A stretch of DNA of 64,000 nt from a bacterium. GTDB lineage: Bacteria > Orphanbacterota > Orphanbacteria > Orphanbacterales > Orphanbacteraceae. The stretch spans positions 84,670 to 148,669 of the forward strand of contig JALGYY010000035.1 of assembly GCA_025782575.1 (NCBI GenBank), in the 5' to 3' direction. Positions 1 through 64,000 of this stretch are shown here, one piece after another. How positions within the stretch are numbered: the first letter of the stretch is position 1; each line of letters opens with the position of its first letter. The translations under genes and the position numbers were made by a program. The notes under the pieces are model-generated. The model searched no databases. It saw only the letters and a list, made by a program, of their open reading frames with translations, and was not told the DNA's origin.

Positions 1-308
1 CCTATTTTGAAGAAGACGCTTCTTTTGCCGAGTACTTCAATCTTGCTTTCGAGGAACTGGACAGACGAAGCCCGACAGGCCTTGCGCTCCGAACACTGAC
101 GACCGAGCCGGCGGAGAACACGAACGATGTTTCCAAGCTCGACTTCGAGATGGAATTTCTGCTCGATTATCCGGAGACGGTTTCCTATATCGCCTGGCTC
201 GAAGAGGCTTACCCCGTTTACCTCATTCACGGTATCGAGATGAGGCGCTCCGATGGTGACAGCGACATTCGCACGCTGCTCCGGGGCTCACTCATCATGC
301 CACGCTGA
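1..308 (+). CDS. pilO: PilO-like type IV pilus assembly protein, C-terminal part (truncated at left edge)
   Basis: An open frame enters from the left edge (first full codon at position 3) and stops at TGA 306-308, giving about 101 residues. The segment has the look of the periplasmic C-terminal ferredoxin-like domain of PilO/GspM: a strand containing FEMEFLLDYPETVSYIAWLE, where a helix follows a strand, then a final strand ending IEMRR. PilO-family proteins sit in the inner membrane and align the pilus assembly platform with the secretin. The assignment rests mainly on context, because a PilP-like lipoprotein follows 7 bp downstream and a secretin follows that, the classical pilMNOPQ order. 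The N-terminal membrane helix and coiled coil lie outside the window. Confidence 0.6.
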   Translation, partial: YFEEDASFAEYFNLAFEELDRRSPTGLALRTLTTEPAENTNDVSKLDFEMEFLLDYPETVSYIAWLEEAYPVYLIHGIEMRRSDGDSDIRTLLRGSLIMPR

Positions 309-315
309 GAGGGAT

Positions 316-873
316 ATGATGCAACGGCTTTCCCAATTCGTTTTGCCTCTCTTCCTGGTGATCGCGACAATTTCCTGCGGCGGAGGTGATTCGGATCAGG
401 TCGGTAACGAGATTGTCGCCGATATAGAGGACAACTCGGAAGAGCAGTCAGTCGCCGAAATCGAGCAGTTCCTTCAAACCAGGCACCGCAAAGTGGCTGC
501 GATCGAGCATGCCACGCTCAAAAATCCCTTTCTCCAAGCCGCCTCATCGTCCCCGACGCCCAAGGCGCCTTCGAGGGTGGTCAAGCGCACTTCAATCAGG
601 GAGAACCGTCCGGTCTACAGACTCGAAGGCTTTATCCGCGTGGCAGGCGAATCGCGCGCCCGGATTGCGGGAAAATTCTACGTAAAGGGGGATCGAGTGG
701 CCGACTGGATTCTTCTGGAACTGGAGAGCGACCGAATACTGGTTGATCGGGACGGCCGGACGTACACAGTTCTTCTCGGTGAGACACTGAGTGGTCATTC
801 GCGCCCGAACCGCCCCTCTCGTGACGAAAACAGGCCGAAGCCGGAAGTCGCCCAGGAAAGGATCGATTCATGA
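316..873 (+). CDS. pilP: PilP-like pilus assembly lipoprotein
   Basis: 185 residues from ATG 316 (or 319); the purine-rich GAGAGGGA just upstream supports this start over one at 253, which lies inside the preceding gene. The N-terminus is a signal peptide with a hydrophobic core and a Cys near residue 21 followed by GGGDSD, consistent with a lipoprotein although the residue at -3 is Thr. A low-complexity linker follows, then a small beta domain (about residues 95-160, containing LEGFIRVAGESRARIAGKFY and ILVDRDGRTYTVLLGE) like the PilP domain that links the inner-membrane PilNO complex to the PilQ secretin. The stop overlaps the secretin start (ATGA), implying translational coupling. Confidence 0.65.
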   Translation: MMQRLSQFVLPLFLVIATISCGGGDSDQVGNEIVADIEDNSEEQSVAEIEQFLQTRHRKVAAIEHATLKNPFLQAASSSPTPKAPSRVVKRTSIRENRPVYRLEGFIRVAGESRARIAGKFYVKGDRVADWILLELESDRILVDRDGRTYTVLLGETLSGHSRPNRPSRDENRPKPEVAQERIDS

Positions 874-2162
874 TTCAACTAACCCGAAGTGAAGAGCTCG
901 CCCGAAAAATCGGCGTCTGGATCAGTTTCGTGTTGATCGGGTGGACCTGTCTCGGGGCAACCCCCGCTTCCGGGGACAGTCCGATCGAATCGCTCCGATT
1001 CGACCGGATTCCCGTTCAGGAGCTTCTCTTTATCCTGACGGATCTTGAGGGTTACGACCTCTCATCGAGCGGAGTCGTGCCGGGGACCGTCTCGATCAAC
1101 GTGGGCAATCGGTCCATGGAGCAGACCCTGGATGAAGTGCTGTTCGGTTCGGGCTACACATACTGGATTGAAGGCCGGATCGTGCGGATCGTACCGGCCG
1201 ACGTTGCTGTTACGCGTACGATACCGCTGAACTATGTAGACGCGGAAACGACAGTGGAAAACCTACGGGAGATTGCAGGCGAAGCGTTACTCGCATACGA
1301 CAAGAACAGCAACTCGATCACGATTGTCGGAACGGCCCGGGACCTTCGGACGCTCGCAGGGGCGGTCAGAGGGTTTGACCAGCGGCCAAGGCAGGTTCAG
1401 ATCGTCGGCCGGATGATTGAGATCAATCTGCTCGATACGAAGTCGCTCGGAATCGACTGGACAGCAGGCTGGAGTGACGCGTTGCAGGAAGCCAGGGGAG
1501 TAACGAATGTCGGCGGCCCGGCGATCGGAACGCTCTCACTCTCCTACTCGCGGATCACAGATACCGAACTCCACGCCGTCCTGGACGCCATACTTACGGA
1601 AACGGATTCGCGGATCGTGTCCAATCCGATGCTTGTGGCTTCCAACCGAGAAACCGCCAAGATTCTCGTGGGTGAGCGGGTCCCTTTTACACGGTATTCA
1701 ACAGAAACCCAAACCGGAAACGTTCTCGAGGAAGTAGACTTCGTTGACGTCGGGATCCGGCTCGAGGTAACGCCGACGATTTCTTCCGATTCTCTCATCA
1801 TTCTCCAGGTATTCGCGGAGATCTCGGAAGTCCTCGATCAGGAGGTGCAGGGTATTCCGCGGATCGGCTCGAGAGAGGCGGAGACTCGCGTAGCTGTCAA
1901 GAGCGGCGAAACTGCGATCATTGCGGGCCTCAGACGGAATCAGACAATCGAGTCGACAGCACGGGTTCCTCTGCTCTCTTCCATTCCGTTTCTGGGACGG
2001 CTCTTTCGGTCCGATAGAACAAGCGTTACCCAGACCGAACTGATTATCTTCCTGACACCCACCGTGGTGGAAGCCGGTGTAGTTCCGGATGTCTTCACTA
2101 CAGGCGACGCGGAAAAGTCGCTCACTCCGGCATCGGCATCGGTATCAGGCCCATCCCCTTGA
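870..2162 (+). CDS. pilQ: Type IV pilus secretin, short PilQ-like
   Basis: 430 residues. A signal peptide (about 1-35) is followed by an STN/N0-like domain (about 38-90), an N1-type secretin_N domain (about 112-170) and the secretin beta-barrel domain from about residue 172, which ends with the typical LIIFLTPTVVE strand near 400. Secretins form the gated outer-membrane ring through which pili or substrates pass. It is shorter than most PilQ proteins (usually 600 residues or more) because it has no AMIN domains and only one N1-like module. It overlaps the PilP-like gene by 4 bp. The family call is firm. A type II secretion role is possible, but the PilO/PilP neighbours favour pili. Confidence 0.85.
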   Translation: MIQLTRSEELARKIGVWISFVLIGWTCLGATPASGDSPIESLRFDRIPVQELLFILTDLEGYDLSSSGVVPGTVSINVGNRSMEQTLDEVLFGSGYTYWIEGRIVRIVPADVAVTRTIPLNYVDAETTVENLREIAGEALLAYDKNSNSITIVGTARDLRTLAGAVRGFDQRPRQVQIVGRMIEINLLDTKSLGIDWTAGWSDALQEARGVTNVGGPAIGTLSLSYSRITDTELHAVLDAILTETDSRIVSNPMLVASNRETAKILVGERVPFTRYSTETQTGNVLEEVDFVDVGIRLEVTPTISSDSLIILQVFAEISEVLDQEVQGIPRIGSREAETRVAVKSGETAIIAGLRRNQTIESTARVPLLSSIPFLGRLFRSDRTSVTQTELIIFLTPTVVEAGVVPDVFTTGDAEKSLTPASASVSGPSP

Positions 2163-2225
2163 CATAATTGGCCCTAGCTGACTATCTTCCTTTGAGTACC
2201 CTTCGAATTCTCCCCTACTGGGCCG

Positions 2226-3065
2226 GTGGGGGAGATGCTTTTTCCCCGGGCGGACAGGGTGGTAGTCATCAACGAAACGGCAGAGTTAAAACGGCTTCGG
2301 ACTCAGTTCCGGGAGCTCGGCTCGGTGCTCGTCGCCTTCTCAGGCGGCGTAGACAGCGCCCTGCTCGTTCGGGTCGCCCACGATGAACTGGGTGACCGGG
2401 CAGTCGCCTTGACAGCTGTCTCCCCATCCCTCGCACAGAGCGAAGCAGACGATGCCGCGACGTTTGCCGCCCAGGTCGGCATCCGTCATCTCATTCTGGG
2501 ATCGAGGGAGATGGAAAACGCCGATTACCGAGCCAATCCGACTAATCGATGCTATTACTGCAAGGGAGAGCTCTTTCGTCTCTGCCGGGAAAAGGCGGAT
2601 GAACTCGGCCTTGAGTGGGTGGTGGAAGGGACCCATCCCGATGATCTCGGGACCCACCGTCCGGGAGCGGCAGCCGCCATGGAGAACGGAGTGCGGTGGC
2701 CTCTGGTAGAGGCGGGGATCGGGAAGAGAGATATACGCCGCCTGGCGAATGAACTCGGCCTTTCCGTACAGGACAAGCCGGCGATGGCCTGTCTCGCCTC
2801 GCGCATCCCTCATGGCACGCCCGTAACCAGCAGACGGCTCTCTCAAGTGGAACGGTGCGAGGCCTTTCTCCGTGAAAACGGGTTCCGGTATTACCGGGTA
2901 CGCCACGAAGGGGAGAAGGCGCGGGTGGAACTCGGTCCGACCGAGATGATCCGTCTGGTGGAAAACGGCCTTCGGGAAGCCTTCCTCGACCACTGCCGGA
3001 CACAGGGATTCAAAGAGATCACCCTCGATCTGCAAGGCTATTCCGTTCCCGAGGGGGAGGCATGA
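2226..3065 (+). CDS. larE: LarE-like ATP-dependent sulfur transferase (PP-loop)
   Basis: Up to 279 residues (GTG 2226; an internal GTG at 2259 gives a length closer to the family). The PP-loop SGGVDS is at residues 39-44. A CYYC pair (109-112), a third Cys at 189 in ACLASR, and the RVR pair near 224-226 are LarE landmarks. LarE adenylates and sulfurates the carboxylates of the nickel-pincer precursor; homologues with a CxxC plus a third Cys are thought to bind a 4Fe-4S cluster instead of sacrificing their own sulfur, and this protein fits that class. No larA, larB or larC is visible in the window. Instead the gene overlaps queD and leads a pterin/deazapurine operon, so another substrate is possible. 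Confidence 0.8.
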   Translation: MGEMLFPRADRVVVINETAELKRLRTQFRELGSVLVAFSGGVDSALLVRVAHDELGDRAVALTAVSPSLAQSEADDAATFAAQVGIRHLILGSREMENADYRANPTNRCYYCKGELFRLCREKADELGLEWVVEGTHPDDLGTHRPGAAAAMENGVRWPLVEAGIGKRDIRRLANELGLSVQDKPAMACLASRIPHGTPVTSRRLSQVERCEAFLRENGFRYYRVRHEGEKARVELGPTEMIRLVENGLREAFLDHCRTQGFKEITLDLQGYSVPEGEA

Positions 3066-3403
3066 ACATGCGCGTCTCCCGCGACTTCCGATTCGAAGCC
3101 GCCCATCGTCTGGAAGACTATGATGGTCGCTGCGAGGCGCTCCATGGCCATAGCTGGAAACTCCGGGTAACAGTGTCCGCGCCTGTAGGTGAGGACGGCC
3201 TCGCCTACGATTTCGTCAAGCTCGCGGATGAGGTAAACGAGAAAGTTATTTCCGTGTTAGACCATTCATATCTAAATGAACTATTTCGACCACCATCCGC
3301 GGAAAAGGTCGCCGAGTGGGTGTGGGAGCGGCTTACCCACTTGCCACTGGCGGAAATCGTAATCTGGGAAACTGAAGATTGCATGGTGACCTATGACGGA
3401 TGA
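3062..3403 (+). CDS. queD: 6-carboxytetrahydropterin synthase QueD
   Basis: 113 residues. His15 (FEAAHRL), His28 and His30 (LHGHSW) are the expected zinc ligands, and Cys24 (DGRCEALHGH) is the catalytic Cys that separates QueD from pyruvoyl-tetrahydropterin synthases. A DHSYLNEL segment and a late ETED acidic patch complete the fold. The enzyme converts 7,8-dihydroneopterin triphosphate, the FolE product, to 6-carboxytetrahydropterin, the second step of 7-deazaguanine (queuosine) synthesis. It overlaps the LarE-like gene by 4 bp and the next gene by 11 bp, and folE lies two genes on, so substrate supply is built into the operon. queE and queC are not in the window. Confidence 0.93.
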   Translation: MNMRVSRDFRFEAAHRLEDYDGRCEALHGHSWKLRVTVSAPVGEDGLAYDFVKLADEVNEKVISVLDHSYLNELFRPPSAEKVAEWVWERLTHLPLAEIVIWETEDCMVTYDG

Positions 3404-3944
3404 GAATGGCAACCTGCTCGGGAAAGAGGAGTTTGTCAAATCTGAGATAGTGGCCGCCGCGAAGAACCGTTATGCAAACACCTTCCGCAAAAGGTGGGGG
3501 CGTGATCGGCCGCCGTCCCATGTCCGGCAGGTTCTGGTCCTGCACGACCAGTCCTACTCAGGCCGGAACATTGATTCCCTTCGACGCTATTTTAGTGGAA
3601 AGGGAGCGCAGATGGCTGATCGGATCCTCGAGGCGAACGGGGGCGACTATCCCCCGCTCGATGATCTGGATATTATCCTGGTAGCTACCTTTCAGAAACC
3701 TCGTCCTGAAGAAACGGCCGGACTCAGAGAGCACCTGCATGAGGCCCTGGAATGGGCCTGTGTGATCGGCGCACTCGGAGGGGCGGCGGACTGGTTCGTG
3801 GAGCGTGGGTTATGCCCCGCTGCAGGCAATACGGATTCAGATGCCGTCGCGAAGGCGGATCGTTGTATGATCGCAGGCGCTCCGGAAGATGGCGAGAAGT
3901 TGGCCGAGGCTCTTCTTGATCGGCTCGAAGAACTCCGAAGATAG
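3393..3944 (+). CDS. Uncharacterised protein between queD and folE
   Basis: 183 residues, overlapping the 3' end of queD by 11 bp and ending 7 bp before folE, so it is very likely a real operon gene. I do not recognise a family. The N-terminus is basic ([14 protein letters not shown]), no signal peptide or membrane segment is visible, and the middle has a strand-like segment ([12 protein letters not shown]). The C-terminal half is helical and acidic, with [17 protein letters not shown] and a final [16 protein letters not shown]. Three Cys residues are scattered and form no obvious metal motif. Its position between two pterin-forming enzymes suggests a partner or modifying enzyme in the same pathway; this is inference from context only. 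Confidence 0.75.
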
Positions 3945-3951
3945 GAAATCG

Positions 3952-4536
3952 ATGGCTCTCGAGAAGATTGACCGTCCTTTGAAATCACATACCACACCTG
4001 AACTCATCAGGGAGCTCCTCGAACGGATGGGGGAGAATCCAGACCGGCAGGGGCTCCTCCGCACGCCTGAGCGTGTGGATAAAGCGCTTGATTTTCTAAC
4101 TTCCGGGTATGCCGCGAATCCGGCCGAGGTAGTGAACGGCGCCGTATTCCAGGAGAAGTGCGATGAAATGGTGATGATTCAGGACATCGATCTGTATAGC
4201 TTGTGCGAACATCATCTTCTGCCGTTCTACGGAAAGTGCCACGTCGCCTATATTCCTCAGGGACAGATCATCGGTCTCTCGAAAATCCCGCGGATCGTAG
4301 AAGTCTATTCCAGACGGCTCCAGGTTCAGGAGCGTCTTACGAACCAGATTGCCGTGGCGCTGAATGAAATCCTTCAGCCCCGCGGGGTCGCCGTGGTGAT
4401 CGACGCGCTTCACCTCTGCATGGCAATGAGGGGCGTCGAAAAACAGAACGCATTCACAAAGACGAGCGCATTGCTCGGCTGCTTCCGGAATCACTCCGAG
4501 ACGAGAGCCGAGTTCTTCTCGCTCCTCAGGAAATGA
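3952..4536 (+). CDS. folE: GTP cyclohydrolase I
   Basis: 194 residues. The start at ATG 3952 is chosen because AGGAAA sits at the right distance and the family N-terminus begins here; the frame continues back to 3889, but that part lies inside the previous gene. Zinc ligands Cys85 and His88 (LCEHHLLPF) and Cys156 ([10 protein letters not shown]) are all present, as are the GLSKIPRIV and RLQVQERLT motifs. The enzyme forms 7,8-dihydroneopterin triphosphate from GTP, feeding both folate and, via the nearby QueD, deazaguanine synthesis. It overlaps the following prenyl-synthase gene by 4 bp (ATGA). Confidence 0.96.
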
Positions 4537-5474
4537 ACATGAAGGATCGAATGGAAAAGAGATCGGTGCTCGGACGGGCCATGGCGTATTGCGATCGCAT
4601 CTCTTCCCAGGGCAACAACTATCTCAACCGGGTGTCTCAGTTTCTTCCGGACCCGGTCAAGTACCGTCTCTTCTCTGCAACTTATGCGGCGATGCGCGTC
4701 ATTGATGACGCCGTGGACGAGGAGTTTCTCGCCCAGCCGACAGACCGGCGGCGGGAGGGAAGACAAGCCATGCTCAGTCTCGTCGACCGCTGGCTCTCTC
4801 AGGCCGAGGATGCAGCGGGGGGAGCCTACCGCACTCTCAGTTCCTCATTTGAGCCTGTCGTATTCGAGGCGCTCAACTTCGTTCTTCGGGGTACGGAACT
4901 GGGACTCGCCCCCTGGCGAAAACTCGCAGCGAGCATGAAACGCGATATCCGGGAGGAGACACTTCATACGTGGAATGATTTTCTTGCCTATTGTGAAGGA
5001 GCCTGTGTTGCTCCCGCGACGATTTTTCTGTACATCCTGGGTTGCCGGGTCGACTCCGAGAAGCGATCGACCCTATCCTGGCCCGAGCCACCCGACCACT
5101 ATGCCCGGGACATGGCAATCTTCTGTTATCTCGTACACATTCTGCGCGATCTCCCAAAAGATGTCCGACAGAATAATCAGCTCCTCACGATTCCGGTAGA
5201 GTTCTTTTCAGGCGCGAGCATTCGTGTTCAGGAATTTACCCACGCCATTCTTGCAGGGAACTCGCACGAAGCGGCGCCGGTAATCGGAAAAATGATCGAA
5301 CAGGCCCACCAGTACGAAAAACGGGCCGAAGATCAACTCCGGCGACTTCGTGGTCTTCTTGACAGGCGGGAGTATCGCATGGTGTGGGTTCTCCACAAGC
5401 TTTACTCTCGAACATTCAGAACCATTAGAAACGACTACAAGAAAATGCTCATGCAATCCCCCCAGGCGAGTTGA
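4533..5474 (+). CDS. Squalene/phytoene synthase family enzyme
   Basis: 313 residues (ATG 4533, or 4539). The fold is the all-helical head-to-head prenyl synthase type. The first aspartate-rich motif is at about 58-64 (IDDAVDEE) and the second is RDLPKDVR near 206-213, separated as in HpnC, HpnD, CrtB and SqsA enzymes. Such enzymes condense two allylic diphosphates into squalene, phytoene or related C30/C40 chains at the membrane surface. Which product forms cannot be read from the sequence. The gene is translationally coupled to folE, an unusual pairing of pterin and isoprenoid genes, and a SRPBCC-like gene follows. Confidence 0.85.
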
Positions 5475-5485
5475 CGGGAATATTC

Positions 5486-5914
5486 ATGAATCGAGACGGC
5501 CAGGAGTACCCCCTTGCGAAACCGCTGGGTCCGATTCGATCGATCTGGATCGCTTGCGAGCCGGAAGAGACATGGGAATTCCTCGCTGAAGCGCGGAATC
5601 TGGAGCGGTGGTGGTACCGGCCGGAGTCCCAGCTGGTGGATGATACGCCGCAAGGCTGTCACTTCGACGCTGATCCTCAAGCGATGTCTGTCGACCTTCG
5701 TTGGGGGGGAGCAGGCGCCTGGCGGCACATGCGAGCGAGTGTTCAGGTGAGGGAGGGGGGCTCACATGTAGCGGCCACCATTCTTCCCGTTCCCGGCTGT
5801 GACTATGGCTGTCTCGAGAAGGAATCGATCAGGACCGGTCGGGACCTCCTGCGGCTGAAGAGGGCCATCGAATCGCGGGACCATCTCCTGGGCAGCGACA
5901 CCTACTGGTTGTAG
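5486..5914 (+). CDS. SRPBCC/START-like small protein
   Basis: 142 residues from ATG 5486, which has GGGAA about six bases upstream. A TTG at 5471 overlapping the previous stop is an alternative that adds five residues. The sequence opens with a strand (RSIWIACEPEETWEFLAEARNLERWW) typical of SRPBCC/polyketide-cyclase-like folds, in which a helix after the first strand carries a Trp-rich segment. The rest is strand-rich with WRHMRASVQV and a final helix. These folds bind hydrophobic ligands, so a link to the upstream prenyl synthase product is plausible but unproven. It is the last gene of the operon and is convergent with the thiamine-binding gene. Confidence 0.65.
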   Translation: MNRDGQEYPLAKPLGPIRSIWIACEPEETWEFLAEARNLERWWYRPESQLVDDTPQGCHFDADPQAMSVDLRWGGAGAWRHMRASVQVREGGSHVAATILPVPGCDYGCLEKESIRTGRDLLRLKRAIESRDHLLGSDTYWL

Positions 5915-5922
5915 GCCGGGGC

Positions 5923-6228
5923 TCAGGTCTTGAGAGACCGGCCCAGTTTCTTTTCCACTGAAGCGACTTTGTCTGTCAACGCCCCCTCGACCCCCGGGCG
6001 GTCATCAATACGAATGGTGGTAATCACTCGGGAAGCGCCCGCCCTCATCTCCATGTGACAATCGCGGATCAATGCGAACACCTCGTCCGGCTCTCCCTCA
6101 ATAATCGTCCCCATGGCGGTCAATTGATACGAGATACCGCTCCTATCCACACGATCCAGGATCCGCGCCACGTGAGAGGAGAGCGAATCTCCTCCTCCCG
6201 CCGGAGCAATGGAGAATTCGGCAAGCAT
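5923..6228 (-). CDS. MTH1187/YkoF-type thiamine-binding protein
   Basis: 101 residues on the minus strand. The protein matches the small ferredoxin-like MTH1187 (DUF77) family: MLAEFSIAPAGGGDSLSSHV at the start, the SGISYQLTAMGTIIEGE segment and the RVITTIRIDDRPG strand are all typical. Members bind thiamine or related hydroxymethylpyrimidine compounds and sit in the cytoplasm. It begins only one base after the stop of the shell-protein gene upstream (6230-6862), so the two are co-transcribed from the promoter near 6892-6920. A functional link between a thiamine binder and a shell protein is not established. Confidence 0.85.
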   Translation of the reverse strand: MLAEFSIAPAGGGDSLSSHVARILDRVDRSGISYQLTAMGTIIEGEPDEVFALIRDCHMEMRAGASRVITTIRIDDRPGVEGALTDKVASVEKKLGRSLKT

Positions 6229-6229
6229 G

Positions 6230-6862
6230 CTACTTTCCTCCGCGAGACTTGGTGCGGCCGGTCATGCGCTCGATCGCGGCGATGGCCGCCTCTGCTGCGG
6301 CGTCGATATCAGCTTCTTCGCCGCTCATCTGAAGACGCCCGAACGCCCCGAACGGCTGCACGTGATTCAGAGTGATACGGGCCGCCTTTTCGGCTTCGTT
6401 CGCAGCCAGGGTGATATAGGCCGCCGGATCAGTCTCCATGACGAAGAAGGACTGGCCCGGAATGAGAAGGGAGCCGAATCGGCTCCGGTTGACTGTCTGG
6501 GCATGCATCGGCTCGATATGGCGAATCACCTGGTGGGAGACGACTCGAGGCTTCAGGCGCTCCTCCTCGCCCACTCCAAGATGCTCGAGGGCGGCCACGC
6601 CCGCCTGGAGCACTTCTCCCTGGTCCGCATGATGAACCTCCAATAGTCCGAAGGCCCTTTCGACAACCTGGACAGCCGGTTGCACGTTCGTCGACTTCAG
6701 GCAGACGTCAGTGAGCGTGTGAATCGGCATCCCCGGTGCGATCTCGATCCAGAGCGATGCATCATGACGAATGGGGGGAAATCCCCGACCGGTACACCCG
6801 GTAAAAGCCGCAAGCTGCGGCTGAAGCGAATCCAGAAACACATAGCCTCTAAGGTCGATCAT
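6230..6862 (-). CDS. Tandem BMC-domain shell protein, CcmP/CsoS1D-like (BMC-T)
   Basis: 210 residues on the minus strand with two consecutive bacterial microcompartment domains. The first (about 1-100) contains [12 protein letters not shown], a lysine-bearing helix and [12 protein letters not shown]; Glu68-Arg69 fall where the gated central-pore Glu/Arg pair lies in cyanobacterial CcmP. The second (about 115-205) contains the classic [11 protein letters not shown] helix and [15 protein letters not shown]. The resemblance to CcmP runs through the whole length. CcmP-like trimers stack face to face and gate large metabolites. No other shell gene is in the window, so this is an orphan. It is preceded by a good RBS (GGAGG) and shares a transcript with the thiamine-binding gene. 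Confidence 0.9.
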
Positions 6863-6891
6863 TTTCTGCCTCCCTGTCCCGGTTTCTGTCT

Positions 6892-6920
6892 TTTGTACCG
6901 AACGGCACCGCCTGCGTCAA
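6892..6920 (-). promoter_or_regulatory. Sigma-70-type promoter for the BMC-T/thiamine-binding operon
   Basis: On the minus strand TTGACG (6915-6920) and TACAAA (6892-6897) are separated by exactly 17 bases. Transcription would begin near 6885, about 23 bases before the shell-protein ATG, leaving room for the GGAGG ribosome-binding site. No operator-like repeat is evident around it. Confidence 0.6.
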
Positions 6921-6984
6921 GAGTGGATCAAAACACTGCTCTCCCACCCCTCGTGGTCAATACTGATTGAACAGGAGTATTGTC

Positions 6985-7137
6985 GTGAATACATGTTCGA
7001 TGTTGATGTTCGATTCCGGCCCTCCGATGGAGATACGCTGGTACGAGGCGATCCATCGGGCCGGCTTCTCGGTGGAGGCGCGACGGACATTCCCGGAAAT
7101 CGATTCGCTCATTCCAACCGGAATCTATCCAGGCTGA
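6985..7137 (+). CDS. Possible small protein or receiver-domain remnant
   Basis: A 50-codon frame starting with GTG 6985 has an excellent ribosome-binding site (AGGAG at 6973-6977, 7-base spacer) and is followed by a strong terminator at 7181-7208, both signs of a real transcript. The peptide (MLMFDSGPP then EIRWYEAIHRAGFSVEARR) looks like the first strand and helix of a response-regulator receiver domain. A shift of frame after the TGA would continue with LIIDIREAVRANRQ, which resembles the phosphoacceptor strand region. It may therefore be a frameshifted, shortened receiver pseudogene, or simply a small protein. Confidence is low because the segment is so short. Confidence 0.35.
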   Translation: MNTCSMLMFDSGPPMEIRWYEAIHRAGFSVEARRTFPEIDSLIPTGIYPG

Positions 7138-7180
7138 TCATCGATATACGGGAGGCGGTCCGGGCAAACAGACAGACTAA

Positions 7181-7208
7181 GGGCGCGCCCCGGAAGGCGC
7201 GCCCTTTT
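7181..7208 (+). terminator. Rho-independent terminator
   Basis: A perfect 9-bp stem (GGGCGCGCC, 7181-7189, with GGCGCGCCC, 7196-7204) encloses a six-base loop and is followed by TTTT. It would end a plus-strand transcript, the only candidate gene for which is the small frame at 6985. On the minus strand it lies downstream of the lipoprotein gene ending at 7247 but lacks a good T tract there (AAAA precedes the stem). Confidence 0.8.
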
Positions 7209-7246
7209 CTCGCGCATGAGCCCTGACCCTGTTCGTGAAGTCCTGA

Positions 7247-8023
7247 CTACCCTTTTACCATTTCGATATTCTTGTCCAGCGTGAGATCCCAGTTATTGGG
7301 AAGGTCAATCAGATCAAACTCGGGGAAGGCGGCGATCGTGCCAAAAATCCCGAAGAAATCGCCTTCTCCGAACGGGAAGCCGTCTCCGTTCCCATCTTTG
7401 AACGCGATCAAGTAGTAGTTTCCACTCTTCAGATGTTCAATCGTGAATTCGCCATTGCCGTCGGTGACGAACGCGACCCCTTCAAAAACATCTTCGTCGA
7501 AAACGTTCGTTCCGTTCCCGAACCGGCCGGCGTCGACCAGCATGACCACTGTCCCGGCAGGTGTCGTGGTCCCCGGCGTCGCAACACGACCCGAGATTGT
7601 TGACTTCGGCAGCACCGGATTCAATGTGAATGTCGAGAGAACGGGATAAGCGAGATTCTTCTCTTCTTCCGTCTCGGCGGAGAAGACGATCAACCAGTAG
7701 TTCTCGCCGGTTTTGAGAGGGAGAGGCTCGGAAGTCCAGGTCATTCCATCTTCTGTTGTCATCCACTCTTCGGTCTCTTCCGTAACTCCGAACTCGCCCG
7801 GATTCATGACAGCGATCAGCTCGCTCACCACCTGATCGAAGGTCACTGAAACGGTCACGAGCCCTTCCAGACCGGTCGCTCCATCGGCGGGCGTGATCGA
7901 TGTCACTTTCACGATTTGCGGCTCTCCCGAATCGGAGGGGGCGGTCGGGCTATCTCCGCCACCACTACACCCCCAAAGGGCGAGAAGCGCGGCGGAGAGG
8001 ATCAATGCGCTTCGCTTCATCAT
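7247..8023 (-). CDS. Secreted lipoprotein with Ig-like and carboxypeptidase-regulatory-like domains
   Basis: 258 residues from the ATG at 8023 (or 8020), preceded by AGGAG; the frame extends to 8053 but that start has no RBS. The signal peptide ends in a lipobox (ALWGC) followed by SGGGDSPTAPSDSG, a flexible linker. About residues 35-130 resemble a bacterial Ig-like Big_5 domain (ITPADGATGLEGLVTVSVTFD), and 140-245 resemble a prealbumin-like/carboxypeptidase regulatory domain (STISGRVATPG, DGNGEFTIEHLKSGNYYLIAFKD). Such proteins sit on the periplasmic or outer surface. No enzymatic motif is visible, and the C-terminus carries no PNPFNP or TWG-type tail. Confidence 0.8.
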   Translation of the reverse strand: MMKRSALILSAALLALWGCSGGGDSPTAPSDSGEPQIVKVTSITPADGATGLEGLVTVSVTFDQVVSELIAVMNPGEFGVTEETEEWMTTEDGMTWTSEPLPLKTGENYWLIVFSAETEEEKNLAYPVLSTFTLNPVLPKSTISGRVATPGTTTPAGTVVMLVDAGRFGNGTNVFDEDVFEGVAFVTDGNGEFTIEHLKSGNYYLIAFKDGNGDGFPFGEGDFFGIFGTIAAFPEFDLIDLPNNWDLTLDKNIEMVKG

Positions 8024-8066
8024 GTCAACTCCTGGCTCGGTTCCGTTTGTCAATTTCGGATTGGTG

Positions 8067-8081
8067 CCGGAAGTCTTCCGG
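8067..8081. repeat. Short perfect palindrome upstream of the lipoprotein gene
   Basis: CCGGAAG-T-CTTCCGG, a 7-bp inverted repeat with a single central base, lies in the 163-bp gap between the polyprenyl synthase stop and the lipoprotein start. It could be an operator or simply a small hairpin; there is no T tract to make it a terminator. Confidence 0.3.
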
Positions 8082-8186
8082 CCTCATATGAACAAGACGA
8101 GAGGAACGGGGAAAAGGTTAAAAGAAAATGAATGGGGTGAGAATCGAAACCGGGTCGGGGCTGTGATCAGACGCCTGAGATACGGC

Positions 8187-9224
8187 TTAATGGATCCGGC
8201 TTACTGTGAACCGGCAAAGCTCAGCGAGCCCGTCGCGGTAGGGAGAATCGGGAAACTCCTCGAGAATGGAGAGCGCGAATTCAACATGTTCCTGTGCTGT
8301 CTGAAGTGAGCCCGCGATTCCATTGCTAGCGAGAACCCGGCGAGCGACCTCCTCCAACCGTTCGAGCGGCATGCCCGGTTCATCGACCGGGAGAGAATCC
8401 AGAATCCCGGCGAGTATATCATCATCTTCTCTCGCAAGGATGAGAGGGAGCGTCGTCTTCCCCTCTGCGAGATCGCTGAAATTGCTCTTCCCCATCTCCA
8501 GGCTGGCTCCTGCATAGTCGAGTACATCATCAGAGATCTGAAAGGCAATACCGAGATGATGACCGAATCGTGCCATCGCATCGACCCGATCCTGAGCCAG
8601 TTCTGCCACCATGGCCGCAGATCGGGCGCACCAGGAGAAGAGCGATCCTGTCTTGCATCGCACGATTTCCAGATATTGCTCCCGCGTGAGAGCCCGGTTT
8701 CCCGCCTGCTCCAGTTGAAGCAATTCGCCGAGCACAAGATCTTCCACAGTTTCGCCGAGGTACCTGGCGATTCTGTAATGCCCCGCACCCATCATGATCG
8801 TGAAAGCTCGTGCAAAAATGAAATCACCTACCAGGATGACTTTTTCGTTCCCCCAGATCCGATTGGCCGTCGGCCGACCGCGCCGGACCGTCCCTTCATC
8901 GATCACATCATCGTGGAACAGTGTGGCTGAATGGATCATTTCGCTTACCGCAGCGAGGGTGACGTGCTCCTTCCCGGTATACCCACAGAGTCCGGCTGCC
9001 AGGAAGTGGACGATCGGGCGAATCCTCTTGCCGCCCGCCTCGAGCAGATGACGGACAACCGTTGGCGCGATCGAAAACTGAGCTTGTGTCTGGTCGAGAA
9101 GGAACCGCTCCACCCGCCCGTAGTCCTCGTCGACTACCGCAAACACGCCCTGATCGACGAGTTCCTCGAGCAGGCGCGGGGCATCGAGCCCGGAACGAGT
9201 GAGTGGTTCCTTGTTGATTGCCAT
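8187..9224 (-). CDS. ispB: Polyprenyl diphosphate synthase (octaprenyl/heptaprenyl type)
   Basis: 345 residues, start supported by AGAGGAA upstream. It contains GGKRIRP (about 64-70), the first aspartate-rich motif LFHDDVIDEGTVRRGRP (DDVID, about 105-109) and the second motif ISDDVLDYAG (about 230-238), all in the positions of trans-prenyl chain-elongating enzymes. The residues just before the first motif are small or medium (SATL), consistent with a long-chain product. The likely role is to make the isoprenoid side chain of a respiratory quinone, using IPP and FPP in the cytoplasm. The gene is transcribed alone or with the lipoprotein downstream. Confidence 0.93.
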   Translation of the reverse strand: MAINKEPLTRSGLDAPRLLEELVDQGVFAVVDEDYGRVERFLLDQTQAQFSIAPTVVRHLLEAGGKRIRPIVHFLAAGLCGYTGKEHVTLAAVSEMIHSATLFHDDVIDEGTVRRGRPTANRIWGNEKVILVGDFIFARAFTIMMGAGHYRIARYLGETVEDLVLGELLQLEQAGNRALTREQYLEIVRCKTGSLFSWCARSAAMVAELAQDRVDAMARFGHHLGIAFQISDDVLDYAGASLEMGKSNFSDLAEGKTTLPLILAREDDDILAGILDSLPVDEPGMPLERLEEVARRVLASNGIAGSLQTAQEHVEFALSILEEFPDSPYRDGLAELCRFTVSRIH

Positions 9225-9365
9225 TGTCTGATTCCTCTGGGAGGCCCGATCATCATCGCCGGGATTCTGCTCCCGACCTTTGGAGCATGTAACAAAGTCA
9301 GTTGATCACAAACCGTTATTTTGAGTGATTCCACCCTGCCGGGCAAGCAGAATCTGGAGCGCGTC

Positions 9366-9395
9366 TTGAGTGCGGACCATTGGCTATGGCATAAT
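9366..9395 (+). promoter_or_regulatory. Promoter giving a leaderless transcript of the pentapeptide-repeat gene
   Basis: TTGAGT (9366-9371) and CATAAT (9390-9395) are separated by 18 bases. Transcription would start about seven bases later, at 9402-9403, which is exactly the ATG of the next gene. This argues for a leaderless mRNA and against the upstream GTG at 9370, which falls inside the -35 element. Confidence 0.5.
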
Positions 9396-9402
9396 AGACG
9401 GC

Positions 9403-10488
9403 ATGGAAGAGTGTCAATATCAGGATCCGCGAAACCGCTATCGCTGTTCCGAATCGGCCGGTCCCGGGAAACCGTGGTGCACCTGGCATAGCCCGGAAGA
9501 GATCAAGACCAGAGAAGACGTTCTGGGGGCGATCCTGGAGCGCCGAAACCTGACAGGGGCGTGGCTGGAGGGTGTCGATCTCTCTGGGGCCAACCTGCAG
9601 AATGCCTGCCTCTACGGCGCCGTCCTCCGATTCGCTAATCTGGAGGGAGCGGTCATGAATCGGGTCGATCTCCGGTATGCGGATCTGAGCGGTGCGAATC
9701 TCGACCAGGCCGAACTGGAGGACGCCCTTCTCGAAGGAGCGAATCTCTCGGGCTCATCACTCAGAAGATCGATTCTGCGTTACGCGAATTTGAAGGGGGC
9801 CAATCTGCAGGGATCGAATCTGATCGAAGCCGATCTCCTTAACGCCCATCTCATTCAGGCGAATATGGCCGGATCCAATCTCTGGCTAGCCAAAGGAAGT
9901 CTCGCCAATTTCCTGAAAGCCGACCTCTCCCACTCCAACCTCGAGCAGACCGACCTCGTAGGCGCCAACCTGTCGAATGCCAACTTCGATAATGCGACCC
10001 TTCGTGAGGTCAAACTCGACAGAGCAACGAACTTCGTCAACGTGCGCTACAATCTGAAGACATCATTCAGCCAGATCGATACGACCGCGATCGATCCGGG
10101 ACTCTTCCCCAGCCTCGTGCGGGACATCCGGGACTATCAGTTCATGGCCGAGTTCCACGAAAGACACCCGGCACTTTACTGGATCTGGAAACTGACGTCC
10201 GATTGCGGCCGTTCGCTCAGAAGATGGTGTTCACTCTATCTGGTGCTCGGCGTCCTGTTCGGACTGCTCCGTCTTCTAATGCCGGACGCGATCGACAGTG
10301 CGGGATTGACAGGGTTTTTCAGCCCCTTTTACTATTCACTCACCCATCTCCTGACCCTCGGATGGTCCGGCGGCGTCGCTCTCACTATCTCGGGACAAAT
10401 CCTTCTGCTGGCCGAAACGATGGGCGCCTATCTGCTATTTGGCGGCCTGATATCCATTCTCGTACAGAAGTTCGCCCGCCGGGCATAG
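9403..10488 (+). CDS. Pentapeptide-repeat protein fused to a two-helix channel-like membrane domain
   Basis: 361 residues from ATG 9403. The N-terminus has a small Cys/His cluster (Cys4, Cys15, Cys26, His29, spaced x10, x10, x2) that could hold zinc. About residues 45-215 are pentapeptide repeats (many A-N/D-L-x-x units such as DLSGANL, NLEGAVM, DLRYADL) that would form a right-handed quadrilateral beta-helix. The C-terminus (about 255-361) has two hydrophobic helices flanking FYYSLTHLLTLGWSGG, which resembles the pore loop of two-TM ion channels but without a canonical TVGYGD filter. The architecture suggests a membrane-anchored channel-like protein with a cytoplasmic beta-helix. The ligand and function are unknown. 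Confidence 0.8.
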   Translation: MEECQYQDPRNRYRCSESAGPGKPWCTWHSPEEIKTREDVLGAILERRNLTGAWLEGVDLSGANLQNACLYGAVLRFANLEGAVMNRVDLRYADLSGANLDQAELEDALLEGANLSGSSLRRSILRYANLKGANLQGSNLIEADLLNAHLIQANMAGSNLWLAKGSLANFLKADLSHSNLEQTDLVGANLSNANFDNATLREVKLDRATNFVNVRYNLKTSFSQIDTTAIDPGLFPSLVRDIRDYQFMAEFHERHPALYWIWKLTSDCGRSLRRWCSLYLVLGVLFGLLRLLMPDAIDSAGLTGFFSPFYYSLTHLLTLGWSGGVALTISGQILLLAETMGAYLLFGGLISILVQKFARRA

Positions 10489-10579
10489 CTTCTTCACACT
10501 CGCCAGTCCTCTGTCGCCAGGTTCGGGCTGCGACATAATGGTGGTGCGATTGCAGGGTTCGGATGGTGAGTGTAGAGAG

Positions 10580-11365
10580 TTAGCTTTGAATCAGCAGTTC
10601 GGGCCGGTTGGAAGCGATCCCCTGTACGCCCATCTCCGCAACCTGCTTGATCGAATCCAGGTCATCGACTGTATAGGCGAACACGTGAAAGCCCCATCGT
10701 CTGAGAAGTCGAACGAGCCCGGGAGTCAGCAGGCGATAATAGATCATCACCGCATCAGCTTCCGCCCGCCGAATTTTGCCGAGCCATCTGAGACGCATCA
10801 TTCTTCGCATGATCCAGATCCCGGTCTGCGTGAGCAACCGGCTCTGGCGAAAGCGGCCGGCATCGCACCAGTCCTTGGGTATCGAGATCCCCGTCAGGAT
10901 CTGGGGTTCCAGACTCTTGATCTTCTTGAGGCTCTTTTCAAAGTAGGAACTGACAAGTACCTGATTCTGAACACCCTTCTGCACGAGCAACTTTACGAGA
11001 TCCTCTTCCCCTCCGGGGGACTTCAGATCGATGTTCATGTAGGCCTTTCCCTTGACAATGTCGAGGGCGTCCTGGAGAAGAGGAAATCTCTCAGGGCGCT
11101 TGGCCCTGTGCTTGGCGAGCTCATCCAGTTTCTTTGAGCCGATCCGTCCCCGCCAGAGCGGTATGCTGCGGAGCTTGTCGCTATGGGCGAGCACGAAATG
11201 ATTGTCCACCGTCCGGCGAATATCAAACTCCACCATATCGACGCCAAGTTCTATGGCGTGCTGAAGGGACCGAAGCGTATTCTCCCAGAAGTGGGAGGGG
11301 GCGCCTCGGTGGCCGATCTTAAGCATTCCGTTGTCGGTCAAATCCAATCCTCCGCCGGGCTTCAT
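10580..11365 (-). CDS. Glycerophosphodiester phosphodiesterase
   Basis: Up to 261 residues on the minus strand. The GDPD TIM-barrel motifs are clear: IGHRGAPSHFWENTLRSL (catalytic HRG and the metal-binding E of the EN pair), VEFDIRRT (E-x-D), FVLAHSD (second catalytic His), NIDLKSPG, and a closing FAYTVDD with GIASNRPELL. The enzyme hydrolyses glycerophosphodiesters to glycerol-3-phosphate and an alcohol. The start is uncertain: ATG 11365 has a purine tract too close, TTG 11341 has GGAGGA six bases upstream, and ATG 11326 best matches the family N-terminus (MLKIGHRG). No signal peptide is seen, so it should be cytoplasmic. Confidence 0.9.
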   Translation of the reverse strand: MKPGGGLDLTDNGMLKIGHRGAPSHFWENTLRSLQHAIELGVDMVEFDIRRTVDNHFVLAHSDKLRSIPLWRGRIGSKKLDELAKHRAKRPERFPLLQDALDIVKGKAYMNIDLKSPGGEEDLVKLLVQKGVQNQVLVSSYFEKSLKKIKSLEPQILTGISIPKDWCDAGRFRQSRLLTQTGIWIMRRMMRLRWLGKIRRAEADAVMIYYRLLTPGLVRLLRRWGFHVFAYTVDDLDSIKQVAEMGVQGIASNRPELLIQS

Positions 11366-11424
11366 CCTTCTTCAATGAAAGATCGTCACCAAACCCGGAT
11401 CACGCAAGAGATTCAACGCCTGAA

Positions 11425-11452
11425 TTTATCGGGAGACGCGCCCGGCTGTCAA
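11425..11452 (-). promoter_or_regulatory. Promoter for the glycerophosphodiesterase gene
   Basis: On the minus strand TTGACA (11447-11452) and GATAAA (11425-11430) are spaced 16 bases apart. The transcript would start near 11418, about 50 to 90 bases upstream of the possible start codons of the GDPD gene. Confidence 0.5.
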
Positions 11453-11513
11453 GCTCTTCGACTATCCCTCAAGCCCGTGAAAGTGCTAGTTTTCAATCAA
11501 AAGGAGGATGATT

Positions 11514-12866
11514 TTGAAAATTTTGATCCGGAATTCCCACACGATCGCCCTGCTCGATCTCTCGAAAAGGGAAATCAGGGGGGGATGGATATCGGTCACG
11601 GATGGTGTCATCGACGGAGTGGGCGAGCCCGGGCAGGAACCGGAAGGGCCTTTCGAGGAGATCCTCGACGCTTCAGGCATGGCCGTACTCCCCGGCTTCG
11701 TTAATACTCATCACCATCTTTTCCAGACGTTGACCCGTGCGCTTCCGGGTGCGACGGACGCCGAACTGTTCGACTGGCTGACCACGTTGTACCCGATCTG
11801 GGAGAAAATCAATCGGGATGGTGTGAAGTCCGCCGCCCTCACAGGTATGGCGGAGCTCCTGCTTTCCGGCTGCACCACGACTTCCGATCATCACTATCTC
11901 TTTTCGCGCAACTGCGCCGACCCGATCGACGCGACGATCGAGGCGGCGAAAGAGATCGGCATCCGTTTTCATGCCACCAGAGGAAGCATGTGTCTGTCGG
12001 AAAAAGATGGCGGCCTGCCCCCCGATACTGTCGTTCAGGATGAAAAGACCATCCTTGCTGACTCCCGGCGGACAGTGGAAGAGCATCATGATCCCTCACC
12101 GGGTGCGATGATTCGTGTCGCCCTCGCCCCTTGCTCTCCGTTTTCGGTCACCCGGTCCCTCATGAAAGAGACGGCTGATCTCGCAAGGAGTCTCGACGTT
12201 CATCTCCACACCCATCTCGCGGAAACGAAAGACGAAGAAGATTACTGTATCAAGCACTTCGGAAAACGACCGCTCGACTATCTTGACGAAGTCGGGTGGC
12301 TAGGTGATTCCACATGGCTCGCCCACGGCATCCATTTCGAGAAGGCGGAGATCAGCCGGCTGGGATCCGTCTGTTGCGGCATCGCCCATTGTCCCCAATC
12401 CAATATGCGTCTGGCTTCGGGGATCGCCCCCACTCTTGATCTGATTCGGGCAGGGGTGAGACTGGGGCTCGGCGTGGACGGCTCCGCCTCGAACGATAAT
12501 TCGTCCCTCTCGGCAGAAGCGAGGCAAGCGCTCCTTCTCGGCCGCCTCAAGTACGGCGCCGCCAGTCTGACTGTGGACGAGGTGCTTCGATGGGCAACAC
12601 GCGGAGGGGCCTCCCTACTCGGGAGAGATGATATCGGCCGGATCGAGCGGGGCGCCCGAGCTGATCTCGCTCTCTTCCCGCTCGATGACATCGCCTTCTC
12701 CGGTGCGGGAGACGCGATTGCGGCAATCCTGCTCTGCGGGCCGCTCCGTGTTCACACCCTTCTCGTGGAAGGCCGGATTGTAGTCAGGGAAGGACGGCTG
12801 GAGACGATCGATCTCGGCCGGCTGCTGGAAGCTCATCGAGCCGAGGCCAGGCGGATTCGAGAGTAG
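11514..12866 (+). CDS. 8-oxoguanine deaminase-like amidohydrolase
   Basis: About 450 residues. TTG 11514 is preferred because AAGGAGG lies six bases upstream; the ATG at 11508 abuts the ribosome site directly. Metal and active-site motifs of the amidohydrolase superfamily are present: NTHHHLFQTLTRALPG (about 64-78), TSDHHYLF, HLHTHLAETKDEE, LAHGIHF and GLGVDGSASNDNSSL. The pattern is that of the 8-oxoguanine deaminase/hydroxydechloroatrazine hydrolase group rather than of classical guanine deaminase. The expected reaction is deamination of 8-oxoguanine (or a related purine) to urate. It heads a cluster with ssnA, ygeY, ygeW and yqeB, supporting a role in purine degradation. Confidence 0.85.
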   Translation: MKILIRNSHTIALLDLSKREIRGGWISVTDGVIDGVGEPGQEPEGPFEEILDASGMAVLPGFVNTHHHLFQTLTRALPGATDAELFDWLTTLYPIWEKINRDGVKSAALTGMAELLLSGCTTTSDHHYLFSRNCADPIDATIEAAKEIGIRFHATRGSMCLSEKDGGLPPDTVVQDEKTILADSRRTVEEHHDPSPGAMIRVALAPCSPFSVTRSLMKETADLARSLDVHLHTHLAETKDEEDYCIKHFGKRPLDYLDEVGWLGDSTWLAHGIHFEKAEISRLGSVCCGIAHCPQSNMRLASGIAPTLDLIRAGVRLGLGVDGSASNDNSSLSAEARQALLLGRLKYGAASLTVDEVLRWATRGGASLLGRDDIGRIERGARADLALFPLDDIAFSGAGDAIAAILLCGPLRVHTLLVEGRIVVREGRLETIDLGRLLEAHRAEARRIRE

Positions 12867-12899
12867 CAAGTAGAGAAGAACCGGCGAGCGACTACCGTC

Positions 12900-12908
12900 T
12901 GGTACAAT
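12900..12908 (+). promoter_or_regulatory. Possible extended -10 promoter before ssnA
   Basis: TGGTACAAT forms an extended -10 element (TGn followed by TACAAT) 50 bases before the preferred ssnA start. No good -35 hexamer is found at 16-18 bases upstream, so the site is tentative; it could give an internal promoter for ssnA onward. Confidence 0.3.
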
Positions 12909-12959
12909 GTTCTCCCTGTATGTCTCAGGCCCGGGCGAATGGAGAATAATCGAACAGCC

Positions 12960-14288
12960 ATGTCATCACTTGTCATTTCAGGCGGCATTGTCATCACTCT
13001 CGGTGAAAAGCCCCGGGTCATTCCGAACGGCGCTGTTCGTATTCGAGATGGCGTTATAGAAGAAGTCGGGCTCGCGACGGAAGTCGGAACAGCGGGAGCG
13101 GAGTTGATCGAAGGATCGGGGCAGGTCATTCTCCCCGGTCTGATAAACGCCCATACTCATCTCTACGGAGCCCTTGTACGAGGACTCCCATGGTCGGGCC
13201 CTCCCCCTACATCGTTCCGTGACATTCTGGAGCGTCTCTGGTGGCGCTGGGACAAGCTGCTCGATGCCGATGCCATTCGTCTGAGCGCCCAGGTCGGTAT
13301 GCTCGAAGCTCTTCGCTCGGGAGTCACTACTCTCATCGATCATCATGCAAGCCCGAACGAGATCGACGGCTCTCTCGATCTCATCGCAGGCGCCGCCACG
13401 AAAGTGGGTATGCGGATCGCCACTGCATACGAGGTTTCGGATCGGGACGGCTCCGAGGTGAGAGATCGGGGCGTGCAGGAAAACATCCGCTTCGCCCGGC
13501 GGGTAAGCAAGGAAAAACCGGGGCTTCTCGGAGCGGCGATCGGTGCACATGCTTCGTTCACACTGTCCGATGAATCGCTCTCGCTGCTGGCGGCCGCGAG
13601 GGAAGAGACCGGAGCTCCGATTCATATCCATATGGACGAGGGGACGGAGGACGGCGAGGCATCACGCGCTGCTTCACACAAGTCCACGGCAAGAAGGCTC
13701 GCCGATCGCGGCATTCTTCGAGAAGAGACGATCCTCGCCCACGCAGTGAATATCGATTCGAGTGACATCCCCCTTCTTGCCGAACGGAGAGCATTCGTAA
13801 GTCATCAGCCTCTTTCCAACGGAAACAACGCTGTCGGGCGCGCGCCGATTCCCGCCATGCTGAGCGCCGGTGTCCGGCTTTGTCTGGGGAGCGACGGCAT
13901 GAGCGGCAGCCTCGGTGTTGAAGCCCTGGCAGCCGGTGCGATCCACCGTATGGCCGAGAAGGACGTGACCATTCCGTTCGACCTCCCCTGTCGACTGGCG
14001 TGGGAAGGAAACGCGCAGCTCGCGGCCACATTGTTCGACCCGCCTCCCGGGGTGCTTCGTCCGGGAGCGGCCGGTGATATCGTACTGATCGACTATGATC
14101 CGCCTACAGAGATCAATGAGTCCAACCTCGCCGGGCACTGGTTGCTCGGCATACTGCACGCGCCCGTGAATCGTGTCATCGTCGCCGGTCAGGTCGTACT
14201 TGACGGTGGACGGTTGACTCGAATGGACACGGCAAGGATACTGGCAGATTCGAGAAAATGTGCGGAAAGCCTCTGGCGCCGCTTCTGA
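12960..14288 (+). CDS. ssnA: Putative aminohydrolase SsnA
   Basis: 442 residues from ATG 12960, which aligns with the known SsnA N-terminus (the frame also has an ATG at 12939; neither has a strong RBS). SsnA hallmarks run throughout: GLINAHTHLYGALVRG, LWWRWDKLLD, SGVTTLIDHHASP, ENIRFARR, GAAIGAHASFT, PIHIHMDEG, LGSDGMSGS and a final SLWRR. The family belongs to the amidohydrolase superfamily and is encoded in selenium- and molybdenum-hydroxylase purine-degradation loci of enteric and anaerobic bacteria, where it is thought to hydrolyse a purine-derived intermediate. Its neighbours YgeY and YgeW here are the same partners. Confidence 0.92.
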   Translation: MSSLVISGGIVITLGEKPRVIPNGAVRIRDGVIEEVGLATEVGTAGAELIEGSGQVILPGLINAHTHLYGALVRGLPWSGPPPTSFRDILERLWWRWDKLLDADAIRLSAQVGMLEALRSGVTTLIDHHASPNEIDGSLDLIAGAATKVGMRIATAYEVSDRDGSEVRDRGVQENIRFARRVSKEKPGLLGAAIGAHASFTLSDESLSLLAAAREETGAPIHIHMDEGTEDGEASRAASHKSTARRLADRGILREETILAHAVNIDSSDIPLLAERRAFVSHQPLSNGNNAVGRAPIPAMLSAGVRLCLGSDGMSGSLGVEALAAGAIHRMAEKDVTIPFDLPCRLAWEGNAQLAATLFDPPPGVLRPGAAGDIVLIDYDPPTEINESNLAGHWLLGILHAPVNRVIVAGQVVLDGGRLTRMDTARILADSRKCAESLWRRF

Positions 14289-14325
14289 CGGAAACGAATT
14301 GAATCGAACATTTCAGGAGGAGAAC

Positions 14326-15531
14326 ATGAAGAACGCGGTCCTCGATCGCGCTGCGAAATACGAAAAAAAGGTCGTCCGCTTTCTGCGGGACATCGTGGCG
14401 ATTCCCTCGATGAGCGGGGAGGAGAAGGAAGTCGTAGAGCGTGTGGGCAACGAGATGACCGATCTGGGTTACGACGAGGTCCGTACGGACAAGCTCGGCA
14501 ATGTAATCGGCAGAATCGGAAAGGGGAAGAAGACTATTCTCTTCGACTCCCATCTCGATACGGTCGACATCGGCGATCCGGACAACTGGAGTCATGATCC
14601 TTTCAAAGGAAAACTCGATTCCCGATTCGTCCATGGCCGGGGAACATCCGATAACAAGGGTGGACTCGCTTCGATGGTATATGGAGGACGCGTACTTCGC
14701 GACCTTGCCCTGGACGGCGGCTACACCATTCTCGTCGTCGGCTCGGTCATGGAAGAGGATTGTGACGGCCTCTGCTACAAATCGATGATCGAAGAAGACA
14801 AGACCAGGCCCGACTTCGTCTGCCTCGGAGAGAGCACTAATCTGCGGATCTACCGGGGCCATCGTGGACGGATGGAGATCAAAGTGACCGTCGGGGGAAA
14901 GTCGTGTCACGCGAGTGCACCCCACCGGGGCGTAAATGCCGTCTACAAAATCACGCCGATCATCCAGGGAATCGAAAAACTGAACCGGCGCCTGAAAAAC
15001 GACAAGGATCTCGGCAAGGGAACGATTGCAGTCACTAAAGTCGACTGCCGGACAGCCTCTTTGAACGCGGTACCCGACCAGGCAGTGATCTATCTTGACC
15101 GGCGGCTCACAAAGGGAGAGTCGAAGAAGAGTGCGGTGGCCGAAGTTCGCAAGATCGTCCAGAGAACCGGCAAGGTGGAAGTGCTTACCTATGAGCGGAA
15201 GAGCTGGAAGGGGCATACATTGCCGATGGAGAAGTACTTCCCCACATGGGTACTCCCCGAAGAGCACGATCTTGTTCAAGCAGGAGCCGATGCCTTTCGC
15301 GAGCTCTTCAGCCGTAGACCCAAAATCGACTTCTGGACATTCTCTACGAACGGTGTTTACACGATGGGAATCGCGGGGATTCCGACTATCGGCTTCGGGC
15401 CGTCCGAAGAAAAATTCGCACACTCTCCCCTGGACCGGTGTCCCATTGATCACCTCGTAAAAGCATCGGCGTTCTATGCGGCACTTCCGACAGCACTCCG
15501 AGGCCGTCTGACTTCAAAAGGAAAGAAATAA
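14326..15531 (+). CDS. ygeY: YgeY family M20 metallopeptidase-like hydrolase
   Basis: 401 residues from ATG 14326, with AGGAGGAG nearby. It is an M20-family di-zinc hydrolase: DSHLDTVD (first metal His/Asp), GRGTSDNKGG (bridging Asp), VMEEDCDGL (catalytic and metal Glu pair) and a dimerisation domain beginning MEIKVTVGGKSCHASAP. The match is to the YgeY subgroup linked to selenium metabolism, which is proposed to open or hydrolyse an amide intermediate during purine breakdown. It lies 37 bp after ssnA and 2 bp before ygeW. Confidence 0.93.
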   Translation: MKNAVLDRAAKYEKKVVRFLRDIVAIPSMSGEEKEVVERVGNEMTDLGYDEVRTDKLGNVIGRIGKGKKTILFDSHLDTVDIGDPDNWSHDPFKGKLDSRFVHGRGTSDNKGGLASMVYGGRVLRDLALDGGYTILVVGSVMEEDCDGLCYKSMIEEDKTRPDFVCLGESTNLRIYRGHRGRMEIKVTVGGKSCHASAPHRGVNAVYKITPIIQGIEKLNRRLKNDKDLGKGTIAVTKVDCRTASLNAVPDQAVIYLDRRLTKGESKKSAVAEVRKIVQRTGKVEVLTYERKSWKGHTLPMEKYFPTWVLPEEHDLVQAGADAFRELFSRRPKIDFWTFSTNGVYTMGIAGIPTIGFGPSEEKFAHSPLDRCPIDHLVKASAFYAALPTALRGRLTSKGKK

Positions 15532-15533
15532 GA

Positions 15534-16529
15534 ATGACATTTCAAGTGCCGGACCATCTCAAGGGCCGTGACTATATTGAGACGAGCGATTGGACAGTAG
15601 AAGAGATCAACACGGCACTCGAAGTTTCGAGCGATCTGAAGCGCCGGTTCAAGAATGGCGAACCGACCAGATGCCTCGTGGACAGAACAATCTTCCTGTT
15701 TTTCTTTGATAAGTCGACCCGTACGAGAAACTCGTTCGAAGCGGGGATCACGCAGCTCGGTGGCCACGCTCATTTTATTGACGCCGAAACGAGTCAGGTA
15801 TCCCACGGCGAGAGCCCACGCGATACGGGGATCATCCTTTCCCGTTACGGCCATGGCATCGCCATTCGCCATGATCTCGTCCCGGGCGAGGGGAACAGCT
15901 ACATGCGTGAAGTGGCGGAACATGCCGACAAACCGGTGATCAACATGCAGTGCGACGTGGATCATCCCTGTCAGACACTGGCCGATCTCATGACGATCCG
16001 TGAGCGTTTCGGGGACGATCTCCAGGGAAAGAAGATCGCCGTCTCCTGGGCCTATGCGCCGTCCTACGCCAAACCGATGTCGGTTCCCCAGGGGTTGATC
16101 ATGCTGATGACCCGTTTCGGCATGGACGTCACCCTCGCCCACCCGCCGGAATTCGAGCTCATGCCTCATACTATGCAGAGAGCGGAAAAGAACGCTTCGG
16201 AATCGGGCGGCCGGTTCAGGGTAGTGAAGACCATGGAAGAGAGCTTCGATGGAGCGCACATCGTGTATCCCAAAAGCTGGGGTTGCCACGATCTCTTTCA
16301 TGAGCCGGAAAAATCGCTCGAGGTCGGGAGGAAGTACACCGACTGGATCTGTGATGAAGAGAAGATGAAGCTCACCGATTCCCAATCGCTCTACATGCAC
16401 TGTCTGCCGGCGGATCGAGGGAGCGAGGTTACCGACGAAGTGATCGACGGTCCCCATTCGATCGTGTTTGACGAGGCGGAAAACCGGCTTCATACGGCCA
16501 AGGCGCTCATGGCGCTCACGATGGAATAA
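15534..16529 (+). CDS. ygeW: Knotted carbamoyltransferase YgeW
   Basis: 331 residues. Carbamoyl-phosphate-binding residues are seen in FFDKSTRTRNSFEAG (STRTR), the HPCQTLADL motif and HCLPADRG. The overall sequence is that of YgeW rather than ornithine carbamoyltransferase; in YgeW-type clusters the enzyme is thought to run in the phosphorolytic direction, cleaving a carbamoylated purine-ring fragment to give carbamoyl phosphate for ATP synthesis. It is shorter than E. coli YgeW (about 396 residues), missing part of the N-terminus. It sits between ygeY and a PLP enzyme, as in purine-catabolic loci. Confidence 0.9.
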   Translation: MTFQVPDHLKGRDYIETSDWTVEEINTALEVSSDLKRRFKNGEPTRCLVDRTIFLFFFDKSTRTRNSFEAGITQLGGHAHFIDAETSQVSHGESPRDTGIILSRYGHGIAIRHDLVPGEGNSYMREVAEHADKPVINMQCDVDHPCQTLADLMTIRERFGDDLQGKKIAVSWAYAPSYAKPMSVPQGLIMLMTRFGMDVTLAHPPEFELMPHTMQRAEKNASESGGRFRVVKTMEESFDGAHIVYPKSWGCHDLFHEPEKSLEVGRKYTDWICDEEKMKLTDSQSLYMHCLPADRGSEVTDEVIDGPHSIVFDEAENRLHTAKALMALTME

Positions 16530-16533
16530 GGGA

Positions 16534-17784
16534 TTGGCAGCGGGGCTCACCGATCGGGTTCTAGGCTACCGCTGCGTCTCCTGCAACCGGGAGCACGGGC
16601 GAAACGCGGCCGGGATGACCTGTGATCATTGCGGCGGCAATCTGGATGTCGTTTATGACTATGGCCGGATCGCCCGCGAATGGGATCGGAACCGGCTGGA
16701 GCGATCGACAGATCGGACGATCTGGGCATACAGGCCTCTGCTTCCCCTGCATGAAGACACACCTGTGCCGGCACTCCCGGTAGGGGGCACACCTCTAGTT
16801 CGATCCGAGGCGCTCGAGAAAGCGATCGGCCTTTCGAAAATCTACCTGAAAGACGATACGCGGAACCCGACCGCGTCATTCAAAGACCGGGCGAGTCTCG
16901 TCGCTTCTCTACGGGCGATCGAGTCCGGAGTTCGCACGATCGCGACCGCTTCGACCGGGAATGCCGCCTCTTCGCTCGCGGGAATGGCGGCCGCCCTGGG
17001 TATGAACGCCATTATCTTCGTGCCGGAGAGCACACCGGAGCCCAAGCTCACCCAGATCCAGATGTATGGTGCGGAACTTTATCGTGTACAAGGGAGTTAC
17101 GACGATGCCTTCGAGCTTTGCTCGAAGTGCTGTAAACGATTCGGGTGGTACAGTCGCTCCACAGGTGTGAACCCGTTCACTGTAGAGGGAAAAAAGACCG
17201 CCGCTTTTGAAATCGCCAGGGAGATGAACTGGAAAGCACCTGACTGGGTGCTCGTGCCGACAGGGGACGGCAATATCCTCGGCGGTGTGGCCAAAGGCTT
17301 TCGTGAACTTCAACTGCTTGGATGGATCGATCGAATTCCCAGGATGGCTGCGGTTCAGGCGGAAGGCTCAGCCGCCATCGTGAATGCCATTCGCTCGGGT
17401 GGTGAGATAGAATCGGTAGCCGCAAAAACGGTGGCGGACTCGATATCGGTCTGCCTGCCTCGGGATGGTGTTCGTGCGGTCCGGGCGGTCAGGGAGACAG
17501 GCGGCGCCGGTGTTTCCGTAACAGACCGGGAAATTCTGGAGGGGGCGAGAGAACTCGCCCGAATGACGGGGATCTTCGCGGAACCATCCGGTGCGGCTCC
17601 CCTCGCCGGGCTCCGGGCACTCCGCCGGGACGGCACAATCAAGGCTGGTGAAACCGTTGTTCTCATGATCACTGGAAACGGGCTGAAAGATACAGACTCC
17701 GCAGCCCGACAGTTCACTCTCCCTGAACCGATTGCTCCGGAATTGGAAGCGGTCGAGCGGGAGATCGCCCGGCGGTCATCATGA
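16534..17784 (+). CDS. thrC: Threonine synthase-like PLP enzyme
   Basis: About 416 residues. The start is hard to fix: the frame is open from 16468 inside ygeW, and TTG 16534, just after the ygeW stop, is the best candidate. An N-terminal zinc ribbon (CVSC and CDHC) is followed by the fold-type II PLP domain with the Schiff-base lysine near residue 117 (NPTASFKDRAS) and STGNAASSLAG for phosphate binding. Family members turn O-phosphohomoserine into threonine. In related purine loci this position is taken by ygeX (2,3-diaminopropionate ammonia-lyase, same PLP fold), so this homologue may have been recruited for that deamination. It overlaps yqeB by 4 bp. Confidence 0.8.
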   Translation: MAAGLTDRVLGYRCVSCNREHGRNAAGMTCDHCGGNLDVVYDYGRIAREWDRNRLERSTDRTIWAYRPLLPLHEDTPVPALPVGGTPLVRSEALEKAIGLSKIYLKDDTRNPTASFKDRASLVASLRAIESGVRTIATASTGNAASSLAGMAAALGMNAIIFVPESTPEPKLTQIQMYGAELYRVQGSYDDAFELCSKCCKRFGWYSRSTGVNPFTVEGKKTAAFEIAREMNWKAPDWVLVPTGDGNILGGVAKGFRELQLLGWIDRIPRMAAVQAEGSAAIVNAIRSGGEIESVAAKTVADSISVCLPRDGVRAVRAVRETGGAGVSVTDREILEGARELARMTGIFAEPSGAAPLAGLRALRRDGTIKAGETVVLMITGNGLKDTDSAARQFTLPEPIAPELEAVEREIARRSS

Positions 17785-18572
17785 CCAGTCCGCGCAGAGT
17801 TCTTATTCTCGGCGCAGGAGAGATGGCGTCAGGAATCGCGGTTCGGCTCCATCGCGCACGCTTCGCGGTATCAATGACAGAGATCAGCGAGCCGCTCGCC
17901 GTCCGCAGGGGGGTGGCTTTCGCCGATGCCGCGTGCGACGGAACATGCCGGGTAGAATCGATCGAAACGCGGCGGGCCGACCATGTCGAAGATGAAGCGC
18001 GGATTCGGGAAGCCGGTGCGATTCCGCTTCTGGTCACCGGCACAATCCCCGAAGCCTGGATCTCCCATTCGGACGTCCTGGTGGACGGCCGGATGATGAA
18101 AGGGGGGCACGGTCTCTCCCGGAATCTGGCGCCCCTCGTCATCGGCATCGGCCCCGGGTTTCACGCAGGCGATGACTGCCACTATGCGATCGAGACCGAG
18201 AGAGGGCACACTCTTGGCCGGGTGATCGAGAGCGGGCCGACCAGACCCAATTCGGGAATACCGGGCATGATCGCCGGGGTGTCCGAAGGGCGGATATTGA
18301 GAGCGACCGCGGACGGCCGTATTGAGGAGAGTCTTGCAATCGGCGCAATCGTGACTCGGGGAGAAGAGGTCGCCCGTACAGGGGGAAAGCCTGTCTTCGC
18401 CGCGATTGACGGCATTCTTCGGGGGGTGATCCGCCCCGGTACCCGCGTGTCAAAGGGACTCAAGATCGGCGATGTCGATCCTCGCATGGATGTGCCGATC
18501 GATCGTGTCTCGGACAAAGCGCTCGCGATCGCCGGAGGTGTGCTGGAAGCAATCATGCGGGGCCCCGCGTGA
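17781..18572 (+). CDS. yqeB: YqeB/EF2563-type selenium-dependent molybdenum hydroxylase system protein
   Basis: 263 residues. The N-terminus is a dinucleotide-binding fold (RVLILGAGEMASGIAVRLHRA), and the rest matches the EF2563 family: MTEISEPLAVRRGVAFADA, VDGRMMKGG, LVIGIGPGFHAGDDCHYAIETERGH is the most diagnostic stretch, ending with KIGDVDPR. Proteins of this family co-occur with selenium-dependent molybdenum hydroxylases and are thought to mature or supply their labile-selenium cofactor. The hydroxylase itself is not in this window. It overlaps the threonine-synthase-like gene upstream and the metal transporter downstream by 4 bp each, so the three are tightly coupled. Confidence 0.93.
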   Translation: MTSPRRVLILGAGEMASGIAVRLHRARFAVSMTEISEPLAVRRGVAFADAACDGTCRVESIETRRADHVEDEARIREAGAIPLLVTGTIPEAWISHSDVLVDGRMMKGGHGLSRNLAPLVIGIGPGFHAGDDCHYAIETERGHTLGRVIESGPTRPNSGIPGMIAGVSEGRILRATADGRIEESLAIGAIVTRGEEVARTGGKPVFAAIDGILRGVIRPGTRVSKGLKIGDVDPRMDVPIDRVSDKALAIAGGVLEAIMRGPA

Positions 18573-20011
18573 GGGGGGCGGGCCTCACGATTTTCCTTTT
18601 GCTCTTGACGGCAATTATGCCCAGGCCCGCCGCTGGCCATCCGATGGGTAATTTCTCCGTCAACCACTACGCTTCCATCCGAATCTGGGATGACACTCTC
18701 TCCATCCGCTATCTGCTCGACTTCGCCGAAATTCCTTCGGTCCCCCTGATCAAACAGATCGATCGAGATGGTGACGAACTGATTACGGCTGAAGAGAGAG
18801 AGGTTTTCGTCGATTCCCTGCTCCCTTACATAGAAAACGGCATTGAACTGAAGGTCGACGGCGTCCCGCTCCCACTGTTGAACCGATTCCGGAACATCCA
18901 CCTGATCGAAGGGGAGGGGGGCCTGTTCACCGTCGTCGTCGGTCTGGATTGGGTCGCCGGTTACGACCCCGTTCGAGCCGAGAACACGGGCCCCCGGCTG
19001 GCAGAGTACACTGATCGGAACTACTTGGATCGGCCGGGCTGGAAGGAGATCAGAATCGATGGGGAGGAAAATGGTACCCGGCTGCTGCGGGCGTCTATCG
19101 ATCCAGGAGATCCGACAGAAGGACTGACCACCTATCCGGAGGAATACCGCGAAAATCCGCCTGACGAAGATCACGCTCTCTTTTACTTCGGGGATGGGGA
19201 AGCGCCCCCATTCCCGGGGACCGGAGAGAAAGGGACGTTCGCAAAGCGAGAAACGAATCGCTACGCCGATCTGCTGACCAGGCGGGGTTCGCCGTTCGCA
19301 CTCGCCGGCGCTCTCGGACTGGCTCTTCTTTTCGGCGCGCTTCATGCAGTCGAACCGGGGCATGGAAAGACACTGGTTGCCGCCTATCTCGTTGGATCGA
19401 AGGGAACGATCGGACAGGCTCTCCTGCTCGGGCTGGTCGTTACGATCACTCATACTCTTTCCGTTTTCCTGCTTGGCCTGGTCACTCTCTTTGCGTCCGA
19501 TCGAATCATGCCGGATCGTCTCTACCCCTATCTCGCCCTTGTCTCGGGAACGCTCGTCCTTGTGATCGGCCTGGTCCTTTTCCGTAGCGCCTTTAGGGCT
19601 CTGAAGAGGGGGACGACCGACCATGGGCATCACCACCATCATGGACGGGGCGGGGATGACCATCACCATCACCACCATTCCGTAACGGACGAGAGCGCCT
19701 CTCTGGGTCAGCTCCTCATCCTGGGTATCACCGGGGGACTCGTTCCCTGCCCCTCCGCCCTTGTCGTTCTTCTGGGAGCGGTCGCCCTGGGGAGAATCGC
19801 GTTCGGCCTGGCGCTCATACTCGCCTTCAGCCTCGGTCTCGCCCTCGTTCTCATGGGGATTGCGGTGCTTTTCGTCGTCGCCCGCCCGCTGGTGGAGCGC
19901 CTGACTATAGGGGAGGGGGCCTTCCGCTGGCTCCGTCTCGCCTCTTCGGGGGCAATCACGATTATCGGGGCGATCATCCTCTATCACGCATTCTTTGCAG
20001 TTTCTTATTAA
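18569..20011 (+). CDS. NicO-family nickel/cobalt transporter with extracytoplasmic domain and His-rich loop
   Basis: 480 residues from GTG 18569. A signal peptide precedes an extracytoplasmic domain (about 25-225) beginning HPMGNFSVNHYASI and including a calcium-binding-like loop (IDRDGDELITAEE). The membrane part (about 230-480) has NicO hallmarks such as GALHAVEPGHGKTLVAAYLVG, HTLSVFLLG and GGLVPCPSALVVLL. A cytoplasmic loop near 350-373 is very rich in His (HHHHH and HHHHHH runs), likely a metal buffer or sensor. NicO/RcnA proteins move Ni2+ or Co2+ and may act as exporters or importers. Its overlap with yqeB links metal traffic to the molybdenum-hydroxylase system. Confidence 0.88.
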   Translation: MRGAGLTIFLLLLTAIMPRPAAGHPMGNFSVNHYASIRIWDDTLSIRYLLDFAEIPSVPLIKQIDRDGDELITAEEREVFVDSLLPYIENGIELKVDGVPLPLLNRFRNIHLIEGEGGLFTVVVGLDWVAGYDPVRAENTGPRLAEYTDRNYLDRPGWKEIRIDGEENGTRLLRASIDPGDPTEGLTTYPEEYRENPPDEDHALFYFGDGEAPPFPGTGEKGTFAKRETNRYADLLTRRGSPFALAGALGLALLFGALHAVEPGHGKTLVAAYLVGSKGTIGQALLLGLVVTITHTLSVFLLGLVTLFASDRIMPDRLYPYLALVSGTLVLVIGLVLFRSAFRALKRGTTDHGHHHHHGRGGDDHHHHHHSVTDESASLGQLLILGITGGLVPCPSALVVLLGAVALGRIAFGLALILAFSLGLALVLMGIAVLFVVARPLVERLTIGEGAFRWLRLASSGAITIIGAIILYHAFFAVSY

Positions 20012-20312
20012 GAAATCGACCGAATCAGCTTGAAAATGACTCTTCGATCTGCTATTATCTTCTTGTTCTCAAAGGTTTCAAGAGCTTCCGACGGGGTGCA
20101 GATGACTCCGGAGACGCTTTCCTGGAAAGCGTGCTTTGGTCGTGCTGGACCCATGAAGAGGCGTGGAGGGCAGAGCCTTTTCCGCAGATTGCGGGCAGAA
20201 AGGCGAGACAATAGGTCCCTTATAGTGAAGGAGGAGGAAGGAGCAGCCTGGGATGGCGTGGAGGCTGTCCGGAAAGATTGCTCCCCGAACCCTGAAGGAG
20301 GAAAGGCAGAAT
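20012..20312 (+). other. Intergenic region with promoter and long leader of a secreted-protein gene
   Basis: This 301-bp gap holds no convincing gene. It contains the promoter at 20030-20058 and then a 5' leader of about 245 bases. The leader has an 8-bp inverted repeat with almost no loop (CGCTTTCC and GGAAAGCG, 20116-20132) and several purine-rich stretches before the final GGAGG. No known riboswitch consensus (including c-di-GMP-I) is recognisable. Confidence 0.5.
20030..20058 (+). promoter_or_regulatory. Sigma-70-type promoter
   Basis: TTGAAA (20030-20035) and TATTAT (20053-20058) with a 17-base spacer give a near-consensus promoter. The start of transcription would be near 20065, leaving a leader of about 250 bases before the secreted-protein ATG at 20313. 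The bases just before the -10 (CTGC) match those before the -10 at 45560. Confidence 0.65.
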
Positions 20313-21017
20313 ATGAAGAAGGCTATCATTCTGAGCGCCGCCATCTCGCTGATGGTTGCGCCGATGGCACTGGCAGAGACGATCAACGAGGTCTTTGCGA
20401 GCATGACCGGGACGGATTTTGATGAGTACATCGAGATCTGCGCGACTCCCGGCCAGGACATGTCCGATCTCACGTTTATCGTGGTCGAAGGCGATGCCTC
20501 TTCTAACGAAGGTACCGTGGATCGTGTCTGGCCGCTCACCGGCACCTGCCCGCTTGACGGCTTCTACGTCCTTGGCGATGATGCTGTTGCCGAAGTAAAC
20601 CTCAACATCGGTACGAGCAACAGGATCGAGAATGGTACGAACTCGTACTTCCTCGTCCGTGGCACGATGAACGCCGGCCTCGGCGACGATATCGACCTTG
20701 ACGATGACGGCGTGGTCGACTTCCCGGGCGGCCTGGGCTGGACGATTGTCGATGAGCTCGGCGTGAACGACGGCGGCACGGGCGATCTGAACTACGCGAG
20801 CCCTGTGCTCGGCCCGGATGGGTCCTTCGGTCCTGCCGGCCTCGCTCGTTGCTCCGACTGCGATGGCACGTACAACTTCATGTGCTTCGGTATCACGACC
20901 TGTGACGTGGACATTGACGGTTACTCGAACGTCACACCTGGTACGCCGAACGACTGCCCCGGTGGTACCGCCACCGAAGACGCGACCTGGGGTGGAGTCA
21001 AGGCGCTCTTCCGGTAG
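20313..21017 (+). CDS. Secreted protein with TWG-type C-terminal tail
   Basis: 234 residues from ATG 20313, preceded by GGAGGAAAGG; the frame extends back to 20253 without a signal sequence. A clean signal peptide (MKKAIILSAAISLMVAPMALA) is followed by a domain starting ETINEVFASMTGTDFDEYIEI, reminiscent of lamin-tail/endonuclease-like extracellular domains, with a cluster of Cys residues near the C-terminus (RCSDCDGTYNFMCFGITTCD). The protein ends TATEDATWGGVKALFR. This tail recurs on the two cupredoxins at 24270 and 24734 and may be a sorting signal. The function is unknown; the lamin-tail call is tentative. A strong terminator follows. Confidence 0.8.
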   Translation: MKKAIILSAAISLMVAPMALAETINEVFASMTGTDFDEYIEICATPGQDMSDLTFIVVEGDASSNEGTVDRVWPLTGTCPLDGFYVLGDDAVAEVNLNIGTSNRIENGTNSYFLVRGTMNAGLGDDIDLDDDGVVDFPGGLGWTIVDELGVNDGGTGDLNYASPVLGPDGSFGPAGLARCSDCDGTYNFMCFGITTCDVDIDGYSNVTPGTPNDCPGGTATEDATWGGVKALFR

Positions 21018-21049
21018 ATCGGAAGCCCTTGGTGTTTTTGCAAATCGAG

Positions 21050-21081
21050 ACCGGGCTTCCCGCGAGGGAGGCCCGGTTTTT
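21050..21081 (+). terminator. Rho-independent terminator with GNRA loop
   Basis: A 12-bp stem (outer ACCGGGC/GCCCGGT, including one G-T pair) closes a GCGA tetraloop and is followed by TTTTT. It ends the transcript of the secreted-protein gene at 20313-21017. Confidence 0.9.
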
Positions 21082-21099
21082 ATCTTATGAGGTCCCCCT

Positions 21100-22875
21100 G
21101 TGATATCCGGTAGACGCACAGCCCAATCGGCCGCTCTCATTCTTCTGCTCACCCTTGTCCCGGGCGCTATGGCGGGGATCACCTTTGAGCCCTATAATAC
21201 TCAGTCGGGTATCCAGGTGACTACAGACGGCCATATCTTCGGGTTCGGGGCAGCTGTCTCTGACATCGATAACGACGGCGATCTCGACCTCTACGTGACG
21301 GACGGGCCGGGGAGAGCGAACAGGCTGTTTCGAAACGAGGGGGGATTCTTTTTCGCCCAGATTCCGGACGCGGCAGGAGCGGGACATCTGGGAAACAGCA
21401 AGGGGAGCGCGTTCGCCGACTATGACAATGACGGCGACAAGGATCTGTTCGTCGCGAACTATGATGGTGCCTGTGTTCTCTATCGAAACGACGGGGGGAC
21501 CTTCAGCGATGTAAGCGCATTCGCCGGAATTCTGGCCGATACGCTTCGATCGACAGGGGTTTGCTGGGGAGATATCGATAACGACGGCTATCTCGATCTC
21601 TATGTGGGAAGCCGGGGAGAATCAGACGACCAGACCGAGCCGAATCTCTTCTATCATAATCAGGGAGACGGCACGTTCGTCGAATCGGGGGCGGTCTACC
21701 GGCTCGACTCCCATGCGATGACATTCCAACCTGTCTTTTCCGATTATGACCGGGACGGCGATCTCGATCTCTATTGCGCCAGTGATCGATTCACTTTGAA
21801 CCGGCTCTTCCGGAACGACGGAATCATCTTCAGCGACGTCTCCGCCCTGGAAGGGGCCGCCCTATCCATGGACGGCATGGGAAACGCCATTGGTGATGTA
21901 AACGCCGATGGATTCCCCGATTTCTATGTGACCAACACGCCGGGGGGAAACAAGCTGATCGTGAGTCAGCCCGGCGGCGGCTTTCTGGAGATGAGCGATA
22001 GTCTCGGAATCGCCGTGAACGAAATCGGGTGGGGCGCGTTCTTCTTCGATGCCGACCAGGATGGCGATGAAGATCTTCTCGAAGTGAACATGCAGGCTAT
22101 GCCGAATTTTCTGTTTCGGAACGATGGGGCCGGATTGCCCTTTGCCGATGTTTCGCTGGCGGCAGGCATCGGGGGGACCGGGATCAGCTATGGTTGCGCA
22201 TGCGCCGACATGGATAATGACGGCGACCTCGATCTCTACATTTCAAACCGTGGCTCCACATGCGAAGTCTATCGAAACACGACGCCGAACGCCGGCCACT
22301 GGATCCAGATTCTTCCCGAGGGGACGGTCTCCAATCGGGACGGGATCGGGACACGTATCGAAGTCGAGGCGGGGGGGAGCACACAGTTCCGCGAAATCCG
22401 CGCCGGTTCCAGTTACTTATCCCAAATGCAGGGGCGAGCACATTTCGGTCTGGGAGCAGAGACCGGTATCGACCGCCTGACTGTCCGCTGGCCATCGGGA
22501 ATCGTGAATGAGTGGTTCAATATCAGTGCCGATCAGATGGTCACGGTGGTCGAGCAGAGCCCGACAGGGATCAGCGATACCAGTCCGGCCCGTCCGGCGC
22601 CGATCTCACTTCTCGCTTCACCCAACCCTTTCCGCCACTCCGTCACGTTTCACGCTCGCCTGCCCGAATCGACCGGGGCGATATCGGCCGAAATCTATGA
22701 CATAGGCGGACGCCTGGTTCGGCGCCTTTCGATCGACCCCACGCCCCGCAGCCTCCGCCAGATCCGATGGGATCGCCTCGACCGGCAAGGGAATGCGGTA
22801 TCAGCCGGCACTTATTTTCTGCGCCTCCGTGCCGGTCGTCATGTGGTCACGTCAAAAGTGATCGCCATACGCTGA
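21100..22875 (+). CDS. Secreted FG-GAP/VCBS repeat protein with ASPIC-UnbV domain and C-terminal sorting domain
   Basis: 591 residues from GTG 21100 (GAGG upstream). After a signal peptide there are about seven FG-GAP/VCBS repeats with calcium-binding loops such as DIDNDGDLDLYVTDG, DYDNDGDKDLF and DADQDGDEDLL (about 40-400), predicted to fold as an integrin-like propeller. An ASPIC/UnbV domain follows (about 405-485, ENRDGIGTRIEVEAGG-like and VRWPSG). The last 90 residues form a PNPFR-type beta-sandwich (SPNPFRHSVTF, YDIGGRLVRRL, GTYFLRLRAGRHVVTSKVIAIR), the type A sorting-domain architecture. It is likely displayed on or released from the cell surface. Confidence 0.85.
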   Translation: MISGRRTAQSAALILLLTLVPGAMAGITFEPYNTQSGIQVTTDGHIFGFGAAVSDIDNDGDLDLYVTDGPGRANRLFRNEGGFFFAQIPDAAGAGHLGNSKGSAFADYDNDGDKDLFVANYDGACVLYRNDGGTFSDVSAFAGILADTLRSTGVCWGDIDNDGYLDLYVGSRGESDDQTEPNLFYHNQGDGTFVESGAVYRLDSHAMTFQPVFSDYDRDGDLDLYCASDRFTLNRLFRNDGIIFSDVSALEGAALSMDGMGNAIGDVNADGFPDFYVTNTPGGNKLIVSQPGGGFLEMSDSLGIAVNEIGWGAFFFDADQDGDEDLLEVNMQAMPNFLFRNDGAGLPFADVSLAAGIGGTGISYGCACADMDNDGDLDLYISNRGSTCEVYRNTTPNAGHWIQILPEGTVSNRDGIGTRIEVEAGGSTQFREIRAGSSYLSQMQGRAHFGLGAETGIDRLTVRWPSGIVNEWFNISADQMVTVVEQSPTGISDTSPARPAPISLLASPNPFRHSVTFHARLPESTGAISAEIYDIGGRLVRRLSIDPTPRSLRQIRWDRLDRQGNAVSAGTYFLRLRAGRHVVTSKVIAIR

Positions 22876-22905
22876 TCTTCGGCGACCGGCTGGCGATGCG
22901 CGCCG

Positions 22906-22935
22906 TTGACAGAAGCCTAAGCCCCCCGCTACCCT
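22906..22935 (+). promoter_or_regulatory. Possible promoter for the queuosine-precursor transporter gene
   Basis: A consensus TTGACA (22906-22911) is followed 18 bases later by a weak -10, TACCCT. The predicted transcription start would be within a few bases of the ATG at 22947, giving a nearly leaderless transcript. The -10 match is poor, so the site is tentative. Confidence 0.35.
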
Positions 22936-22946
22936 CCCATAACGTT

Positions 22947-23660
22947 ATGAATTCACCCGGCCTCAATCATGAATCCGCACCCGTCGACCTTACACGCCCG
23001 CCAGGCAGACGGGGAACTCTCTTTCTGGCATTGACCGGGATCTTTCTGGGATCGCTCGTCATCGCCAATGTTCTCGTATTCAAACTCTGGTCATTTTTCG
23101 GTATCACATTGATAGCCGGAATCATCCCTTACCCGGTTACGTTTCTCGCTACAGATTTGCTGAGCGAGATTTTTGGCCAGAAGTGGGCGAGCCGTGTGGT
23201 ATGGGCCGGCTTTATCACCAGCTTCTGGGTGTTGATCGTGATCCTCGCCGCGGGCGCGGTGCCGGCCGTACCGATCGGTGATCGAACAGTTGCGGATATC
23301 GATTATCTCTATCAGTCAGTGTTCGGGATGAGTGTGCGGGCGATTTTCGCTTCCATGATCGCTTATCTCGCGGCCCAGCTGGTAGACGTCAAACTGTTCC
23401 ATTTCTGGCGCCGGCTCACCAAGGGAAAGCACCTCTGGCTTCGGAACAACGGCTCCACGATCTTCTCTCAGCTTCTTGATACCGTTCTGGTCGTCTCGAT
23501 CCTCTTTGCGGGCAAGCTCCCCACCCGCGATCTCCTCGCTCTGATCGGTGGCTCGTACCTGTTCAAGCTGGTAATCGCCCTGCTGGACACACCGCTCTTC
23601 TATCTCGGCGTCTGGTTCTGCAGAAAATCGGGAATCGAACCGGCTCCTCTCGATGCGTGA
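22947..23660 (+). CDS. yhhQ: Queuosine precursor transporter (YhhQ/VUT family)
   Basis: 237 residues. ATG 22947 is chosen; the longer frame from 22767 would run through the previous gene. Six or so membrane helices are visible, with the family signature IPYPVTFLATDLLSEIFGQKWA (a P-x-T-F then D-x-x-x-E pattern), a late NNGSTIFSQLLDT and KLVIALLDTPLFYL. Members import preQ0, preQ1 or queuine for tRNA modification. The gene complements the partial deazaguanine pathway (queD, folE) at the left of the window and hints that the organism both makes and salvages queuosine precursors. Confidence 0.9.
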   Translation: MNSPGLNHESAPVDLTRPPGRRGTLFLALTGIFLGSLVIANVLVFKLWSFFGITLIAGIIPYPVTFLATDLLSEIFGQKWASRVVWAGFITSFWVLIVILAAGAVPAVPIGDRTVADIDYLYQSVFGMSVRAIFASMIAYLAAQLVDVKLFHFWRRLTKGKHLWLRNNGSTIFSQLLDTVLVVSILFAGKLPTRDLLALIGGSYLFKLVIALLDTPLFYLGVWFCRKSGIEPAPLDA

Positions 23661-23677
23661 GGAGGCTGCGGAAGAGG

Positions 23678-24085
23678 TTACTTCTTCAACGTGCAGGCGA
23701 TAATGGCGGGCATCGCTTTCGGTGGCCGGATGACCTGGACGATCTCGGCAGTCTCCCCATCATACTGCACCGAAGCGATCTGGTAGCGCTCCGGATCGAT
23801 CTCGTCGTCCTCTCCCAGGTAGCGTAGCAACGCCGTCCGGAGGGCGTCCCACTCGAGAAACAGCAGGAACTGATCATCCGGATCGCTGATATTCAACGCA
23901 GCCAGGACTTCGTGGAGGCCGAGTTCCACGATTTTGCGGATCTGTTTGCCCCGGACGATGGTCAGATAGGACGCCTCACCGCCGATTGACTTCGAGCAGG
24001 TCATCTTATTATAATCGAACGAAAGGAGCCGGTCAGCCCCGTCGACCCGGACTTTGATTCGTGATGAGCTGTCTTCACATGGCAT
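23678..24085 (-). CDS. NifU/IscU-like small protein, degenerate
   Basis: 135 residues on the minus strand, with GAGG five bases before the ATG. The middle (FDYNKMTCSKSIGGEASYLT, then VRGKQIRKIVELGLHEVLAAL and LFLEWDALRTALLRYLG) follows the order of the IscU/NifU scaffold: strand, metal-binding Cys, GK-containing helix, and the helix of the AL.A repeat. Only the first of the three ligand Cys is kept, and the usual HCS is replaced by FLE. It is therefore a probable relative that may bind a different ligand. I have no specific function for it. It diverges from the cupredoxin operon, sharing the intergenic region. Confidence 0.6.
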   Translation of the reverse strand: MPCEDSSSRIKVRVDGADRLLSFDYNKMTCSKSIGGEASYLTIVRGKQIRKIVELGLHEVLAALNISDPDDQFLLFLEWDALRTALLRYLGEDDEIDPERYQIASVQYDGETAEIVQVIRPPKAMPAIIACTLKK

Positions 24086-24118
24086 GATTGCCTCAAAAGC
24101 CTCCCTATAATTGAACTT

Positions 24119-24147
24119 ATTGTAAACTTTGTGCGCTTACACTTCAA
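24119..24147 (-). promoter_or_regulatory. Promoter for the NifU-like gene (divergent)
   Basis: On the minus strand TTGAAG (24142-24147) and TACAAT (24119-24124) are spaced 17 bases apart. The transcript would start near 24112, about 27 bases before the ATG at 24085. It lies back to back with the promoter at 24153-24182. Confidence 0.55.
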
Positions 24148-24152
24148 TCTGC

Positions 24153-24182
24153 TTGACATTTTGCGACGGAATCCCATATAAT
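24153..24182 (+). promoter_or_regulatory. Consensus sigma-70 promoter for the cupredoxin operon
   Basis: Perfect TTGACA (24153-24158) and perfect TATAAT (24177-24182) hexamers with an 18-base spacer make this the strongest promoter in the window. Transcription would begin near 24189, leaving an 80-base leader before the first cupredoxin. It overlaps closely with the divergent promoter at 24119-24147. Confidence 0.8.
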
Positions 24183-24269
24183 GCAGTCACTTGGTGGAAA
24201 TGTACCCATCGAGAGAATTTGGGCGAATCCAGCATTACCCGGCATTCAAATTATATTAAGGGGCCACAT

Positions 24270-24683
24270 ATGAACAGATTGTTATGGGTGATCCTACTGA
24301 CAGCATATCTGATCCCTCCCCAGGCCGCCGCAGCGGATACTGTCCTGGTGATGCAGGTAGGGCTCACATTCCAGCCGCAGAACGTGACTATTCAGGTGGG
24401 CGATACGGTTCAGTGGGTCTGGAATGACGGAAGCCACACGGTAACGAGCGGCTCGGGGCCGTTCGATCCTAACGCCGGCTCGCTTTTCAATATGATGTTT
24501 GATGTGACCCACCAGTCGCCATCCTACACCTTTAATGGTAGCCCGGGCCTCTATCCTTACCATTGTATTCCTCACTTCTTCCTCGGTATGACCGCATCGG
24601 TAACCGTAGAAGAGGGCGGGACGACTGCTACGGAGAGTACGACCTGGGGAGATATAAAGAAACTGTTCTCTCTGGACCATTAG
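24270..24683 (+). CDS. Secreted type I copper protein (plastocyanin-like) with TWG-type tail
   Basis: 137 residues from ATG 24270 (AAGGGG upstream). After a signal peptide ending AAAAD there is a compact cupredoxin: VTIQVGDTVQWVWNDGSHTV carries the first His ligand, and YHCIPHFFLGM supplies Cys, His and Met with the plastocyanin spacing C-x2-H-x4-M. All four type I copper ligands are present, so it should be an extracytoplasmic electron carrier. The protein ends in TATESTTWGDIKKLFSLDH, nearly the same tail as the protein at 20313. A second cupredoxin follows 50 bp downstream. Confidence 0.9.
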   Translation: MNRLLWVILLTAYLIPPQAAAADTVLVMQVGLTFQPQNVTIQVGDTVQWVWNDGSHTVTSGSGPFDPNAGSLFNMMFDVTHQSPSYTFNGSPGLYPYHCIPHFFLGMTASVTVEEGGTTATESTTWGDIKKLFSLDH

Positions 24684-24733
24684 ACCACCAAGGGGTCGAA
24701 TCACCGTTTCGTCTCGAGAAGGGGACCCGGTCT

Positions 24734-25174
24734 ATGAAAGGCATTATGCGCAGCTATATCCTGGGTCTCCTCATCTGCTGTGGACTCGGGCTTTCGGCCG
24801 GCACCGCAGGCGCTACGACTTACCTGGTCAACGCATCCGGGATTTCGTTCAGTCCTGCCGATATTGTGATCGCCCTGGGTGACACCGTTCACTGGCATGT
24901 CGATTTCGGTAATCACACGGTCACCTCGGGATTCGACTCAACTGAAGCGAATTGGGGCGCACTTTTCGATTCCCCTCTTACTACCACGAACAAGGACTTC
25001 TTCTACACCTTTGATGATACATCCGGCGTCTATCCATACTTCTGCCTAACTCATCTGGTGGCATTCGGCATGACTGGAACGGTAACAGTCGAAGAAGACA
25101 CACCAACCTCCATAAAACTCGGCCGGTTCGTGAATACGGACTGGGGCCGACTGAAAGAGCTCTTCCGACGATAG
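24734..25174 (+). CDS. Second secreted cupredoxin with TWG-type tail
   Basis: 146 residues from ATG 24734; the frame extends back into the previous gene. Signal peptide, then a plastocyanin-like domain: IVIALGDTVHWHVDFGNHTV holds one His ligand, and YFCLTHLVAFGM holds Cys, His and Met, with one more residue than usual between His and Met (H-x5-M). A loop change of this kind would tune the copper site. The protein ends NTDWGRLKELFRR, the third copy of the tail. It is co-transcribed with the first cupredoxin and ends just before a terminator. Confidence 0.88.
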   Translation: MKGIMRSYILGLLICCGLGLSAGTAGATTYLVNASGISFSPADIVIALGDTVHWHVDFGNHTVTSGFDSTEANWGALFDSPLTTTNKDFFYTFDDTSGVYPYFCLTHLVAFGMTGTVTVEEDTPTSIKLGRFVNTDWGRLKELFRR

Positions 25175-25201
25175 ACACCCCTCATACGATTGATTCCGGT
25201 T

Positions 25202-25222
25202 GCGGCCCACGGGGCCGCTTTT
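25202..25222 (+). terminator. Rho-independent terminator of the cupredoxin operon
   Basis: GCGGCCC (25202-25208) and GGGCCGC (25212-25218) form a 7-bp GC-rich stem with a three-base loop, followed by TTTT. Confidence 0.8.
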
Positions 25223-25225
25223 CGT

Positions 25226-25254
25226 TTGACCGGAATGCCCTGCTGGCCGATAAT
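25226..25254 (+). promoter_or_regulatory. Promoter of the nucleoside catabolism operon
   Basis: TTGACC (25226-25231) and GATAAT (25249-25254) with a 17-base spacer lie directly after the cupredoxin terminator. The transcript would start near 25261, about 39 bases before the phosphorylase ATG. No obvious DeoR- or CytR-like operator is visible by eye. Confidence 0.6.
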
Positions 25255-25299
25255 GCTTTTTTCCCCTGAACGTCGTTCCCGACTCGCCGGAGCAATCCG

Positions 25300-26634
25300 A
25301 TGCGCATGACCGATCTTATTGCCCGGAAGAAAAAGGGCGGCCGGCTTACCTCAGAAGAGATCGGCTTCTGGGTGGACGGCATCGTCTCGGAGTCGATTCC
25401 CCGCTATCAAAGCGCCGCCCTCCTGATGGCGATCTACTTTCGTGATCTGGCAGAAGAGGAGACTGTCGCGCTCACCGAGATCATGCGCGATTCAGGGGAG
25501 ACGCTCGACCTGACTTCAATCGAAGGCCGCACTTCCGACAAGCATTCCACGGGAGGGGTAGGAGACAAGCTCTCGTTTCTGATCGGCCCGCTCGCAGCTG
25601 CCTGCGGCGTTCCCGTACCGATGCTTTCCGGCCGCGCTCTCGGTCACACAGGGGGGACGCTCGACAAACTCGAAGCGATTCCCGGCTACCAGACCAGGCT
25701 GAGCCGCGAACGATTCATCGAGATCGTCCGTGACGTCGGCATCTCAATCATCGGACAGACAGCCTCACTTGCACCAGCCGACAAGACTCTTTACTCATTA
25801 AGGGATGTCACGGGAACGGTTGAATCGATTCCCCTGATCGTTTCCAGTATTCTCTCCAAAAAGCTCGCCGCCGGCCCCGAGACGTTGGTATTTGACGTGA
25901 AATCGGGAGACGGCGCGTTTCTCCAGGATCTGGACTCCTGTCGAAAACTGGCCGAGACGCTCGTTCGTGTGTCCGGACGGATGGGGCGTCCCGCGACTGC
26001 GTTTATTACCAATATGAATACACCCATTGGACGAATGGTAGGAAACGGGATCGAGATCGCCGAATCGATCGAAGTCTTGCGGGGGGGCGACGGCGGGGAT
26101 ATGATGGAGATCAGTGTAGCGCTTGCATCAGAGATGGTTCTCCTCTCCGGGCTTGCCGGGAGCGAGGTCGAGGCGCGTGCCAAAGTACTTGATGCCCTGA
26201 CTTCCGGGAAGGGGGCGGAGACTTTTCAAAAGATGATCGTCGCACACGGGGGAGACGGACGGGTGGTGGATGATCCGACTTCGATCCTGCCGGCGGCCAG
26301 GTACAAGCGAGAGCTCACCTCACCCCGGTCAGGATGGATCGATTCGATCGGCGCCCGCGCGATCGGTCTGGCCGCGACCCGACTGGGAGCAGGCCGGGAG
26401 ACGGCCGAAGACGTAGTCAGTCCCGGCGCGGGCATTGAATTACTGAAGAAGCCGGGCGACGAAGTTCGTGCAGGAGAGCCGGTCGCGATCCTGCTGGCGG
26501 ATCAAGAAGATCGTTTCGACAGGGTTTCGGACGACGTCCTCGCGGCCTATCAGGTAACTGATAAGAAAGGTTCTCCAGATATCATGATTATCGAGACCAT
26601 CCGCTCCCATGCCAACGGGGGAGAAAAGGACTGA
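25300..26634 (+). CDS. pdp: Pyrimidine-nucleoside (thymidine) phosphorylase
   Basis: 444 residues. The thymidine/pyrimidine phosphorylase signature is intact: SDKHSTGGVGDKLSFLIGP for phosphate binding, SGRALGHTGGTLDKLEAIPG, and a C-terminal PYNP domain (about 345-430, GAGIELLKKPGDEVRAGEPV). The enzyme cleaves thymidine, deoxyuridine and, in the broad-specificity type, uridine into base and (deoxy)ribose-1-phosphate in the cytoplasm. It is the first gene of an operon that continues with hpt, deoC and deoB, so the sugar phosphate can be handed directly to DeoB. Confidence 0.95.
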   Translation: MRMTDLIARKKKGGRLTSEEIGFWVDGIVSESIPRYQSAALLMAIYFRDLAEEETVALTEIMRDSGETLDLTSIEGRTSDKHSTGGVGDKLSFLIGPLAAACGVPVPMLSGRALGHTGGTLDKLEAIPGYQTRLSRERFIEIVRDVGISIIGQTASLAPADKTLYSLRDVTGTVESIPLIVSSILSKKLAAGPETLVFDVKSGDGAFLQDLDSCRKLAETLVRVSGRMGRPATAFITNMNTPIGRMVGNGIEIAESIEVLRGGDGGDMMEISVALASEMVLLSGLAGSEVEARAKVLDALTSGKGAETFQKMIVAHGGDGRVVDDPTSILPAARYKRELTSPRSGWIDSIGARAIGLAATRLGAGRETAEDVVSPGAGIELLKKPGDEVRAGEPVAILLADQEDRFDRVSDDVLAAYQVTDKKGSPDIMIIETIRSHANGGEKD

Positions 26635-27207
26635 ATGGAACGTATAGAAGCCTCCACGCTCTCCGGCGCCAAAAATATCGAAGTCTATATCCCCCGCGAG
26701 AAGATCCTCGCGAAAGTCTCGGAACTCGGACGCCAGATCACGCTCGACTATGCCGGTAAGGACCTCTTCGTGATCGCTGTTTTGCGGGGGGCGATCTTCT
26801 TCGCCTGCGATCTCGTCAGGCATATCGATCTTCCGCTGGTTCTCGATTTCGTCCAGATCACCAGTTATGGTGACGGCACCGAGTCGAATGGACGCGCGAA
26901 GATCACGAGAGAACTCGACCTTTCCATAAAAGACAAGGACGTGCTGGTGGTCGAGGATATTGCCGACACGCGACACACGCTTTTCAATCTGTTGAGCTTC
27001 CTGAATTCCAAATTTCCGAGGAGCGTAAAGATCTGTTCATTGCTGAACAAGGAATCGCGCAAAGAGCGAGAAGTGCCGCTCGATTACGTCGGGTTCGACA
27101 TTGAGAACAAATTCGTAATCGGTTATGGCCTGGACTACGCTCAGCGTTATCGCAATCTCCCCTTCGTGGGAGTACTTCGAACAGACGACGGGGAGATAAT
27201 GAAATGA
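26635..27207 (+). CDS. hpt: Hypoxanthine phosphoribosyltransferase
   Basis: 190 residues starting immediately after the phosphorylase stop. The fold is type I PRTase: [26 protein letters not shown], and the PRPP loop [14 protein letters not shown]. The usual EDIIDTG glycine is replaced by Arg (ADTRHT), a small deviation in the loop. It salvages hypoxanthine and guanine to IMP and GMP. Overlap with deoC (4 bp) ties base salvage to sugar catabolism. Confidence 0.92.
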
Positions 27208-28067
27208 CCCAGGACCGTTCGATCGATGCGGTGGTGGAGGAAGTTCTTGCCCGTCTGTCTGAAAGCCTGACCACCGGACAGAATCTGGACGGTCGCTCTT
27301 GTATTACATGCCGAACCAAGGGCTGCTGCGCGTCCGTCTGCCCGCAGACTACTGTCGCCATGCTTCAGGCGGGCGCCGAGAGAGTGAGCAACGCCCCCGG
27401 TATTGTTGATCCTGTGACCGAGGATATGGCGCGTGTCATCGATCATACGATTTTGAAGGCCGACGCGTCCTGGGCAGACCTCAGCACGATTCTGGATGAA
27501 GCGAAGAAGCACCACTTCATTTCGGTCTGTGTCAATCCGGGCTGGGTCAAGCGATGCAAACGGGAACTGGAGGGGAGCGGCGTAAAAGTGTGTACCGTAA
27601 TCGGCTTTCCTCTGGGGGCGAACAGCCCCGAGACCAAAGCATTCGAGGCACGGCGAGCCTGCTATGATGGGGCGGATGAACTGGACATGGTGATCAATGT
27701 GGGCGCTCTCAAATCGGGAGACTTGGAACTCGTGGAACGAGACATCCGAGCGGTCGTCGAGTCGGCGGGTGCCGGCATTCTGGTTAAGGTAATAATTGAA
27801 ACAGCCTATCTTACAAATGAGGAAAAAGTAGCCGCCTGCTCTGCAGCCAAACGAGCCGGAGCGCATTTCGTCAAGACATCCACCGGATTCGGACCAGCGG
27901 GAGCGACGGTGGAGGATGTGCGTCTGATGCGAAGTGTTGTCGGCTCGGGAATGGGCGTCAAAGCGTCCGGCGGCATCCGGAACAGACAGGACGCCGACGA
28001 CATGATCCGCGCCGGAGCCAGCCGGATCGGCGCGAGCGCTTCCGTGGCTATTGTGAAGGGAGAATGA
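27204..28067 (+). CDS. deoC: Deoxyribose-phosphate aldolase with N-terminal extension
   Basis: 287 residues, about 60 longer than a standard bacterial DeoC (about 220). The core (about 70-285) has [27 protein letters not shown], the catalytic-dyad Lys in KVIIETAYL and the Schiff-base Lys in [10 protein letters not shown]. It splits deoxyribose-5-phosphate into acetaldehyde and glyceraldehyde-3-phosphate. The extra N-terminus starts with an amphipathic helix ([17 protein letters not shown]) much like microcompartment encapsulation peptides, then a Cys-rich segment ([14 protein letters not shown]) that could bind metal or an Fe-S cluster. This is one of the more unusual genes in the window. Confidence 0.95.
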
Positions 28068-28975
28068 ACTTCATGGCGATCCGCAGGGCAACTCGATCCT
28101 TCTTCGAAGCGGCAGGAATAACGACCGTTCTTCTTTCCTTTCTTGTCGGATGCGGCGAGGACGAGAACGCGCTCGACCGGTCCAATCTCTACACCGGGCT
28201 GTGGGAAACACAAACCTCTTCTGGAGATTTATTCGTCTGGGAACTGCAACATATGGATGATGGTCTGCTCGAGGGTGTGTTGTTCGTGGAGCGACTGGGG
28301 GAGCTCAGTGATCCTCTGCCTATCAGGAACGGAAGAGTTTCCGGTGGCGTCGCCTCTTTCGATATCGACATTCAAGCGTTTGCCGAGGACGATCCGATCA
28401 GGTCTGTGCCTAATTTTGCAAGCCTGGTCTGCGAAATCCCCCTCTTCGTCGACTCTCTGTTCAGCGACTCGCTCGCTGGAGACGGGAAGTACGATACGGA
28501 TGTTCCCACGCAGGCATTACCCACGGTGGGCGACTTTATGCGCCATCCCTTTATCGATATCGATGCTGACTACGTGAGCCAGGCCGTGAGGGGCAAGCGG
28601 CTCACCGATCGTCTCACAATTGATCCGGAGATGCCGGGATGCCCTCTCGATTCCATTGCCACCGGCGCCGTCGTACAGATCGAGGGAGTCCGGTTTACCG
28701 CGAGTGGCGGCATTCCTCCGTATGGTTGGGGCGCCGGAGGCCTTCCACGGGGAATTCGCATGGGCGCCGACGGTACCCTCTTCGGATCGCCCACAGATTC
28801 TCCAGGACTTTATGAGTTTATTGTCGTAGTTGGTGACGCCGCACAGATCGATTCTTTCCACGTACGAGCCAATCTCGAAAATCCGCAGTTGCTCAACTTG
28901 ACAGTCACAGTGTGCAACGATGATACGTGCTATGTGTCTACCGACTTCGCGGAGAGGCAGTTGGTGAGTTTCTGA
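28064..28975 (+). CDS. Lipoprotein with putative Ig (He_PIG-like) domain
   Basis: 303 residues (ATG 28064, or 28073). The signal peptide ends in the lipobox LVGC followed by GEDENA. A C-terminal segment (about 205-275, [22 protein letters not shown], then [23 protein letters not shown]) is the typical He_PIG/cadherin-like putative Ig module found in cell-surface proteins. The N-terminal part has no recognised domain. It overlaps deoC and the next gene by 4 and 1 bp, so it is co-translated inside a cytoplasmic nucleoside operon, which is odd for a surface lipoprotein; a role in nucleoside capture is possible but unproven. Confidence 0.75.
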
Positions 28976-30024
28976 TGGCCGCCCCCACCGGAACGGTTAT
29001 CTGTACCGGAATCAGCAAGACCGGCCGCATGCCTTTCCTGGAAGATGTTGCCGAGGCGGGCCGGAGAACCGGCGCCGACGTGGAGGTCTTTGACGTCGGA
29101 TACATGCTCTTACGAAAAGCGGAGGTTCTCGGCATCCCGTATCGAGATGAGAAGATTCTCGATGCGCCCGAAGTGACTCTCAAAACCCTTCGGGCCGCGG
29201 TTTTCGAAGAAATCCTCAAGAATCTATCCAAGAACAAGCTGAACCTGATCTCTCTCCACGCCTGCTTCAAGTGGAAGGGAGCGCTGATGGCCGGGTTCGA
29301 CCCTTACTATCTGAACCAGCTGAAGCCCCGGCTTTTTCTAACCGTCGTTGACGACCTGGTCAAGATCGAGGAGAGAATGGCGCGCAGTACGCAATGGAAG
29401 GGGCGGATGTCCCGCAGGGAGGTGGTGGACTGGCAGAATGAAGAGACTTTCGTAACCCAGACCATGGCCGCCTTTCTGAATCGACCATACTACATGGTAC
29501 CGAAAGCACAGCCTGTAGGGTCGGTCTGGAAACTGGTATCCAAGCCGTCCTACCCGAAAGCCTATCTCTCCTATCCCATCAGCGCCCTCTACAACGATGA
29601 CTCTGAAACCTCGCCTGATGATTTCTTCAAAGAGGTTCAGAATTTCAAAGAATTCGCTGACGATTTTCTGGTGGTATTCGATCCGATGAGCATCAAGGAT
29701 CTGGACGGTGATCCATCGTCGATCGACGATCCGGATTTCGAGCTACTGAAAAAGGTCACAGTGTGGAGGGACTTTGCGTTTATCAACCAGGTGGACTTTC
29801 TTGTTGTTTTCAATCCCCTCGGTCTCGATTCTCCCGGAGTCAATGACGAAGTCTTTCATGGTTTCGCCAATAATCGGGATGTCTACCTGTACTACAAATC
29901 TCCCAAGCGCTCTCCGTTTCTTGAAAGCAAGACAACTCGCATCTTCGATGACCTGGATGAGATGAAGAAGTTTCTGAGAAAAAAGTACGGAACGTCGCCC
30001 GCGATCGGGGATCGGGAGGAGTGA
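28975..30024 (+). CDS. NMP-kinase-like domain fused to nucleoside 2-deoxyribosyltransferase-like domain
   Basis: 349 residues from ATG 28975. The N-terminal half resembles an archaeal-type adenylate kinase fold, but its P-loop is broken: VICTGISKTGRMPF has Arg and Met where Lys and Ser/Thr are needed. A LISLHACFKWKGALMAGFDP segment and LKPRLFLTVVDD follow the kinase order. The C-terminal half (about 200-335: KAYLSYPISALYNDD, FINQVDFLVVFNPL, DSPGVNDEVFHGFANNRDVYLYY) resembles nucleoside 2-deoxyribosyltransferases, with a candidate Glu in NDEVF. The combination suggests a nucleotide-sensing or deoxyribosyl-transfer enzyme in the deo operon. I infer the domains from motif order; the function is unknown. 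Confidence 0.6.
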   Translation: MAAPTGTVICTGISKTGRMPFLEDVAEAGRRTGADVEVFDVGYMLLRKAEVLGIPYRDEKILDAPEVTLKTLRAAVFEEILKNLSKNKLNLISLHACFKWKGALMAGFDPYYLNQLKPRLFLTVVDDLVKIEERMARSTQWKGRMSRREVVDWQNEETFVTQTMAAFLNRPYYMVPKAQPVGSVWKLVSKPSYPKAYLSYPISALYNDDSETSPDDFFKEVQNFKEFADDFLVVFDPMSIKDLDGDPSSIDDPDFELLKKVTVWRDFAFINQVDFLVVFNPLGLDSPGVNDEVFHGFANNRDVYLYYKSPKRSPFLESKTTRIFDDLDEMKKFLRKKYGTSPAIGDREE

Positions 30025-30815
30025 TCGGAACAGCGCCCGCCTGGCTGCCGAAATCCCGTCCGGTCCTCATCGGTGTCGTTCACCTGGGCGCTCTCCCGGG
30101 AGCGCCTCTCCATGCCAAACCACTCGCCGCCCTGGTCGATGCCGCTCTTCTGGATGCACGCGCCTGGGAAGAGGGCGGGGCGGACGCGCTCATTGTCGAG
30201 AACTTCGGCGATGTCCCGTTCTTCCGTGATGCCGTACCACCCGAAACAGTTGCCTGTATGACTGCGGTCACCGCACGTGTGGTTGATTCCGTCTCAATTC
30301 CCATCGGAGTCAACGTGCTCCGGAATGACGGAGAGGCGGCCCTCGCCGTCGCGGAGGCGACCGGGGCGCGATTCATCCGCGTAAACGTCCTTACACATGC
30401 AGCCATTACGGACCAGGGGATCGTGCAGGGAATCGCCGCTTCTCTTATGAGAAAGAGAGCGGCACTAGCGAGCAATGTCTCCGTGTTCGCAGATGTGCTC
30501 GTGAAACATGCCAGACCATTGGCTCCCCTCGATGCGGGACAGGCAGCGGAGGATGCCGTACAGCGAGCGGGCGCAGACGGTTTGATCGTGACCGGAGAGG
30601 CGACAGGATCGTCGACCGATCGGTACATTGCTGAGACAGTGGCCGCCCATGCGGGGGAGACCCCCGTATTCATCGGGAGCGGTGTTACGCCGGAGAGCGT
30701 CCAACACTACTCGGATTTCGCGGCCGGAATGATTGTGGGGACGTGGTGCAAAGTGGAAGACCGTGTGAGCGAAGATCGCGTTCGGCGACTCGCCGATCGG
30801 ATCCACGGAGATTAG
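30021..30815 (+). CDS. BtpA/SgcQ family TIM-barrel protein
   Basis: 264 residues from GTG 30021, overlapping the previous stop. The sequence matches the BtpA/SgcQ family through its length: LIGVVHLGALPGAP, GGADALIVENFGDVPF, IGVNVLRNDGEAALA, FIRVNVLTHA and IGSGVTPESV with VGTWCKVE at the C-terminus. The fold is a (beta/alpha)8 barrel related to phosphate-binding barrels. BtpA is linked to photosystem I stability in cyanobacteria, while SgcQ sits in a sugar operon; neither reaction is known. Here, between deoC and deoB, a role in sugar-phosphate or nucleoside metabolism is likely. Confidence 0.85.
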   Translation: MIGTAPAWLPKSRPVLIGVVHLGALPGAPLHAKPLAALVDAALLDARAWEEGGADALIVENFGDVPFFRDAVPPETVACMTAVTARVVDSVSIPIGVNVLRNDGEAALAVAEATGARFIRVNVLTHAAITDQGIVQGIAASLMRKRAALASNVSVFADVLVKHARPLAPLDAGQAAEDAVQRAGADGLIVTGEATGSSTDRYIAETVAAHAGETPVFIGSGVTPESVQHYSDFAAGMIVGTWCKVEDRVSEDRVRRLADRIHGD

Positions 30816-30817
30816 CG

Positions 30818-31981
30818 ATGAAGAACCGGCGCGCCTTTCTGATCGTACTCGACGGCGTCGGGATCGGCTCACTTCCCGATGCCGCCGAGTGGAATGATGA
30901 AGGCTCGAACACGTTCGTCCATGTCGCCGAGGAGTGCGGACCGCTGGATCTGCCCCACCTGGTCAGCCTCGGAATGGGCTGCATCGCTCCCGCTCCCGGC
31001 GTGAAACCGGTCTCCTCCCCGGGTGCTGCGTATGGCCGGATGCACGAGCAGGCGGCAGGGAAGGATACCACCGCCGGCCACTGGGAACTGGCAGGCTCGA
31101 TCTTGCGAGATCCATTCCCGGTTTTCCCCGAGGGATTTCCCGCCGAACTCATGCATCGGTTTGAGTCGGCCATCGGTCGTAAGTCACTTGCTAACCGCCC
31201 CGCATCGGGAACGGTAATCCTGGAAGAGTTGGGCGTCGAGCATAGGCGCACCGGCTTCCCGATCGTTTACACATCAGCCGATTCTGTTTTCCAGATAGCC
31301 GCTCACGAGGATATCGTCCCCATCGAAACACTCTATGAATGGTGCAGGATTGCACGGGGTCTGCTGATCGGCGATCTCGCGGTTGCCAGAGTCATCGCCC
31401 GGCCGTTCATCGGAGAGGAAGGCGCCTTCCGCCGGACCAAGCGGCGACGAGACTTTTCCCTCGAGCCTCCCGCGACGACGATCTTCGACAAGCTGGCGGC
31501 GGCCGGGGCCGAAGTTCACGGGATCGGCAAGATTCACGATATTTACTGTGGCCGGGGAATCACCCGTTCCACCAGGACGGCGGACAACGACGAGGGGATG
31601 GATCGACTGATCGAGTCTCTCCAAGACCTCGAGCAGTGTATGGCATTCGTCAATCTGAACGACTTCGATTCTCTCTGGGGGCATCGTAACAACCCCGAAT
31701 CGTTCGCGAGGGGGCTGGAAGCGTTCGATCGGCGACTCCCGGAAATGCTCAAGCTTCGTCGGGATGAAGATCTGTTTCTGATTACGGCCGATCATGGGAA
31801 TGACCCGACAACGCCCGGCACGGACCACAGCCGCGAATATGTCCCTCTGATCGTCCTCGGTCCTGGTTTCGCCCCGGGGCGCGATCTCGGAACGCGAGAA
31901 ACATTTGCCGATGTGGCCGCGACTCTCTCACGGCACTTCGATGTCTCTTTCAAAGGCCCCGGCCGCGCCATGCAAACATGA
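30818..31981 (+). CDS. deoB: Phosphopentomutase
   Basis: 387 residues from ATG 30818, two bases after btpA ends. Alkaline-phosphatase-superfamily residues are all visible: LIVLDGVGIGSLPDA (metal Asp), GKDTTAGHWELAG (phosphorylated Thr), ITADHGNDPTTPGTDHSREY (metal Asp and His residues) and the GIGKIHDIYCGRGI cap region. It converts (deoxy)ribose-1-phosphate from the nucleoside phosphorylases to the 5-phosphate, the substrate of DeoC. It overlaps apbE by 4 bp. Confidence 0.95.
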   Translation: MKNRRAFLIVLDGVGIGSLPDAAEWNDEGSNTFVHVAEECGPLDLPHLVSLGMGCIAPAPGVKPVSSPGAAYGRMHEQAAGKDTTAGHWELAGSILRDPFPVFPEGFPAELMHRFESAIGRKSLANRPASGTVILEELGVEHRRTGFPIVYTSADSVFQIAAHEDIVPIETLYEWCRIARGLLIGDLAVARVIARPFIGEEGAFRRTKRRRDFSLEPPATTIFDKLAAAGAEVHGIGKIHDIYCGRGITRSTRTADNDEGMDRLIESLQDLEQCMAFVNLNDFDSLWGHRNNPESFARGLEAFDRRLPEMLKLRRDEDLFLITADHGNDPTTPGTDHSREYVPLIVLGPGFAPGRDLGTRETFADVAATLSRHFDVSFKGPGRAMQT

Positions 31982-33042
31982 CGGGCCGGCGCCGTCTGAT
32001 TCCGTCCTGCCGTCATCTGCTGCTGAGCACCGCACTTCTCCTTGTTATCGATGGATGCGATTCCAATCGAATCCCCGCCGAGTCAGCCGGGACTCCGAAT
32101 CCCCTCTACCGCACTTTCTCACGCGCGATGATGGGAACCACTATCCAGGCGACGCTGCCTGAATCGGATCGGGACTCGCTCCTCGCTGAAGCGGTTTTCG
32201 AGCAATTCCGGCTCGTGGACGAGCGCATGAGTGAGTGGAAAGAGACTTCACCTCTTTCCGCCGTCAATCGACTGGCTGGAGCCGAGGCAGCCCCCGTCCC
32301 CGATGACCTCCGTGAAGTTGTTCGTCGCGGGCTCGAGTTCGGGGACCGGACAAACGGTGCTTTTGACATCACCTGGGCCGCCCTCTGGGGCCTCTGGAAT
32401 TTCCGCGCCGATCACCCGACGCCCCCCGATGACTTCGCCATTGAAGAGCGGGTCGCCCTTGTTGACTACAGAGCTGTCTCGATTGACGATGACGCGGGAA
32501 CGATCCGCCTCCCCCGGAAGGGGATGAAGATCGGCCTCGGCGGAATCGCGAAGGGCTATGCCCTCGACAGGAGCGTCGCCGCTCTTCGGGCAATGGGAAT
32601 CGACAGTTTCCTACTATCCGCCGGGGGCCAGGTGTATGCGGAAGGGGAGAAGGGGAACCGTCCCTGGAAGGTAGGGATTCAGGATCCCCGGCGGGAACGA
32701 GGGGAATATTTCGCGCTTGTTCGCGTGAGTGGACTATCGGTCTCCACCAGCGGGGACTATGAGAGTTATTTCATTGATAAAGGTATTCGATACCATCACA
32801 TTCTCGACCCCCGCACCGGCCGGCCGAGCGACGGACCGCGAAGCGTGACGGTGATTTCCACGGATGCCACGCTTGCTGACGCGCTCTCCACTTCAATTAT
32901 GGTGATGGGGCGCGATGCCGGCCTCGATCTCGTCGAATCCATGGCGGGAGTCGAAGCAGTGGTCGTCGGCCGGAACGGTCACCTCTACTCGTCAAGCGGC
33001 GCAGCCCCGATGCTCGATGTACTCCACCCGCCGGATCCTTGA
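31978..33042 (+). CDS. apbE: FAD:protein FMN transferase ApbE (lipoprotein)
   Basis: 354 residues. An N-terminal signal with a Cys in VIDGCDS suggests a lipoprotein. Family motifs: RAMMGTTIQATL, NGAFDIT, KIGLGGIAKGYALD, SAGGQVYAEG, STSGDYESYF, HHILDPRTGRPSD and DATLADALSTSIMVMG. ApbE attaches FMN covalently to Thr residues of extracytoplasmic proteins such as RnfG, RnfD or NqrC. None of those targets lies in the window. It is the last gene of the operon started at 25300 and is convergent with udk. Confidence 0.95.
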   Translation: MTGRRRLIPSCRHLLLSTALLLVIDGCDSNRIPAESAGTPNPLYRTFSRAMMGTTIQATLPESDRDSLLAEAVFEQFRLVDERMSEWKETSPLSAVNRLAGAEAAPVPDDLREVVRRGLEFGDRTNGAFDITWAALWGLWNFRADHPTPPDDFAIEERVALVDYRAVSIDDDAGTIRLPRKGMKIGLGGIAKGYALDRSVAALRAMGIDSFLLSAGGQVYAEGEKGNRPWKVGIQDPRRERGEYFALVRVSGLSVSTSGDYESYFIDKGIRYHHILDPRTGRPSDGPRSVTVISTDATLADALSTSIMVMGRDAGLDLVESMAGVEAVVVGRNGHLYSSSGAAPMLDVLHPPDP

Positions 33043-33054
33043 TCCCCGGTCGGT

Positions 33055-33687
33055 CTATAGGTCTTCAGGGGGATGGAGTGCCGTATGGATGGTGGAGAGG
33101 ATGATTCGAAGGGCTGCACGATTCCGTCCCCCTTGGGGCACAACGACATCGGCATATCGCTTTGAGCCGAGAACATGCTTCAGGTGCATCGGCTTTACTT
33201 TGGTCAGATAACGCCGGCAAACCTCCTCGAGGTCCTTCCCCCGCTCATTCACCTCACGCTCCAACCGACGGATGAACCGGAGATCGGAGTCGGCGTCCAG
33301 GTAGATCTTGACGTCCAGCAGATCACGGATCCTGGCGTCGGCGAGTATGAGGATCCCCTCGACGAGCACGACAGGCTTTGACTCGATCATTTCGCCTGTC
33401 TCCTGCCGTACACAGAGATCCGGGAGATAGTGCAGGCGGGGTACCGACCGGCCGGCGATCAGCAACTGTAAATGGGCAGCCATCAAATCAAAATCGATTG
33501 ACTCGGGCGCGTCGAAGTTGATCTCCTTCCGCTCTTTCCCGGAGAGGTGAGTCTGATCGAAATAGTAGCTCTCTTCAGGGAGGATAACCGTCTGATCCAC
33601 ACCGACTTTCTCGGCGATCCGCGTAGCGAACGTGCTTTTACCGACACTGGTTCCGCCGGCGATTCCAACAAGTAGTGGCTTATCCAT
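33055..33687 (-). CDS. udk: Uridine kinase
   Basis: 210 residues on the minus strand. The P-loop is AGGTSVGKSTFA (about residues 10-20), followed by PEESYYFDQTHL (substrate-binding), NFDAPESIDFDLM and LVEGILILADARIR, with the LID region RFIRRLEREVNERG. It phosphorylates uridine and cytidine with ATP. It complements the phosphorylase route, allowing direct ribonucleoside salvage. It is a single gene transcribed divergently from tdk and convergent with apbE. Confidence 0.93.
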   Translation of the reverse strand: MDKPLLVGIAGGTSVGKSTFATRIAEKVGVDQTVILPEESYYFDQTHLSGKERKEINFDAPESIDFDLMAAHLQLLIAGRSVPRLHYLPDLCVRQETGEMIESKPVVLVEGILILADARIRDLLDVKIYLDADSDLRFIRRLEREVNERGKDLEEVCRRYLTKVKPMHLKHVLGSKRYADVVVPQGGRNRAALRIILSTIHTALHPPEDL

Positions 33688-33796
33688 AACCTCATCATAA
33701 CCTGTCGCCGGGGGAGAGGGTAGAGAGAAGAGAGCGGAAAGCGGGTCAGTTTGATTCTGACCGTCACGATGACCAGTGCCTGCGGGTCATTTCCGG

Positions 33797-33826
33797 TTGC
33801 CCGCCCTTCGGACGCTTTGCTAAGAT
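33797..33826 (+). promoter_or_regulatory. Possible promoter for the tdk-rpiB-add operon
   Basis: TTGCCC (33797-33802) and TAAGAT (33821-33826) with an 18-base spacer; a TGC before the -10 gives an extended element. The transcript would start about 32 bases before the thymidine kinase ATG. Confidence 0.4.
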
Positions 33827-33864
33827 GCCTTCGATCGTCGACCGTGATACTCAGAGGAGATCCG

Positions 33865-34449
33865 ATGGAACTCATTCCCTCTCGACCAGGTACTCTCGAA
33901 GTCATTGCCGGCTGCATGTTCAGCGGCAAGAGCGAGGAACTCATTCGCCGGCTCCGGCGGGCGCAGATCGCCAAGCTGCACGTGCAGGCGTTCAAACCGG
34001 AAATCGATACGCGATGGTCCGGAAATGGAGGAGGGGAGATCATCACTCACGACTCCCGCAAGATCTCTTCCATTACGATCGGATCCATGAGCGAGATCGA
34101 AGAGCGGCTCGATCCTCGAACTTCCGTCATGGGAATCGACGAGGCGCAGTTTTTCGAGCCCGGACTTGTGGATCTGGTGAATCGCCTCACCCTTCGAGGT
34201 GTTCGTGTGATCGTCGCAGGGCTCGACCTCGACTATCTCGGGCGTCCATTCGATCCGATGCCCCAGCTCATGGCAACGGCCGATTACGTGACGAAGGTTT
34301 TGGCCGTCTGCATGAATTGCGGAGGCCCTGCCAGCCGATCCCAGCGCCTCGTCGCCTCCAGGGAGCGAGTCCTGATCGGTGACGAAAAGCTGTACGAGGC
34401 ACGCTGCCGCCACTGTTTTGCCCCTGAAGAGCCATCGGAGGACGCGTGA
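33865..34449 (+). CDS. tdk: Thymidine kinase
   Basis: 194 residues from ATG 33865, preceded by AGAGGAGA; the frame runs further upstream without support. It has the P-loop AGCMFSGKSEELIRR, the GIDEAQFF Walker B/catalytic Glu motif, the lasso segment LDLDYLGRPFDPM, and four zinc-ribbon Cys (CMNCGG and CRHC). It phosphorylates thymidine and deoxyuridine. Its GTG-initiated downstream neighbour rpiB overlaps its stop by 4 bp. Confidence 0.96.
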   Translation: MELIPSRPGTLEVIAGCMFSGKSEELIRRLRRAQIAKLHVQAFKPEIDTRWSGNGGGEIITHDSRKISSITIGSMSEIEERLDPRTSVMGIDEAQFFEPGLVDLVNRLTLRGVRVIVAGLDLDYLGRPFDPMPQLMATADYVTKVLAVCMNCGGPASRSQRLVASRERVLIGDEKLYEARCRHCFAPEEPSEDA

Positions 34450-34865
34450 ACACACCCCTCACAATCGGTCCGGTCGCCATCGGCGCCGATCATGGCGGAT
34501 TCATGCTGAAGGAATCCCTGAAGCGCTACCTGAAAGAGGAACTCGGCGTTTCCGTAACGGATTGCGGCGCCTATTCGCGGGACGCCGTCGACTACCCGGA
34601 TATTGCAGCCGCTGTGGGCGTCCGCGTTTCCGGAGGAGGCTGCCATCGCGGAATCCTGATCGATGGTGCGGGAATCGGCTCAGCGATCTCAGCCAACAAG
34701 ATCGCCGGAATTCGCGCGGCGGTCTGCCACGATGATCGATCCGCTCGGAACAGTCGTGAACATAACGACGCCAATGTACTCTGTCTGGGCGCATCGTTCA
34801 TACCGGTCGGCCAGGCGAGGAGAATCGTCAGGCTCTGGCTCTCCACGGACCCTGGACGCTCATGA
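34446..34865 (+). CDS. rpiB: Ribose-5-phosphate isomerase B
   Basis: 139 residues from GTG 34446. It shows the RpiB fold and motifs: VAIGADHGGFMLKE, DCGAYSRDAVDYPDIA, GILIDGAGIGSAISANKIAGIRAA and SREHNDANVLCLGA. The catalytic Cys of E. coli RpiB (CGTG) is replaced by DGAG, so the general base is probably a different acid, as in other RpiB subgroups. It interconverts ribose-5-phosphate and ribulose-5-phosphate, draining ribose phosphate released from nucleosides. RpiB together with DeoC is also the enzyme signature of sugar-phosphate microcompartment loci. Confidence 0.92.
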   Translation: MNTPLTIGPVAIGADHGGFMLKESLKRYLKEELGVSVTDCGAYSRDAVDYPDIAAAVGVRVSGGGCHRGILIDGAGIGSAISANKIAGIRAAVCHDDRSARNSREHNDANVLCLGASFIPVGQARRIVRLWLSTDPGRS

Positions 34866-36010
34866 CTCCGACCAAGAAAAAATCACCACGAAGACGCTAC
34901 CAGGTTAACGAAGAATGGAAGGAATTCGATCAGGCGTTCATCCATCGCTTGCCAAAGACTGATCTTCACATTCACTTAGACGGTTCGATTCGACTCAATA
35001 CTCTTTGGGATCTCGCCAAACAGCAGGGGATTCGAATCGCGCGAGACAAGCAAGGCCTGAAGAAAAAAGTGGTAGTCGGGAAAAAGGTGAAAAACCTGGT
35101 CGACTATCTTCGGTCCTTCGACACAACCCTGAAGGTTCTCCAGGAGGGGAATGCGCTCACGCGAATTTCCTACGAGCTGGCGGCTGACGCCGCGAAGGAG
35201 AACGTACGATATATGGAAGTGCGCTATTCACCCCTCCTCCATCTCGAGCATGGTCTCACCATGCCTGGCACGGTCGACGCCGTCCTCCGAGGTCTCAAAA
35301 TGGCCGAAGCGGACTATCGCATTCGGACCGGCGTGATCCTCTGCGGCATCAGACAGATGACCCCTTCCAAATCGCTGCAGCTCGCTGAGACAGCGATTGC
35401 CTACCGGAATGACGGTGTGGTCGCCTTCGATCTCGCCGGCCAGGAAAAGGACTATCCCGCAAAAAAACACCGCGAGGCATTCTACAAGATCCTGAATGCG
35501 AACATGAATGTTACGGTTCATGCTGGGGAGGCGTTCGGTCCGGCAAGCATCCATCAGGCGATTCACTACTGCGGCGCCCATCGGATCGGGCACGGTACGC
35601 GGCTCGTGGAGGACGAGGGCCTGATGGATTACGTGACCAACCATCGGATTCCGCTCGAGATCTGTCTCACATCAAACGTCCAGACCTGCGTGGTCGACCG
35701 GATCAGCGATCATCCTTTTCGCGAGTATCTCGATCGCGGGATCCGTGTCACGATCAATACAGACAGCAGGCTTGTTTCAAACACCAACGTTACCCGCGAA
35801 ATCAATCGTACCTGCCGGGCGTTCCGCCTCAATCACTACGAACTACGACACATCCTGCTGAACGGATTCCGGTCGGCTTTTCTTCCCTACCTGGAGAAAG
35901 CCGCGTTGATCCGTGATGTGCTTCAGGAGATGGACGAGATTTTCGGCGAGGTGTTTCCGATGGAGGACCTCGTCGTACTCCAGGATTGGAGATCGGTTCG
36001 GCGCGATTGA
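34862..36010 (+). CDS. add: Adenosine deaminase
   Basis: 382 residues. A basic N-terminal extension (MTPTKKKSPRRRYQ) precedes the amidohydrolase barrel. Zinc and active-site residues: KTDLHIHLDGS, VHAGEAFG, HRIGHGTRLVED, CLTSNVQT and NTDSRLVSNT, in which the usual second Asp of NTDD is Ser (a variation known in other bacterial enzymes). It deaminates adenosine and deoxyadenosine to inosine and deoxyinosine, which the nearby purine nucleoside phosphorylase can cleave. It overlaps rpiB by 4 bp and converges with punA. Confidence 0.95.
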   Translation: MTPTKKKSPRRRYQVNEEWKEFDQAFIHRLPKTDLHIHLDGSIRLNTLWDLAKQQGIRIARDKQGLKKKVVVGKKVKNLVDYLRSFDTTLKVLQEGNALTRISYELAADAAKENVRYMEVRYSPLLHLEHGLTMPGTVDAVLRGLKMAEADYRIRTGVILCGIRQMTPSKSLQLAETAIAYRNDGVVAFDLAGQEKDYPAKKHREAFYKILNANMNVTVHAGEAFGPASIHQAIHYCGAHRIGHGTRLVEDEGLMDYVTNHRIPLEICLTSNVQTCVVDRISDHPFREYLDRGIRVTINTDSRLVSNTNVTREINRTCRAFRLNHYELRHILLNGFRSAFLPYLEKAALIRDVLQEMDEIFGEVFPMEDLVVLQDWRSVRRD

Positions 36011-36030
36011 CTGGCAGGGGGGAGGGCTTC

Positions 36031-36870
36031 TCAGCTCAGCCGGGCGACGAGCCGTTCGATCAGATCTGAAAAAGGACCAGCCACGCGGTTCGCCGTCTCG
36101 ATCACTTCATTGTGAGAAAGCGGTTCTCCGGTTGAACCGGCTGCTTTGTTGGATACGCAAGAGAGGACCAGGACCCGAAGTCCCACCTGATTCGCCACGA
36201 TCACCTCCGGCACAGTCGACATCCCGATCAGATCGGCGCCCATCGCCCGTAGCATCTGAATCTCCGCCGGGGTCTCATAGCTAGGACCCGACATCGCGGC
36301 ATAAACTCCGGATTGCAGCTCGATTCCGACATGACGCGCTTCTTCGACCGCAAGATCCCGCAAATCCACCGGGTAAGCATGGGTAAGATCCACGAACCGC
36401 TCTTCCCCTTCTGCGGGTTGATAACCGATCAGCGGATTCGCGCCCATCAGGTTCAGATGATCCCGCACTGCAACCACGTTTCCCGGTTCAAGATGGTCAG
36501 CAATGCCACCGCTCGCATTTGTAACAATCAGCGTCTCTACGCCCAGCTTTCGGACGACTCGAACCGGAAGTGTCGCAAGAGAGAGCGGAACACCTTCATA
36601 GAAATGAACACGGCCCCTTAGAAAGAGCGCCGGATATTCGCCCAGCTTTCCGACCAGAAGCTCGCCGGCGTGGCCGTGAACAGTCGAGGGGGGAAAGCCG
36701 GGAATCTTCTCGTACGGTATTCGTGTGAGCGGCTCGGCGCGGTCGGCCAGCGGTCCCAGTCCGGACCCCAGAATGAGTGCGACCCTGGGCCGAACGGAAA
36801 GCGCGGGCTCCAGAAACCGGACAGCATCTTCGACCAGACTCGATACATCGATGTGAGAATTCTTCCCCAA
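36031..36870 (-). CDS. punA: Purine nucleoside phosphorylase
   Basis: About 279 residues on the minus strand. No ATG or GTG lies upstream in frame; TTG at 36870, with AAGG six bases before it, gives the family length (another TTG is at 36978). Motifs are those of the trimeric PNP: ALILGSGLGPLAD, PGFPPSTVHGHAGELL, LFLRGRVHFYEG, VTNASGGI, GPSYETPAEI and GADLIGMSTVPEVIVA. It phosphorolyses (deoxy)inosine and (deoxy)guanosine to base and sugar-1-phosphate, feeding DeoB and the purine-degradation cluster. Confidence 0.93.
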   Translation of the reverse strand: MGKNSHIDVSSLVEDAVRFLEPALSVRPRVALILGSGLGPLADRAEPLTRIPYEKIPGFPPSTVHGHAGELLVGKLGEYPALFLRGRVHFYEGVPLSLATLPVRVVRKLGVETLIVTNASGGIADHLEPGNVVAVRDHLNLMGANPLIGYQPAEGEERFVDLTHAYPVDLRDLAVEEARHVGIELQSGVYAAMSGPSYETPAEIQMLRAMGADLIGMSTVPEVIVANQVGLRVLVLSCVSNKAAGSTGEPLSHNEVIETANRVAGPFSDLIERLVARLS

Positions 36871-37016
36871 AGAAAACCTTGCCGCTGGAGTGATCCGGAG
36901 GATATAGTAGTCGCGACTGTAGTGGAAATTCCCCTTATCGTCAATGACCTGTGCGGTTTCTGTTACCCCGCCGGGCAAGCGATCATGTCGAGGCCACCCC
37001 GGAGGGAATGCACATC

Positions 37017-39851
37017 ATGATGAGACCACGCGCCTCATTGATTCTAGGTCTCCTGATCCTTGCACTCCTGTTGTTCCCCGATTTCACTCTCGCGCAGAAT
37101 GTCGGTTCCATCCAGGGTCGTGTAAAAGACTCCGATACCGGTGAACCGATCGCGTTCACGGATGTGATTCTGGTTGGTACCGGTAAGGGGACTATCACAA
37201 AGAAAGACGGTACCTTCATCCTCGTGCAGGTTCCGGAGGGCTACTATCAGGTCCGACTGAATCGGATGGGATACTTGAGCAAGGTTCTCGATCAGGTCAA
37301 GGTCGAAGCGGGATACTCGAAGAAGCTGAACGTCAGTATGGATCCGATCGCCGTCCGCGAAGTAGAAACTATTGAAGTTTCGGGGGAACGGGCACTGGTC
37401 GATGTGCAAATCGCAAAAACCTCGCACTACGTCACGGCAAAAGAGATAGAAGCCATGGCTGTAACAGTAATAGACGATGTAGTCGGCAAGCAGGCCGGCG
37501 TGATCGTTGAAGACGACGCCCTTTATGTACGTGGTGGACGTGCCGAGGATACGGTCTACCGCGTCGACGGCGTCATCATCCGCGATCTGATCACCGGAAG
37601 AAGCTCCGCGGGTACCATCAGCGCCCGCACCGTGCAGAGCGTTGAGATCATTACAGGGGGATTCGACGCTGAATTCGGCCAGGCACTTGCCGGGGTTATC
37701 GACATCAAGACCAAAGAGGGTAGCCTGGATTACCATGGCTACGGGGAGTACCAGACCAACGTTCCTTTCCTCGCCGGTTGGCGATCCGACGGGACCTTCA
37801 GCCGCGAAAAGCTCGACTTCAATCTCGATAATTTTGAATTTCAGATCGAGGGGGCGGAGCCTCTAAGCAACTTCGGTCTGAAACGCCTTGGTATGGATGT
37901 CCCGGGCAAGCTCACATTCTTCCTCAGCCTGTCAGGTGCGTTCGACGACACCTACCTGCCTGTCCAGGCTGCAGACGATCCCAGGGGTGCCACCCCGGAC
38001 CAGGCCTCAAGCACACTGAACTCGAATTACCGAGACAAATTCCTCGGCTTCGAATTCGGATATGATAGTGACTTCTGGACACCCCGCGCTCAGAATCGAT
38101 GGCAAGGGCTTTATAAAATGTCCTGGCAGGCAAACGGCCGAAACAAGCTCAATCTGTCATTTTCGAAGAAGCTCGAAATTGATCATGGTTTCTTCCGCCG
38201 GAATCTCGTCAATGCAGTCGATCCCAGCTCCACCTCGTCGAACTACAACTACGAGTGGAGCTTCCGCAAGGATCACGACTACACCTATACCGACGATACG
38301 AATACAATCACATTCGATTGGCGAAAGATCTGGAACAGACGGTTTACGACTACGCTACGCCTCTCTCGGGCGTTCAACGCTTTCTTTCAGAATGTGAACG
38401 GCAAGCCCTGGTTCGAATATCAGGAAGGCTACGACCAGGACCTGACAGAAGAGGAAGATAATGTCTTCTTCGAGGATACCGGGGACAATGAAGTCTGGCA
38501 TAACCGTTATACCGAAGCGTGGACCGCCTACATGGACGGCGTACACAAGAAAGGCGATCACCACACGATCAAGGGTGGGTTCGAGCTTTCCTATGAAGAT
38601 GTTCAGTTCCTGACCATCTCCGAGCCATGGGTGTTCGACGAGGACGGTCTGGGGCGATTTCACGATCTGTGGCATGTCAACCCGACCACCGGCGCGATGT
38701 TCATACAGGACAAATTCATATACGAAGGTTTTGTCGGAAATATAGGCCTCCGCTACGACTACTGGTTCCCTGGAAAAGCGGCCGAGGACGCCATCGCCGA
38801 CACATCGCGCGATGCATTCAACCCGACACTCCTCTCGGAGTTCGAGAACGACACGCAGACCCTTCTGGGGCGCCAGTTCAAAGCGACGCTCCTTCCTCGT
38901 TTCCAGGTCTCCCACCCGGTGACCGACCGGTCTCATCTCTTCTTCAATTACGGCCACTTCTCCCAGAGACCGAACTACTTCTTCGTCTATTCCAAGATCG
39001 CTTCCGTTTCGAGCGAGGACTTCCCCCTTATCGGCAATCTCAATCTCGACCCCAAGCGGGAAGTGAAATACGAACTCGGCGCGCGCCACCAGGTCCGAAA
39101 CGACATGGCCCTCGATTTCTCCGTCTTTTACAACGACATTTACGACTACCCCAAGTCGGTCAGATTCGAACGACGGGGCCGATCCGACTTTTTTGTCTAC
39201 ATCAACGAAGACTTCGCGAGAGCCCGGGGATTCGAGCTCGAACTCCGAAAGAAGCGCACCAAGTATCTCTGGGCGCGAGCCGCCTACACCTACTCCGTCG
39301 TATCCGGTAAAGCGTCCGATCCCAATCAGTCGAATCTGCTTCAGGAGGAAGTGGGCGCGTTCACCCAGATAGGTGAGGATGAAGAATTCCTGTTCTGGAA
39401 CCGTCCCCACAAACTTACCCTCGATCTGACAATGGGTGTGGGTCCCAAAACCGATCCGCCTACCGTCTTCGGCTATACACTCCCCCGTGACTGGTCTCTC
39501 AATCTCTACTACTGGGTCCAGTCGGGACGGGCGTATACGCCGACAAATGATGCCGACGAGGAAGTGGCGAAAGAGAACTCAGGCAATGCCCCGTTCGAAA
39601 CCACTTTCGATATGAGATTTTCGAAGGGCATCCAGGTTTGGGGATCGAAGTTGAAGTACCTGCTCGAGGTGAGAAACCTCTTCAACCATATATACCCCCG
39701 GCGGATCGACGCGATCACCGGTAGAGGATTCGAGATCGGCGAAGGCACGCTGTCGGGAGAGCAGCCCCCATCGAGATTTGTACAATTCGGCGACCCTTCC
39801 TTCTGGAGTCGACCCCGTTCGGTGCGCGTCGGCCTTTCGACCGAGTTTTAG
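37017..39851 (+). CDS. TonB-dependent receptor with carboxypeptidase-regulatory-like N-terminal domain
   Basis: 944 residues from ATG 37017 (GGAGGGA upstream with a nine-base spacer). Signal peptide, then a CarboxypepD_reg-like domain (about 25-110: GSIQGRVKDSDTGEPIAFTDV), a plug domain (about 135-240, with ALYVRGGRAEDTVYRVDGV) and a long beta-barrel to the C-terminus, ending in aromatic-rich strands (VRVGLSTEF). No clear TonB box is seen. The architecture matches SusC- and Oar-like proteins of the FCB group that import oligomeric ligands or act in protein secretion. It begins an operon of five genes with almost no spacing. Confidence 0.92.
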   Translation: MMRPRASLILGLLILALLLFPDFTLAQNVGSIQGRVKDSDTGEPIAFTDVILVGTGKGTITKKDGTFILVQVPEGYYQVRLNRMGYLSKVLDQVKVEAGYSKKLNVSMDPIAVREVETIEVSGERALVDVQIAKTSHYVTAKEIEAMAVTVIDDVVGKQAGVIVEDDALYVRGGRAEDTVYRVDGVIIRDLITGRSSAGTISARTVQSVEIITGGFDAEFGQALAGVIDIKTKEGSLDYHGYGEYQTNVPFLAGWRSDGTFSREKLDFNLDNFEFQIEGAEPLSNFGLKRLGMDVPGKLTFFLSLSGAFDDTYLPVQAADDPRGATPDQASSTLNSNYRDKFLGFEFGYDSDFWTPRAQNRWQGLYKMSWQANGRNKLNLSFSKKLEIDHGFFRRNLVNAVDPSSTSSNYNYEWSFRKDHDYTYTDDTNTITFDWRKIWNRRFTTTLRLSRAFNAFFQNVNGKPWFEYQEGYDQDLTEEEDNVFFEDTGDNEVWHNRYTEAWTAYMDGVHKKGDHHTIKGGFELSYEDVQFLTISEPWVFDEDGLGRFHDLWHVNPTTGAMFIQDKFIYEGFVGNIGLRYDYWFPGKAAEDAIADTSRDAFNPTLLSEFENDTQTLLGRQFKATLLPRFQVSHPVTDRSHLFFNYGHFSQRPNYFFVYSKIASVSSEDFPLIGNLNLDPKREVKYELGARHQVRNDMALDFSVFYNDIYDYPKSVRFERRGRSDFFVYINEDFARARGFELELRKKRTKYLWARAAYTYSVVSGKASDPNQSNLLQEEVGAFTQIGEDEEFLFWNRPHKLTLDLTMGVGPKTDPPTVFGYTLPRDWSLNLYYWVQSGRAYTPTNDADEEVAKENSGNAPFETTFDMRFSKGIQVWGSKLKYLLEVRNLFNHIYPRRIDAITGRGFEIGEGTLSGEQPPSRFVQFGDPSFWSRPRSVRVGLSTEF

Positions 39852-39852
39852 C

Positions 39853-40857
39853 ATGAATCGTTTTGCACCAGTCATTCTACTCGCCGCTCTGGCCGCCCCC
39901 CCCTCTATCTCGATTGCTCAATCGAACTTCGGCGAAGAACGTGTCGGAACGAACATGGGCACATTCCTCAAGATCGGCGTAGGTGCGAAAGCGGCCGCCC
40001 TCGGGGGAGCGTTCACGGCGATAGCAGACGATCCGACCGCCATGTTCTGGAATCCGGCCGGACTTGCCAACCTGACCGAGCGGGAGGTCTACTTTGCCCA
40101 CACATCATGGATTGCGGACATCGACTATGAGTATGTCGCCTACGTACAACCTGTACCGTTCCTGAACGAAGGTTCCCTCGGGTTTCATGTGGGAACGCTC
40201 CGAACTTCGATGAACGAAACCACGGAATTGCAGCCGGGAGGGACCGGCCGAGAATTCACCTATTCCGATCTCTTCATCGGCGTGGCCGCGGCACAGAAGT
40301 TTACCGACAAGATCTCGCTCGGGTTCGGATTGAAATATATCCGTGAAGATTTCGGGGGTTCCGTGGGGAATCCCAGCCTGAATACCTGGACAGCCGATTT
40401 CGGGACGTTCTATCGAATCGGCGGCCGGGATGCTGTCTTCTCGGTTGCGCTCCTCAACTTCGGCCCCGAATGGCGACCGGACGGTACATTCCTCGAGTTC
40501 GAAGGGGATAACTTCGCACAGGATCGTGACTTTGAAAGCTTTCCCTCGCCCACAAGTTTCAAGGCGGCACTCGCCGGAATGATCTGGGAAAACGGCGCGT
40601 TCCGGCAGAGCGGGACTGTCGAAATGAATCGCCCGCCGGATAACGCGGAAACCTACAGACTGGCGACCGAACTGACATATCACGGCATGCTCGCTCTTCG
40701 CACCGGCTACAATCTGAACGCAGATGAACTGAAGTGGAGCGGAGGGATCGGCTTGCAGTTCCGGTCTTCCGGAATCGGCGAGAGAATCGATTATGCGTTC
40801 ACCCAGAGTGAGAACTTCGGCCGTGTGGATCGCCTCTCCGCGGGAGTGAAGTTTTAA
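39853..40857 (+). CDS. PorV/PorQ-like (UPF0164) outer membrane protein
   Basis: 334 residues from ATG 39853, one base after the TonB receptor stop. After a signal peptide, the family's signature loop appears: FLKIGVGAKAAALGGAFTAIADDPTAMFWNPAGLANL. The rest is a beta-barrel of the FadL type with the usual closing aromatic strand (LSAGVKF). PorV and PorQ are components of the type IX secretion system, where they shuttle cargo carrying C-terminal sorting domains; relatives in other phyla are common but less well studied. Its presence fits the several PNPFNP-type cargo candidates in this window. It overlaps the next lipoprotein gene by one base. Confidence 0.88.
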   Translation: MNRFAPVILLAALAAPPSISIAQSNFGEERVGTNMGTFLKIGVGAKAAALGGAFTAIADDPTAMFWNPAGLANLTEREVYFAHTSWIADIDYEYVAYVQPVPFLNEGSLGFHVGTLRTSMNETTELQPGGTGREFTYSDLFIGVAAAQKFTDKISLGFGLKYIREDFGGSVGNPSLNTWTADFGTFYRIGGRDAVFSVALLNFGPEWRPDGTFLEFEGDNFAQDRDFESFPSPTSFKAALAGMIWENGAFRQSGTVEMNRPPDNAETYRLATELTYHGMLALRTGYNLNADELKWSGGIGLQFRSSGIGERIDYAFTQSENFGRVDRLSAGVKF

Positions 40858-42047
40858 TGAACCCCTGCAGATTCCGGCCTGCATGTGCCCTCGCAATCTT
40901 GCTGGTCCTCACGATCACGGGCTGCGGAAACAAAATCGACCTCCCGAAGGAAACGCCGGCGGGTGTGATTCCGTTCACGAACTACACCGTAATCGCGGAG
41001 TGGGACAGCACACAGATCGGTGAGATCACCGACATCACGGTAACGAAAGCCAGATGGCTCTATTTTGCCGAGGACAGTGCCGCGATCAAGAGGTACCGCG
41101 GAAACGGTGAAATCGTCGACGGCGTGAACGTGGCCAGTTTTATTCGGGAATTCTCCGGTTTCGAGCGACCGGTCAAGATGGACGAAGGGTCAGGTGACAT
41201 CCTCTGGGTGATCGACCTTACGGAGGATTGGCCGATCACCGCACCTGAAATTGTCCAGTACGATCTCCAGGACAGGATTGTCAAGCGAAGGTGGAGCGAT
41301 GACTCCTGGGCCCGGATCGACACTTTCTGGCGCCAACCCGGTGCCGACTCGGCGAACATCATTCACCCGCTTAGAAGTGTCATGCTCACCTCGATCGCCG
41401 CCAATGTAGATGACGATGTGTTCGTATCCGGCACGAGCGTGGCCTATGTGGAGAGCCTGATAATTCAGTACGATACTCACTTCGTACAGGGCGGGTTTCC
41501 GGGGGAATTTGACTCCCTCACCCCCACCGGAGACACGGTGCACGCATTCAGCGATACCACGACCGAATGGTTCGTCAACACGTACGATTTTCAAGGAGAG
41601 TTTCTCTACGAAGCGGTCGGCAAGGGGACCGGTATCGGCTTTGGCGTCGAGATCTGGGACGCCGCCGTCGCCGAAAATTATCTCGCCTATGTTGATGGCG
41701 CTCTCGATCAAGTCAAGTTGAGTGATCCGAGGCTGTCTCATCAGGGTCTCGACTGGGTCACCGGTGAGGAGGCGATTGTCGAGGGAGAACCATCGCTACC
41801 GTTCGACCTGGTACCGGGCGGCGTTGCCACCGATCCGAGCGGGTTTCTCTATGTCACCGATTCCGGAAACGGACGCATATTGAAGTATGATCCCGATTTC
41901 CGTTTTCAGCGCCGTGTCGATCAGAATGATCCGGGAGTCGCTGCGATTCCATCTGTGATCGCAACGACCAACGAGCTTGTATACGTCTATGACGAACTCG
42001 AGAAAAAAGTGGTGGTGTTCAAGTTTTTCGAAAATGAGGAAGAATGA
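40857..42047 (+). CDS. Lipoprotein with NHL-like beta-propeller
   Basis: 396 residues. The signal ends in the lipobox TITGC followed by GNKIDL. The later part contains propeller-type strands such as LVPGGVATDPSGFLYVTDSGNGRILKYD, typical of NHL repeats, with earlier blades more diverged. It is probably anchored in the outer membrane or periplasm as a partner of the TonB receptor and PorV-like barrel. No enzymatic residues are recognised. It overlaps the next gene by 4 bp. Confidence 0.75.
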   Translation: MNPCRFRPACALAILLVLTITGCGNKIDLPKETPAGVIPFTNYTVIAEWDSTQIGEITDITVTKARWLYFAEDSAAIKRYRGNGEIVDGVNVASFIREFSGFERPVKMDEGSGDILWVIDLTEDWPITAPEIVQYDLQDRIVKRRWSDDSWARIDTFWRQPGADSANIIHPLRSVMLTSIAANVDDDVFVSGTSVAYVESLIIQYDTHFVQGGFPGEFDSLTPTGDTVHAFSDTTTEWFVNTYDFQGEFLYEAVGKGTGIGFGVEIWDAAVAENYLAYVDGALDQVKLSDPRLSHQGLDWVTGEEAIVEGEPSLPFDLVPGGVATDPSGFLYVTDSGNGRILKYDPDFRFQRRVDQNDPGVAAIPSVIATTNELVYVYDELEKKVVVFKFFENEEE

Positions 42048-43948
42048 ACCGAGTTATGAATAAGCGTGTATTGGTCTCTGTTCTGTTTGCGTTGCTCGCT
42101 CTTGCGGCTGCCGCTTCCGCACAGGATGATTTTCGTTCCATCCCTGACGCCAAGTTCACCGACGTCAACCGGATCGGAATCATGATCAACAACAACGGAT
42201 TTCTAGGGACTAATCTGTCGAACGCGCAGTCGCCGCCATCTTTCGAGTATCCACTGGGAACGGATATCGAAAGGATGATCCGTGGAGGACTCTGGCTGGG
42301 TGCAATCGACGGCAATTTCGACAAGCTGGTAACCACAGCTACCCAGGACATCAGCTTTGCCACGTCGAATATTTCGGAATGGAGAGACGGCCCGCTCATC
42401 ATTGAACGCTCGATCCTCCGGAACAATGCGTTCTTTTCTCACGATGCTGTGTCGGAGCAGGATTATATCTGTCTGTTCGACGATCTTGATTCGACGATCA
42501 CCTCCGACCACAGGCCGATGAAAATGCGCGTCACACTTCGCACATACGCATGGAGTTTCCAGCCGGTGGACGAGATGGTGATCTTGAGCTACACGCTCGA
42601 AAACGTCGGCGATACCAGGCTGGAAGACATCTACATCGGGATTAACGCCGAGCTGATCAGCTGCTCGAAATCGACGAACCAGCGCTTCCCCAATATATGC
42701 TTCGATCGAAAGCACTATGAGTACGATGAGGAATTCCGGCTCATGGGGTGCCGCTTCTGGGACAAGGGAAACAGTCTGCTCCCCGGGTGGGGCGGGTTCT
42801 CGATCCTCGGCTCTCTCCCCGAATCGATCGCAGGCAAGGACATCACCTATAACTGGTGGGAGTGGGATCCGGGCATCGCATCACGCCAGCAGGACGACGA
42901 CCGCTACGACAGCCTCTCGATCGGAACAACCGATTCGACGGTGACCGATAACCCGACGGACGGCGGAACACCGGACCCTGTCGGACTGCTGGCAGTGGGC
43001 CCCTTCCGCGTGATCGATCCGGGCGACACGCTGAATGTGGTATTCGCCGCGGTGGGGGGGCGCGACTGGGAGGACTTCAAGTTCCACGCCGGTTGGGCGC
43101 TCCGTACGTTCGAATCGGGTTATCAGATCCCATTACCTCCACCTTCTCCCCGTCTCCATGTGGAACCGGGACCGAACAGTGTCAAGCTGTTCTGGGACGC
43201 ATCGCCCGAGACGATTCCCGATCCTGTTCTCGAGGACTCCCTCGATTTCCAGGGGTACCGTGTTTACATGTCTCGGGACAATGTGGAATTCGTGCAGGTG
43301 GGCGAGTACGATCTGATCGATACGATCGGGTACAACATCGGACTCGCGCCGGCTCTGCTCGATTCTCCGCTCACATTCGATGGTGACACGACATCCGATG
43401 GTGATCCGGTTCTGTTCCTCTACTCCCAGGAAATCCCCTCTCTCAAAGACGGCTTCGAATATTTCCTGTCCGTCACTTCGTTCGACAGGGGATCGAAAGA
43501 GCAGGGCGTACCATCCCTGGAGAGCGGAATTTCACAGAACCGGAGTGTCGTCATTCCGGGACCCTCCCGCTACCGGGGAGGAGGGGGAAAACCGCCGGTA
43601 ACGGTCTTCCCCAATCCCTATCGGGGCGAGGCTGTATGGGACGGCCGGTTCGCCAGGGAAAGACTGATCTACTTTGCCAATATTCCGGAGAGATGTACGA
43701 TCCGGATTTACACCGTTGCCGGCGATCTAGTCGATGAGATTGAATTCGATGCCGACACTTACCATGGTGCCAATGCCGCCGCTATCTTCGATCCCGACTT
43801 CTCCCCGCCTGAGCTGTCCGGTGGAATCGCCGCCTGGGATCTCCTGACCAATCAGGACCAGACGATCGCCTCCGGCCTCTACGTGTATTCGGTGGAGGAC
43901 CACGTTACCGGGGATCATGAGACCGGGAAATTCGTGGTGATCCGATGA
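42044..43948 (+). CDS. Large secreted protein with FN3-like region and PNPYRG C-terminal domain
   Basis: 634 residues (ATG 42044, or 42056). A signal peptide ends ASAQ. The N-terminal 330 residues have no family I recognise. A fibronectin-type segment follows (about 365-490: NSVKLFWDASPETIPDPV then FQGYRVYMSRDNVEFVQVGEYD), and the C-terminus (about 520-634) is a beta-sandwich with VTVFPNPYRGEAVWDG, CTIRIYTVAGDLVDEIEF and GLYVYSVEDHVTGDHETGKFVVIR, the sorting-domain pattern. It is the likely exported cargo of the operon that carries the PorV-like barrel. Confidence 0.8.
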   Translation: MNRVMNKRVLVSVLFALLALAAAASAQDDFRSIPDAKFTDVNRIGIMINNNGFLGTNLSNAQSPPSFEYPLGTDIERMIRGGLWLGAIDGNFDKLVTTATQDISFATSNISEWRDGPLIIERSILRNNAFFSHDAVSEQDYICLFDDLDSTITSDHRPMKMRVTLRTYAWSFQPVDEMVILSYTLENVGDTRLEDIYIGINAELISCSKSTNQRFPNICFDRKHYEYDEEFRLMGCRFWDKGNSLLPGWGGFSILGSLPESIAGKDITYNWWEWDPGIASRQQDDDRYDSLSIGTTDSTVTDNPTDGGTPDPVGLLAVGPFRVIDPGDTLNVVFAAVGGRDWEDFKFHAGWALRTFESGYQIPLPPPSPRLHVEPGPNSVKLFWDASPETIPDPVLEDSLDFQGYRVYMSRDNVEFVQVGEYDLIDTIGYNIGLAPALLDSPLTFDGDTTSDGDPVLFLYSQEIPSLKDGFEYFLSVTSFDRGSKEQGVPSLESGISQNRSVVIPGPSRYRGGGGKPPVTVFPNPYRGEAVWDGRFARERLIYFANIPERCTIRIYTVAGDLVDEIEFDADTYHGANAAAIFDPDFSPPELSGGIAAWDLLTNQDQTIASGLYVYSVEDHVTGDHETGKFVVIR

Positions 43949-45513
43949 AGTTCCGACTGACCATTCTGTTCGCGCTGACCCTTGCGGCGGCGCTCGCCGC
44001 TTTCGGCACAGGTTGCTCGGACAGTGATTTCGATCCGGTCGGGAATCGTCTGCCCGAGACGGGCCTCGCCATTACCGGCGTAATCGATACTACGTTCTAC
44101 CAGGTAGATCTGAAATGGTGGGGAAGCGATACCGACGGCGATGTCGTCGGCTTCGAGTATCGCTGGGAAATCTCGGATCCGAACGACAGCCTGAGCACAT
44201 TCGATCTGGATACCGAATGGACTTTCACCGCATTCAACAAGAAGGTTTTCAATCTTCCCGTGCCCGATTCAATAAGGGTATTCGAGTTTTTTGTACGGTC
44301 CATTGACGATCAGGGTGCCGTTGACGATTCTCCCGCCGCACAGACCTACCCATTCTTCAACAACCCACCGGAAGGATCGATCCGATTCAAAGAAGTTCTT
44401 CCCGATTCTTCCTGGCCGGCGATCTCTTTCGGCTGGAACTCCTTTGATCCCGATGGAGACAGTACCATCGCCAAGCACCTTGTCTGGATCGAGGGAAGAG
44501 AGGACAGACCCTGGGAGTTCGCAGCCGATATCGACACCGTTCTCCTCAGGCCCGAAGATATCGACACATCGGGCTCATTGATCTTCTACTATCAGGTGAT
44601 CGACCAGGGATCAGCCGCGAGCCCACCAGACTCATTTCACGTTGAGATCTGGCCTACCATCGGCAACGTTCTTCTCGTGGACGACTATTCCCGGCTCCCC
44701 AATATTCCCGATGTGTTCTACCGCAAAATGCTCGATGAAAGGCTCGGTGAAGGTAACTACACCATAGCAGAGCTGCTCAAACGAAAGTTCTTCGGCGAGG
44801 ACGCGACGGCCGCGTTTCTGGAGTCGTTCGAGACGGTGATCTGGTACACGGGTGCGCGGCAGAGATTTGTCCTTGGCGATGAGGAGGACTTCAGCCAGAT
44901 GGCCCTCGCTGACAGCGGCCTCGGGACGATGCTCGGCAAGGGGGGATCACTCTTCATGTCCTCCCTGAACGCCCTCGGTACGTTTGCCGGCCTTACGAAC
45001 GATTTCTACAAGGAGCGCCTCGAGGTCGACACCCTCTACATCAATCGATCCACAGGGGGGACCAGCTTCGAGTTCACCGGAATTCAGAGCGATTTTCCGC
45101 TACTATCTGTAGAAGGTTCCGGGCTCCCCGGTCTGGCCGTTCCGTTCCAGCTACGTTACACGGGGGGAATGGAATCCCCCGATACCACCAGGGAGAGGTT
45201 CGGAGAGCTGATCTACAGACTCCCCACGGGAGCGCTCAAGAACCAGTGGATCGTCGATGCCGATACGATAGTGGTCGATTCCTTTTTTCTGGATGATCTG
45301 CTCGTCGCGCTCGACACAACAATCATCGAGCGGGACACGGTGGAAATGGGCTTCTACCCGGCCGTCAGGAACGAGCTGCCGGGCGGGGGCCGGGCAGTCA
45401 TCTTCATGTTGCCGTTTTCCTACTACCAGGGGGAGACTTTCGGAGGGACTGACAACGAGGAAGTCTTCCGTAATCTTCTAGACTGGCTCGGAGCTCCATC
45501 AACCGCCCGATAA
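43945..45513 (+). CDS. Lipoprotein with Ig-like and glutamine-amidotransferase-like segments
   Basis: 522 residues. The lipobox is FGTGC after a long hydrophobic signal. Two Ig/FN3-like regions occupy about 40-225 (VDLKWWGSDTDGDVVGFEYRW, ISFGWNSFDPDGDST). A Rossmann-like segment then begins NVLLVDDYSRLPNIPDVFYR, continues FETVIWYTGARQRF and SGLGTMLGKGGSLFMSSLNALG, resembling the class-I-glutamine-amidotransferase-like domain found in surface proteins, but without a clear catalytic Cys. It is the last gene of the five-gene operon. The function is unknown. Confidence 0.75.
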   Translation: MKFRLTILFALTLAAALAAFGTGCSDSDFDPVGNRLPETGLAITGVIDTTFYQVDLKWWGSDTDGDVVGFEYRWEISDPNDSLSTFDLDTEWTFTAFNKKVFNLPVPDSIRVFEFFVRSIDDQGAVDDSPAAQTYPFFNNPPEGSIRFKEVLPDSSWPAISFGWNSFDPDGDSTIAKHLVWIEGREDRPWEFAADIDTVLLRPEDIDTSGSLIFYYQVIDQGSAASPPDSFHVEIWPTIGNVLLVDDYSRLPNIPDVFYRKMLDERLGEGNYTIAELLKRKFFGEDATAAFLESFETVIWYTGARQRFVLGDEEDFSQMALADSGLGTMLGKGGSLFMSSLNALGTFAGLTNDFYKERLEVDTLYINRSTGGTSFEFTGIQSDFPLLSVEGSGLPGLAVPFQLRYTGGMESPDTTRERFGELIYRLPTGALKNQWIVDADTIVVDSFFLDDLLVALDTTIIERDTVEMGFYPAVRNELPGGGRAVIFMLPFSYYQGETFGGTDNEEVFRNLLDWLGAPSTAR

Positions 45514-45536
45514 GGCTGGATAAATTCAACACCTGC

Positions 45537-45565
45537 TTGACGCAAGCCCTTGTTTCTGCTACAGT
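45537..45565 (+). promoter_or_regulatory. Sigma-70-type promoter
   Basis: TTGACG (45537-45542) and TACAGT (45560-45565) with a 17-base spacer. The transcript would start near 45572 and carry a leader of about 147 bases before the ATG at 45719. The leader has a small hairpin (GGACC, TTTC loop, GGTCC). Confidence 0.6.
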
Positions 45566-45718
45566 AGTAACGGTCCTATACGTCCAGATTGCCGGGACCT
45601 TTCGGTCCTATTGAGTTCTCCCCCGTCCTTGTGTGGGCTCATTGCCGTTTGTCTGGTACCGGCTGCTCCCATTCGCGCACGACTCTGTACGCAAAACTTG
45701 CAGGAGGATAGTGTCAAT

Positions 45719-47710
45719 ATGAAGAAGGCTGTCGCGTTTATACTCACGCTTCCGCTGTTGCTGGCTGTCGGCTCCGCTGATTCTCAGTGCCCACCCGGTA
45801 CTTATCCAAGCGTAACAATCCAACAGGTTCAGCTTGGTCTGGGCGTCGCTATTGGAGACACCCTGCTCCTTGATAATGTGGTTGTGACTGCTCTCCATGA
45901 GTCAGGCTGGATTGTCCAGGAACCGGGTGCGACTGCTGATCCCTTCTCCGGGCTGTTCATTTTTCAGAACGCATCACCCGGCGCACTGTTCGAGATCGGC
46001 GATCTCGTCGATGTTATCGGACCATACAGCGAATTCTTCGAAAAGTCGGAATTCCGAATCGATGGCGGTCGCGGCTGCATCACAAAAGTCGGCGTCGGAG
46101 TCGCACCTCCTCCCGTGCTTCTTCCTGCATGCGATATCAACGATTCTCTGACGGCTCCTGAAGCGGAAAAATGGGAGAGTGTGGTCGTTCAGACCGACTC
46201 GGTTATCGTTATAGTAGACGGAAACTTCGGCTCGTGGATGGTGGAACCGTTCAAGGGCGCGGTCTGCGGCGTGAATGATACTCTCCAGCTTGATGACGAA
46301 GGCCACAATCCATACGCGCAGCCTCTAGTTGGCGACACCCTGCTCCTGGTCACAGGATTTCTTGATTACAACTTCAACCGGTACAAACTGACCCCACGGG
46401 GCAACTTCGATATCAGCTTCTCCGGAGCACCACCCCCGCCGAACACGCGGTTCTGCTACCCGACTGATGATACCCATATCGAAGTGGTCTTCGACCGAGG
46501 CCTCGATGCGACGAGTGCGGGGAATGCGGCAAACTACTTCATCGAAGAGCTGGACATCACCATCACGGGTGCCTCGATCGATTCCACCGGGTCCACTCTC
46601 GTCACTCTGACCACGTTGGATATGTCTTCATTCCGCGATACCCTTAACATCCGGACACTGAACGTATCGAACGTAGCGAACGATTCGGGCGTTGTCATGA
46701 CCGCCCCGAATACGGAAATTTTCGTTCCGGGCGTCAAAAACTGCGACATCGTTCAGAACAATACAATCGGCCTGACCGATACAACGATTTTCCATAACAT
46801 CAATATCGCCGTGGCCGGTATCGTGACCGCCACCGCTGCAGAGTCGTTCAACAACCGCCATGTCTTCATCCAGGATCGTACCGGATTCGGCTACGGCCTC
46901 GACATCCAGACCGAGAACTTCGCCCCCATCGCGACCATCCCGCTCGCCAGGGGTGACTCGGTCATCGTGGCAGGACAGGGGGATGACTTCTTTCTATACA
47001 CGAACATCAACCCGGTCGATGCGATCACGATTGTGAACTCCGGCAATCCGGTGCCGACACCTGTTGTAGTCGATATCGCTACTGCTAAGACCGAAGCCTA
47101 CGAGGGCAAACTCGTCCGATTGAACGATCTTCAGGTGAAGAACGCCAGTCCGGATGCACCGAACGACTTCGGCGAGTTCGTGATTATCGATACGTCCGGT
47201 GTGGGAGACACTCTCCGGGTGGACGATATCTTCAGCCCGGGGATTACCCCCTACGGAGGACTGAACGGTGAAGTACAGACAGGCGATCTGCTGACTTTCC
47301 TTCAGGGCCCCATGTACCACTCGTTCGGATTCAGGAAGCTCGAGCCCCGTGATCCCTCGGACTTCGAATTACTCGCCCAGGTGGGTGTCGACAATCCGAA
47401 TTCGACGCCGAGGCCGGCGACATTCCTGGGCCAGAATCGCCCGAATCCGTTCAATCCGACAACGAGCATCGAGTTCTCGCTCGGCTCGAAGAGTCATGTG
47501 GAGCTCGGCATTTACGACCTGTCGGGACGGAAAGTGCGTTCCCTATTGAGCAAGACGCTTGCCGCTGGTGACTACACGCTTGCCAACGGCCGCGCAGCGA
47601 CCTGGGACGGGCGTACTGACGACGGCAAAGAAGTTTCGAGCGGTGTTTACTTCTATCGGCTCGAGACAGACGATCACAAGAGCACCAAGAAGATGGTGCT
47701 GGTCCGCTAG
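45719..47710 (+). CDS. Secreted multidomain protein with OB-fold-like repeats and C-terminal sorting domain
   Basis: 663 residues from ATG 45719 (AGGAGGA ten bases upstream). After the signal peptide are repeated OB-like domains of the kind found with surface nucleases: VTIQQVQLGLGVAIGDTLLLDNVVV with GDLVDVIGPYSEFFEKSEFRI, then IPLARGDSVIVAGQGDDF, and QTGDLLTFLQGPMYHSFGFRKLEPR, about 35-230 and 370-590. The C-terminal 90 residues are the classic sorting domain: QNRPNPFNPTTSIEF, IYDLSGRKVRSLLSK and SGVYFYRLETDDHKSTKKMVLVR. No nuclease active site is seen. It is probably on the surface or released. Confidence 0.82.
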   Translation: MKKAVAFILTLPLLLAVGSADSQCPPGTYPSVTIQQVQLGLGVAIGDTLLLDNVVVTALHESGWIVQEPGATADPFSGLFIFQNASPGALFEIGDLVDVIGPYSEFFEKSEFRIDGGRGCITKVGVGVAPPPVLLPACDINDSLTAPEAEKWESVVVQTDSVIVIVDGNFGSWMVEPFKGAVCGVNDTLQLDDEGHNPYAQPLVGDTLLLVTGFLDYNFNRYKLTPRGNFDISFSGAPPPPNTRFCYPTDDTHIEVVFDRGLDATSAGNAANYFIEELDITITGASIDSTGSTLVTLTTLDMSSFRDTLNIRTLNVSNVANDSGVVMTAPNTEIFVPGVKNCDIVQNNTIGLTDTTIFHNINIAVAGIVTATAAESFNNRHVFIQDRTGFGYGLDIQTENFAPIATIPLARGDSVIVAGQGDDFFLYTNINPVDAITIVNSGNPVPTPVVVDIATAKTEAYEGKLVRLNDLQVKNASPDAPNDFGEFVIIDTSGVGDTLRVDDIFSPGITPYGGLNGEVQTGDLLTFLQGPMYHSFGFRKLEPRDPSDFELLAQVGVDNPNSTPRPATFLGQNRPNPFNPTTSIEFSLGSKSHVELGIYDLSGRKVRSLLSKTLAAGDYTLANGRAATWDGRTDDGKEVSSGVYFYRLETDDHKSTKKMVLVR

Positions 47711-47730
47711 ATCGGAGATTGGTTCTACGG

Positions 47731-47757
47731 GCGGGAGGGGCATACCGCTCCTCCCGC
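47731..47757 (+). terminator. Probable terminator hairpin
   Basis: GCGGGAGG (47731-47738) and CCTCCCGC (47750-47757) form an 8-bp stem with an 11-base loop. The downstream tract (TTGTCTATTATTTT) is only partly T-rich, so termination may be incomplete and let transcription continue into the next gene. Confidence 0.55.
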
Positions 47758-47799
47758 TTGTCTATTATTTTGAAACCTCTTTCGAGGAGTGTGAGTCCC

Positions 47800-50151
47800 A
47801 TGAATCGAATGTCCAGGTTGGCGCAGGCGCTCCCCGTCATGCTCCTGCTTGGTCTGTCCGTTCCGGCATACTCGGCCGACCCGGACAGCGCGACCGTCTA
47901 CGAGATCCAGCAAGGTGTCTACTCTGCCTTTACTTTCGTTACCTGTGACAGCGTAGTCGTCACGGGAGTCGGGTTTGACGGTTTCTTCGTCGCCGAGCAG
48001 GGTGGAGGCCCGTACAACGGGATCTGGGTCAACCAATCAATCGTTCCGGCCGTTCAGCGGGGTGACCTCGTCACGGTGGGAGGCTTCTACTTCGAGGACT
48101 CAAACAATTCCATCATCAGCGCCAGTTCCGGAGCCGGAGGGTTCGTCACTCTTCAGACGCAGCTCGCCTCGATTCCGATAGCCGACCCCGTAAATGTAGG
48201 CGAGATCAACTCGGGAAGTGGTACGGCGGAGCAGTGGGAAGGGTGTCTCGTCACTCTCGACTCAACCACATCTACAGGATTGATCGGTGGCGGAGAATGG
48301 ACAGCAATCGAGCTGGACGGAGAAGCGCCCGGCGAGACACTGATCGTGGACACTCTTCTCGGTACCTATGACTTCCCCGGCGTCGGGGATACGGTCGTCA
48401 CGTTGACGGGCATCATGTTCTACAGCGGGACTGACTTTAAGCTGGAGCCTCGGGATAATCTCGATGTTCTCGTTTCGGACGCCATTCCGCCGTCGACGAT
48501 CACCGATCTACTAGCCACAACGGGAACCTATGGCGGCGAGATCGACCTCGACTGGACATCGCCTGGTGACGACGATACTGTCGGGACCGCGCTCACATAT
48601 ACGATTCGCTACAACACGGTCGCCATCAACGACGGCAACTGGGGCGCATCGAATGACGTGACCGGCGAACCACCGCCCGGTGCCTTCGGGACACCTCAAA
48701 GTAAGACCGTTCCCAATTTGACGCCTGGGCAGACATACTTCTTTGCCATGCGGTCTACCGATGAATTCGGAAATGTCTCGGCCCTCTCCAACAGCCCGAG
48801 CGCGATAGCATCCACCAATCCTGAGTTCGCCTTTCAGGTCGTCTTCGGCAATCTTCATTCCCACTCGGCGCTTTCGGATGGAACCGGGACTTTGAATACG
48901 GCGTACACCCATGCGAGGGACACCGCCAATATTGACGTGCTGTCCGTGACCGATCATTCCCACTATCTGACGACGAGCGAATACAATTCCATTCTCTCCA
49001 CTGCCGCGGCTTTCACTGAGACCGGCGTATTCGTCGCACTGGCCGGACAGGAAATGGGGATAGCTAACTCCTCCGGGTATGGACACATGTCCGTCTGGAA
49101 TGCGAGCCAGGTAGCTCCGTCCAGCGCGTTTACCAATCTTACAAACGCCTATAACTTCCTGGTCAGCGAAGGGGTACCCGGAGGCTTCAATCATCCGGAA
49201 CCGATGAATGGCGGCAGCAATTTCAACAATCTGGCCTACGTATTTCAGTACGATCACAACATCAACACCATCGAGGTACGGAACGGGAAGCGGAGTACGA
49301 ATTACCAGAGCCGCTATCTACAGGCTCTCGCGAATGGCTGGCATATCGGAGCGGTGGCGAATCAGGATAACCATAACGGTCTCTGGGGCGATCAACCGAA
49401 CCCGAATGCCGGGAACGATATTTACCTGACAGGCATGCTGGTCGATTCGCTCGCAGTGGACGGCGTACTCGACGCGATCTGGAACCGGCGTACCTATGCG
49501 ACTGAAATCAACCCCCCAAGTGACCGGGTGATCCTGCGGTATAAGGCCGGCGGAGTAGGGGGCTCCACTGTATGGATGGGAGCGATCGACACGGTGTCGA
49601 CCACCGAGATCGCTTTCGATGTCGAGGGATCCGCTTCCACAGGATTTCAGACGCTCCAGCTCTGGCGGAACGGGTTGATTGTCAAATCCGATCTCCTCGG
49701 CTCGGTGTCATCTTTCAACTGGACCTATACCGACACGGTGCCAACTGACAATACGAACTACTACTACTTCGTTAAGATCATACAAAACGACCAGGACGCG
49801 ACCTGGTCAAGCCCGATCTGGTTCAACGTGAATACATCGATCGCAACAGATGTTGCGGGCGGCTCGGTACCACGCAAACTGGAGCTTCATCAGAATCGGC
49901 CGAATCCGTTCAACCCGACCACGATGATCCGCTTCGAGATCCCGTCAAAAGCGAAAACCCGGCTAGAGATCTACGATGTGTCAGGACGGCTGGTCCGAAC
50001 CCTGGTGGATGGCGAGATCGCTGCCGGAACGCATGAGGCGACCTGGGACGGGACGGATAATGTAGGCCACAATGTCAGTTCAGGGGTCTATTTCTATCGC
50101 GTTCTTGCCGCAGGCAAAACCGAGAACCGGAAAATGCTCCTCCTCAGATAG
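47800..50151 (+). CDS. Secreted PHP-domain phosphoesterase-like protein with FN3 and C-terminal sorting domains
   Basis: 783 residues from ATG 47800 (GAGGAG upstream). Order: signal peptide; an OB-like surface domain (about 30-225); a fibronectin type III domain (about 230-345, ITDLLATTGTYGGEIDLDW and PGQTYFFAMRSTDEFGNVS); a CehA/McbA-type PHP domain (about 345-580) with NLHSHSALSDGTGT, VTDHSHY, GFNHPEP and NQDNHNG supplying metal-ligand candidates; and the closing sorting domain with QNRPNPFNPTTMIRF and YRVLAAGKTENRKMLLLR. The PHP part could be a phosphoesterase acting outside the cell. Together with the preceding protein it may act on extracellular nucleic acids or phosphoesters; that is inference. 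Confidence 0.85.
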   Translation: MNRMSRLAQALPVMLLLGLSVPAYSADPDSATVYEIQQGVYSAFTFVTCDSVVVTGVGFDGFFVAEQGGGPYNGIWVNQSIVPAVQRGDLVTVGGFYFEDSNNSIISASSGAGGFVTLQTQLASIPIADPVNVGEINSGSGTAEQWEGCLVTLDSTTSTGLIGGGEWTAIELDGEAPGETLIVDTLLGTYDFPGVGDTVVTLTGIMFYSGTDFKLEPRDNLDVLVSDAIPPSTITDLLATTGTYGGEIDLDWTSPGDDDTVGTALTYTIRYNTVAINDGNWGASNDVTGEPPPGAFGTPQSKTVPNLTPGQTYFFAMRSTDEFGNVSALSNSPSAIASTNPEFAFQVVFGNLHSHSALSDGTGTLNTAYTHARDTANIDVLSVTDHSHYLTTSEYNSILSTAAAFTETGVFVALAGQEMGIANSSGYGHMSVWNASQVAPSSAFTNLTNAYNFLVSEGVPGGFNHPEPMNGGSNFNNLAYVFQYDHNINTIEVRNGKRSTNYQSRYLQALANGWHIGAVANQDNHNGLWGDQPNPNAGNDIYLTGMLVDSLAVDGVLDAIWNRRTYATEINPPSDRVILRYKAGGVGGSTVWMGAIDTVSTTEIAFDVEGSASTGFQTLQLWRNGLIVKSDLLGSVSSFNWTYTDTVPTDNTNYYYFVKIIQNDQDATWSSPIWFNVNTSIATDVAGGSVPRKLELHQNRPNPFNPTTMIRFEIPSKAKTRLEIYDVSGRLVRTLVDGEIAAGTHEATWDGTDNVGHNVSSGVYFYRVLAAGKTENRKMLLLR

Positions 50152-50186
50152 ACCGAGAGCAATCGGCTTCACTAGAGAAACCAAGC

Positions 50187-50211
50187 GGCGCCCGGGATCA
50201 CCTCGGGCGCC
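50187..50211. terminator. Bidirectional terminator-like hairpin
   Basis: GGCGCCCG (50187-50194) pairs with CGGGCGCC (50204-50211), extended by two more pairs, with a five-base loop. It is followed by GTTCTTATT on the plus strand. It lies between the PHP-protein gene and the convergent cytidine deaminase gene and could serve both. Confidence 0.7.
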
Positions 50212-50242
50212 GTTCTTATTCAATAACAACCGGTTCCAGTCG

Positions 50243-50644
50243 TTATTTCATATGATCTCTCAAGTCCGTAAGGTCATGGGGCAAGAGTTCTTTGAACGGC
50301 AGAACCTTACGATCCCCATCTTTCCGTACGAGAATCACTTTCCCTTCGGGTTCAATAAACTCGGCAAGGACCTGCAAACAGGCCCCACATGGGAAGAGAT
50401 GGAGTCCGGTGTCGCTCCATACTGCCACCCGCCGTATCTGTTTCACTCCCTCGCTCACCGCCTTGAAAATGGCGGTCCTCTCCGCACAGATCGTCAGACT
50501 GAATGATGTGTTTTCTATGTTACAGCCCTGATAGATCGAGCCATCCGACATTTCCAGCGCGGCACCGACAGAAACTCGGGAGAAGGGGGAGTACGAGTGG
50601 GTAGCGGCCTCTTTGGCCAGACTGGCGAGTTCGGCGTCGTTCAC
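50243..50644 (-). CDS. cdd: Cytidine deaminase
   Basis: 133 residues on the minus strand. The zinc site is complete: CAERTAIF (Cys and the catalytic Glu) and PCGACLQVL (two Cys), with NIENTSFSLTICAE in front and SPFSRVSVGAALE at the N-terminus. It is the small tetrameric type. It converts cytidine and deoxycytidine to uridine and deoxyuridine, the substrates of the pyrimidine phosphorylase at 25300 and of uridine and thymidine kinases. It stands alone but functionally belongs to the nucleoside region. Confidence 0.96.
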   Translation of the reverse strand: MNDAELASLAKEAATHSYSPFSRVSVGAALEMSDGSIYQGCNIENTSFSLTICAERTAIFKAVSEGVKQIRRVAVWSDTGLHLFPCGACLQVLAEFIEPEGKVILVRKDGDRKVLPFKELLPHDLTDLRDHMK

Positions 50645-50824
50645 GGACGATCCTCCTCGAAGGAGCTTGCTTGTGTGGGGCTCCGGACGTTATCGAAGGG
50701 CCAGGAACCCGTCAAGGATTATGATCGGCAGGATCGCCTTTGGGGTTGACCCCCCGGGCTCGCCCGCTAACATGGAGCGACAGCAGCCCGTTGGATTCAG
50801 ATTATCCGTTTGGGGGAGGTGAAC

Positions 50825-51472
50825 ATGGAATTTCTTCGAACCTGGTGGCCAACGGTTCTCGGCATTGCTGTGGTCCTTTACTATCTGACCACCGTCTTGC
50901 GACATCGGGGTGCGACATTCTCTCGACTGGAACTATTTCGTCGCCGGAACGAGGACGGTCTGTTCACTCTTTTTGTTTTCGCAATTCTGATCGCGCTGGT
51001 TTTTGGCGCGCAATTGACCCAGTGGAGGTCGGTGCAGGCCCTTCGCGCGATTCGTACAGACGGCAGCAACGAGATAGCCGGGCTCCGGAAGAATAGCCAG
51101 GTCTGGTCGCTGAAGCACCGAGTGGCGCTCGCCTCTCTCGACTCGCTCCGCCTCGCCCAGGAACTTGCGGACGAACTCCAGGGTCAGCGCCCGATCTCCG
51201 GTGTCATCCGTCATGGAGGCACGGGGGATGTGATCGACGGGGCGACCATTACACTGGCCCGCCACGACCACACGCTCCATAGCAAAGTAAGGATCGTGGC
51301 CGACAGAGTGAAGTGCGATGAAGAGGGTCGCTTCCAGGTCCTCGCGCCGGCACTCGGTCCGAACGGAAGGCTCCGAGCCGTAGTTACCGCGGATGGATTC
51401 CGGGCGGAGGAATTCTGGCTCGATAAGGGGGCGTTCACCGAACCATTGAGCGTCGAGCTCAGCCCACTTTAA
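50825..51472 (+). CDS. Membrane protein with carboxypeptidase-regulatory-like C-terminal domain
   Basis: 215 residues from ATG 50825, with GGAGGTGA upstream. Two hydrophobic segments (WWPTVLGIAVVLYYLTTVL and LFTLFVFAILIALVFGAQL) with an R-rich cytoplasmic loop (RLELFRRRNED) anchor it; a helical stretch (about 75-125) follows. The C-terminus (about 127-215) resembles a prealbumin-like regulatory fold: ISGVIRHGGTGDVIDGATITL, CDEEGRFQVLAPALGPNGRL, AVVTADGFRAEEF. No family-level function is recognised. Confidence 0.7.
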   Translation: MEFLRTWWPTVLGIAVVLYYLTTVLRHRGATFSRLELFRRRNEDGLFTLFVFAILIALVFGAQLTQWRSVQALRAIRTDGSNEIAGLRKNSQVWSLKHRVALASLDSLRLAQELADELQGQRPISGVIRHGGTGDVIDGATITLARHDHTLHSKVRIVADRVKCDEEGRFQVLAPALGPNGRLRAVVTADGFRAEEFWLDKGAFTEPLSVELSPL

Positions 51473-51625
51473 CCGCCGGCCTAGAAACTGTTGATGAACA
51501 CGCCTCATCAGGTGGCGGAAGTGGGTCCGCTCCACTATTCTATATCTAATTGATGGCCATATACAGGCCCGTCTCGAGCCGTCTCAGGCGTCACGCGCGA
51601 CTCGATCGGCCCTTTCGGAGGGAAC

Positions 51626-53194
51626 ATGTCGAACGATCGGAAAATACCTCAGGCGATTCGGACACTCCGGGAAAAACGGGCGGAGGTCGAGCTCGGAGGC
51701 GGAGAGGCCCGAATAGCGAAGATCCACGAGAAGGGGAGACTGACAGCCAGGGAACGGATCCAGCTGTTCTATGATCCTGGCACTTTTCAGGAGACCGGCA
51801 TGTTTGTCACCCACCGGTGTGACGACTTCGGGCTGTCGGGTAACCGCCCTCCCGGGGATGGTGTCGTCGCGGGCTATGGCCAGGTAGACGGCCGGCTCGT
51901 ATACGCTTTCGCCCAGGACTTCACCGTTTTCGGCGGCACTCTATCCGAAAGTAACGCCCAGAAGATCTGTCGACTCATGGACCTTGCCATGGAGAACGGC
52001 GCACCGGTTGTCGGGCTGAACGACTCCGGAGGAGCGCGTATCCAAGAAGGTGTAGGGTCCCTCGGCGGCTACGCCGACATTTTCCTCCGGAATACTCTTG
52101 CATCCGGGGTGGTCCCCCAGATCTCAGCAATCATGGGCGCGTGCGCCGGAGGCGCGGTCTATTCCCCTGCCATTACCGATTTTGTCATCATGGTGGACAA
52201 GACAAGCCACATGTTCGTTACCGGACCGAATGTCATCAAGATGGTAACCGGGGAAGACGTCACCATGGAAGATCTCGGAGGCGCTTACACCCATAACGAG
52301 AAAAGCGGGGTAGCCCACCTCGTTGCCGGAAACGATCAGGAGTGCATCGTTTCCATCCGGCGGCTCCTCTCCTATCTTCCTCAGAACAACATGGAAGATC
52401 CGCCTCGCAAAGAGACTACGGACGATGCTGAACGGCGGGACTCCGAGTTGGACACACTGGTCCCGGACAACCCCAAGGCACCCTATGACATTCTCGATGT
52501 AATCGGTCACGTTGTGGATGACGATGAGTTCCTCGAGATTCAGCCCCACTTCGCCAGGAATATTGTTGTCGGGTTCGCCCGATTGAATGGGCGGTCAGTC
52601 GGTATAGTGGCGAACCAGCCCAAGGTGCTCGCCGGCGTGCTTGACATTAACAGCTCTCTCAAGGCAGCCCGATTCGTAAGATTCTGTGACGCTTTCAACA
52701 TCCCGCTCATCACATTCGAAGACGTGCCCGGATTCCTTCCTGGTACGGAGCAGGAATTCGGCGGCATCATCAAGCATGGTGCCAAGCTTCTCTTCGCCTA
52801 CTGCGAGGCCACCGTCCCCAAAATCACCGTGATCACCCGGAAGGCTTACGGCGGAGCGTACGACGTCATGTCTTCCAAGCATATTCGCGGCGACTATAAT
52901 GTGGCGTGGCCGGGAGCACAGCTCGCTGTCATGGGGGCGGAAGGGGCAGTGAACATCCTCTATCGCAAAGAAATCGGGAAGGTCGATGAAAGCGAGCAGG
53001 CCGATGTTCGCGCAGGGTATGCCGCCGAGTACAACGATAAGTTCATGAATCCCTATATTGCCGCAGGCCTCGGCTATCTGGACGATGTGATCGAACCGAC
53101 CGAAACGAGGCCCCGTATTATACGTGCTCTCGAAAGCCTGCAGAACAAACGGCAATCCATTCCGGCGAAAAAGCACGGAAATATCCCCCTCTAA
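51626..53194 (+). CDS. pccB: Acyl-CoA (propionyl-CoA type) carboxylase carboxyltransferase subunit
   Basis: 522 residues. The carboxyltransferase fold shows [70 protein letters not shown] in the N-terminal half and [49 protein letters not shown] in the C-terminal half. The two oxyanion-hole glycines are kept. The size and sequence fit the propionyl/acetyl-CoA (PccB/MmdA) group. It works with the biotin carboxylase and the biotin carrier encoded next, making methylmalonyl- or malonyl-CoA. A membrane decarboxylase role is possible but no membrane subunits are nearby. Confidence 0.95.
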
Positions 53195-53225
53195 CGGGGC
53201 GCTGAACAGGAAAGGGAGGAATCCC

Positions 53226-54722
53226 GTGTTTAAAAAGGTACTCGTCGCCAATCGGGGCGAGATTGCGGTTCGGGTGATTCGTACACTCGACGAACTGGGA
53301 ATCCGTTCCGCCACAGTTTTTTCGGAGGCCGATCGAAGGTCGCTTCACGTAGCAAGGGCTGACGAGGCGTACTGCATCGGCCCCGGCCCCTCACCGGAGA
53401 GCTATCTTCGTATCGACAAGGTGATTGACGCGGCGAAGAGCTGCGGTGCCGATGGGATCCACCCCGGATACGGATTTCTCGCGGAAAACGCCGATTTTGC
53501 GCGGGCCTGCATCAAATCCAACATTAAATTCATCGGCCCGAGCCCCGAAGCGATGGAAGTCATGGGCAACAAGGTCGCCGCTCGGAAACGTATGATCGAG
53601 GGGGGAGTCCCATGCATTCCCGGCACGGGAGAGAGCGTCGAGAGTGCGGCTGAAGCGATTCCCCAGGCGGAACAAATCGGCTTTCCGGTTATCCTGAAAG
53701 CGGCGGCCGGCGGGGGGGGGAAGGGGATGAGGATCGTTCACGATGCCGCATCCCTCGAAGAGGCCCTCGAGCGCACGCGGTCCGAGGCGGCCAAGGCGTT
53801 CGGCGATTCCACCGTATTCCTCGAGAAGTACATCTCCGGACCACGGCACATCGAAGTGCAGATCATGGGCGACAGCCATGGAAACGTCATCCATCTCGGC
53901 GAGCGCGAATGCTCTGTTCAGCGCCGGTTCCAGAAGTTGATCGAAGAATCGCCGAGCCCCGCGGTCAATGAAGAACTCCGAAAGAGACTCGGCCAGACGG
54001 CTGTTGATGCATGTAAAGCGGTCAACTACGAAGGTGCGGGAACTGTCGAGTTTGTGATGGGGCCGGATCAAGAGTTCTATTTTCTAGAGATGAATACGCG
54101 GCTCCAGGTGGAGCACCCGATAACTGAACTGGTAACAGGCATCGACCTCGTGCGCGAGCAGGTACGCGTGGCAGCTGGCCTTCCCCTCGACAGAAAACAG
54201 GAAGACATCTCGATCCGTGGTCACGCGATGGAATTCCGTGTGAACGCGGAGGATCCGGCTCAGGGTTTTCTCCCTTCGGCGGGAACGATCACCGCCGTCC
54301 ACATGCCTCAAGGGCCAGGGGTTCGAAACGACGTCGGTTTCTACGCGGGATACGAGGTGCCGACGATCTACGATCCTTTGCTCGGCAAGCTCATAATCTG
54401 GGCGGAGACGAGAGATCTCTGCCTATCGCGTTCACAAAGGGCGATCCGAGAATACGGAATCAAGGGGCTGCGGCACAATCTTCCGTTCCACGCCTGGACC
54501 CTCGAGCAGAAAGAGTTTCGAAAGGGCAACTACGATACCCATTTTATCGACGACAGATTTTCGCCCGACCTTCTGAAGGCGGATTCCAGACAGGAGGATC
54601 TCGCGCGTATAGCGGCGACGATTCGCGCCTATCTCGATCGGGACCGTATTGTGATCGAAGAGGGGATGCCCCGGGGACCGTGGAAATGGGTAGCCCGCCA
54701 GGAAGGTGTGAGGGGACGTTAA
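53226..54722 (+). CDS. accC: Biotin carboxylase subunit of acyl-CoA carboxylase
   Basis: 498 residues from GTG 53226, with GGGAGGAA upstream; the frame is open from 53124 inside pccB. ATP-grasp biotin carboxylase motifs: KVLVANRGEIAVRVIRTLDELG, DGIHPGYGFLAENADF, KAAAGGGGKGMRIV, ERECSVQRRFQKLIEESPSP, EMNTRLQVEHPITELVTGIDLV and FRVNAEDPAQGFLPSAG. It carboxylates the biotin of the carrier protein using ATP and bicarbonate. The gene is followed within two bases by the carrier gene. Confidence 0.96.
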   Translation: MFKKVLVANRGEIAVRVIRTLDELGIRSATVFSEADRRSLHVARADEAYCIGPGPSPESYLRIDKVIDAAKSCGADGIHPGYGFLAENADFARACIKSNIKFIGPSPEAMEVMGNKVAARKRMIEGGVPCIPGTGESVESAAEAIPQAEQIGFPVILKAAAGGGGKGMRIVHDAASLEEALERTRSEAAKAFGDSTVFLEKYISGPRHIEVQIMGDSHGNVIHLGERECSVQRRFQKLIEESPSPAVNEELRKRLGQTAVDACKAVNYEGAGTVEFVMGPDQEFYFLEMNTRLQVEHPITELVTGIDLVREQVRVAAGLPLDRKQEDISIRGHAMEFRVNAEDPAQGFLPSAGTITAVHMPQGPGVRNDVGFYAGYEVPTIYDPLLGKLIIWAETRDLCLSRSQRAIREYGIKGLRHNLPFHAWTLEQKEFRKGNYDTHFIDDRFSPDLLKADSRQEDLARIAATIRAYLDRDRIVIEEGMPRGPWKWVARQEGVRGR

Positions 54723-54723
54723 T

Positions 54724-55245
54724 ATGCTCTATTACACAACTCTGAACGACGAAAAAAAAGAGATCATTATCGAAGATCGAGACAGCGGCTTCCGTATCAA
54801 GCTGAACGACGAGTGGCACGATGTCGATTGTGAATCACTCGCTGATGGACTCTACCTGTCCCTTCTGATCGGCGGTAATTCCTATACGGTTGAAACGCGG
54901 CGGAAACGGAACTCCGGTGACTGGCTCGCCCGCTTCGAAGGGGACTATCTGGAAGTGGCTGTCCGGACCGAACTCGAGGAGCGCGCGGCCGAGCAACAGG
55001 AAGAAGAGGAGTCCAAAGGACCGGTGCTGCTTCAATCGCCCATGCCCGGTGTGGTGATCAAAATTTCCGTCGAAGTAGGCGAAACGATCAAAGCCGGCCA
55101 GACGATCGCGGTTGTGGAAGCGATGAAGATGCAGAATGAACTATCGGTCGAGCGTGACGGAGTAGTCTCCGGGATCCACGTATCGGCCGGAGATGGGCTC
55201 GAAACTCGCGCACTGATAGCGACGATCGACCCGTTGCCCGAGTAG
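54724..55245 (+). CDS. Biotin carboxyl carrier protein of acyl-CoA carboxylase
   Basis: 173 residues. The N-terminal half (about 1-85) is a beta-rich BT-like domain that docks to the carboxyltransferase; an acidic linker (ELEERAAEQQEEEE) leads to the biotinyl domain (about 100-170: LLQSPMPGVVIKISVEVGE, VVEAMKMQNEL), with the biotinylated Lys at position 135. Together with pccB and accC it forms a complete three-subunit acyl-CoA carboxylase, with no sign of the epsilon subunit. Confidence 0.94.
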   Translation: MLYYTTLNDEKKEIIIEDRDSGFRIKLNDEWHDVDCESLADGLYLSLLIGGNSYTVETRRKRNSGDWLARFEGDYLEVAVRTELEERAAEQQEEEESKGPVLLQSPMPGVVIKISVEVGETIKAGQTIAVVEAMKMQNELSVERDGVVSGIHVSAGDGLETRALIATIDPLPE

Positions 55246-55290
55246 GGAATCGGCGGAGAATCAAGCGGCCCGGTCATTTCAGGCGCTCGC

Positions 55291-55318
55291 TTGACTCACC
55301 GGCCGTTTGCGGTAAGCT
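55291..55318 (+). promoter_or_regulatory. Promoter for the transketolase gene
   Basis: TTGACT (55291-55296) and TAAGCT (55313-55318) with a 16-base spacer lie about 50 bases before the ATG at 55370. The -10 is weak, so this is moderately supported. Confidence 0.45.
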
Positions 55319-55369
55319 CGACAAAATAGGGAATCAATCTAACCATCGACTGAATCGAGGACCAAGCCC

Positions 55370-57949
55370 ATGGCAAACACCGCTGAAGCTGACACAAGCC
55401 GTTCGGTTGTGACTGTTCATTCCGTAGGGACCGAGGAGAAGCTCACACCCCATCGAATCCAGCTGCCCGCCTACGACAAAGAGCGCCACGAAGATGTCGC
55501 ATTTCTAACGGCCATGACCATGGTACTTATGGGAAACTATTCCCAGACGGGCCACTATGGCGGACCGCTCGCCTACACTCCCTATAATGTGGCGATCCAC
55601 CTTGGCGGACCGGAACTCGGCGGCCTCACCTATGACATCCGCGAACCGAAACACCCGTTTGCCGATAAGTTCATGCTCGCCGGCGGCCACTGCATTCCGA
55701 CCTGCTATTCGCTCTGGATGATTCTGTATGAAGCGATGCTGCGCCGCCACGCGGCTACGGGCGACAACATCTATTCGTTCGATCCCGCCATTGCGATTCT
55801 CCCGATCGATGCTCTCGGATTCCGGAGAAGCCCGGATGCGGTCAGCAGCCTGCTTGCCGATAACGGCCTCGATAACAACCCCCTGTTCGAGCAGGTGAAG
55901 TTGCGAGGGATACGCGCGCTTCAGGGCCACTCCGAAACGACGGACGTGACGAATGACGTGAACGGCGGCCCGTCGGGCGTGGGAGTCTCCGGAGCGGCCG
56001 GGAAGGCGATGTTCTGGGATACCATCGGAGCACCTTCCTCGCTCAAGGTCATCGCGATGGAAGGGGAGTTCGCCCTTACCGAAGGCCATGCGCAGGAGAT
56101 GAAAACCACTGCCGTCGCCCAGCAGGTCGGGAAGAGGCTCCGTATTCTCTTCTCGAACAACAACGCCGGAATCGACGACAGGCTGATCGCGGAAGACGGC
56201 GTGATCAAGTCGAAATACAAGGGGTACGATCTCGCGCAGCAGTGGTCATCATACGGATGGAATGTTTTCTCAATCGGCGATGGAAATGACTTCGACGAGA
56301 TCTTCGGCGTACTGAAGACGATGGAAGACTGGCCGGAGAGCGACCGGAGACCGATGATCGTCTGCAGCCCGACGCTGAAGGGGTGGTGGCCCGCTGCTGT
56401 GAACGGGAAGATCACGGGAGACGTGCCCCAACTTCAGAGTTACGCCAGCCACCCATACGCCATCAAAATGAACAGTCCTTACTTTGTCGCGCTCGCCGAG
56501 ACCTTCGAAAAGAAGTATGGTGTCGAGTTCGTCGGGATCAGGGACGGTGCTCCCTCGAGCGAGTCGGAGAGGCTCGTACAGTTCATGACCAATATGCAGG
56601 TCGCCATGTCGGTGCTCGATAAACGAGACGGCCTCGGCGAGTGGATCACCGACAGGCTGATTGATACTGCCGGCCGACTCGATCGCAACATGCCGGTTCG
56701 AATCGAAACCGATCGGGATCCGTTCCGAGACGAGCGGCTGCGTGTCGAAAATCTCCCGACAGAACCGGTCGATGTAACCGTTCGGGATAGTCATAACGGG
56801 AAGGACGTGAGTGGGAAGGTCGAGCTCTTTCAGGAGGCCGGCAAGAAACTGGGAACCCGGCGAGCCATCAGCGAAATCGGTAAATGGATAAACTATGTAA
56901 CGGGAAATCGGTTTTACACGATGGCAGCCGACCTTTCGGGGTCGATCAATATCGAATCTATCAACTTCCTCGGTCACTACGATCCGGAATCCAATCCGGA
57001 GGGGACCAGGCTAAAGGCTCCCATCCAGGAAGCGGCGAACGCGGCGACTATCGCCGGTCTTGTAGGGCAGACGGTTTCATCGAATCCGGCCGTTCACGCG
57101 GGACACTGGGGAGTGACGGGGACCTACGGGTCGTTTACGCCGCTCTTCTATACGCCGGCCCGAATTTTCAGCCAGCAGAATCAGGACAGCCCCTTTGCTC
57201 TGGGTGTGATGACCATCCTGGCCGGTCATTCCGGACCGGAGACGGCCGCGGATGCGCGATCCCACTTCGGTATCTTCGCTCCACAGGTATGGACGCTCTT
57301 CCCGCGGAACCAGATCATCAATCTTTACTTCTGGGACTACAACGATGTGGCCCCCGGGTACTTTGCCGCCGTGCAGAAAGCGCTGGAAACGAAGGAGGTC
57401 GGGATCATCACGATCCATGTGGCACGACCCGATTTTTATGTGGCCGATCGCAACAAATTCGCCGATACCGACCTCAAAGCAGCTGCCAAGGGGATCTATC
57501 TTATTCGAGACTACGATCCGGACAAACCGCCGATGGGAACGGTACTCGCGCAGGGATCGAGCTCGACGATGAACCTCCTGAACGTCATCCCCCGGCTCGA
57601 GGAGGAGGGGATCAATGTGCGGATCGCGGCAGTGATCAGCACGGAACTCTTCGACTCTCAGCCGGATGAATACAAAAAGAGCGTTCTGCCTGATTCCGCC
57701 CGTTACGATTGCATGGTGGTAAGCACGATGACCAAGCGTGTGCCCCCGGTAGCCAATCTGGGACCGCTCACTGAGGAGTACTCGCTCTACGCGGACTTCG
57801 ATGATCGGTGGCGGAATGGCGGCACCGAACCGGACGTCATCGCTGAAGCGCGGCTGGACAAGAACTCGATCTTCGAAGGGGTTGCCCGGTTCGCACGGGA
57901 GCGGAGTGCCCGGATCGCCCGGCTTAAAGAAGCATTCGACGCACTATAG
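55370..57949 (+). CDS. Transketolase, oversized variant
   Basis: 859 residues, well above the usual 620-680. The N-terminal thiamine-diphosphate domain has MTMVLMGNYSQTGHYGG and MLAGGHCIPTCYSLW, and the cofactor motif appears as VIAMEGEFALTEGHAQEM followed by FSNNNAGID, where the usual GDG start is replaced by EGE. The pyrimidine-binding domain (about 500-690) includes RFYTMAADLSGSINI, FTPLFYTPARIFSQQNQDSPFAL and HSGPETAADARSHFGIFAPQVWTL, and a C-terminal transketolase domain follows. It would exchange two-carbon units between pentose and hexose phosphates, fitting the nucleoside-derived pentose flow. The altered motif and length mark a distinct subfamily. Confidence 0.82.
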   Translation: MANTAEADTSRSVVTVHSVGTEEKLTPHRIQLPAYDKERHEDVAFLTAMTMVLMGNYSQTGHYGGPLAYTPYNVAIHLGGPELGGLTYDIREPKHPFADKFMLAGGHCIPTCYSLWMILYEAMLRRHAATGDNIYSFDPAIAILPIDALGFRRSPDAVSSLLADNGLDNNPLFEQVKLRGIRALQGHSETTDVTNDVNGGPSGVGVSGAAGKAMFWDTIGAPSSLKVIAMEGEFALTEGHAQEMKTTAVAQQVGKRLRILFSNNNAGIDDRLIAEDGVIKSKYKGYDLAQQWSSYGWNVFSIGDGNDFDEIFGVLKTMEDWPESDRRPMIVCSPTLKGWWPAAVNGKITGDVPQLQSYASHPYAIKMNSPYFVALAETFEKKYGVEFVGIRDGAPSSESERLVQFMTNMQVAMSVLDKRDGLGEWITDRLIDTAGRLDRNMPVRIETDRDPFRDERLRVENLPTEPVDVTVRDSHNGKDVSGKVELFQEAGKKLGTRRAISEIGKWINYVTGNRFYTMAADLSGSINIESINFLGHYDPESNPEGTRLKAPIQEAANAATIAGLVGQTVSSNPAVHAGHWGVTGTYGSFTPLFYTPARIFSQQNQDSPFALGVMTILAGHSGPETAADARSHFGIFAPQVWTLFPRNQIINLYFWDYNDVAPGYFAAVQKALETKEVGIITIHVARPDFYVADRNKFADTDLKAAAKGIYLIRDYDPDKPPMGTVLAQGSSSTMNLLNVIPRLEEEGINVRIAAVISTELFDSQPDEYKKSVLPDSARYDCMVVSTMTKRVPPVANLGPLTEEYSLYADFDDRWRNGGTEPDVIAEARLDKNSIFEGVARFARERSARIARLKEAFDAL

Positions 57950-57956
57950 GATCGCT

Positions 57957-58006
57957 CCCCGGGTCTCCTCTGACGCCTGACGGCCCCCTCACGAGAAGAC
58001 CCGGGG
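57957..58006. repeat. Long inverted repeat after the transketolase gene
   Basis: CCCCGGGTCT (57957-57966) and AGACCCGGGG (57997-58006) are perfect 10-bp arms around a 30-base loop that contains a further GCC/GGC pairing. There is no downstream T tract on either strand, so it is either a processed 3' end stabiliser or a Rho-linked structure. Confidence 0.5.
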
Positions 58007-58186
58007 ACACCTGCCTCCTGGGAAAGCCTCGGCCCACGCCCAACAAAAAACACCATCCATCCACACTGATTCATCAAGTCTGACCAAGATCGGTCGATTC
58101 TTAGGGAAAACCCGGGAATCGGGGTTCCACCAGTTCATCAGGTAGAGCATCGACTTTCCCGAACGGAATCCAGGGGGGGCTATTTG

Positions 58187-59227
58187 ATGGAATCAGTCGA
58201 GTATGAAAAGCGAGTTCAGGATCAGGTCGATCAGTATATCGGCGTAGAGGAGATCCACGATCTTCCGGAGAGTTTTCACTATTGGTCGAATGAGTTCCTC
58301 CGCCATCAACTGAATCAGGTCATGGAGGTGGAGGGGGTAAACGACTTCTATGCCCGCCATTTAGGCAAGGGCATTCTCGAGTCGGACAGCAATGTGATCG
58401 CGAGCCTCGGTTCGGGAGATTGCACGACCGAAGTGGAGATCGCCAAGATCATGCTTCGAAACGGCATCGACGGCTTCCGATTTGATTGTCTCGAGCTCTC
58501 TCCCCATCTTATCGAACGCGCGGAAAACCGGATCGCCGAACATGGTCTGAAGGAATATTTTCGACACGTCGAGTGCGATATCAACAAGTGGAAGCCGAAC
58601 GAAGGAGAGTACGCCGGTTTCATGGCGGCTCACGCCCTGCATCACTTCGTCAATCTGGAAGGAATCTTCGAAGGGATTCGTGACGGACTCGAGGAGAGTG
58701 GACGCTTCGTCACGCACGATATGATCGGAAGAAACGGCCACATGCGCTGGCCGGAAGCGCTCAGAATCGTCGACTACCTCTGGCGAATCGTACCTGACCG
58801 CTACCGGTTCGATTTACGAAACCGGCGCATGCTCGACAAGTACGTGAACTGGGACTGCTCCGTGGACGGCTTTGAAGGAATCCGAGCACAGGATATCCTG
58901 CCGCTGCTTACTCAGTACTTCGGTTTCGAGCGGTTTCTCGGTTTCAGTAACCTCCATGATGTCTTCTTGAGCCGAGAACTCGGACACAATGTGGATGTGA
59001 GCGAAGAAGACGACCGCCAGTTCGTCAACTTCCTCGAATTCATGACGAGCATTCTGATCGACGCGGGTTATCTCAAGCCGACACAGATGTTCGCCGTCCT
59101 CCGCAAAGAGAAGATGGAGACGATCTGCTGGCGCCACTGGACACCGGAATTCTGCGTACGGGATCCCGAGATCGCCGACTTCGATTCCTGGTGGACGGAT
59201 CAATCAGCCCAGAATGCCGGTCAGTAG
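58187..59227 (+). CDS. Class I SAM-dependent methyltransferase
   Basis: 346 residues from ATG 58187, with GGGGGG a few bases upstream. The Rossmann domain carries motif I as VIASLGSGDCTTEVEIA (about residues 72-88), an acidic residue after strand two (DCLELSPHLIERAENRI), CDINKWKPNEGEYAGFMAAHALHHFVNLEGIF (split motif IV/V region) and GRFVTHDMIGRNGHMRWPEA after. A helical C-terminal extension follows. The substrate is unknown; the sequence resembles methyltransferases that act on small molecules or sugars rather than rRNA or DNA. It stands alone, upstream of a tRNA. Confidence 0.85.
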   Translation: MESVEYEKRVQDQVDQYIGVEEIHDLPESFHYWSNEFLRHQLNQVMEVEGVNDFYARHLGKGILESDSNVIASLGSGDCTTEVEIAKIMLRNGIDGFRFDCLELSPHLIERAENRIAEHGLKEYFRHVECDINKWKPNEGEYAGFMAAHALHHFVNLEGIFEGIRDGLEESGRFVTHDMIGRNGHMRWPEALRIVDYLWRIVPDRYRFDLRNRRMLDKYVNWDCSVDGFEGIRAQDILPLLTQYFGFERFLGFSNLHDVFLSRELGHNVDVSEEDDRQFVNFLEFMTSILIDAGYLKPTQMFAVLRKEKMETICWRHWTPEFCVRDPEIADFDSWWTDQSAQNAGQ

Positions 59228-59243
59228 GAGGGGGGACTGGCGA

Positions 59244-59330
59244 TGGTGCCGGAGGTGGGAATCGAACCCACACGATCCGAAGATCGGGGGATTTTGAGTC
59301 CCCTGCGTCTACCAATTTCACCACTCCGGC
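59244..59330 (-). tRNA. tRNA-Leu(CAA)
   Basis: On the minus strand a full class II tRNA is seen: acceptor GCCGGAG/CTCCGGC, a long variable arm (GATCTTCGGATC), T arm GTGGGTTCGATTCCCAC and an anticodon loop CTCAAAA giving CAA. CCA is encoded (59244-59246). It sits 17 bases after the methyltransferase gene, on the opposite strand. Confidence 0.95.
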
Positions 59331-59425
59331 ACACCGGTGAAGGTAATCATGGTAGCTGGCGGTCTCGGTTCCGTCAACGCGCACCGGGTAGGTGCCCGGC
59401 AGCTCCCGTTTGGCGATAAGAGGGG

Positions 59426-59454
59426 TTGACTGGTCTCGGAACTGACGGTAGGAT
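59426..59454 (+). promoter_or_regulatory. Promoter of tRNA-Ala
   Basis: TTGACT (59426-59431) and TAGGAT (59449-59454) with a 17-base spacer, 34 bases before the tRNA-Ala 5' end. The location suits a tRNA promoter. Confidence 0.6.
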
Positions 59455-59487
59455 TTAGCGCTGAAATTGAATTCCGCGAAATGGAAC

Positions 59488-59560
59488 GGGGCTGTAGCTC
59501 AGCTGGGAGAGCGCATGACTGGCAGTCATGAGGTCAGGGGTTCGATCCCCCTCAGCTCCA
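59488..59560 (+). tRNA. tRNA-Ala(GGC)
   Basis: A complete cloverleaf: acceptor GGGGCTG/CAGCTCC, D arm TAGCTCAGCTGGGAGAGC, anticodon stem CATGA/TCATG with loop CTGGCAG (anticodon GGC) and T arm ending GGTTCGATCCCC. CCA is not encoded; position 59560 is the discriminator A. Confidence 0.96.
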
Positions 59561-59570
59561 CTTTCTCTTA

Positions 59571-60188
59571 TCAATCATCCCACGCAAATTTCCACATGTG
59601 ACGATCGACGACTTCCAGGTCATCTCGCTCAACGAGCAGGACGGCTCGGGAGAGGGGCGGGGCAAGATCGATCGGGAAAGTGAGATCGACCGTGCTATGC
59701 CAGGTCGCAACACCGTCCACCGGTCGCCGGTCGGCTACGGCACCACCGACCGGCTCGAACACGATCGGCTCCAGTGAGCGACCGTCTTTCAGTTCGAGCC
59801 GAAAGTGGAACCGGCTGAGTTCCACATCATCCCGAAACCGCCCCCACACAATTGCCTGAAAGCTGATTCCCTCGTCGATGTAGCGACTCTTCATGCTTTC
59901 GAGTGCCTCCTCACCGCCGGAGACCCCCTCCAGTTTCTTCTTGAAATAGGCGTAGTCATATAGCATGGCCGAACTCTGCCCGGAGGTATCCAGTAGTTTT
60001 CTTTCGGTAAATGGTCTGACGAAGAGCGCTTCGAACTCATCGGCCGACAGCGATTTGTACTCATCGGCGATTCGGCCGTTCAGGCTCGGTCGAACCGGCT
60101 GCAATAGAAAGCCGGCAGGCGCGCAAGAAAGCAGAGCGAGAAGAAGCAGAGTGGCGGTTGTTGATTGCAGGCGATTTCGTGGAATCAA
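59571..60188 (-). CDS. Uncharacterised lipoprotein
   Basis: About 205 residues from TTG 60188, which has AAGGAG six bases upstream; the longer frame to 60242 would begin inside the promoter. The signal (LLLLALLSC) ends in a lipobox Cys, then a helical stretch (LSADEFEALFVRPFTERK, YDYAYFKKKLEGVSGGEEALESM) and a strand-rich C-terminal half (ISFQAIVWGRF, FHFRLELKDG, AVLLVERDDLEVVDRHMWKF). I do not recognise a family. It is probably a periplasmic or outer-membrane lipoprotein. It converges with tRNA-Ala. Confidence 0.75.
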   Translation of the reverse strand: MIPRNRLQSTTATLLLLALLSCAPAGFLLQPVRPSLNGRIADEYKSLSADEFEALFVRPFTERKLLDTSGQSSAMLYDYAYFKKKLEGVSGGEEALESMKSRYIDEGISFQAIVWGRFRDDVELSRFHFRLELKDGRSLEPIVFEPVGGAVADRRPVDGVATWHSTVDLTFPIDLAPPLSRAVLLVERDDLEVVDRHMWKFAWDD

Positions 60189-60213
60189 TTGAAACTCCTT
60201 ATTTGACGAATCG

Positions 60214-60242
60214 ACCGTAGCTTCACCCGTCCGGACTGTCAA
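60214..60242 (-). promoter_or_regulatory. Promoter for the lipoprotein at 59571-60188
   Basis: On the minus strand a perfect TTGACA (60237-60242) and TACGGT (60214-60219) are 17 bases apart. The transcript would start near 60207, so the ATG-like codons upstream are excluded and TTG 60188 is supported. Confidence 0.6.
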
Positions 60243-60324
60243 GATCGCTACAGACCCCGCTCACACCTCCAGGCTGTGGAGTGCAAACTGCAATGCCGAT
60301 TGCACCTGGGTCAATCTCCTCCCC

Positions 60325-60353
60325 TTGACCTCCGGCTCCCAGTAGAGTAAAAT
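60325..60353 (+). promoter_or_regulatory. Promoter for the metalloprotease transcript
   Basis: TTGACC (60325-60330) and TAAAAT (60348-60353) are separated by 17 bases. The predicted transcript starts near 60360, more than 500 bases before the metalloprotease start codon, implying a long leader. Confidence 0.6.
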
Positions 60354-60374
60354 ATATGATGACAACAGGTTAGA

Positions 60375-60420
60375 CGCAGTTGTGTCGAATTCCCCTGGCA
60401 ATGGGGGATTTCGACTTGCG
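60375..60420 (+). promoter_or_regulatory. Stable hairpin at the 5' end of the metalloprotease leader
   Basis: Near the predicted transcript start, GTCGAA-T-TCCCC (60384-60395) pairs with GGGGA-T-TTCGAC (60404-60415), eleven pairs with one T-T mismatch, and an outer CGCA/TGCG clamp (60375-60378 with 60417-60420). There is no adjacent T tract, so it looks like a 5' stabilising or regulatory structure. No known riboswitch class is recognised. Confidence 0.35.
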
Positions 60421-60897
60421 CAGTATGACCGGTCTCCGTTGATCCAAGAGGTTTTTTCCCGTTCCCGTTCCCTCGAAGGCGGTGCAATTTCCCCGCGGTG
60501 TACCGCTCCATCCTCCCCCTATAAGCGCGGGCGATCGCGACCAGGATCGTAAGAATGAAATGACCATAACTGTATTAAATATCACGGAGTTCCGTCGATT
60601 TTCTAACGTCGAACGCGAGCACCATTCGGTCCATTTTTCTCCATCGTCGCCAGGTGGCACTCCTGTTGCTACTTCTATCCGGCAGATGAACAAACAGCGG
60701 GAATTCGTTCCCTACCCTGTTCGTGATTTGCTGGGTCGTGGGCTGATCTCTGTAGACTTGGATTCGAGTTACACGCTTACCTGCGCACACGGCAATGGTG
60801 GGGAACGACTCTCTTACCAAGAATCCCCGTACCCGGGCCTGGTCGCCGCAAGGCGCACCCAGTCCGATGCGGGGATTCTTCATTTCGGGAAGCATTG
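60421..60897 (+). other. Long leader region with an ambiguous open frame
   Basis: This stretch between the promoter/hairpin and the metalloprotease is AT-richer than its surroundings. A frame from ATG 60560 to TGA 60896-60898 (112 residues, beginning MTITVLNITEFRRFSN) overlaps the protease ATG as TGATG, which would allow translational coupling, but its composition is unlike neighbouring genes, it has only a weak RBS, and it resembles nothing I know. I treat it as leader sequence that might encode a small protein. Confidence 0.3.
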
Positions 60898-63800
60898 ATG
60901 ACACTTCGCCGGATCCCAGGACTTCTTAGGGTCGTTTTTGCGGTTTCCCTCCTCCTGGCCGGGAGTGCAGCCGGAGAGCAGGGGCTCGTTCTGTTCGGAT
61001 CGGCGGGGGATTCGTGGGCGTCCGCTGGTGAAGAAATCCGATCCCTCGGGGGTAGGGTCCGTCACGGATATCCCGGGGGCGGAGCGATCGTGGACGGCGA
61101 TGAGAGCTTCTGGATCCGAGCGGATTCGCGGGGCGGCTGGACCGGTTACCGGAACAAGCTGAGCGCATCGGAGCAGGAGGGTCTCTCCGGCATGGCCCGC
61201 CTGGCAGCGCTCGTCTGGAACGACCGGTTCAAAGCGGCACTGCCTCATCCGTTAGGCGAATCAGACCGGCCGGATCCGATCGAGATCCGTAACGGCGAGT
61301 CCGTCGAACCTCGTTCACTTCCTGATAACCGGCAACTGAAAGCACCGGCCGGTGCTGACTCGGACGACACGAGCGAGTTCATGCTTGGTAGTGTGGCCGT
61401 CGGCATCCTCATGCCGGAGAGCGACGGCGGGATTGACCCCTCTACCGAGAACTGGACCCAGCAGATGATCGACAATGTATTTCTCAAAGTTCAGGCCGGT
61501 CTCGACTGGTGGATCCAGCATGCCCCGGGCGGCAATCTCTCTTTCATCTATCGACTGGAAGATCCGATCGTTACTCCCTACGAACCGATCACACAATACA
61601 ACGGCTGGCCGTTCGATACGCTCTGGGTCGGGGGACTGTTCGACACATTGGGATACAGCGTGGGGAACGACAGAGAGGATGCGAGTGCCTATCTGAACGA
61701 CCTCCGGGATACTCTCGATACGGACTGGGCGGTGTCGATCATTGTCGCCAATTCACTTGTCGATGCCGACGGGAGATTCGATCTTTCATTCAACTATGCG
61801 AAAGCGATCCTGGGTGGACCCTATTTCGTCATGAGCTACGATGTCGGTCCATGGGGAAACGCCAACATGGATGCTGTCGCCGCCCATGAGATGGGACACA
61901 TGTTCTGGGCCCTCGACGAATACCAGTTCGGGGCGCACAACTGTGGCTGGTACTCAGGCTACGAGGACGCCCAGAACTTGAACGCCATCGATGGTTTGGG
62001 CTGCACGTCCAACGTTCAGTGTATCATGCGTCTCGATCTAGCGAACGCTTTCGCTGATGACTCGGTCTGTGTGCATACGCTCAACATGATAGGCATGGGT
62101 GATACTGACGGCGACGGCATCGGCAATCTGCTCGATACCTATCCGACAGCGCTTCTCGATCCGATTGCCGATTCGATCGGTCTGTTTGCGCCGACTTTAT
62201 CAGGAACGTCATTCGTCAATCCTCTCACCAACCTGAATCGCTATATCGCTGGTACGGACTTGACCCTGAACACGATCGCGTCCGTGGAGTATCGAATTGA
62301 CGGCGCTCTCTGGTCACCTGCCTCGGCGGTTGACGGTGCATTCGATTCCGCGGGAGAGGCGTTCATGTTCACCACACCCGCTCTCTCGGAGACTCTCCAT
62401 GTTCTCGAAACGAGGGCGATCAACTCTGTGGCGAACGCGGAGACGCTTTATGCGGTAGATACGTTTACCGTCTACGATGGTGAATCGCCCGGCCCCGTCA
62501 CCTCACTGCAATCGAGCGCTCTCGACTCTTCGGCCGTTCTCACGTGGGTCAATCCGGGTGACAGCGATCTCCTGTCGATCATGATCCGCGTCAGTACGAT
62601 TGCCAATCCGGTCGATACGGGCGACGGCTCGCTCCTGGAAATCAGGCCCGCCGCACTTTTCGCGCCCGACACGCTGGTTCATGCGGGCCTGCTCCCTGAC
62701 ACAGTGTACTACTACTCTCTCTTCGCTCTTGATGAAGTACCGAATCCTTCGGGAGCTGCAAACGTAGAAGCGCAGCCCCTCTGGCCACCTCCGCCGGCAG
62801 CACTATATTCTCCGGCGGCAGGATCACTTTACGTCGCGATCGATCCTCTGTTCGCCTGGGCACCGATCGAACTCGGCAACTCACTCGACACGCTCATCGA
62901 GTACGGACTTCAAATCTCTGTCGACTCGCTCTTTCAATCTGTTCTCATCGATACGACCGCCTCCATCGGGTCGCCTGCCGATACGCTTGCCGGCGTTTCA
63001 CCTCTCGCAGTCGGTTCGTCCTACTGGTGGCGGGTGAGGGGGAAAGACCTTCTTACCGGCACGTTCGGATACTGGGGTGAGGGATCGCGATTCACCACAG
63101 AGCTCCCGCTGACAAGTGTCACATTCCGGGACTCTGTCGTTTCCAGCTACACCAACTTCATTAGTGGCGACTCTCTGCAGACTCTCACGAACGCCTTTAT
63201 TGAGGTTCGCTTCGAACCGGCTGATACTCTCTCGATCGGTGGCCATGACGGCCGGCTCCACTGGGCAGCCAGTACGGCTGATTCGGTCGACCTCACGTTC
63301 GATCGGAATGAAGGAGGAGCAAGCTACTGGCGGGGCGTGATTCAGTACGAGAGTTCCTTTGCCCGGGGGGATACGATCGAATTCTGGGTATCCGGCCGTG
63401 CCCCCAACAGAACGGCCCTCTTCGACAAGAACGGCGGACAGAACTACAATTTCATCGCCGGGCGGAACCTTCTCGCTTCCTATCACACCCCGGTCGATTT
63501 CGAGCCGGCTCCCTTCACCATGAGATCTCCGGTATATGTAACGGACACCGACTCGCAGATCGACCTCTACGTCGGGACGACTCCCGCCGGGACGATTACG
63601 GGAGGAGAAGTGTGGTACTCCGTTCAGTCGGACACGCTGCAGACAGTAGCACCCCTTGTGGCTGACACTCTGATGGGCGGCACTGATTACTGGCGGGGCA
63701 CGATTGACTCCCTGTTCATCACGAGCCAGATCGTGGAGTACTATCTTAAAGTCTGGGGAGACTCCACGTTCGATACGACTTACGTCTACGGAGACGACAA

Positions 63801-64000
63801 CGCCACTGCCTCCTCGATCCGGATCACGGAGGCGCTCGCCGATCCCTATACATTTCTGATTCAGTCGGTCACAGGAATCGCAGGCGAGCCCGATGCTGTC
63901 CCCGTGGCGATTCCGGCTCGAAGCGAGCTTCTGGGGAACTGGCCGAATCCGTTCAACCCCTCGACGACAATCTCCTTCGGCCTCGAGAAGGAGGGGAGAG
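60898..64000 (+). CDS. Secreted zinc metalloprotease with repeats and C-terminal sorting domain (truncated at right edge)
   Basis: An open frame from ATG 60898 runs without a stop to the end of the window (at least 1034 residues). A signal peptide (LRVVFAVSLLLAGSAAG) is followed by a propeptide-like region and then a catalytic segment with HEMGHMFWALDE (about residue 330), the HExxH zinc motif with a downstream Asp/Glu. A calcium-binding segment (DTDGDGIGNLLDTYP) and several FN3/Ig-like domains come next. The last visible residues are WPNPFNPSTTISFGLEKEG, the start of a sorting domain. It should be an exported peptidase. The rest lies beyond the window. Confidence 0.85.
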   Translation, partial: MTLRRIPGLLRVVFAVSLLLAGSAAGEQGLVLFGSAGDSWASAGEEIRSLGGRVRHGYPGGGAIVDGDESFWIRADSRGGWTGYRNKLSASEQEGLSGMARLAALVWNDRFKAALPHPLGESDRPDPIEIRNGESVEPRSLPDNRQLKAPAGADSDDTSEFMLGSVAVGILMPESDGGIDPSTENWTQQMIDNVFLKVQAGLDWWIQHAPGGNLSFIYRLEDPIVTPYEPITQYNGWPFDTLWVGGLFDTLGYSVGNDREDASAYLNDLRDTLDTDWAVSIIVANSLVDADGRFDLSFNYAKAILGGPYFVMSYDVGPWGNANMDAVAAHEMGHMFWALDEYQFGAHNCGWYSGYEDAQNLNAIDGLGCTSNVQCIMRLDLANAFADDSVCVHTLNMIGMGDTDGDGIGNLLDTYPTALLDPIADSIGLFAPTLSGTSFVNPLTNLNRYIAGTDLTLNTIASVEYRIDGALWSPASAVDGAFDSAGEAFMFTTPALSETLHVLETRAINSVANAETLYAVDTFTVYDGESPGPVTSLQSSALDSSAVLTWVNPGDSDLLSIMIRVSTIANPVDTGDGSLLEIRPAALFAPDTLVHAGLLPDTVYYYSLFALDEVPNPSGAANVEAQPLWPPPPAALYSPAAGSLYVAIDPLFAWAPIELGNSLDTLIEYGLQISVDSLFQSVLIDTTASIGSPADTLAGVSPLAVGSSYWWRVRGKDLLTGTFGYWGEGSRFTTELPLTSVTFRDSVVSSYTNFISGDSLQTLTNAFIEVRFEPADTLSIGGHDGRLHWAASTADSVDLTFDRNEGGASYWRGVIQYESSFARGDTIEFWVSGRAPNRTALFDKNGGQNYNFIAGRNLLASYHTPVDFEPAPFTMRSPVYVTDTDSQIDLYVGTTPAGTITGGEVWYSVQSDTLQTVAPLVADTLMGGTDYWRGTIDSLFITSQIVEYYLKVWGDSTFDTTYVYGDDNATASSIRITEALADPYTFLIQSVTGIAGEPDAVPVAIPARSELLGNWPNPFNPSTTISFGLEKEGR

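Follow-up and report, generated by a model that had tools for sequence, protein, structure and literature searches.

A threonine synthase homologue in the place of YgeX in a probable variant of the reductive urate pathway

The window (the whole stretch of 64,000 nucleotides analysed here) holds a locus that, judging from its sequence, fairly probably encodes a variant form of the reductive urate (yanthine) pathway; in it, a threonine synthase (ThrC)-like enzyme would replace YgeX and cleave diaminopropionate. Membership in the reductive urate pathway is well supported, and the view of an earlier note on this DNA, that this is a purine-degradation locus of the selenium/molybdenum type representing a variant pathway, was upheld; we file it as a variant because YgeX is absent and its position is taken by the ThrC-like enzyme. 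This oxygen-free route of uric acid breakdown, worked out only in 2025 and in gut bacteria, is carried here over several chromosome sites. Gene content and conservation, the clade of the ThrC-like enzyme, its substitutions and the absence of YgeX were established by computation, while the exact reaction and substrate of this PLP enzyme, and all reactions in this organism, are those that we infer.

Gene run in the window

Seven genes form one tight run on the + strand, in the order 8-oxoguanine deaminase, SsnA, YgeY, short YgeW, ThrC-like enzyme, YqeB and NicO; all were found in the place and order that the earlier note had described, with the ThrC homologue in the YgeX position. Scores are given as bits/curated cut-off of NCBIfam models, except for NicO, which was assigned by Pfam. 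The 8-oxoguanine deaminase (11508..12866, +; NF006055, 654/532), predicted to supply urate to the pathway, has homologues that adjoin the ThrC-like gene in four Acidobacteria loci (L146, L147, L151 and L152). It is followed by the ring-opening amidohydrolase SsnA (12960..14288, +, with an alternative start possible at 12939), which scored just under its curated cut-off (NF005540, 430/444; TIGR03314, 401/455.5) and whose homologues occur in many related clusters, and by the M20-family ureido hydrolase YgeY (14332..15531, +; TIGR03526, 532/321.5), with an orthologue in six of seven genomes of the phylum. The next gene encodes a short YgeW-type knotted carbamoyltransferase of 331 aa (15534..16529, +), for which YgeW was the best family at a score below the curated cut-off (271/453). 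It shares 44% identity with E. coli YgeW, keeps the knot motifs WAYxPSYxKPxSVPQG and YPKSW, and has relatives of 58-83% identity in 48 contigs from many phyla.

The ThrC-like PLP enzyme, which bears a zinc ribbon, occupies 16534..17784 (+). Its most plausible start is a TTG at 16534, 4 bases past the YgeW stop, and its own stop overlaps, as ATGA, the start of YqeB (17781..18572, +; TIGR03309, 264/220), a maturation protein of selenium-dependent molybdenum hydroxylases. The NicO-type nickel/cobalt transporter (18569..20011, +; PF03824, 58/27.7) closes the run. The overlap of YqeB and NicO, to which the earlier note had drawn attention, looks incidental, and NicO, a neighbour of doubtful membership, was set aside as a part of the pathway, since it adjoins YqeB in only one relative (G004) among those examined. 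The gene order is kept in other genomes of the phylum and the same families co-occur in dozens of unrelated contigs, which argues that the arrangement is not due to chance.

The ThrC-like enzyme

The product of 16534..17784 passed two threonine synthase cut-offs (PRK08197, 321/303; TIGR00260, 225/167), and against the models of diaminopropionate ammonia-lyase (YgeX, TIGR03528) it gave only a weak PRK08206 match, under the cut-off (67/276). In the phylogenetic analysis it fell into a monophyletic clade of 39 sequences (support 100/99), hereafter the window clade. The residues Thr88, Arg160 and Asn188 (T. thermophilus numbering), which we take to bind phosphate as in the T. thermophilus ThrC structure, were all kept in 11/11 canonical ThrC sequences and were replaced in 40/40 sequences of the window clade, the changes being T88A, R160T/L/C and N188D, with A240S also throughout the clade. 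In the window protein, the Asn188 position is held by Asp254 when residues are counted from codon 16507. The open-access literature searched gave no account of what individual residues do in ThrC or YgeX.

An AF2 model of the enzyme (pLDDT 93) had its best structural matches among threonine synthases (T. thermophilus 1UIM/1V7C and A. aeolicus 2ZSJ; Z 42-46), with which it shares fold type II, the PLP lysine and the Ser-Thr-Gly-Asn loop. It differs from them in the above substitutions, the N-terminal zinc ribbon and the urate-pathway context. The diaminopropionate lyases (YgeX, 4D9M and 5YGR; Z 33-34) share fold type II and the pathway position, although they belong to a different fold type II subfamily. 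The model also matched CapA2 (9K3C) over 394 residues (Z 39.9, 18% identity). CapA2 belongs to a different pathway, capnine synthesis, as a cysteate synthase with a ThrC-like fold, and in that role it would show that enzymes of this type can act on a beta-substituted alanine.

Pathway genes elsewhere in the genome

The earlier note had reported the hydroxylase, hyuA and ygfK as absent, and this holds for the window itself but not for the genome, in which candidates lie on contigs C21 and C42. C21 encodes a YgfK without the NAD(P)H/FAD domain together with a three-subunit XdhD-like molybdenum hydroxylase, one of two molybdenum hydroxylases in the genome. Its XdhA subunit was under every selenium-model cut-off, TIGR03311 and TIGR03313 included; relative G001 carries TIGR03311 in its cluster. 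Aligned with E. coli XdhD, this subunit carries a Glu at the position of Glu606, within an insertion common to Acidobacterial hydroxylases near YgeY, YgfK, YgeW and SsnA and lacking in E. coli XdhA. A HyuA candidate (dihydropyrimidinase/HyuA, 571/393) unlinked to the window is on C42, SelD is on C46 (385/125, reading through a TGA in frame), and a second, cysteine-synthase-like PLP enzyme is at C2:692660-694138. The pathway genes are thus spread over at least four contigs; those on C21, C42 and C2 may belong with the window contig (C13), a linkage drawn from relatives. Around those loci of this genome that were read, no carbamate kinase was found.

The genome also answers the two points that, according to the earlier note, could have overturned its reading, namely a normal ygeX with no other thrC, and the lack of any molybdenum hydroxylase. 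We rejected a YgeX hidden elsewhere, since the genome search found none, and a separate canonical ThrC with all substrate residues kept lies on C7, where it adjoins a gene predicted to encode homoserine kinase (TIGR02535, 491/446), so that the window gene is a paralogue. A further ThrC homologue of the PRK08197 type on C17 was considered as a twin of the window gene and discarded, as it falls in a separate clade and has R160 kept and N188G.

Distribution in other genomes

The substitution of a ThrC-like enzyme for YgeX recurs in more than 10 bacterial phyla, most of them not linked to the pathway before. The variant was found in Eisenbacteria, KSB1, Acidobacteria, Woeseiaceae and other Gammaproteobacteria, Planctomycetes, Elusimicrobia and Sumerlaeota, among others. 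Genes in the related high-GC loci were called by homology, the longest ORFs there being confused by antisense ORFs. YgeX was missing from 52 of the 54 genomes checked; a ThrC-like orthologue was present in 44, the cysteine-synthase-like protein (hereafter the partner) in 46, both in 40 and neither in 4. Clusters with the ThrC-like clade usually carry the partner too, and the C2 enzyme is probably the partner of the ThrC-like enzyme here, or probably does part of its job, such as one isomer. The partner was also considered as an OrtB thiolase, and this was rejected on finding no match to the OrtB model. Of 247 Acidobacteriota genomes, 13 had both the ThrC-like gene and YgeW, where 2.0 would be expected (Fisher p 1.2e-10). 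Of the nine genomes that had only the ThrC-like gene of these two, six have it beside SsnA, XDH, YgeY or YgfK; for three Acidobacteriota with the gene, no pathway gene was on the contig read. Apart from the established pathway families and this pair of PLP enzymes, all-against-all clustering of the clusters' genes found none common to several phyla.

Alternative readings

A normal threonine synthase, placed in a purine operon by accident, would fit the two cut-offs passed by the window gene and its nearest fold, yet we find this reading hardly credible: the biosynthetic context is that of the ThrC on C7, T88, R160 and N188 are lost throughout the window clade, and in many phyla this clade is found together with urate genes. 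A somewhat unlikely, though quite possible, reading is that diaminopropionate is in fact cleaved by the partner, the ThrC-like enzyme serving at some other point of the same pathway, such as an epimerisation, a beta-replacement or an action on albizziin. The partner could be the lyase because four short-YgeW genomes do not have the ThrC-like gene and six of the 54 have the partner only; it is likewise found in clusters without the ThrC-like gene (e.g. L102, L105, L108 and L110), and its fold, of the beta-cyanoalanine/cysteine synthase type, is suited to beta-substituted alanines. However, four genomes have the ThrC-like gene and not the partner, and it is the ThrC-like gene, not the partner, that the operon of the window and its closest relatives holds. 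Our preferred reading is that the ThrC-like enzyme probably acts as the diaminopropionate lyase, either by itself or together with the partner.

It is also conceivable, but very unlikely, that the cluster acts on another urate-related nitrogen heterocycle or ureido compound and not on urate itself. YgeW and SsnA are divergent, HyuA is missing from many related clusters and the hydroxylases of these are of two kinds, all of which would agree with another substrate. Against this, the related clusters repeatedly combine SsnA, YgfK, the hydroxylase, YgeW, YgeY and carbamate kinase, published work uses SsnA to mark urate clusters (PMC12507026), and the product of 8-oxoguanine deaminase is urate.

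Proposed pathway and relation to known systems

The locus in the window would be the lower half of the reductive urate pathway, for which we took the reaction chemistry from E. coli and Clostridium (PMC12507026). Deamination of 8-oxoguanine would give urate, to be reduced to yanthine by the XdhD-like hydroxylase of C21. The short YgfK, having no NAD(P)H/FAD module, would then reduce the ring, the electrons probably coming from ferredoxin or some other carrier, after which SsnA would open it, and the HyuA homologue of C42 would open the hydantoin to 2,3-diureidopropionate. YgeW would take one ureido group off as carbamoyl phosphate and YgeY would hydrolyse the other, leaving 2,3-diaminopropionate, which the ThrC-like enzyme, in place of YgeX, would convert into pyruvate and ammonia by beta-elimination. 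This enzyme is a ThrC paralogue with a probably rebuilt phosphate pocket; the loss of Arg160 and the change of Asn188 to Asp would suit a beta-ammonium substrate rather than phosphate.

Compared with the E. coli/Clostridium pathway (PMC12507026), SsnA, YgeY, YgeW, the N-terminal half of YgfK, the XdhD-like hydroxylase and the HyuA homologue are the same, as is, in many related clusters, carbamate kinase. In contrast, the ThrC-like enzyme and its partner stand here instead of YgeX, YgfK has no NAD(P)H/FAD domain and the genes are spread over several loci. The locus also resembles those of selenium-dependent molybdenum hydroxylases (PMC2276186) in having YgeY, YgeW and SsnA, with YqeB and SelD both present in the genome, but the C21 hydroxylase is below the selenium-model cut-offs. 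We found no published description of the ThrC-like variant, and the published survey took any PF00291 protein as "YgeX", so that the difference between ThrC-like enzymes and YgeX was invisible to it. Many genes annotated as threonine synthase are probably not such, and the families described here add new candidates for enzymes that degrade diaminopropionate and urate.

A commentary has asked whether the pathway arose long ago in the environment or is a late adaptation to the gut (PMC12990295). The different terminal PLP enzymes and the shorter YgfK in many phyla make this question testable by trees and assays. One might speculate that outside the gut a rebuilt ThrC and a cysteine-synthase-like protein commonly end the pathway, jointly replacing a YgeX that takes both isomers of diaminopropionate, one for each, and that the pathway is old and environmental, with the gut YgeX form derived; we regard this as unlikely. 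An energy gain through carbamoyl phosphate, as the earlier note suggested, is plausible, since carbamate kinase joins the related clusters in 23 loci.

Results

The seven genes described in the earlier note were borne out at the positions given there (11514-20011). They form a tight run on the plus strand, with 2 to about 90 bases between genes and 4-base overlaps at its end. The 8-oxoguanine deaminase, YgeY and YqeB each scored above the cut-off of curated models and SsnA just below it. The carbamoyltransferase was assigned as YgeW solely from its best hit. With 331 aa it represents a short form; it shares 44% identity with E. coli YgeW and retains the knot motifs. The PLP protein (16534..17784, +) exceeded the cut-offs of two threonine synthase models, and its four zinc-ribbon cysteines are all invariant across 24 relatives. 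The flanking genes at 8187-11365 (GGPP synthase, pentapeptide-repeat protein and glycerophosphodiester phosphodiesterase) also flank the cluster in the relatives G004 and G005, a synteny conserved in this family.

The window PLP enzyme is not the threonine synthase of the cell. The genome yielded ten PALP-family genes, none of which is a YgeX by an E. coli-type reference, one that a very distant diaminopropionate lyase could escape. The second thrC that the earlier note had proposed to search for is present: a canonical ThrC on contig C7 adjoins a predicted homoserine kinase. The genome holds the reverse of the arrangement (ygeX elsewhere, no other thrC) that the same note had set against its own reading. 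In the tree, the window protein falls in a 39-sequence clade (support 100/99) that includes neither canonical ThrC nor the C17/PRK08197 group. Arg160 and Asn188 (T. thermophilus numbering), which we take to contact the substrate phosphate in the T. thermophilus substrate-analogue structure, and Thr88, which presumably governs reaction specificity in that enzyme, are kept in 11/11 canonical ThrCs. In the window clade these positions carry Thr/Leu/Cys, Asp and Ala, respectively, each in 40/40 sequences, and Arg242 is lost in 39/40. The AF2 model of the protein (pLDDT 93) has the fold of threonine synthases (Z 42-46); against diaminopropionate lyases its Z-scores are 33-34. A further zinc-ribbon "threonine synthase" (C17, L024:9186-10499; PRK08197, 577 bits), in a separate clade, has Thr88 and Asn188 changed and Arg160 kept.

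A YgeW alignment scan of 84,980 species genomes yielded 48 contigs 58-83% identical to the window YgeW before a drop to below 50%; they span more than ten phyla, the window's own relatives included. In 25 of the 80 loci read, no more than 10 kb separates the ThrC-like gene from YgeW. We then considered 54 whole genomes, picked for carrying the cluster and supplemented with genomes from the phylum of the window and with two controls for YgeX; many of the genomes analysed are MAGs. The ThrC-like gene was present in 44 and a second, cysteine-synthase-like PLP protein (the partner) in 46: 40 genomes have both, 4 have just the ThrC-like gene, 6 just the partner and 4 neither. YgeX was detected in 2, again with a reference that a very distant lyase could escape. 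The partner (about 490-527 aa, cysteine-synthase fold) fits no curated family. It is a conserved neighbour of the ThrC-like gene in many phyla, often immediately next to it, but the window genome has it by itself on C2 (692660-694138). Contiguous operons were found in L067 (YgfK, SsnA, XdhB, XDH, partner, YgeY, YgeW, kinase, ThrC-like) and L152 (ThrC-like, 8-oxoguanine deaminase, XdhB, XdhC, XDH, YgeY, YgfK, YgeW, kinase, SsnA, partner). All-against-all clustering of neighbourhoods disclosed no cross-phylum family besides the pathway genes and the two PLP enzymes. As a less biased control than the cluster-chosen genomes, 247 Acidobacteriota were examined: 13 of them have both YgeW and the ThrC-like gene versus 2.0 expected (p 1.2e-10, kinship ignored; remaining cells 9, 9 and 216), and in 6 of the 9 with the ThrC-like gene only, it was beside SsnA, XDH, YgeY or YgfK.

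The absence of the hydroxylase, ygfK and hyuA reported in the earlier note holds for the window, but the genome to which it belongs (4.88 Mb, 49 contigs, 95% complete) has candidates for all three. On C21, within 82.2-90.4 kb, a 667 aa YgfK-like protein (L021:12170-14173), which matches the N-terminal 400 residues of YgfK as well as iron-sulphur motifs but lacks the Pyr_redox NAD(P)H/FAD domain of E. coli YgfK, is followed by a permease and then by a molybdenum hydroxylase of three subunits; the HyuA candidate is on C42 (571 bits, cut-off 393). In the large subunit of the hydroxylase, the alignment column of E. coli XdhD Glu606, which has been linked to yanthine formation (PMC12507026), is likewise occupied by glutamate, although the motif around it differs (YEVK vs GEGK). 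The insertion carrying this column is missing from E. coli XdhA and fused selenium-type XDHs. We tie the C21 genes to the pathway because in Acidobacteria a hydroxylase of this type (50% identity) and a short YgfK share an operon with YgeY, YgeW, SsnA and carbamate kinase. The search for selD that had been suggested found it on C46 (271946-272869, L035) with an in-frame TGA, probably a selenocysteine codon, and the genome therefore likely has a Sec system. A second molybdenum hydroxylase on C11 (L023:10465-14487) most resembles 4-hydroxybenzoyl-CoA reductase (835 bits against a cut-off of 995). Two long ORFs of this genome (L048:1-1188 and L049:15200-16324) share a similar N-terminal region, MTTKKM...LYLKEGYSSLFxxCTxRWxYS, and represent a repeated gene family, possibly mobile.

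The YgfK without the Pyr_redox domain is the commoner form among related genomes: at 35 YgfK-like sites across the 54 genomes, open frames were roughly 550-800 aa in 29 and about 900-1150 aa in 6. These lengths are approximate, since the gene can be no longer than its open frame and the frame may be truncated where a contig ends. The short form suggests a different electron donor. A YgfK that lacks the FAD/NAD(P)H module resembles UacX of C. difficile, for which ferredoxin has been proposed (PMC12507026).

Discussion

The published route of reductive urate degradation runs from urate through yanthine, dihydroyanthine, ureidomethyl-hydantoin, diureidopropionate, amino-ureidopropionate and diaminopropionate to pyruvate (PMC12507026); the sequence in which the ureido groups leave is disputed (PMC12990295). 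The window genome has a candidate for every step ahead of the last, for which YgeX is missing and the conserved extra genes encode two fold-type-II PLP proteins. Since the ThrC-like gene is the one in the operon, the simplest assignment is that its product would be the diaminopropionate lyase. The loss of a pocket arginine and the gain of an aspartate suit a beta-ammonium group more than they do a phosphate. The partner, conserved as well, may nevertheless share this task or be itself the lyase; YgeX handles both isomers, and the ThrC-like protein and the partner could thus take one each.

Searches of the open literature gave no paper tying threonine synthase homologues to the reductive urate pathway. 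In the published network (PMC12507026), "YgeX" was coloured on the basis of PF00291, a family that takes in both PLP proteins found here, and the same work reported SsnA in Pseudomonadota, Bacillota, Chloroflexota, Actinomycetota, Spirochaetota and Elusimicrobiota.

Follow-up and report, generated by a model that had tools for sequence, protein, structure and literature searches.

Dozens of unrelated exported proteins in this bacterium, and in at least seven other bacterial lineages, end in the same nine-residue tag, and because this tag occurs almost only in bacteria that have the type IX secretion system (T9SS), it looks like an undescribed address label or docking tag linked to that machine. 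The tag was first noticed in a 64 kb stretch of DNA (hereafter, the window), where the earlier note claimed that three proteins with signal peptides end almost identically. This observation was confirmed, as all three genes and tails are present at their positions (Table 1). A DNA pattern for W-G-x-x-K-x-L-[FY] hit the window three times, exactly at these tails, whereas 100 dinucleotide-preserving shuffles gave 0 hits. In the whole genome to which the window belongs, the same pattern (WGxxKxL[FY]) gave 43 matches, whereas the reversed pattern gave 0, and 42 of the 43 are followed by a stop codon within 0-4 residues of the LF. The consensus of these tails is T[AP][TV]E-x-[ST][ST]-W-G-x-[VI]-K-x-[LM]-[FY]-R-stop. 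The codons for G, K, L, F and R vary freely among the copies, so the constraint is on the protein.

Table 1. Tagged genes, their C-terminal tags and a neighbouring gene with a conventional T9SS domain, in window coordinates.
Position	Strand	Feature	Details
20313..21017	+	Tagged exported protein 1	234 aa; no Pfam or NCBIfam family; signal-peptide-like N-terminus (about residues 1-21, by eye); G002 has a relative that also ends in the tag (L057)
20967..21014	+	C-terminal tag of protein 1	TATEDATWGGVKALFR, directly followed by the stop codon
21100..22875	+	Neighbouring FG-GAP/ASPIC protein	T9SS type A-like C-terminal domain (residues about 507-588; TIGR04183, 27.7 bits, above its cut-off of 23); shows that the conventional T9SS signal is used beside the tag
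24270..24683	+	Tagged cupredoxin 1	137 aa; PF00127, E 5.6e-11; signal-peptide-like N-terminus; ends TATESTTWGDIKKLFSLDH, then stop
24624..24680	+	C-terminal tag of cupredoxin 1	TATESTTWGDIKKLFSLDH, three residues longer than the consensus end
24734..25174	+	Tagged cupredoxin 2	146 aa; PF00127, E 2.6e-6; signal-peptide-like N-terminus; homologous to cupredoxin 1; ends NTDWGRLKELFRR, then stop
25136..25171	+	C-terminal tag of cupredoxin 2	TDWGRLKELFRR

One correction is needed, in that the three bodies in the window represent two families, not three, since the two cupredoxins are homologous to each other, whereas the protein encoded at 20313 is unrelated to them. Across the genome, the tag is carried by about 20 unrelated kinds of body. 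Of 39 tagged proteins with a readable start, 35 have a signal-peptide-like N-terminus, against 18 of 53 ORFs of the window by the same crude rule. Among the exceptions, one is cut by the end of the stretch examined and two lie in broken reading frames. The earlier note had proposed that its reading would fall if the pattern were not enriched at the C-termini of signal-peptide proteins, or if the three proteins proved homologous along their length. Neither was the case, as the motif is overwhelmingly C-terminal and on signal-peptide proteins, and the bodies are unrelated.

The interpretation offered in the earlier note, i.e., a candidate undescribed C-terminal sorting or anchoring signal, is therefore supported, although sorting by the tail has not been demonstrated and two of its details are weaker. 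The description as undescribed holds as far as tested, as no Pfam or NCBIfam model hits the tails and literature searches for the motif, restricted to open-access PMC papers, found none containing the tested tail strings. However, the proposed membrane-anchoring amphipathic helix is not supported beyond chance, since the hydrophobic moments of the tails are only modestly above those of shuffles (15-28% of shuffles are as high), although AlphaFold does draw the tail, in two families, as a short detached helix of about 9-11 residues, at low confidence, after a well-folded domain. The note had also suggested looking for a co-occurring sorting enzyme, and no classical one was found, with exosortase (PF09721) absent from all 6 genomes tested of the window's family and from all 11 tested genomes of the single-copy type described below, although sortase and rhombosortase were not tested. 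What does co-occur is the T9SS translocon.

At least eight GTDB families carry 10 or more tagged proteins per genome. The tag has 10-57 copies in all 7 genomes of the window's family (its own genome included) and in seven other families (numbered f26, f67, f70, f135, f159, f174 and f215 in our set), and sampled proteins from all seven of these other families mostly have signal peptides. SprA was found in 48 of 49 tagged genomes against 56 of 337 untagged ones (Fisher 9e-31), and, when counted by GTDB family, in 30 of 30 against 40 of 228 (4e-20). PorV-family carriers (6-34 copies) were present in all 35 tagged genomes tested, in all of which type A C-terminal domains (CTDs) are abundant. However, this co-occurrence is not corrected for phylogeny and does not rest on unbiased phyletic profiling, and the T9SS-bearing lineages may simply be one superphylum with a shared ancestral tag. 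In addition, many T9SS-positive genomes lack the tag (56 of 104), so it is not essential for T9SS.

In other lineages, the tag occurs in a single-copy gene encoding a fibronectin-III-like (Fn3) domain followed by TWGSIKA[ML]FR. In a first set of genomes, PorD was found in 11 of 11 genomes with this gene against 0 of 54 others, and in a second phylum, probably Bacteroidota, where the gene is in 53 of 148 genomes, PorD was found in 53 of 53 against 64 of 95, although the PorD-negative genomes listed in this phylum are nearly all one family. PorD is thus found in all 64 genomes with the single-copy gene, and among these the gene lies within 1.5 kb of porD in 4 (0.07 expected) and within 12 kb in 10 (0.46 expected), but this proximity lies partly within a cluster that also holds housekeeping genes. 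Over 30 Fn3-tag proteins, the 9 tail residues show 83% mean pairwise identity against 27% in the body, with no pair in which the tail is at or below the body, indicating selection on the tail. Furthermore, the Fn3 domain of this protein is found directly upstream of type A CTDs in the same ORFs in T9SS cargo (e.g., in contig C2 of genome G161, Fn3 at 751977-752237 and then the CTD at 752328-752555), whereas in the tagged protein the same domain is followed by the tag.

Taken together, we favor, with modest confidence and as only somewhat more likely than not, the reading that the WGx[VI]Kx[LM][FY]R tail is a short, portable C-terminal targeting or docking tag for Sec-exported proteins in T9SS-bearing bacteria. 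The analysis itself establishes a selected protein-level tag, fixed at the extreme C-terminus, present on many unrelated exported bodies and confined almost entirely to SprA-positive genomes. The T9SS route, in contrast, is inferred. In this view, after export to the periplasm by Sec, the free C-terminal peptide (disordered or a short helix) would be bound by a component of, or attached to, the T9SS (SprA, a PorV-like carrier, or the SprE-PorD module), thereby directing the protein to the outer membrane or cell surface, or holding it at the translocon, and doing the job that the 70-100 residue CTD does for conventional cargo. No protein that binds the tag was identified, and in the window's genome no neighbor recurs next to tagged genes apart from other tagged genes and one unidentified four-member cluster. 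A few pairs of PorV and tagged genes were noticed, but by a rough count no more than the many PorV copies would give. In this model, essentially one dedicated Fn3-TWGSIKAMFR protein carries the tag in PorD-containing lineages, whereas in PorD-less lineages such as the window's, other proteins, often dozens, carry it directly.

A bolder version, which is possible but which we hold only tentatively, is that the peptide of roughly nine residues is a previously unknown minimal T9SS signal read by a conserved site of the translocon, ancestral in T9SS-bearing bacteria, kept on one dedicated Fn3 partner protein where PorD exists, and expanded to dozens of cargo proteins where PorD is missing. If the tag is such a signal, it would add a peptide-sized C-terminal address label to the sorting signals known for exported bacterial proteins, shared by several lineages known mostly from genome sequences. 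It would also name a new candidate T9SS partner, the Fn3-TWGSIKAMFR protein, which is conserved in part of one phylum (probably Bacteroidota) and not recognized by the family libraries searched, and would flag hundreds of proteins without any family as one functional class. A nine-residue signal is easy to test by fusion and mutation, and could become a simple handle for surface display.

The leading alternative, which we consider unlikely, is that the tag is a docking peptide for a periplasmic or surface scaffold that is not itself the export route, gathering many small binding proteins (cohesin-fold, cupredoxin, lamin-tail, SnoaL-like) onto one receptor, with the T9SS co-occurring only by ancestry. 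The fixed C-terminal position and the invariant W, G, K and F suggest a specific peptide-binding pocket, and the bodies are mostly small beta-sandwich or binding modules, the largest family having a cohesin fold. Two tagged proteins also look like lipoproteins, already membrane-anchored, so the tag is not a simple anchor there. However, no receptor was found, the Fn3-tag protein co-occurs with PorD in every genome tested and lies near porD more often than expected, and the tag occupies the position of the CTD in the architecture. Less likely still is a receptor-free membrane anchor, i.e., a short basic amphipathic helix that inserts in the outer membrane or binds LPS. The alternation of W, V/I, L and F with K and R and the AlphaFold helix fit this idea, whereas the unexceptional hydrophobic moment does not, and the invariance of G, K and the terminal position is far stricter than membrane anchors need.

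Recognition and cleavage by a dedicated sortase-like transpeptidase (exosortase, sortase or rhombosortase type) is very unlikely. C-terminal tags on varied exported proteins are the usual hallmark of such systems, and one tagged body carries a choice-of-anchor domain while another weakly resembles ExeM, whose family model carries the GG label. However, no transmembrane segment or basic cluster follows the motif, and, in addition to the absences given above, exosortase is absent from three further genomes (G031, G140 and G277), leading us to reject it as the partner, although sortase and rhombosortase themselves were not searched for. A quality-control element read by a periplasmic protease or chaperone (degron-like, or an outer-membrane-protein type signal) is about as improbable. 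Extreme C-terminal aromatic motifs are read by periplasmic proteases and chaperones, which was not tested here, but the tag is found on soluble, varied, folded domains almost only in T9SS-bearing bacteria, and the conserved T-x-T-E linker and the K are not features of those signals. Chance or whole-protein homology is refuted, despite the homology of the two window cupredoxins, by the 43 hits against 0 in the control, the roughly 20 unrelated body clusters, and the tail being more conserved than the body in every pair of the Fn3-tag family.

We note several similarities to, and differences from, known systems. The type A CTD of the T9SS (TIGR04183/PF18962) is likewise a C-terminal targeting element on Sec-exported proteins of T9SS-positive bacteria, follows the same Fn3 domain in multi-domain cargo, and is found in the same genomes, which encode SprA and PorV-type carriers in the proportions given above. 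However, it is an Ig-like beta sandwich of 70-80 residues, whereas the tag is about 9-16 residues with no similarity to it, and none of 38 tagged proteins hits a type A model; whether the tag suffices for secretion, and whether PorU cleaves it, was not assayed. Type B (TIGR04131/PF13585) and type C (ChiA-type) CTDs show that alternatives to type A are known (PMC10202324), but both are about 100 residues, and neither matches any of the 38 tagged proteins at E 0.1 (NCBIfam) or 0.01 (Pfam). PorD/DUF4835 (PF16119), an established periplasmic T9SS component bound to SprE/PorW (PMC8754138, PMC10994853), co-occurs with and often lies near the single-copy gene, but belongs to a different protein family from the tagged proteins, and no interaction with the tag is known. 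The tripartite PEP-CTERM/exosortase, GlyGly-CTERM/rhombosortase and LPXTG/sortase signals are also portable C-terminal tags on many unrelated exported proteins, interchangeable across homologous bodies, but they consist of a motif plus a transmembrane helix plus a basic cluster, and neither their cognate motifs nor a transmembrane segment is present in the tagged proteins. Exosortase is nevertheless encoded in 8 of 18 tag-rich genomes.

The three near-identical tails on secreted proteins described in the earlier note are present where it placed them, and this observation therefore holds. A DNA pattern for W-G-x-x-K-x-L-[FY] matches the window exactly three times, at those tails, and never in 100 shuffles. 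The window lies on contig 13 of a 4.88 Mb genome (referred to here as G000), in which the same pattern matches 43 times and its reversed control never. In 42 of these 43 matches, the reading frame stops within 0-4 residues, usually after a single R. The earlier note had named an enrichment of the pattern at the C-termini of signal-peptide proteins as one of the two points on which its proposal would stand or fall. Using a hydrophobicity heuristic as the rule for signal peptides, 35 of the 39 tagged proteins with readable starts were found to have a signal-peptide-like N-terminus, against 18 of 53 ORFs of the window by the same crude rule. Of the exceptions, one is cut by the end of the stretch that was examined and two lie in broken reading frames, while a further tagged gene is interrupted by an in-frame stop. 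One match, L032 (AEESSWGGLKSFFK), has no clear or intact gene upstream and is not explained, although it may be a pseudogene remnant.

After trimming the ends, the tagged proteins of G000 fall into 20 clusters with no detectable similarity to each other, 15 of which are singletons. Pfam recognizes cupredoxin (2), SnoaL/DUF4440 (2), lamin-tail (1), and a pullulanase X25 domain (1), whereas most of the proteins have no family. The largest cluster, which contains 14 proteins and includes a tandem array on contig 21, is predicted to fold as a cohesin-like beta sandwich with the tail as a detached helix of pLDDT about 50. NCBIfam recognizes a choice-of-anchor X domain in one tagged protein, over its cut-off, and gives a weak match to ExeM (exonuc_ExeM-GG) in another; the former is named for bodies found with interchangeable C-terminal anchors. 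No tagged protein matches a T9SS CTD model of type A, B, or C, and no model in Pfam or NCBIfam describes the tail.

A search of 386 genomes of diverse bacteria, with the stop codon included in the pattern, returned a match in 49 genomes, whereas the reversed control gave about eight matches in all 386 genomes together. This strict pattern misses variants. The copy number is 10 or more in all seven genomes of the window's family f1 (10 to 42) and in every genome sampled of the families f26, f67, f70, f135, f159, f174, and f215 (13 to 57). The proteins read from those seven other families are again mostly signal-peptide proteins with varied bodies, and their tail reads P[VA]E-x-[ST][ST]-W-G-x-[VI]-K-A-[LM]-Y-R-stop. 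The codons for G, K, L, F, and R vary among copies, showing that the constraint is at the protein level.

In many other lineages, there is exactly one match, TWGSIKA[ML]FR-stop, located at the end of a small exported protein with one fibronectin III-like (Fn3) domain. In the phylum of genome G339, which is very likely Bacteroidota (inferred from its T9SS content), 53 of 148 genomes have a match, one each apart from G453 with two. All 19 such loci that were read belong to this same family, including a WGMIKE[ML]F[RK] subgroup. Across 30 members, the nine tail residues are 83% identical on average and the rest 27%, and in none of the 435 pairs is the body as conserved as the tail. AlphaFold gives a confident Fn3-type sandwich and a low-confidence tail helix, and Foldseek finds Fn3-type and other beta-sandwich domains. 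This conserved single-copy protein, ending in TWGSIKA[ML]F[RQ] or WGMIKEMFR, was found in genomes G007, G057, G330, G300, and about 60 further genomes (loci L092-L102, L186-L191, and L194-L206), with PorD in every genome tested, and is a candidate unrecognized T9SS component.

Several lines of evidence link the tag to the T9SS. SprA_N is found in 48 of 49 tagged genomes and in 56 of 337 untagged ones, or by GTDB family in 30 of 30 against 40 of 228. With the full SprA model, all 35 tagged genomes tested are positive. The one exception, G108, shares a family with a SprA-positive genome, and its hit lies at a contig end. PorD (DUF4835), an established T9SS component that binds SprE/PorW (PMC8754138, PMC10994853), is present in all 11 single-copy genomes of the first sample and in none of 54 others, tag-rich ones included; in the second sample, it is present in 53 of 53 tagged and 64 of 95 untagged genomes (Fisher 2.5e-7). 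However, these associations with SprA and PorD are not corrected for phylogeny. The single-copy gene lies within 1.5 kb of porD in 4 of 64 genomes and within 12 kb in 10 of 64, where a uniform placement would give 0.07 and 0.46, respectively. In addition, the same Fn3 domain occurs, in the same genomes, immediately upstream of type A CTDs in large T9SS cargo. Thus, the tag stands where the CTD stands. PorV-family carriers and type A CTDs are abundant in every tagged genome tested, and in the window a type A CTD protein follows the first tagged gene. G000 itself encodes a SprA homologue (2037 aa frame) together with 13 PorV-family matches and at least 83 type A CTD matches, but no detectable PorD.

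Among the genomes of the first sample tested for both features, every PorD-positive tagged genome has the tag on the single Fn3 protein only, whereas the PorD-negative ones have it on other bodies. We infer that the tail binds a conserved T9SS site. In this view, one dedicated partner would use that site where PorD exists, whereas many exported proteins would carry the tail themselves where PorD is missing. PorD in the tag-rich lineages could also have diverged beyond detection.

The analysis itself establishes a portable, selected, and strictly C-terminal tag on Sec-exported proteins in T9SS-bearing bacteria, whereas the recognition of the free C-terminal peptide by a T9SS or T9SS-associated component, with surface delivery or tethering as the outcome, is our inference, made without experiment or complex prediction. 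The proposal of the earlier note that the tail is an undescribed C-terminal sorting or anchoring signal is supported as to the tag, with sorting or tethering itself at the level of inference. The invariant W, G, K, and F, the near-invariant final R, and the fixed distance to the C-terminus fit a binding pocket better than simple membrane insertion, and the hydrophobic moment of the tail is unremarkable. The earlier note had also asked for a co-occurring sorting enzyme, and exosortase, which was looked for, is excluded as a general partner.

A natural mutant of the tag is found in two paralogous, tandem SnoaL/DUF4440 proteins of G000 with lipoprotein-like N-termini, which contain an internal relic of the tag after a domain duplication (STEESSWTAVKMLFRW and ATEEFTWTAVKSVFRW) as well as an intact terminal tag. 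In both relics, the invariant glycine has become threonine, as expected if the constraint applies only at the C-terminus. However, this is probably one event, and the evidence is therefore weak. Apart from the tagged genes, the window contains a gene cluster resembling the selenium/purine-type set SsnA, YgeY, YgeW-like carbamoyltransferase, threonine synthase-like enzyme, and YqeB, which is followed by a His-rich nickel/cobalt efflux-type transporter.

Locations of individual features in the window and in its genome, G000
Sequence	Position	Locus	Feature
Window	12939-18572		Gene cluster resembling the selenium/purine-type set
Window	18569-20011		Nickel/cobalt efflux-type transporter
G000 contig 21	223.7-226.2 kb	L023-L027	Tandem array of five tagged cohesin-fold (predicted) paralogues, one interrupted by an in-frame stop
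G000 contig 21	304609-308952		SprA homologue
G000 contig 24	about 25-29 kb	L028	Two SnoaL/DUF4440 proteins with internal tag relics
G000 contig 26	51751-51774	L032	Tag match without an intact gene upstream
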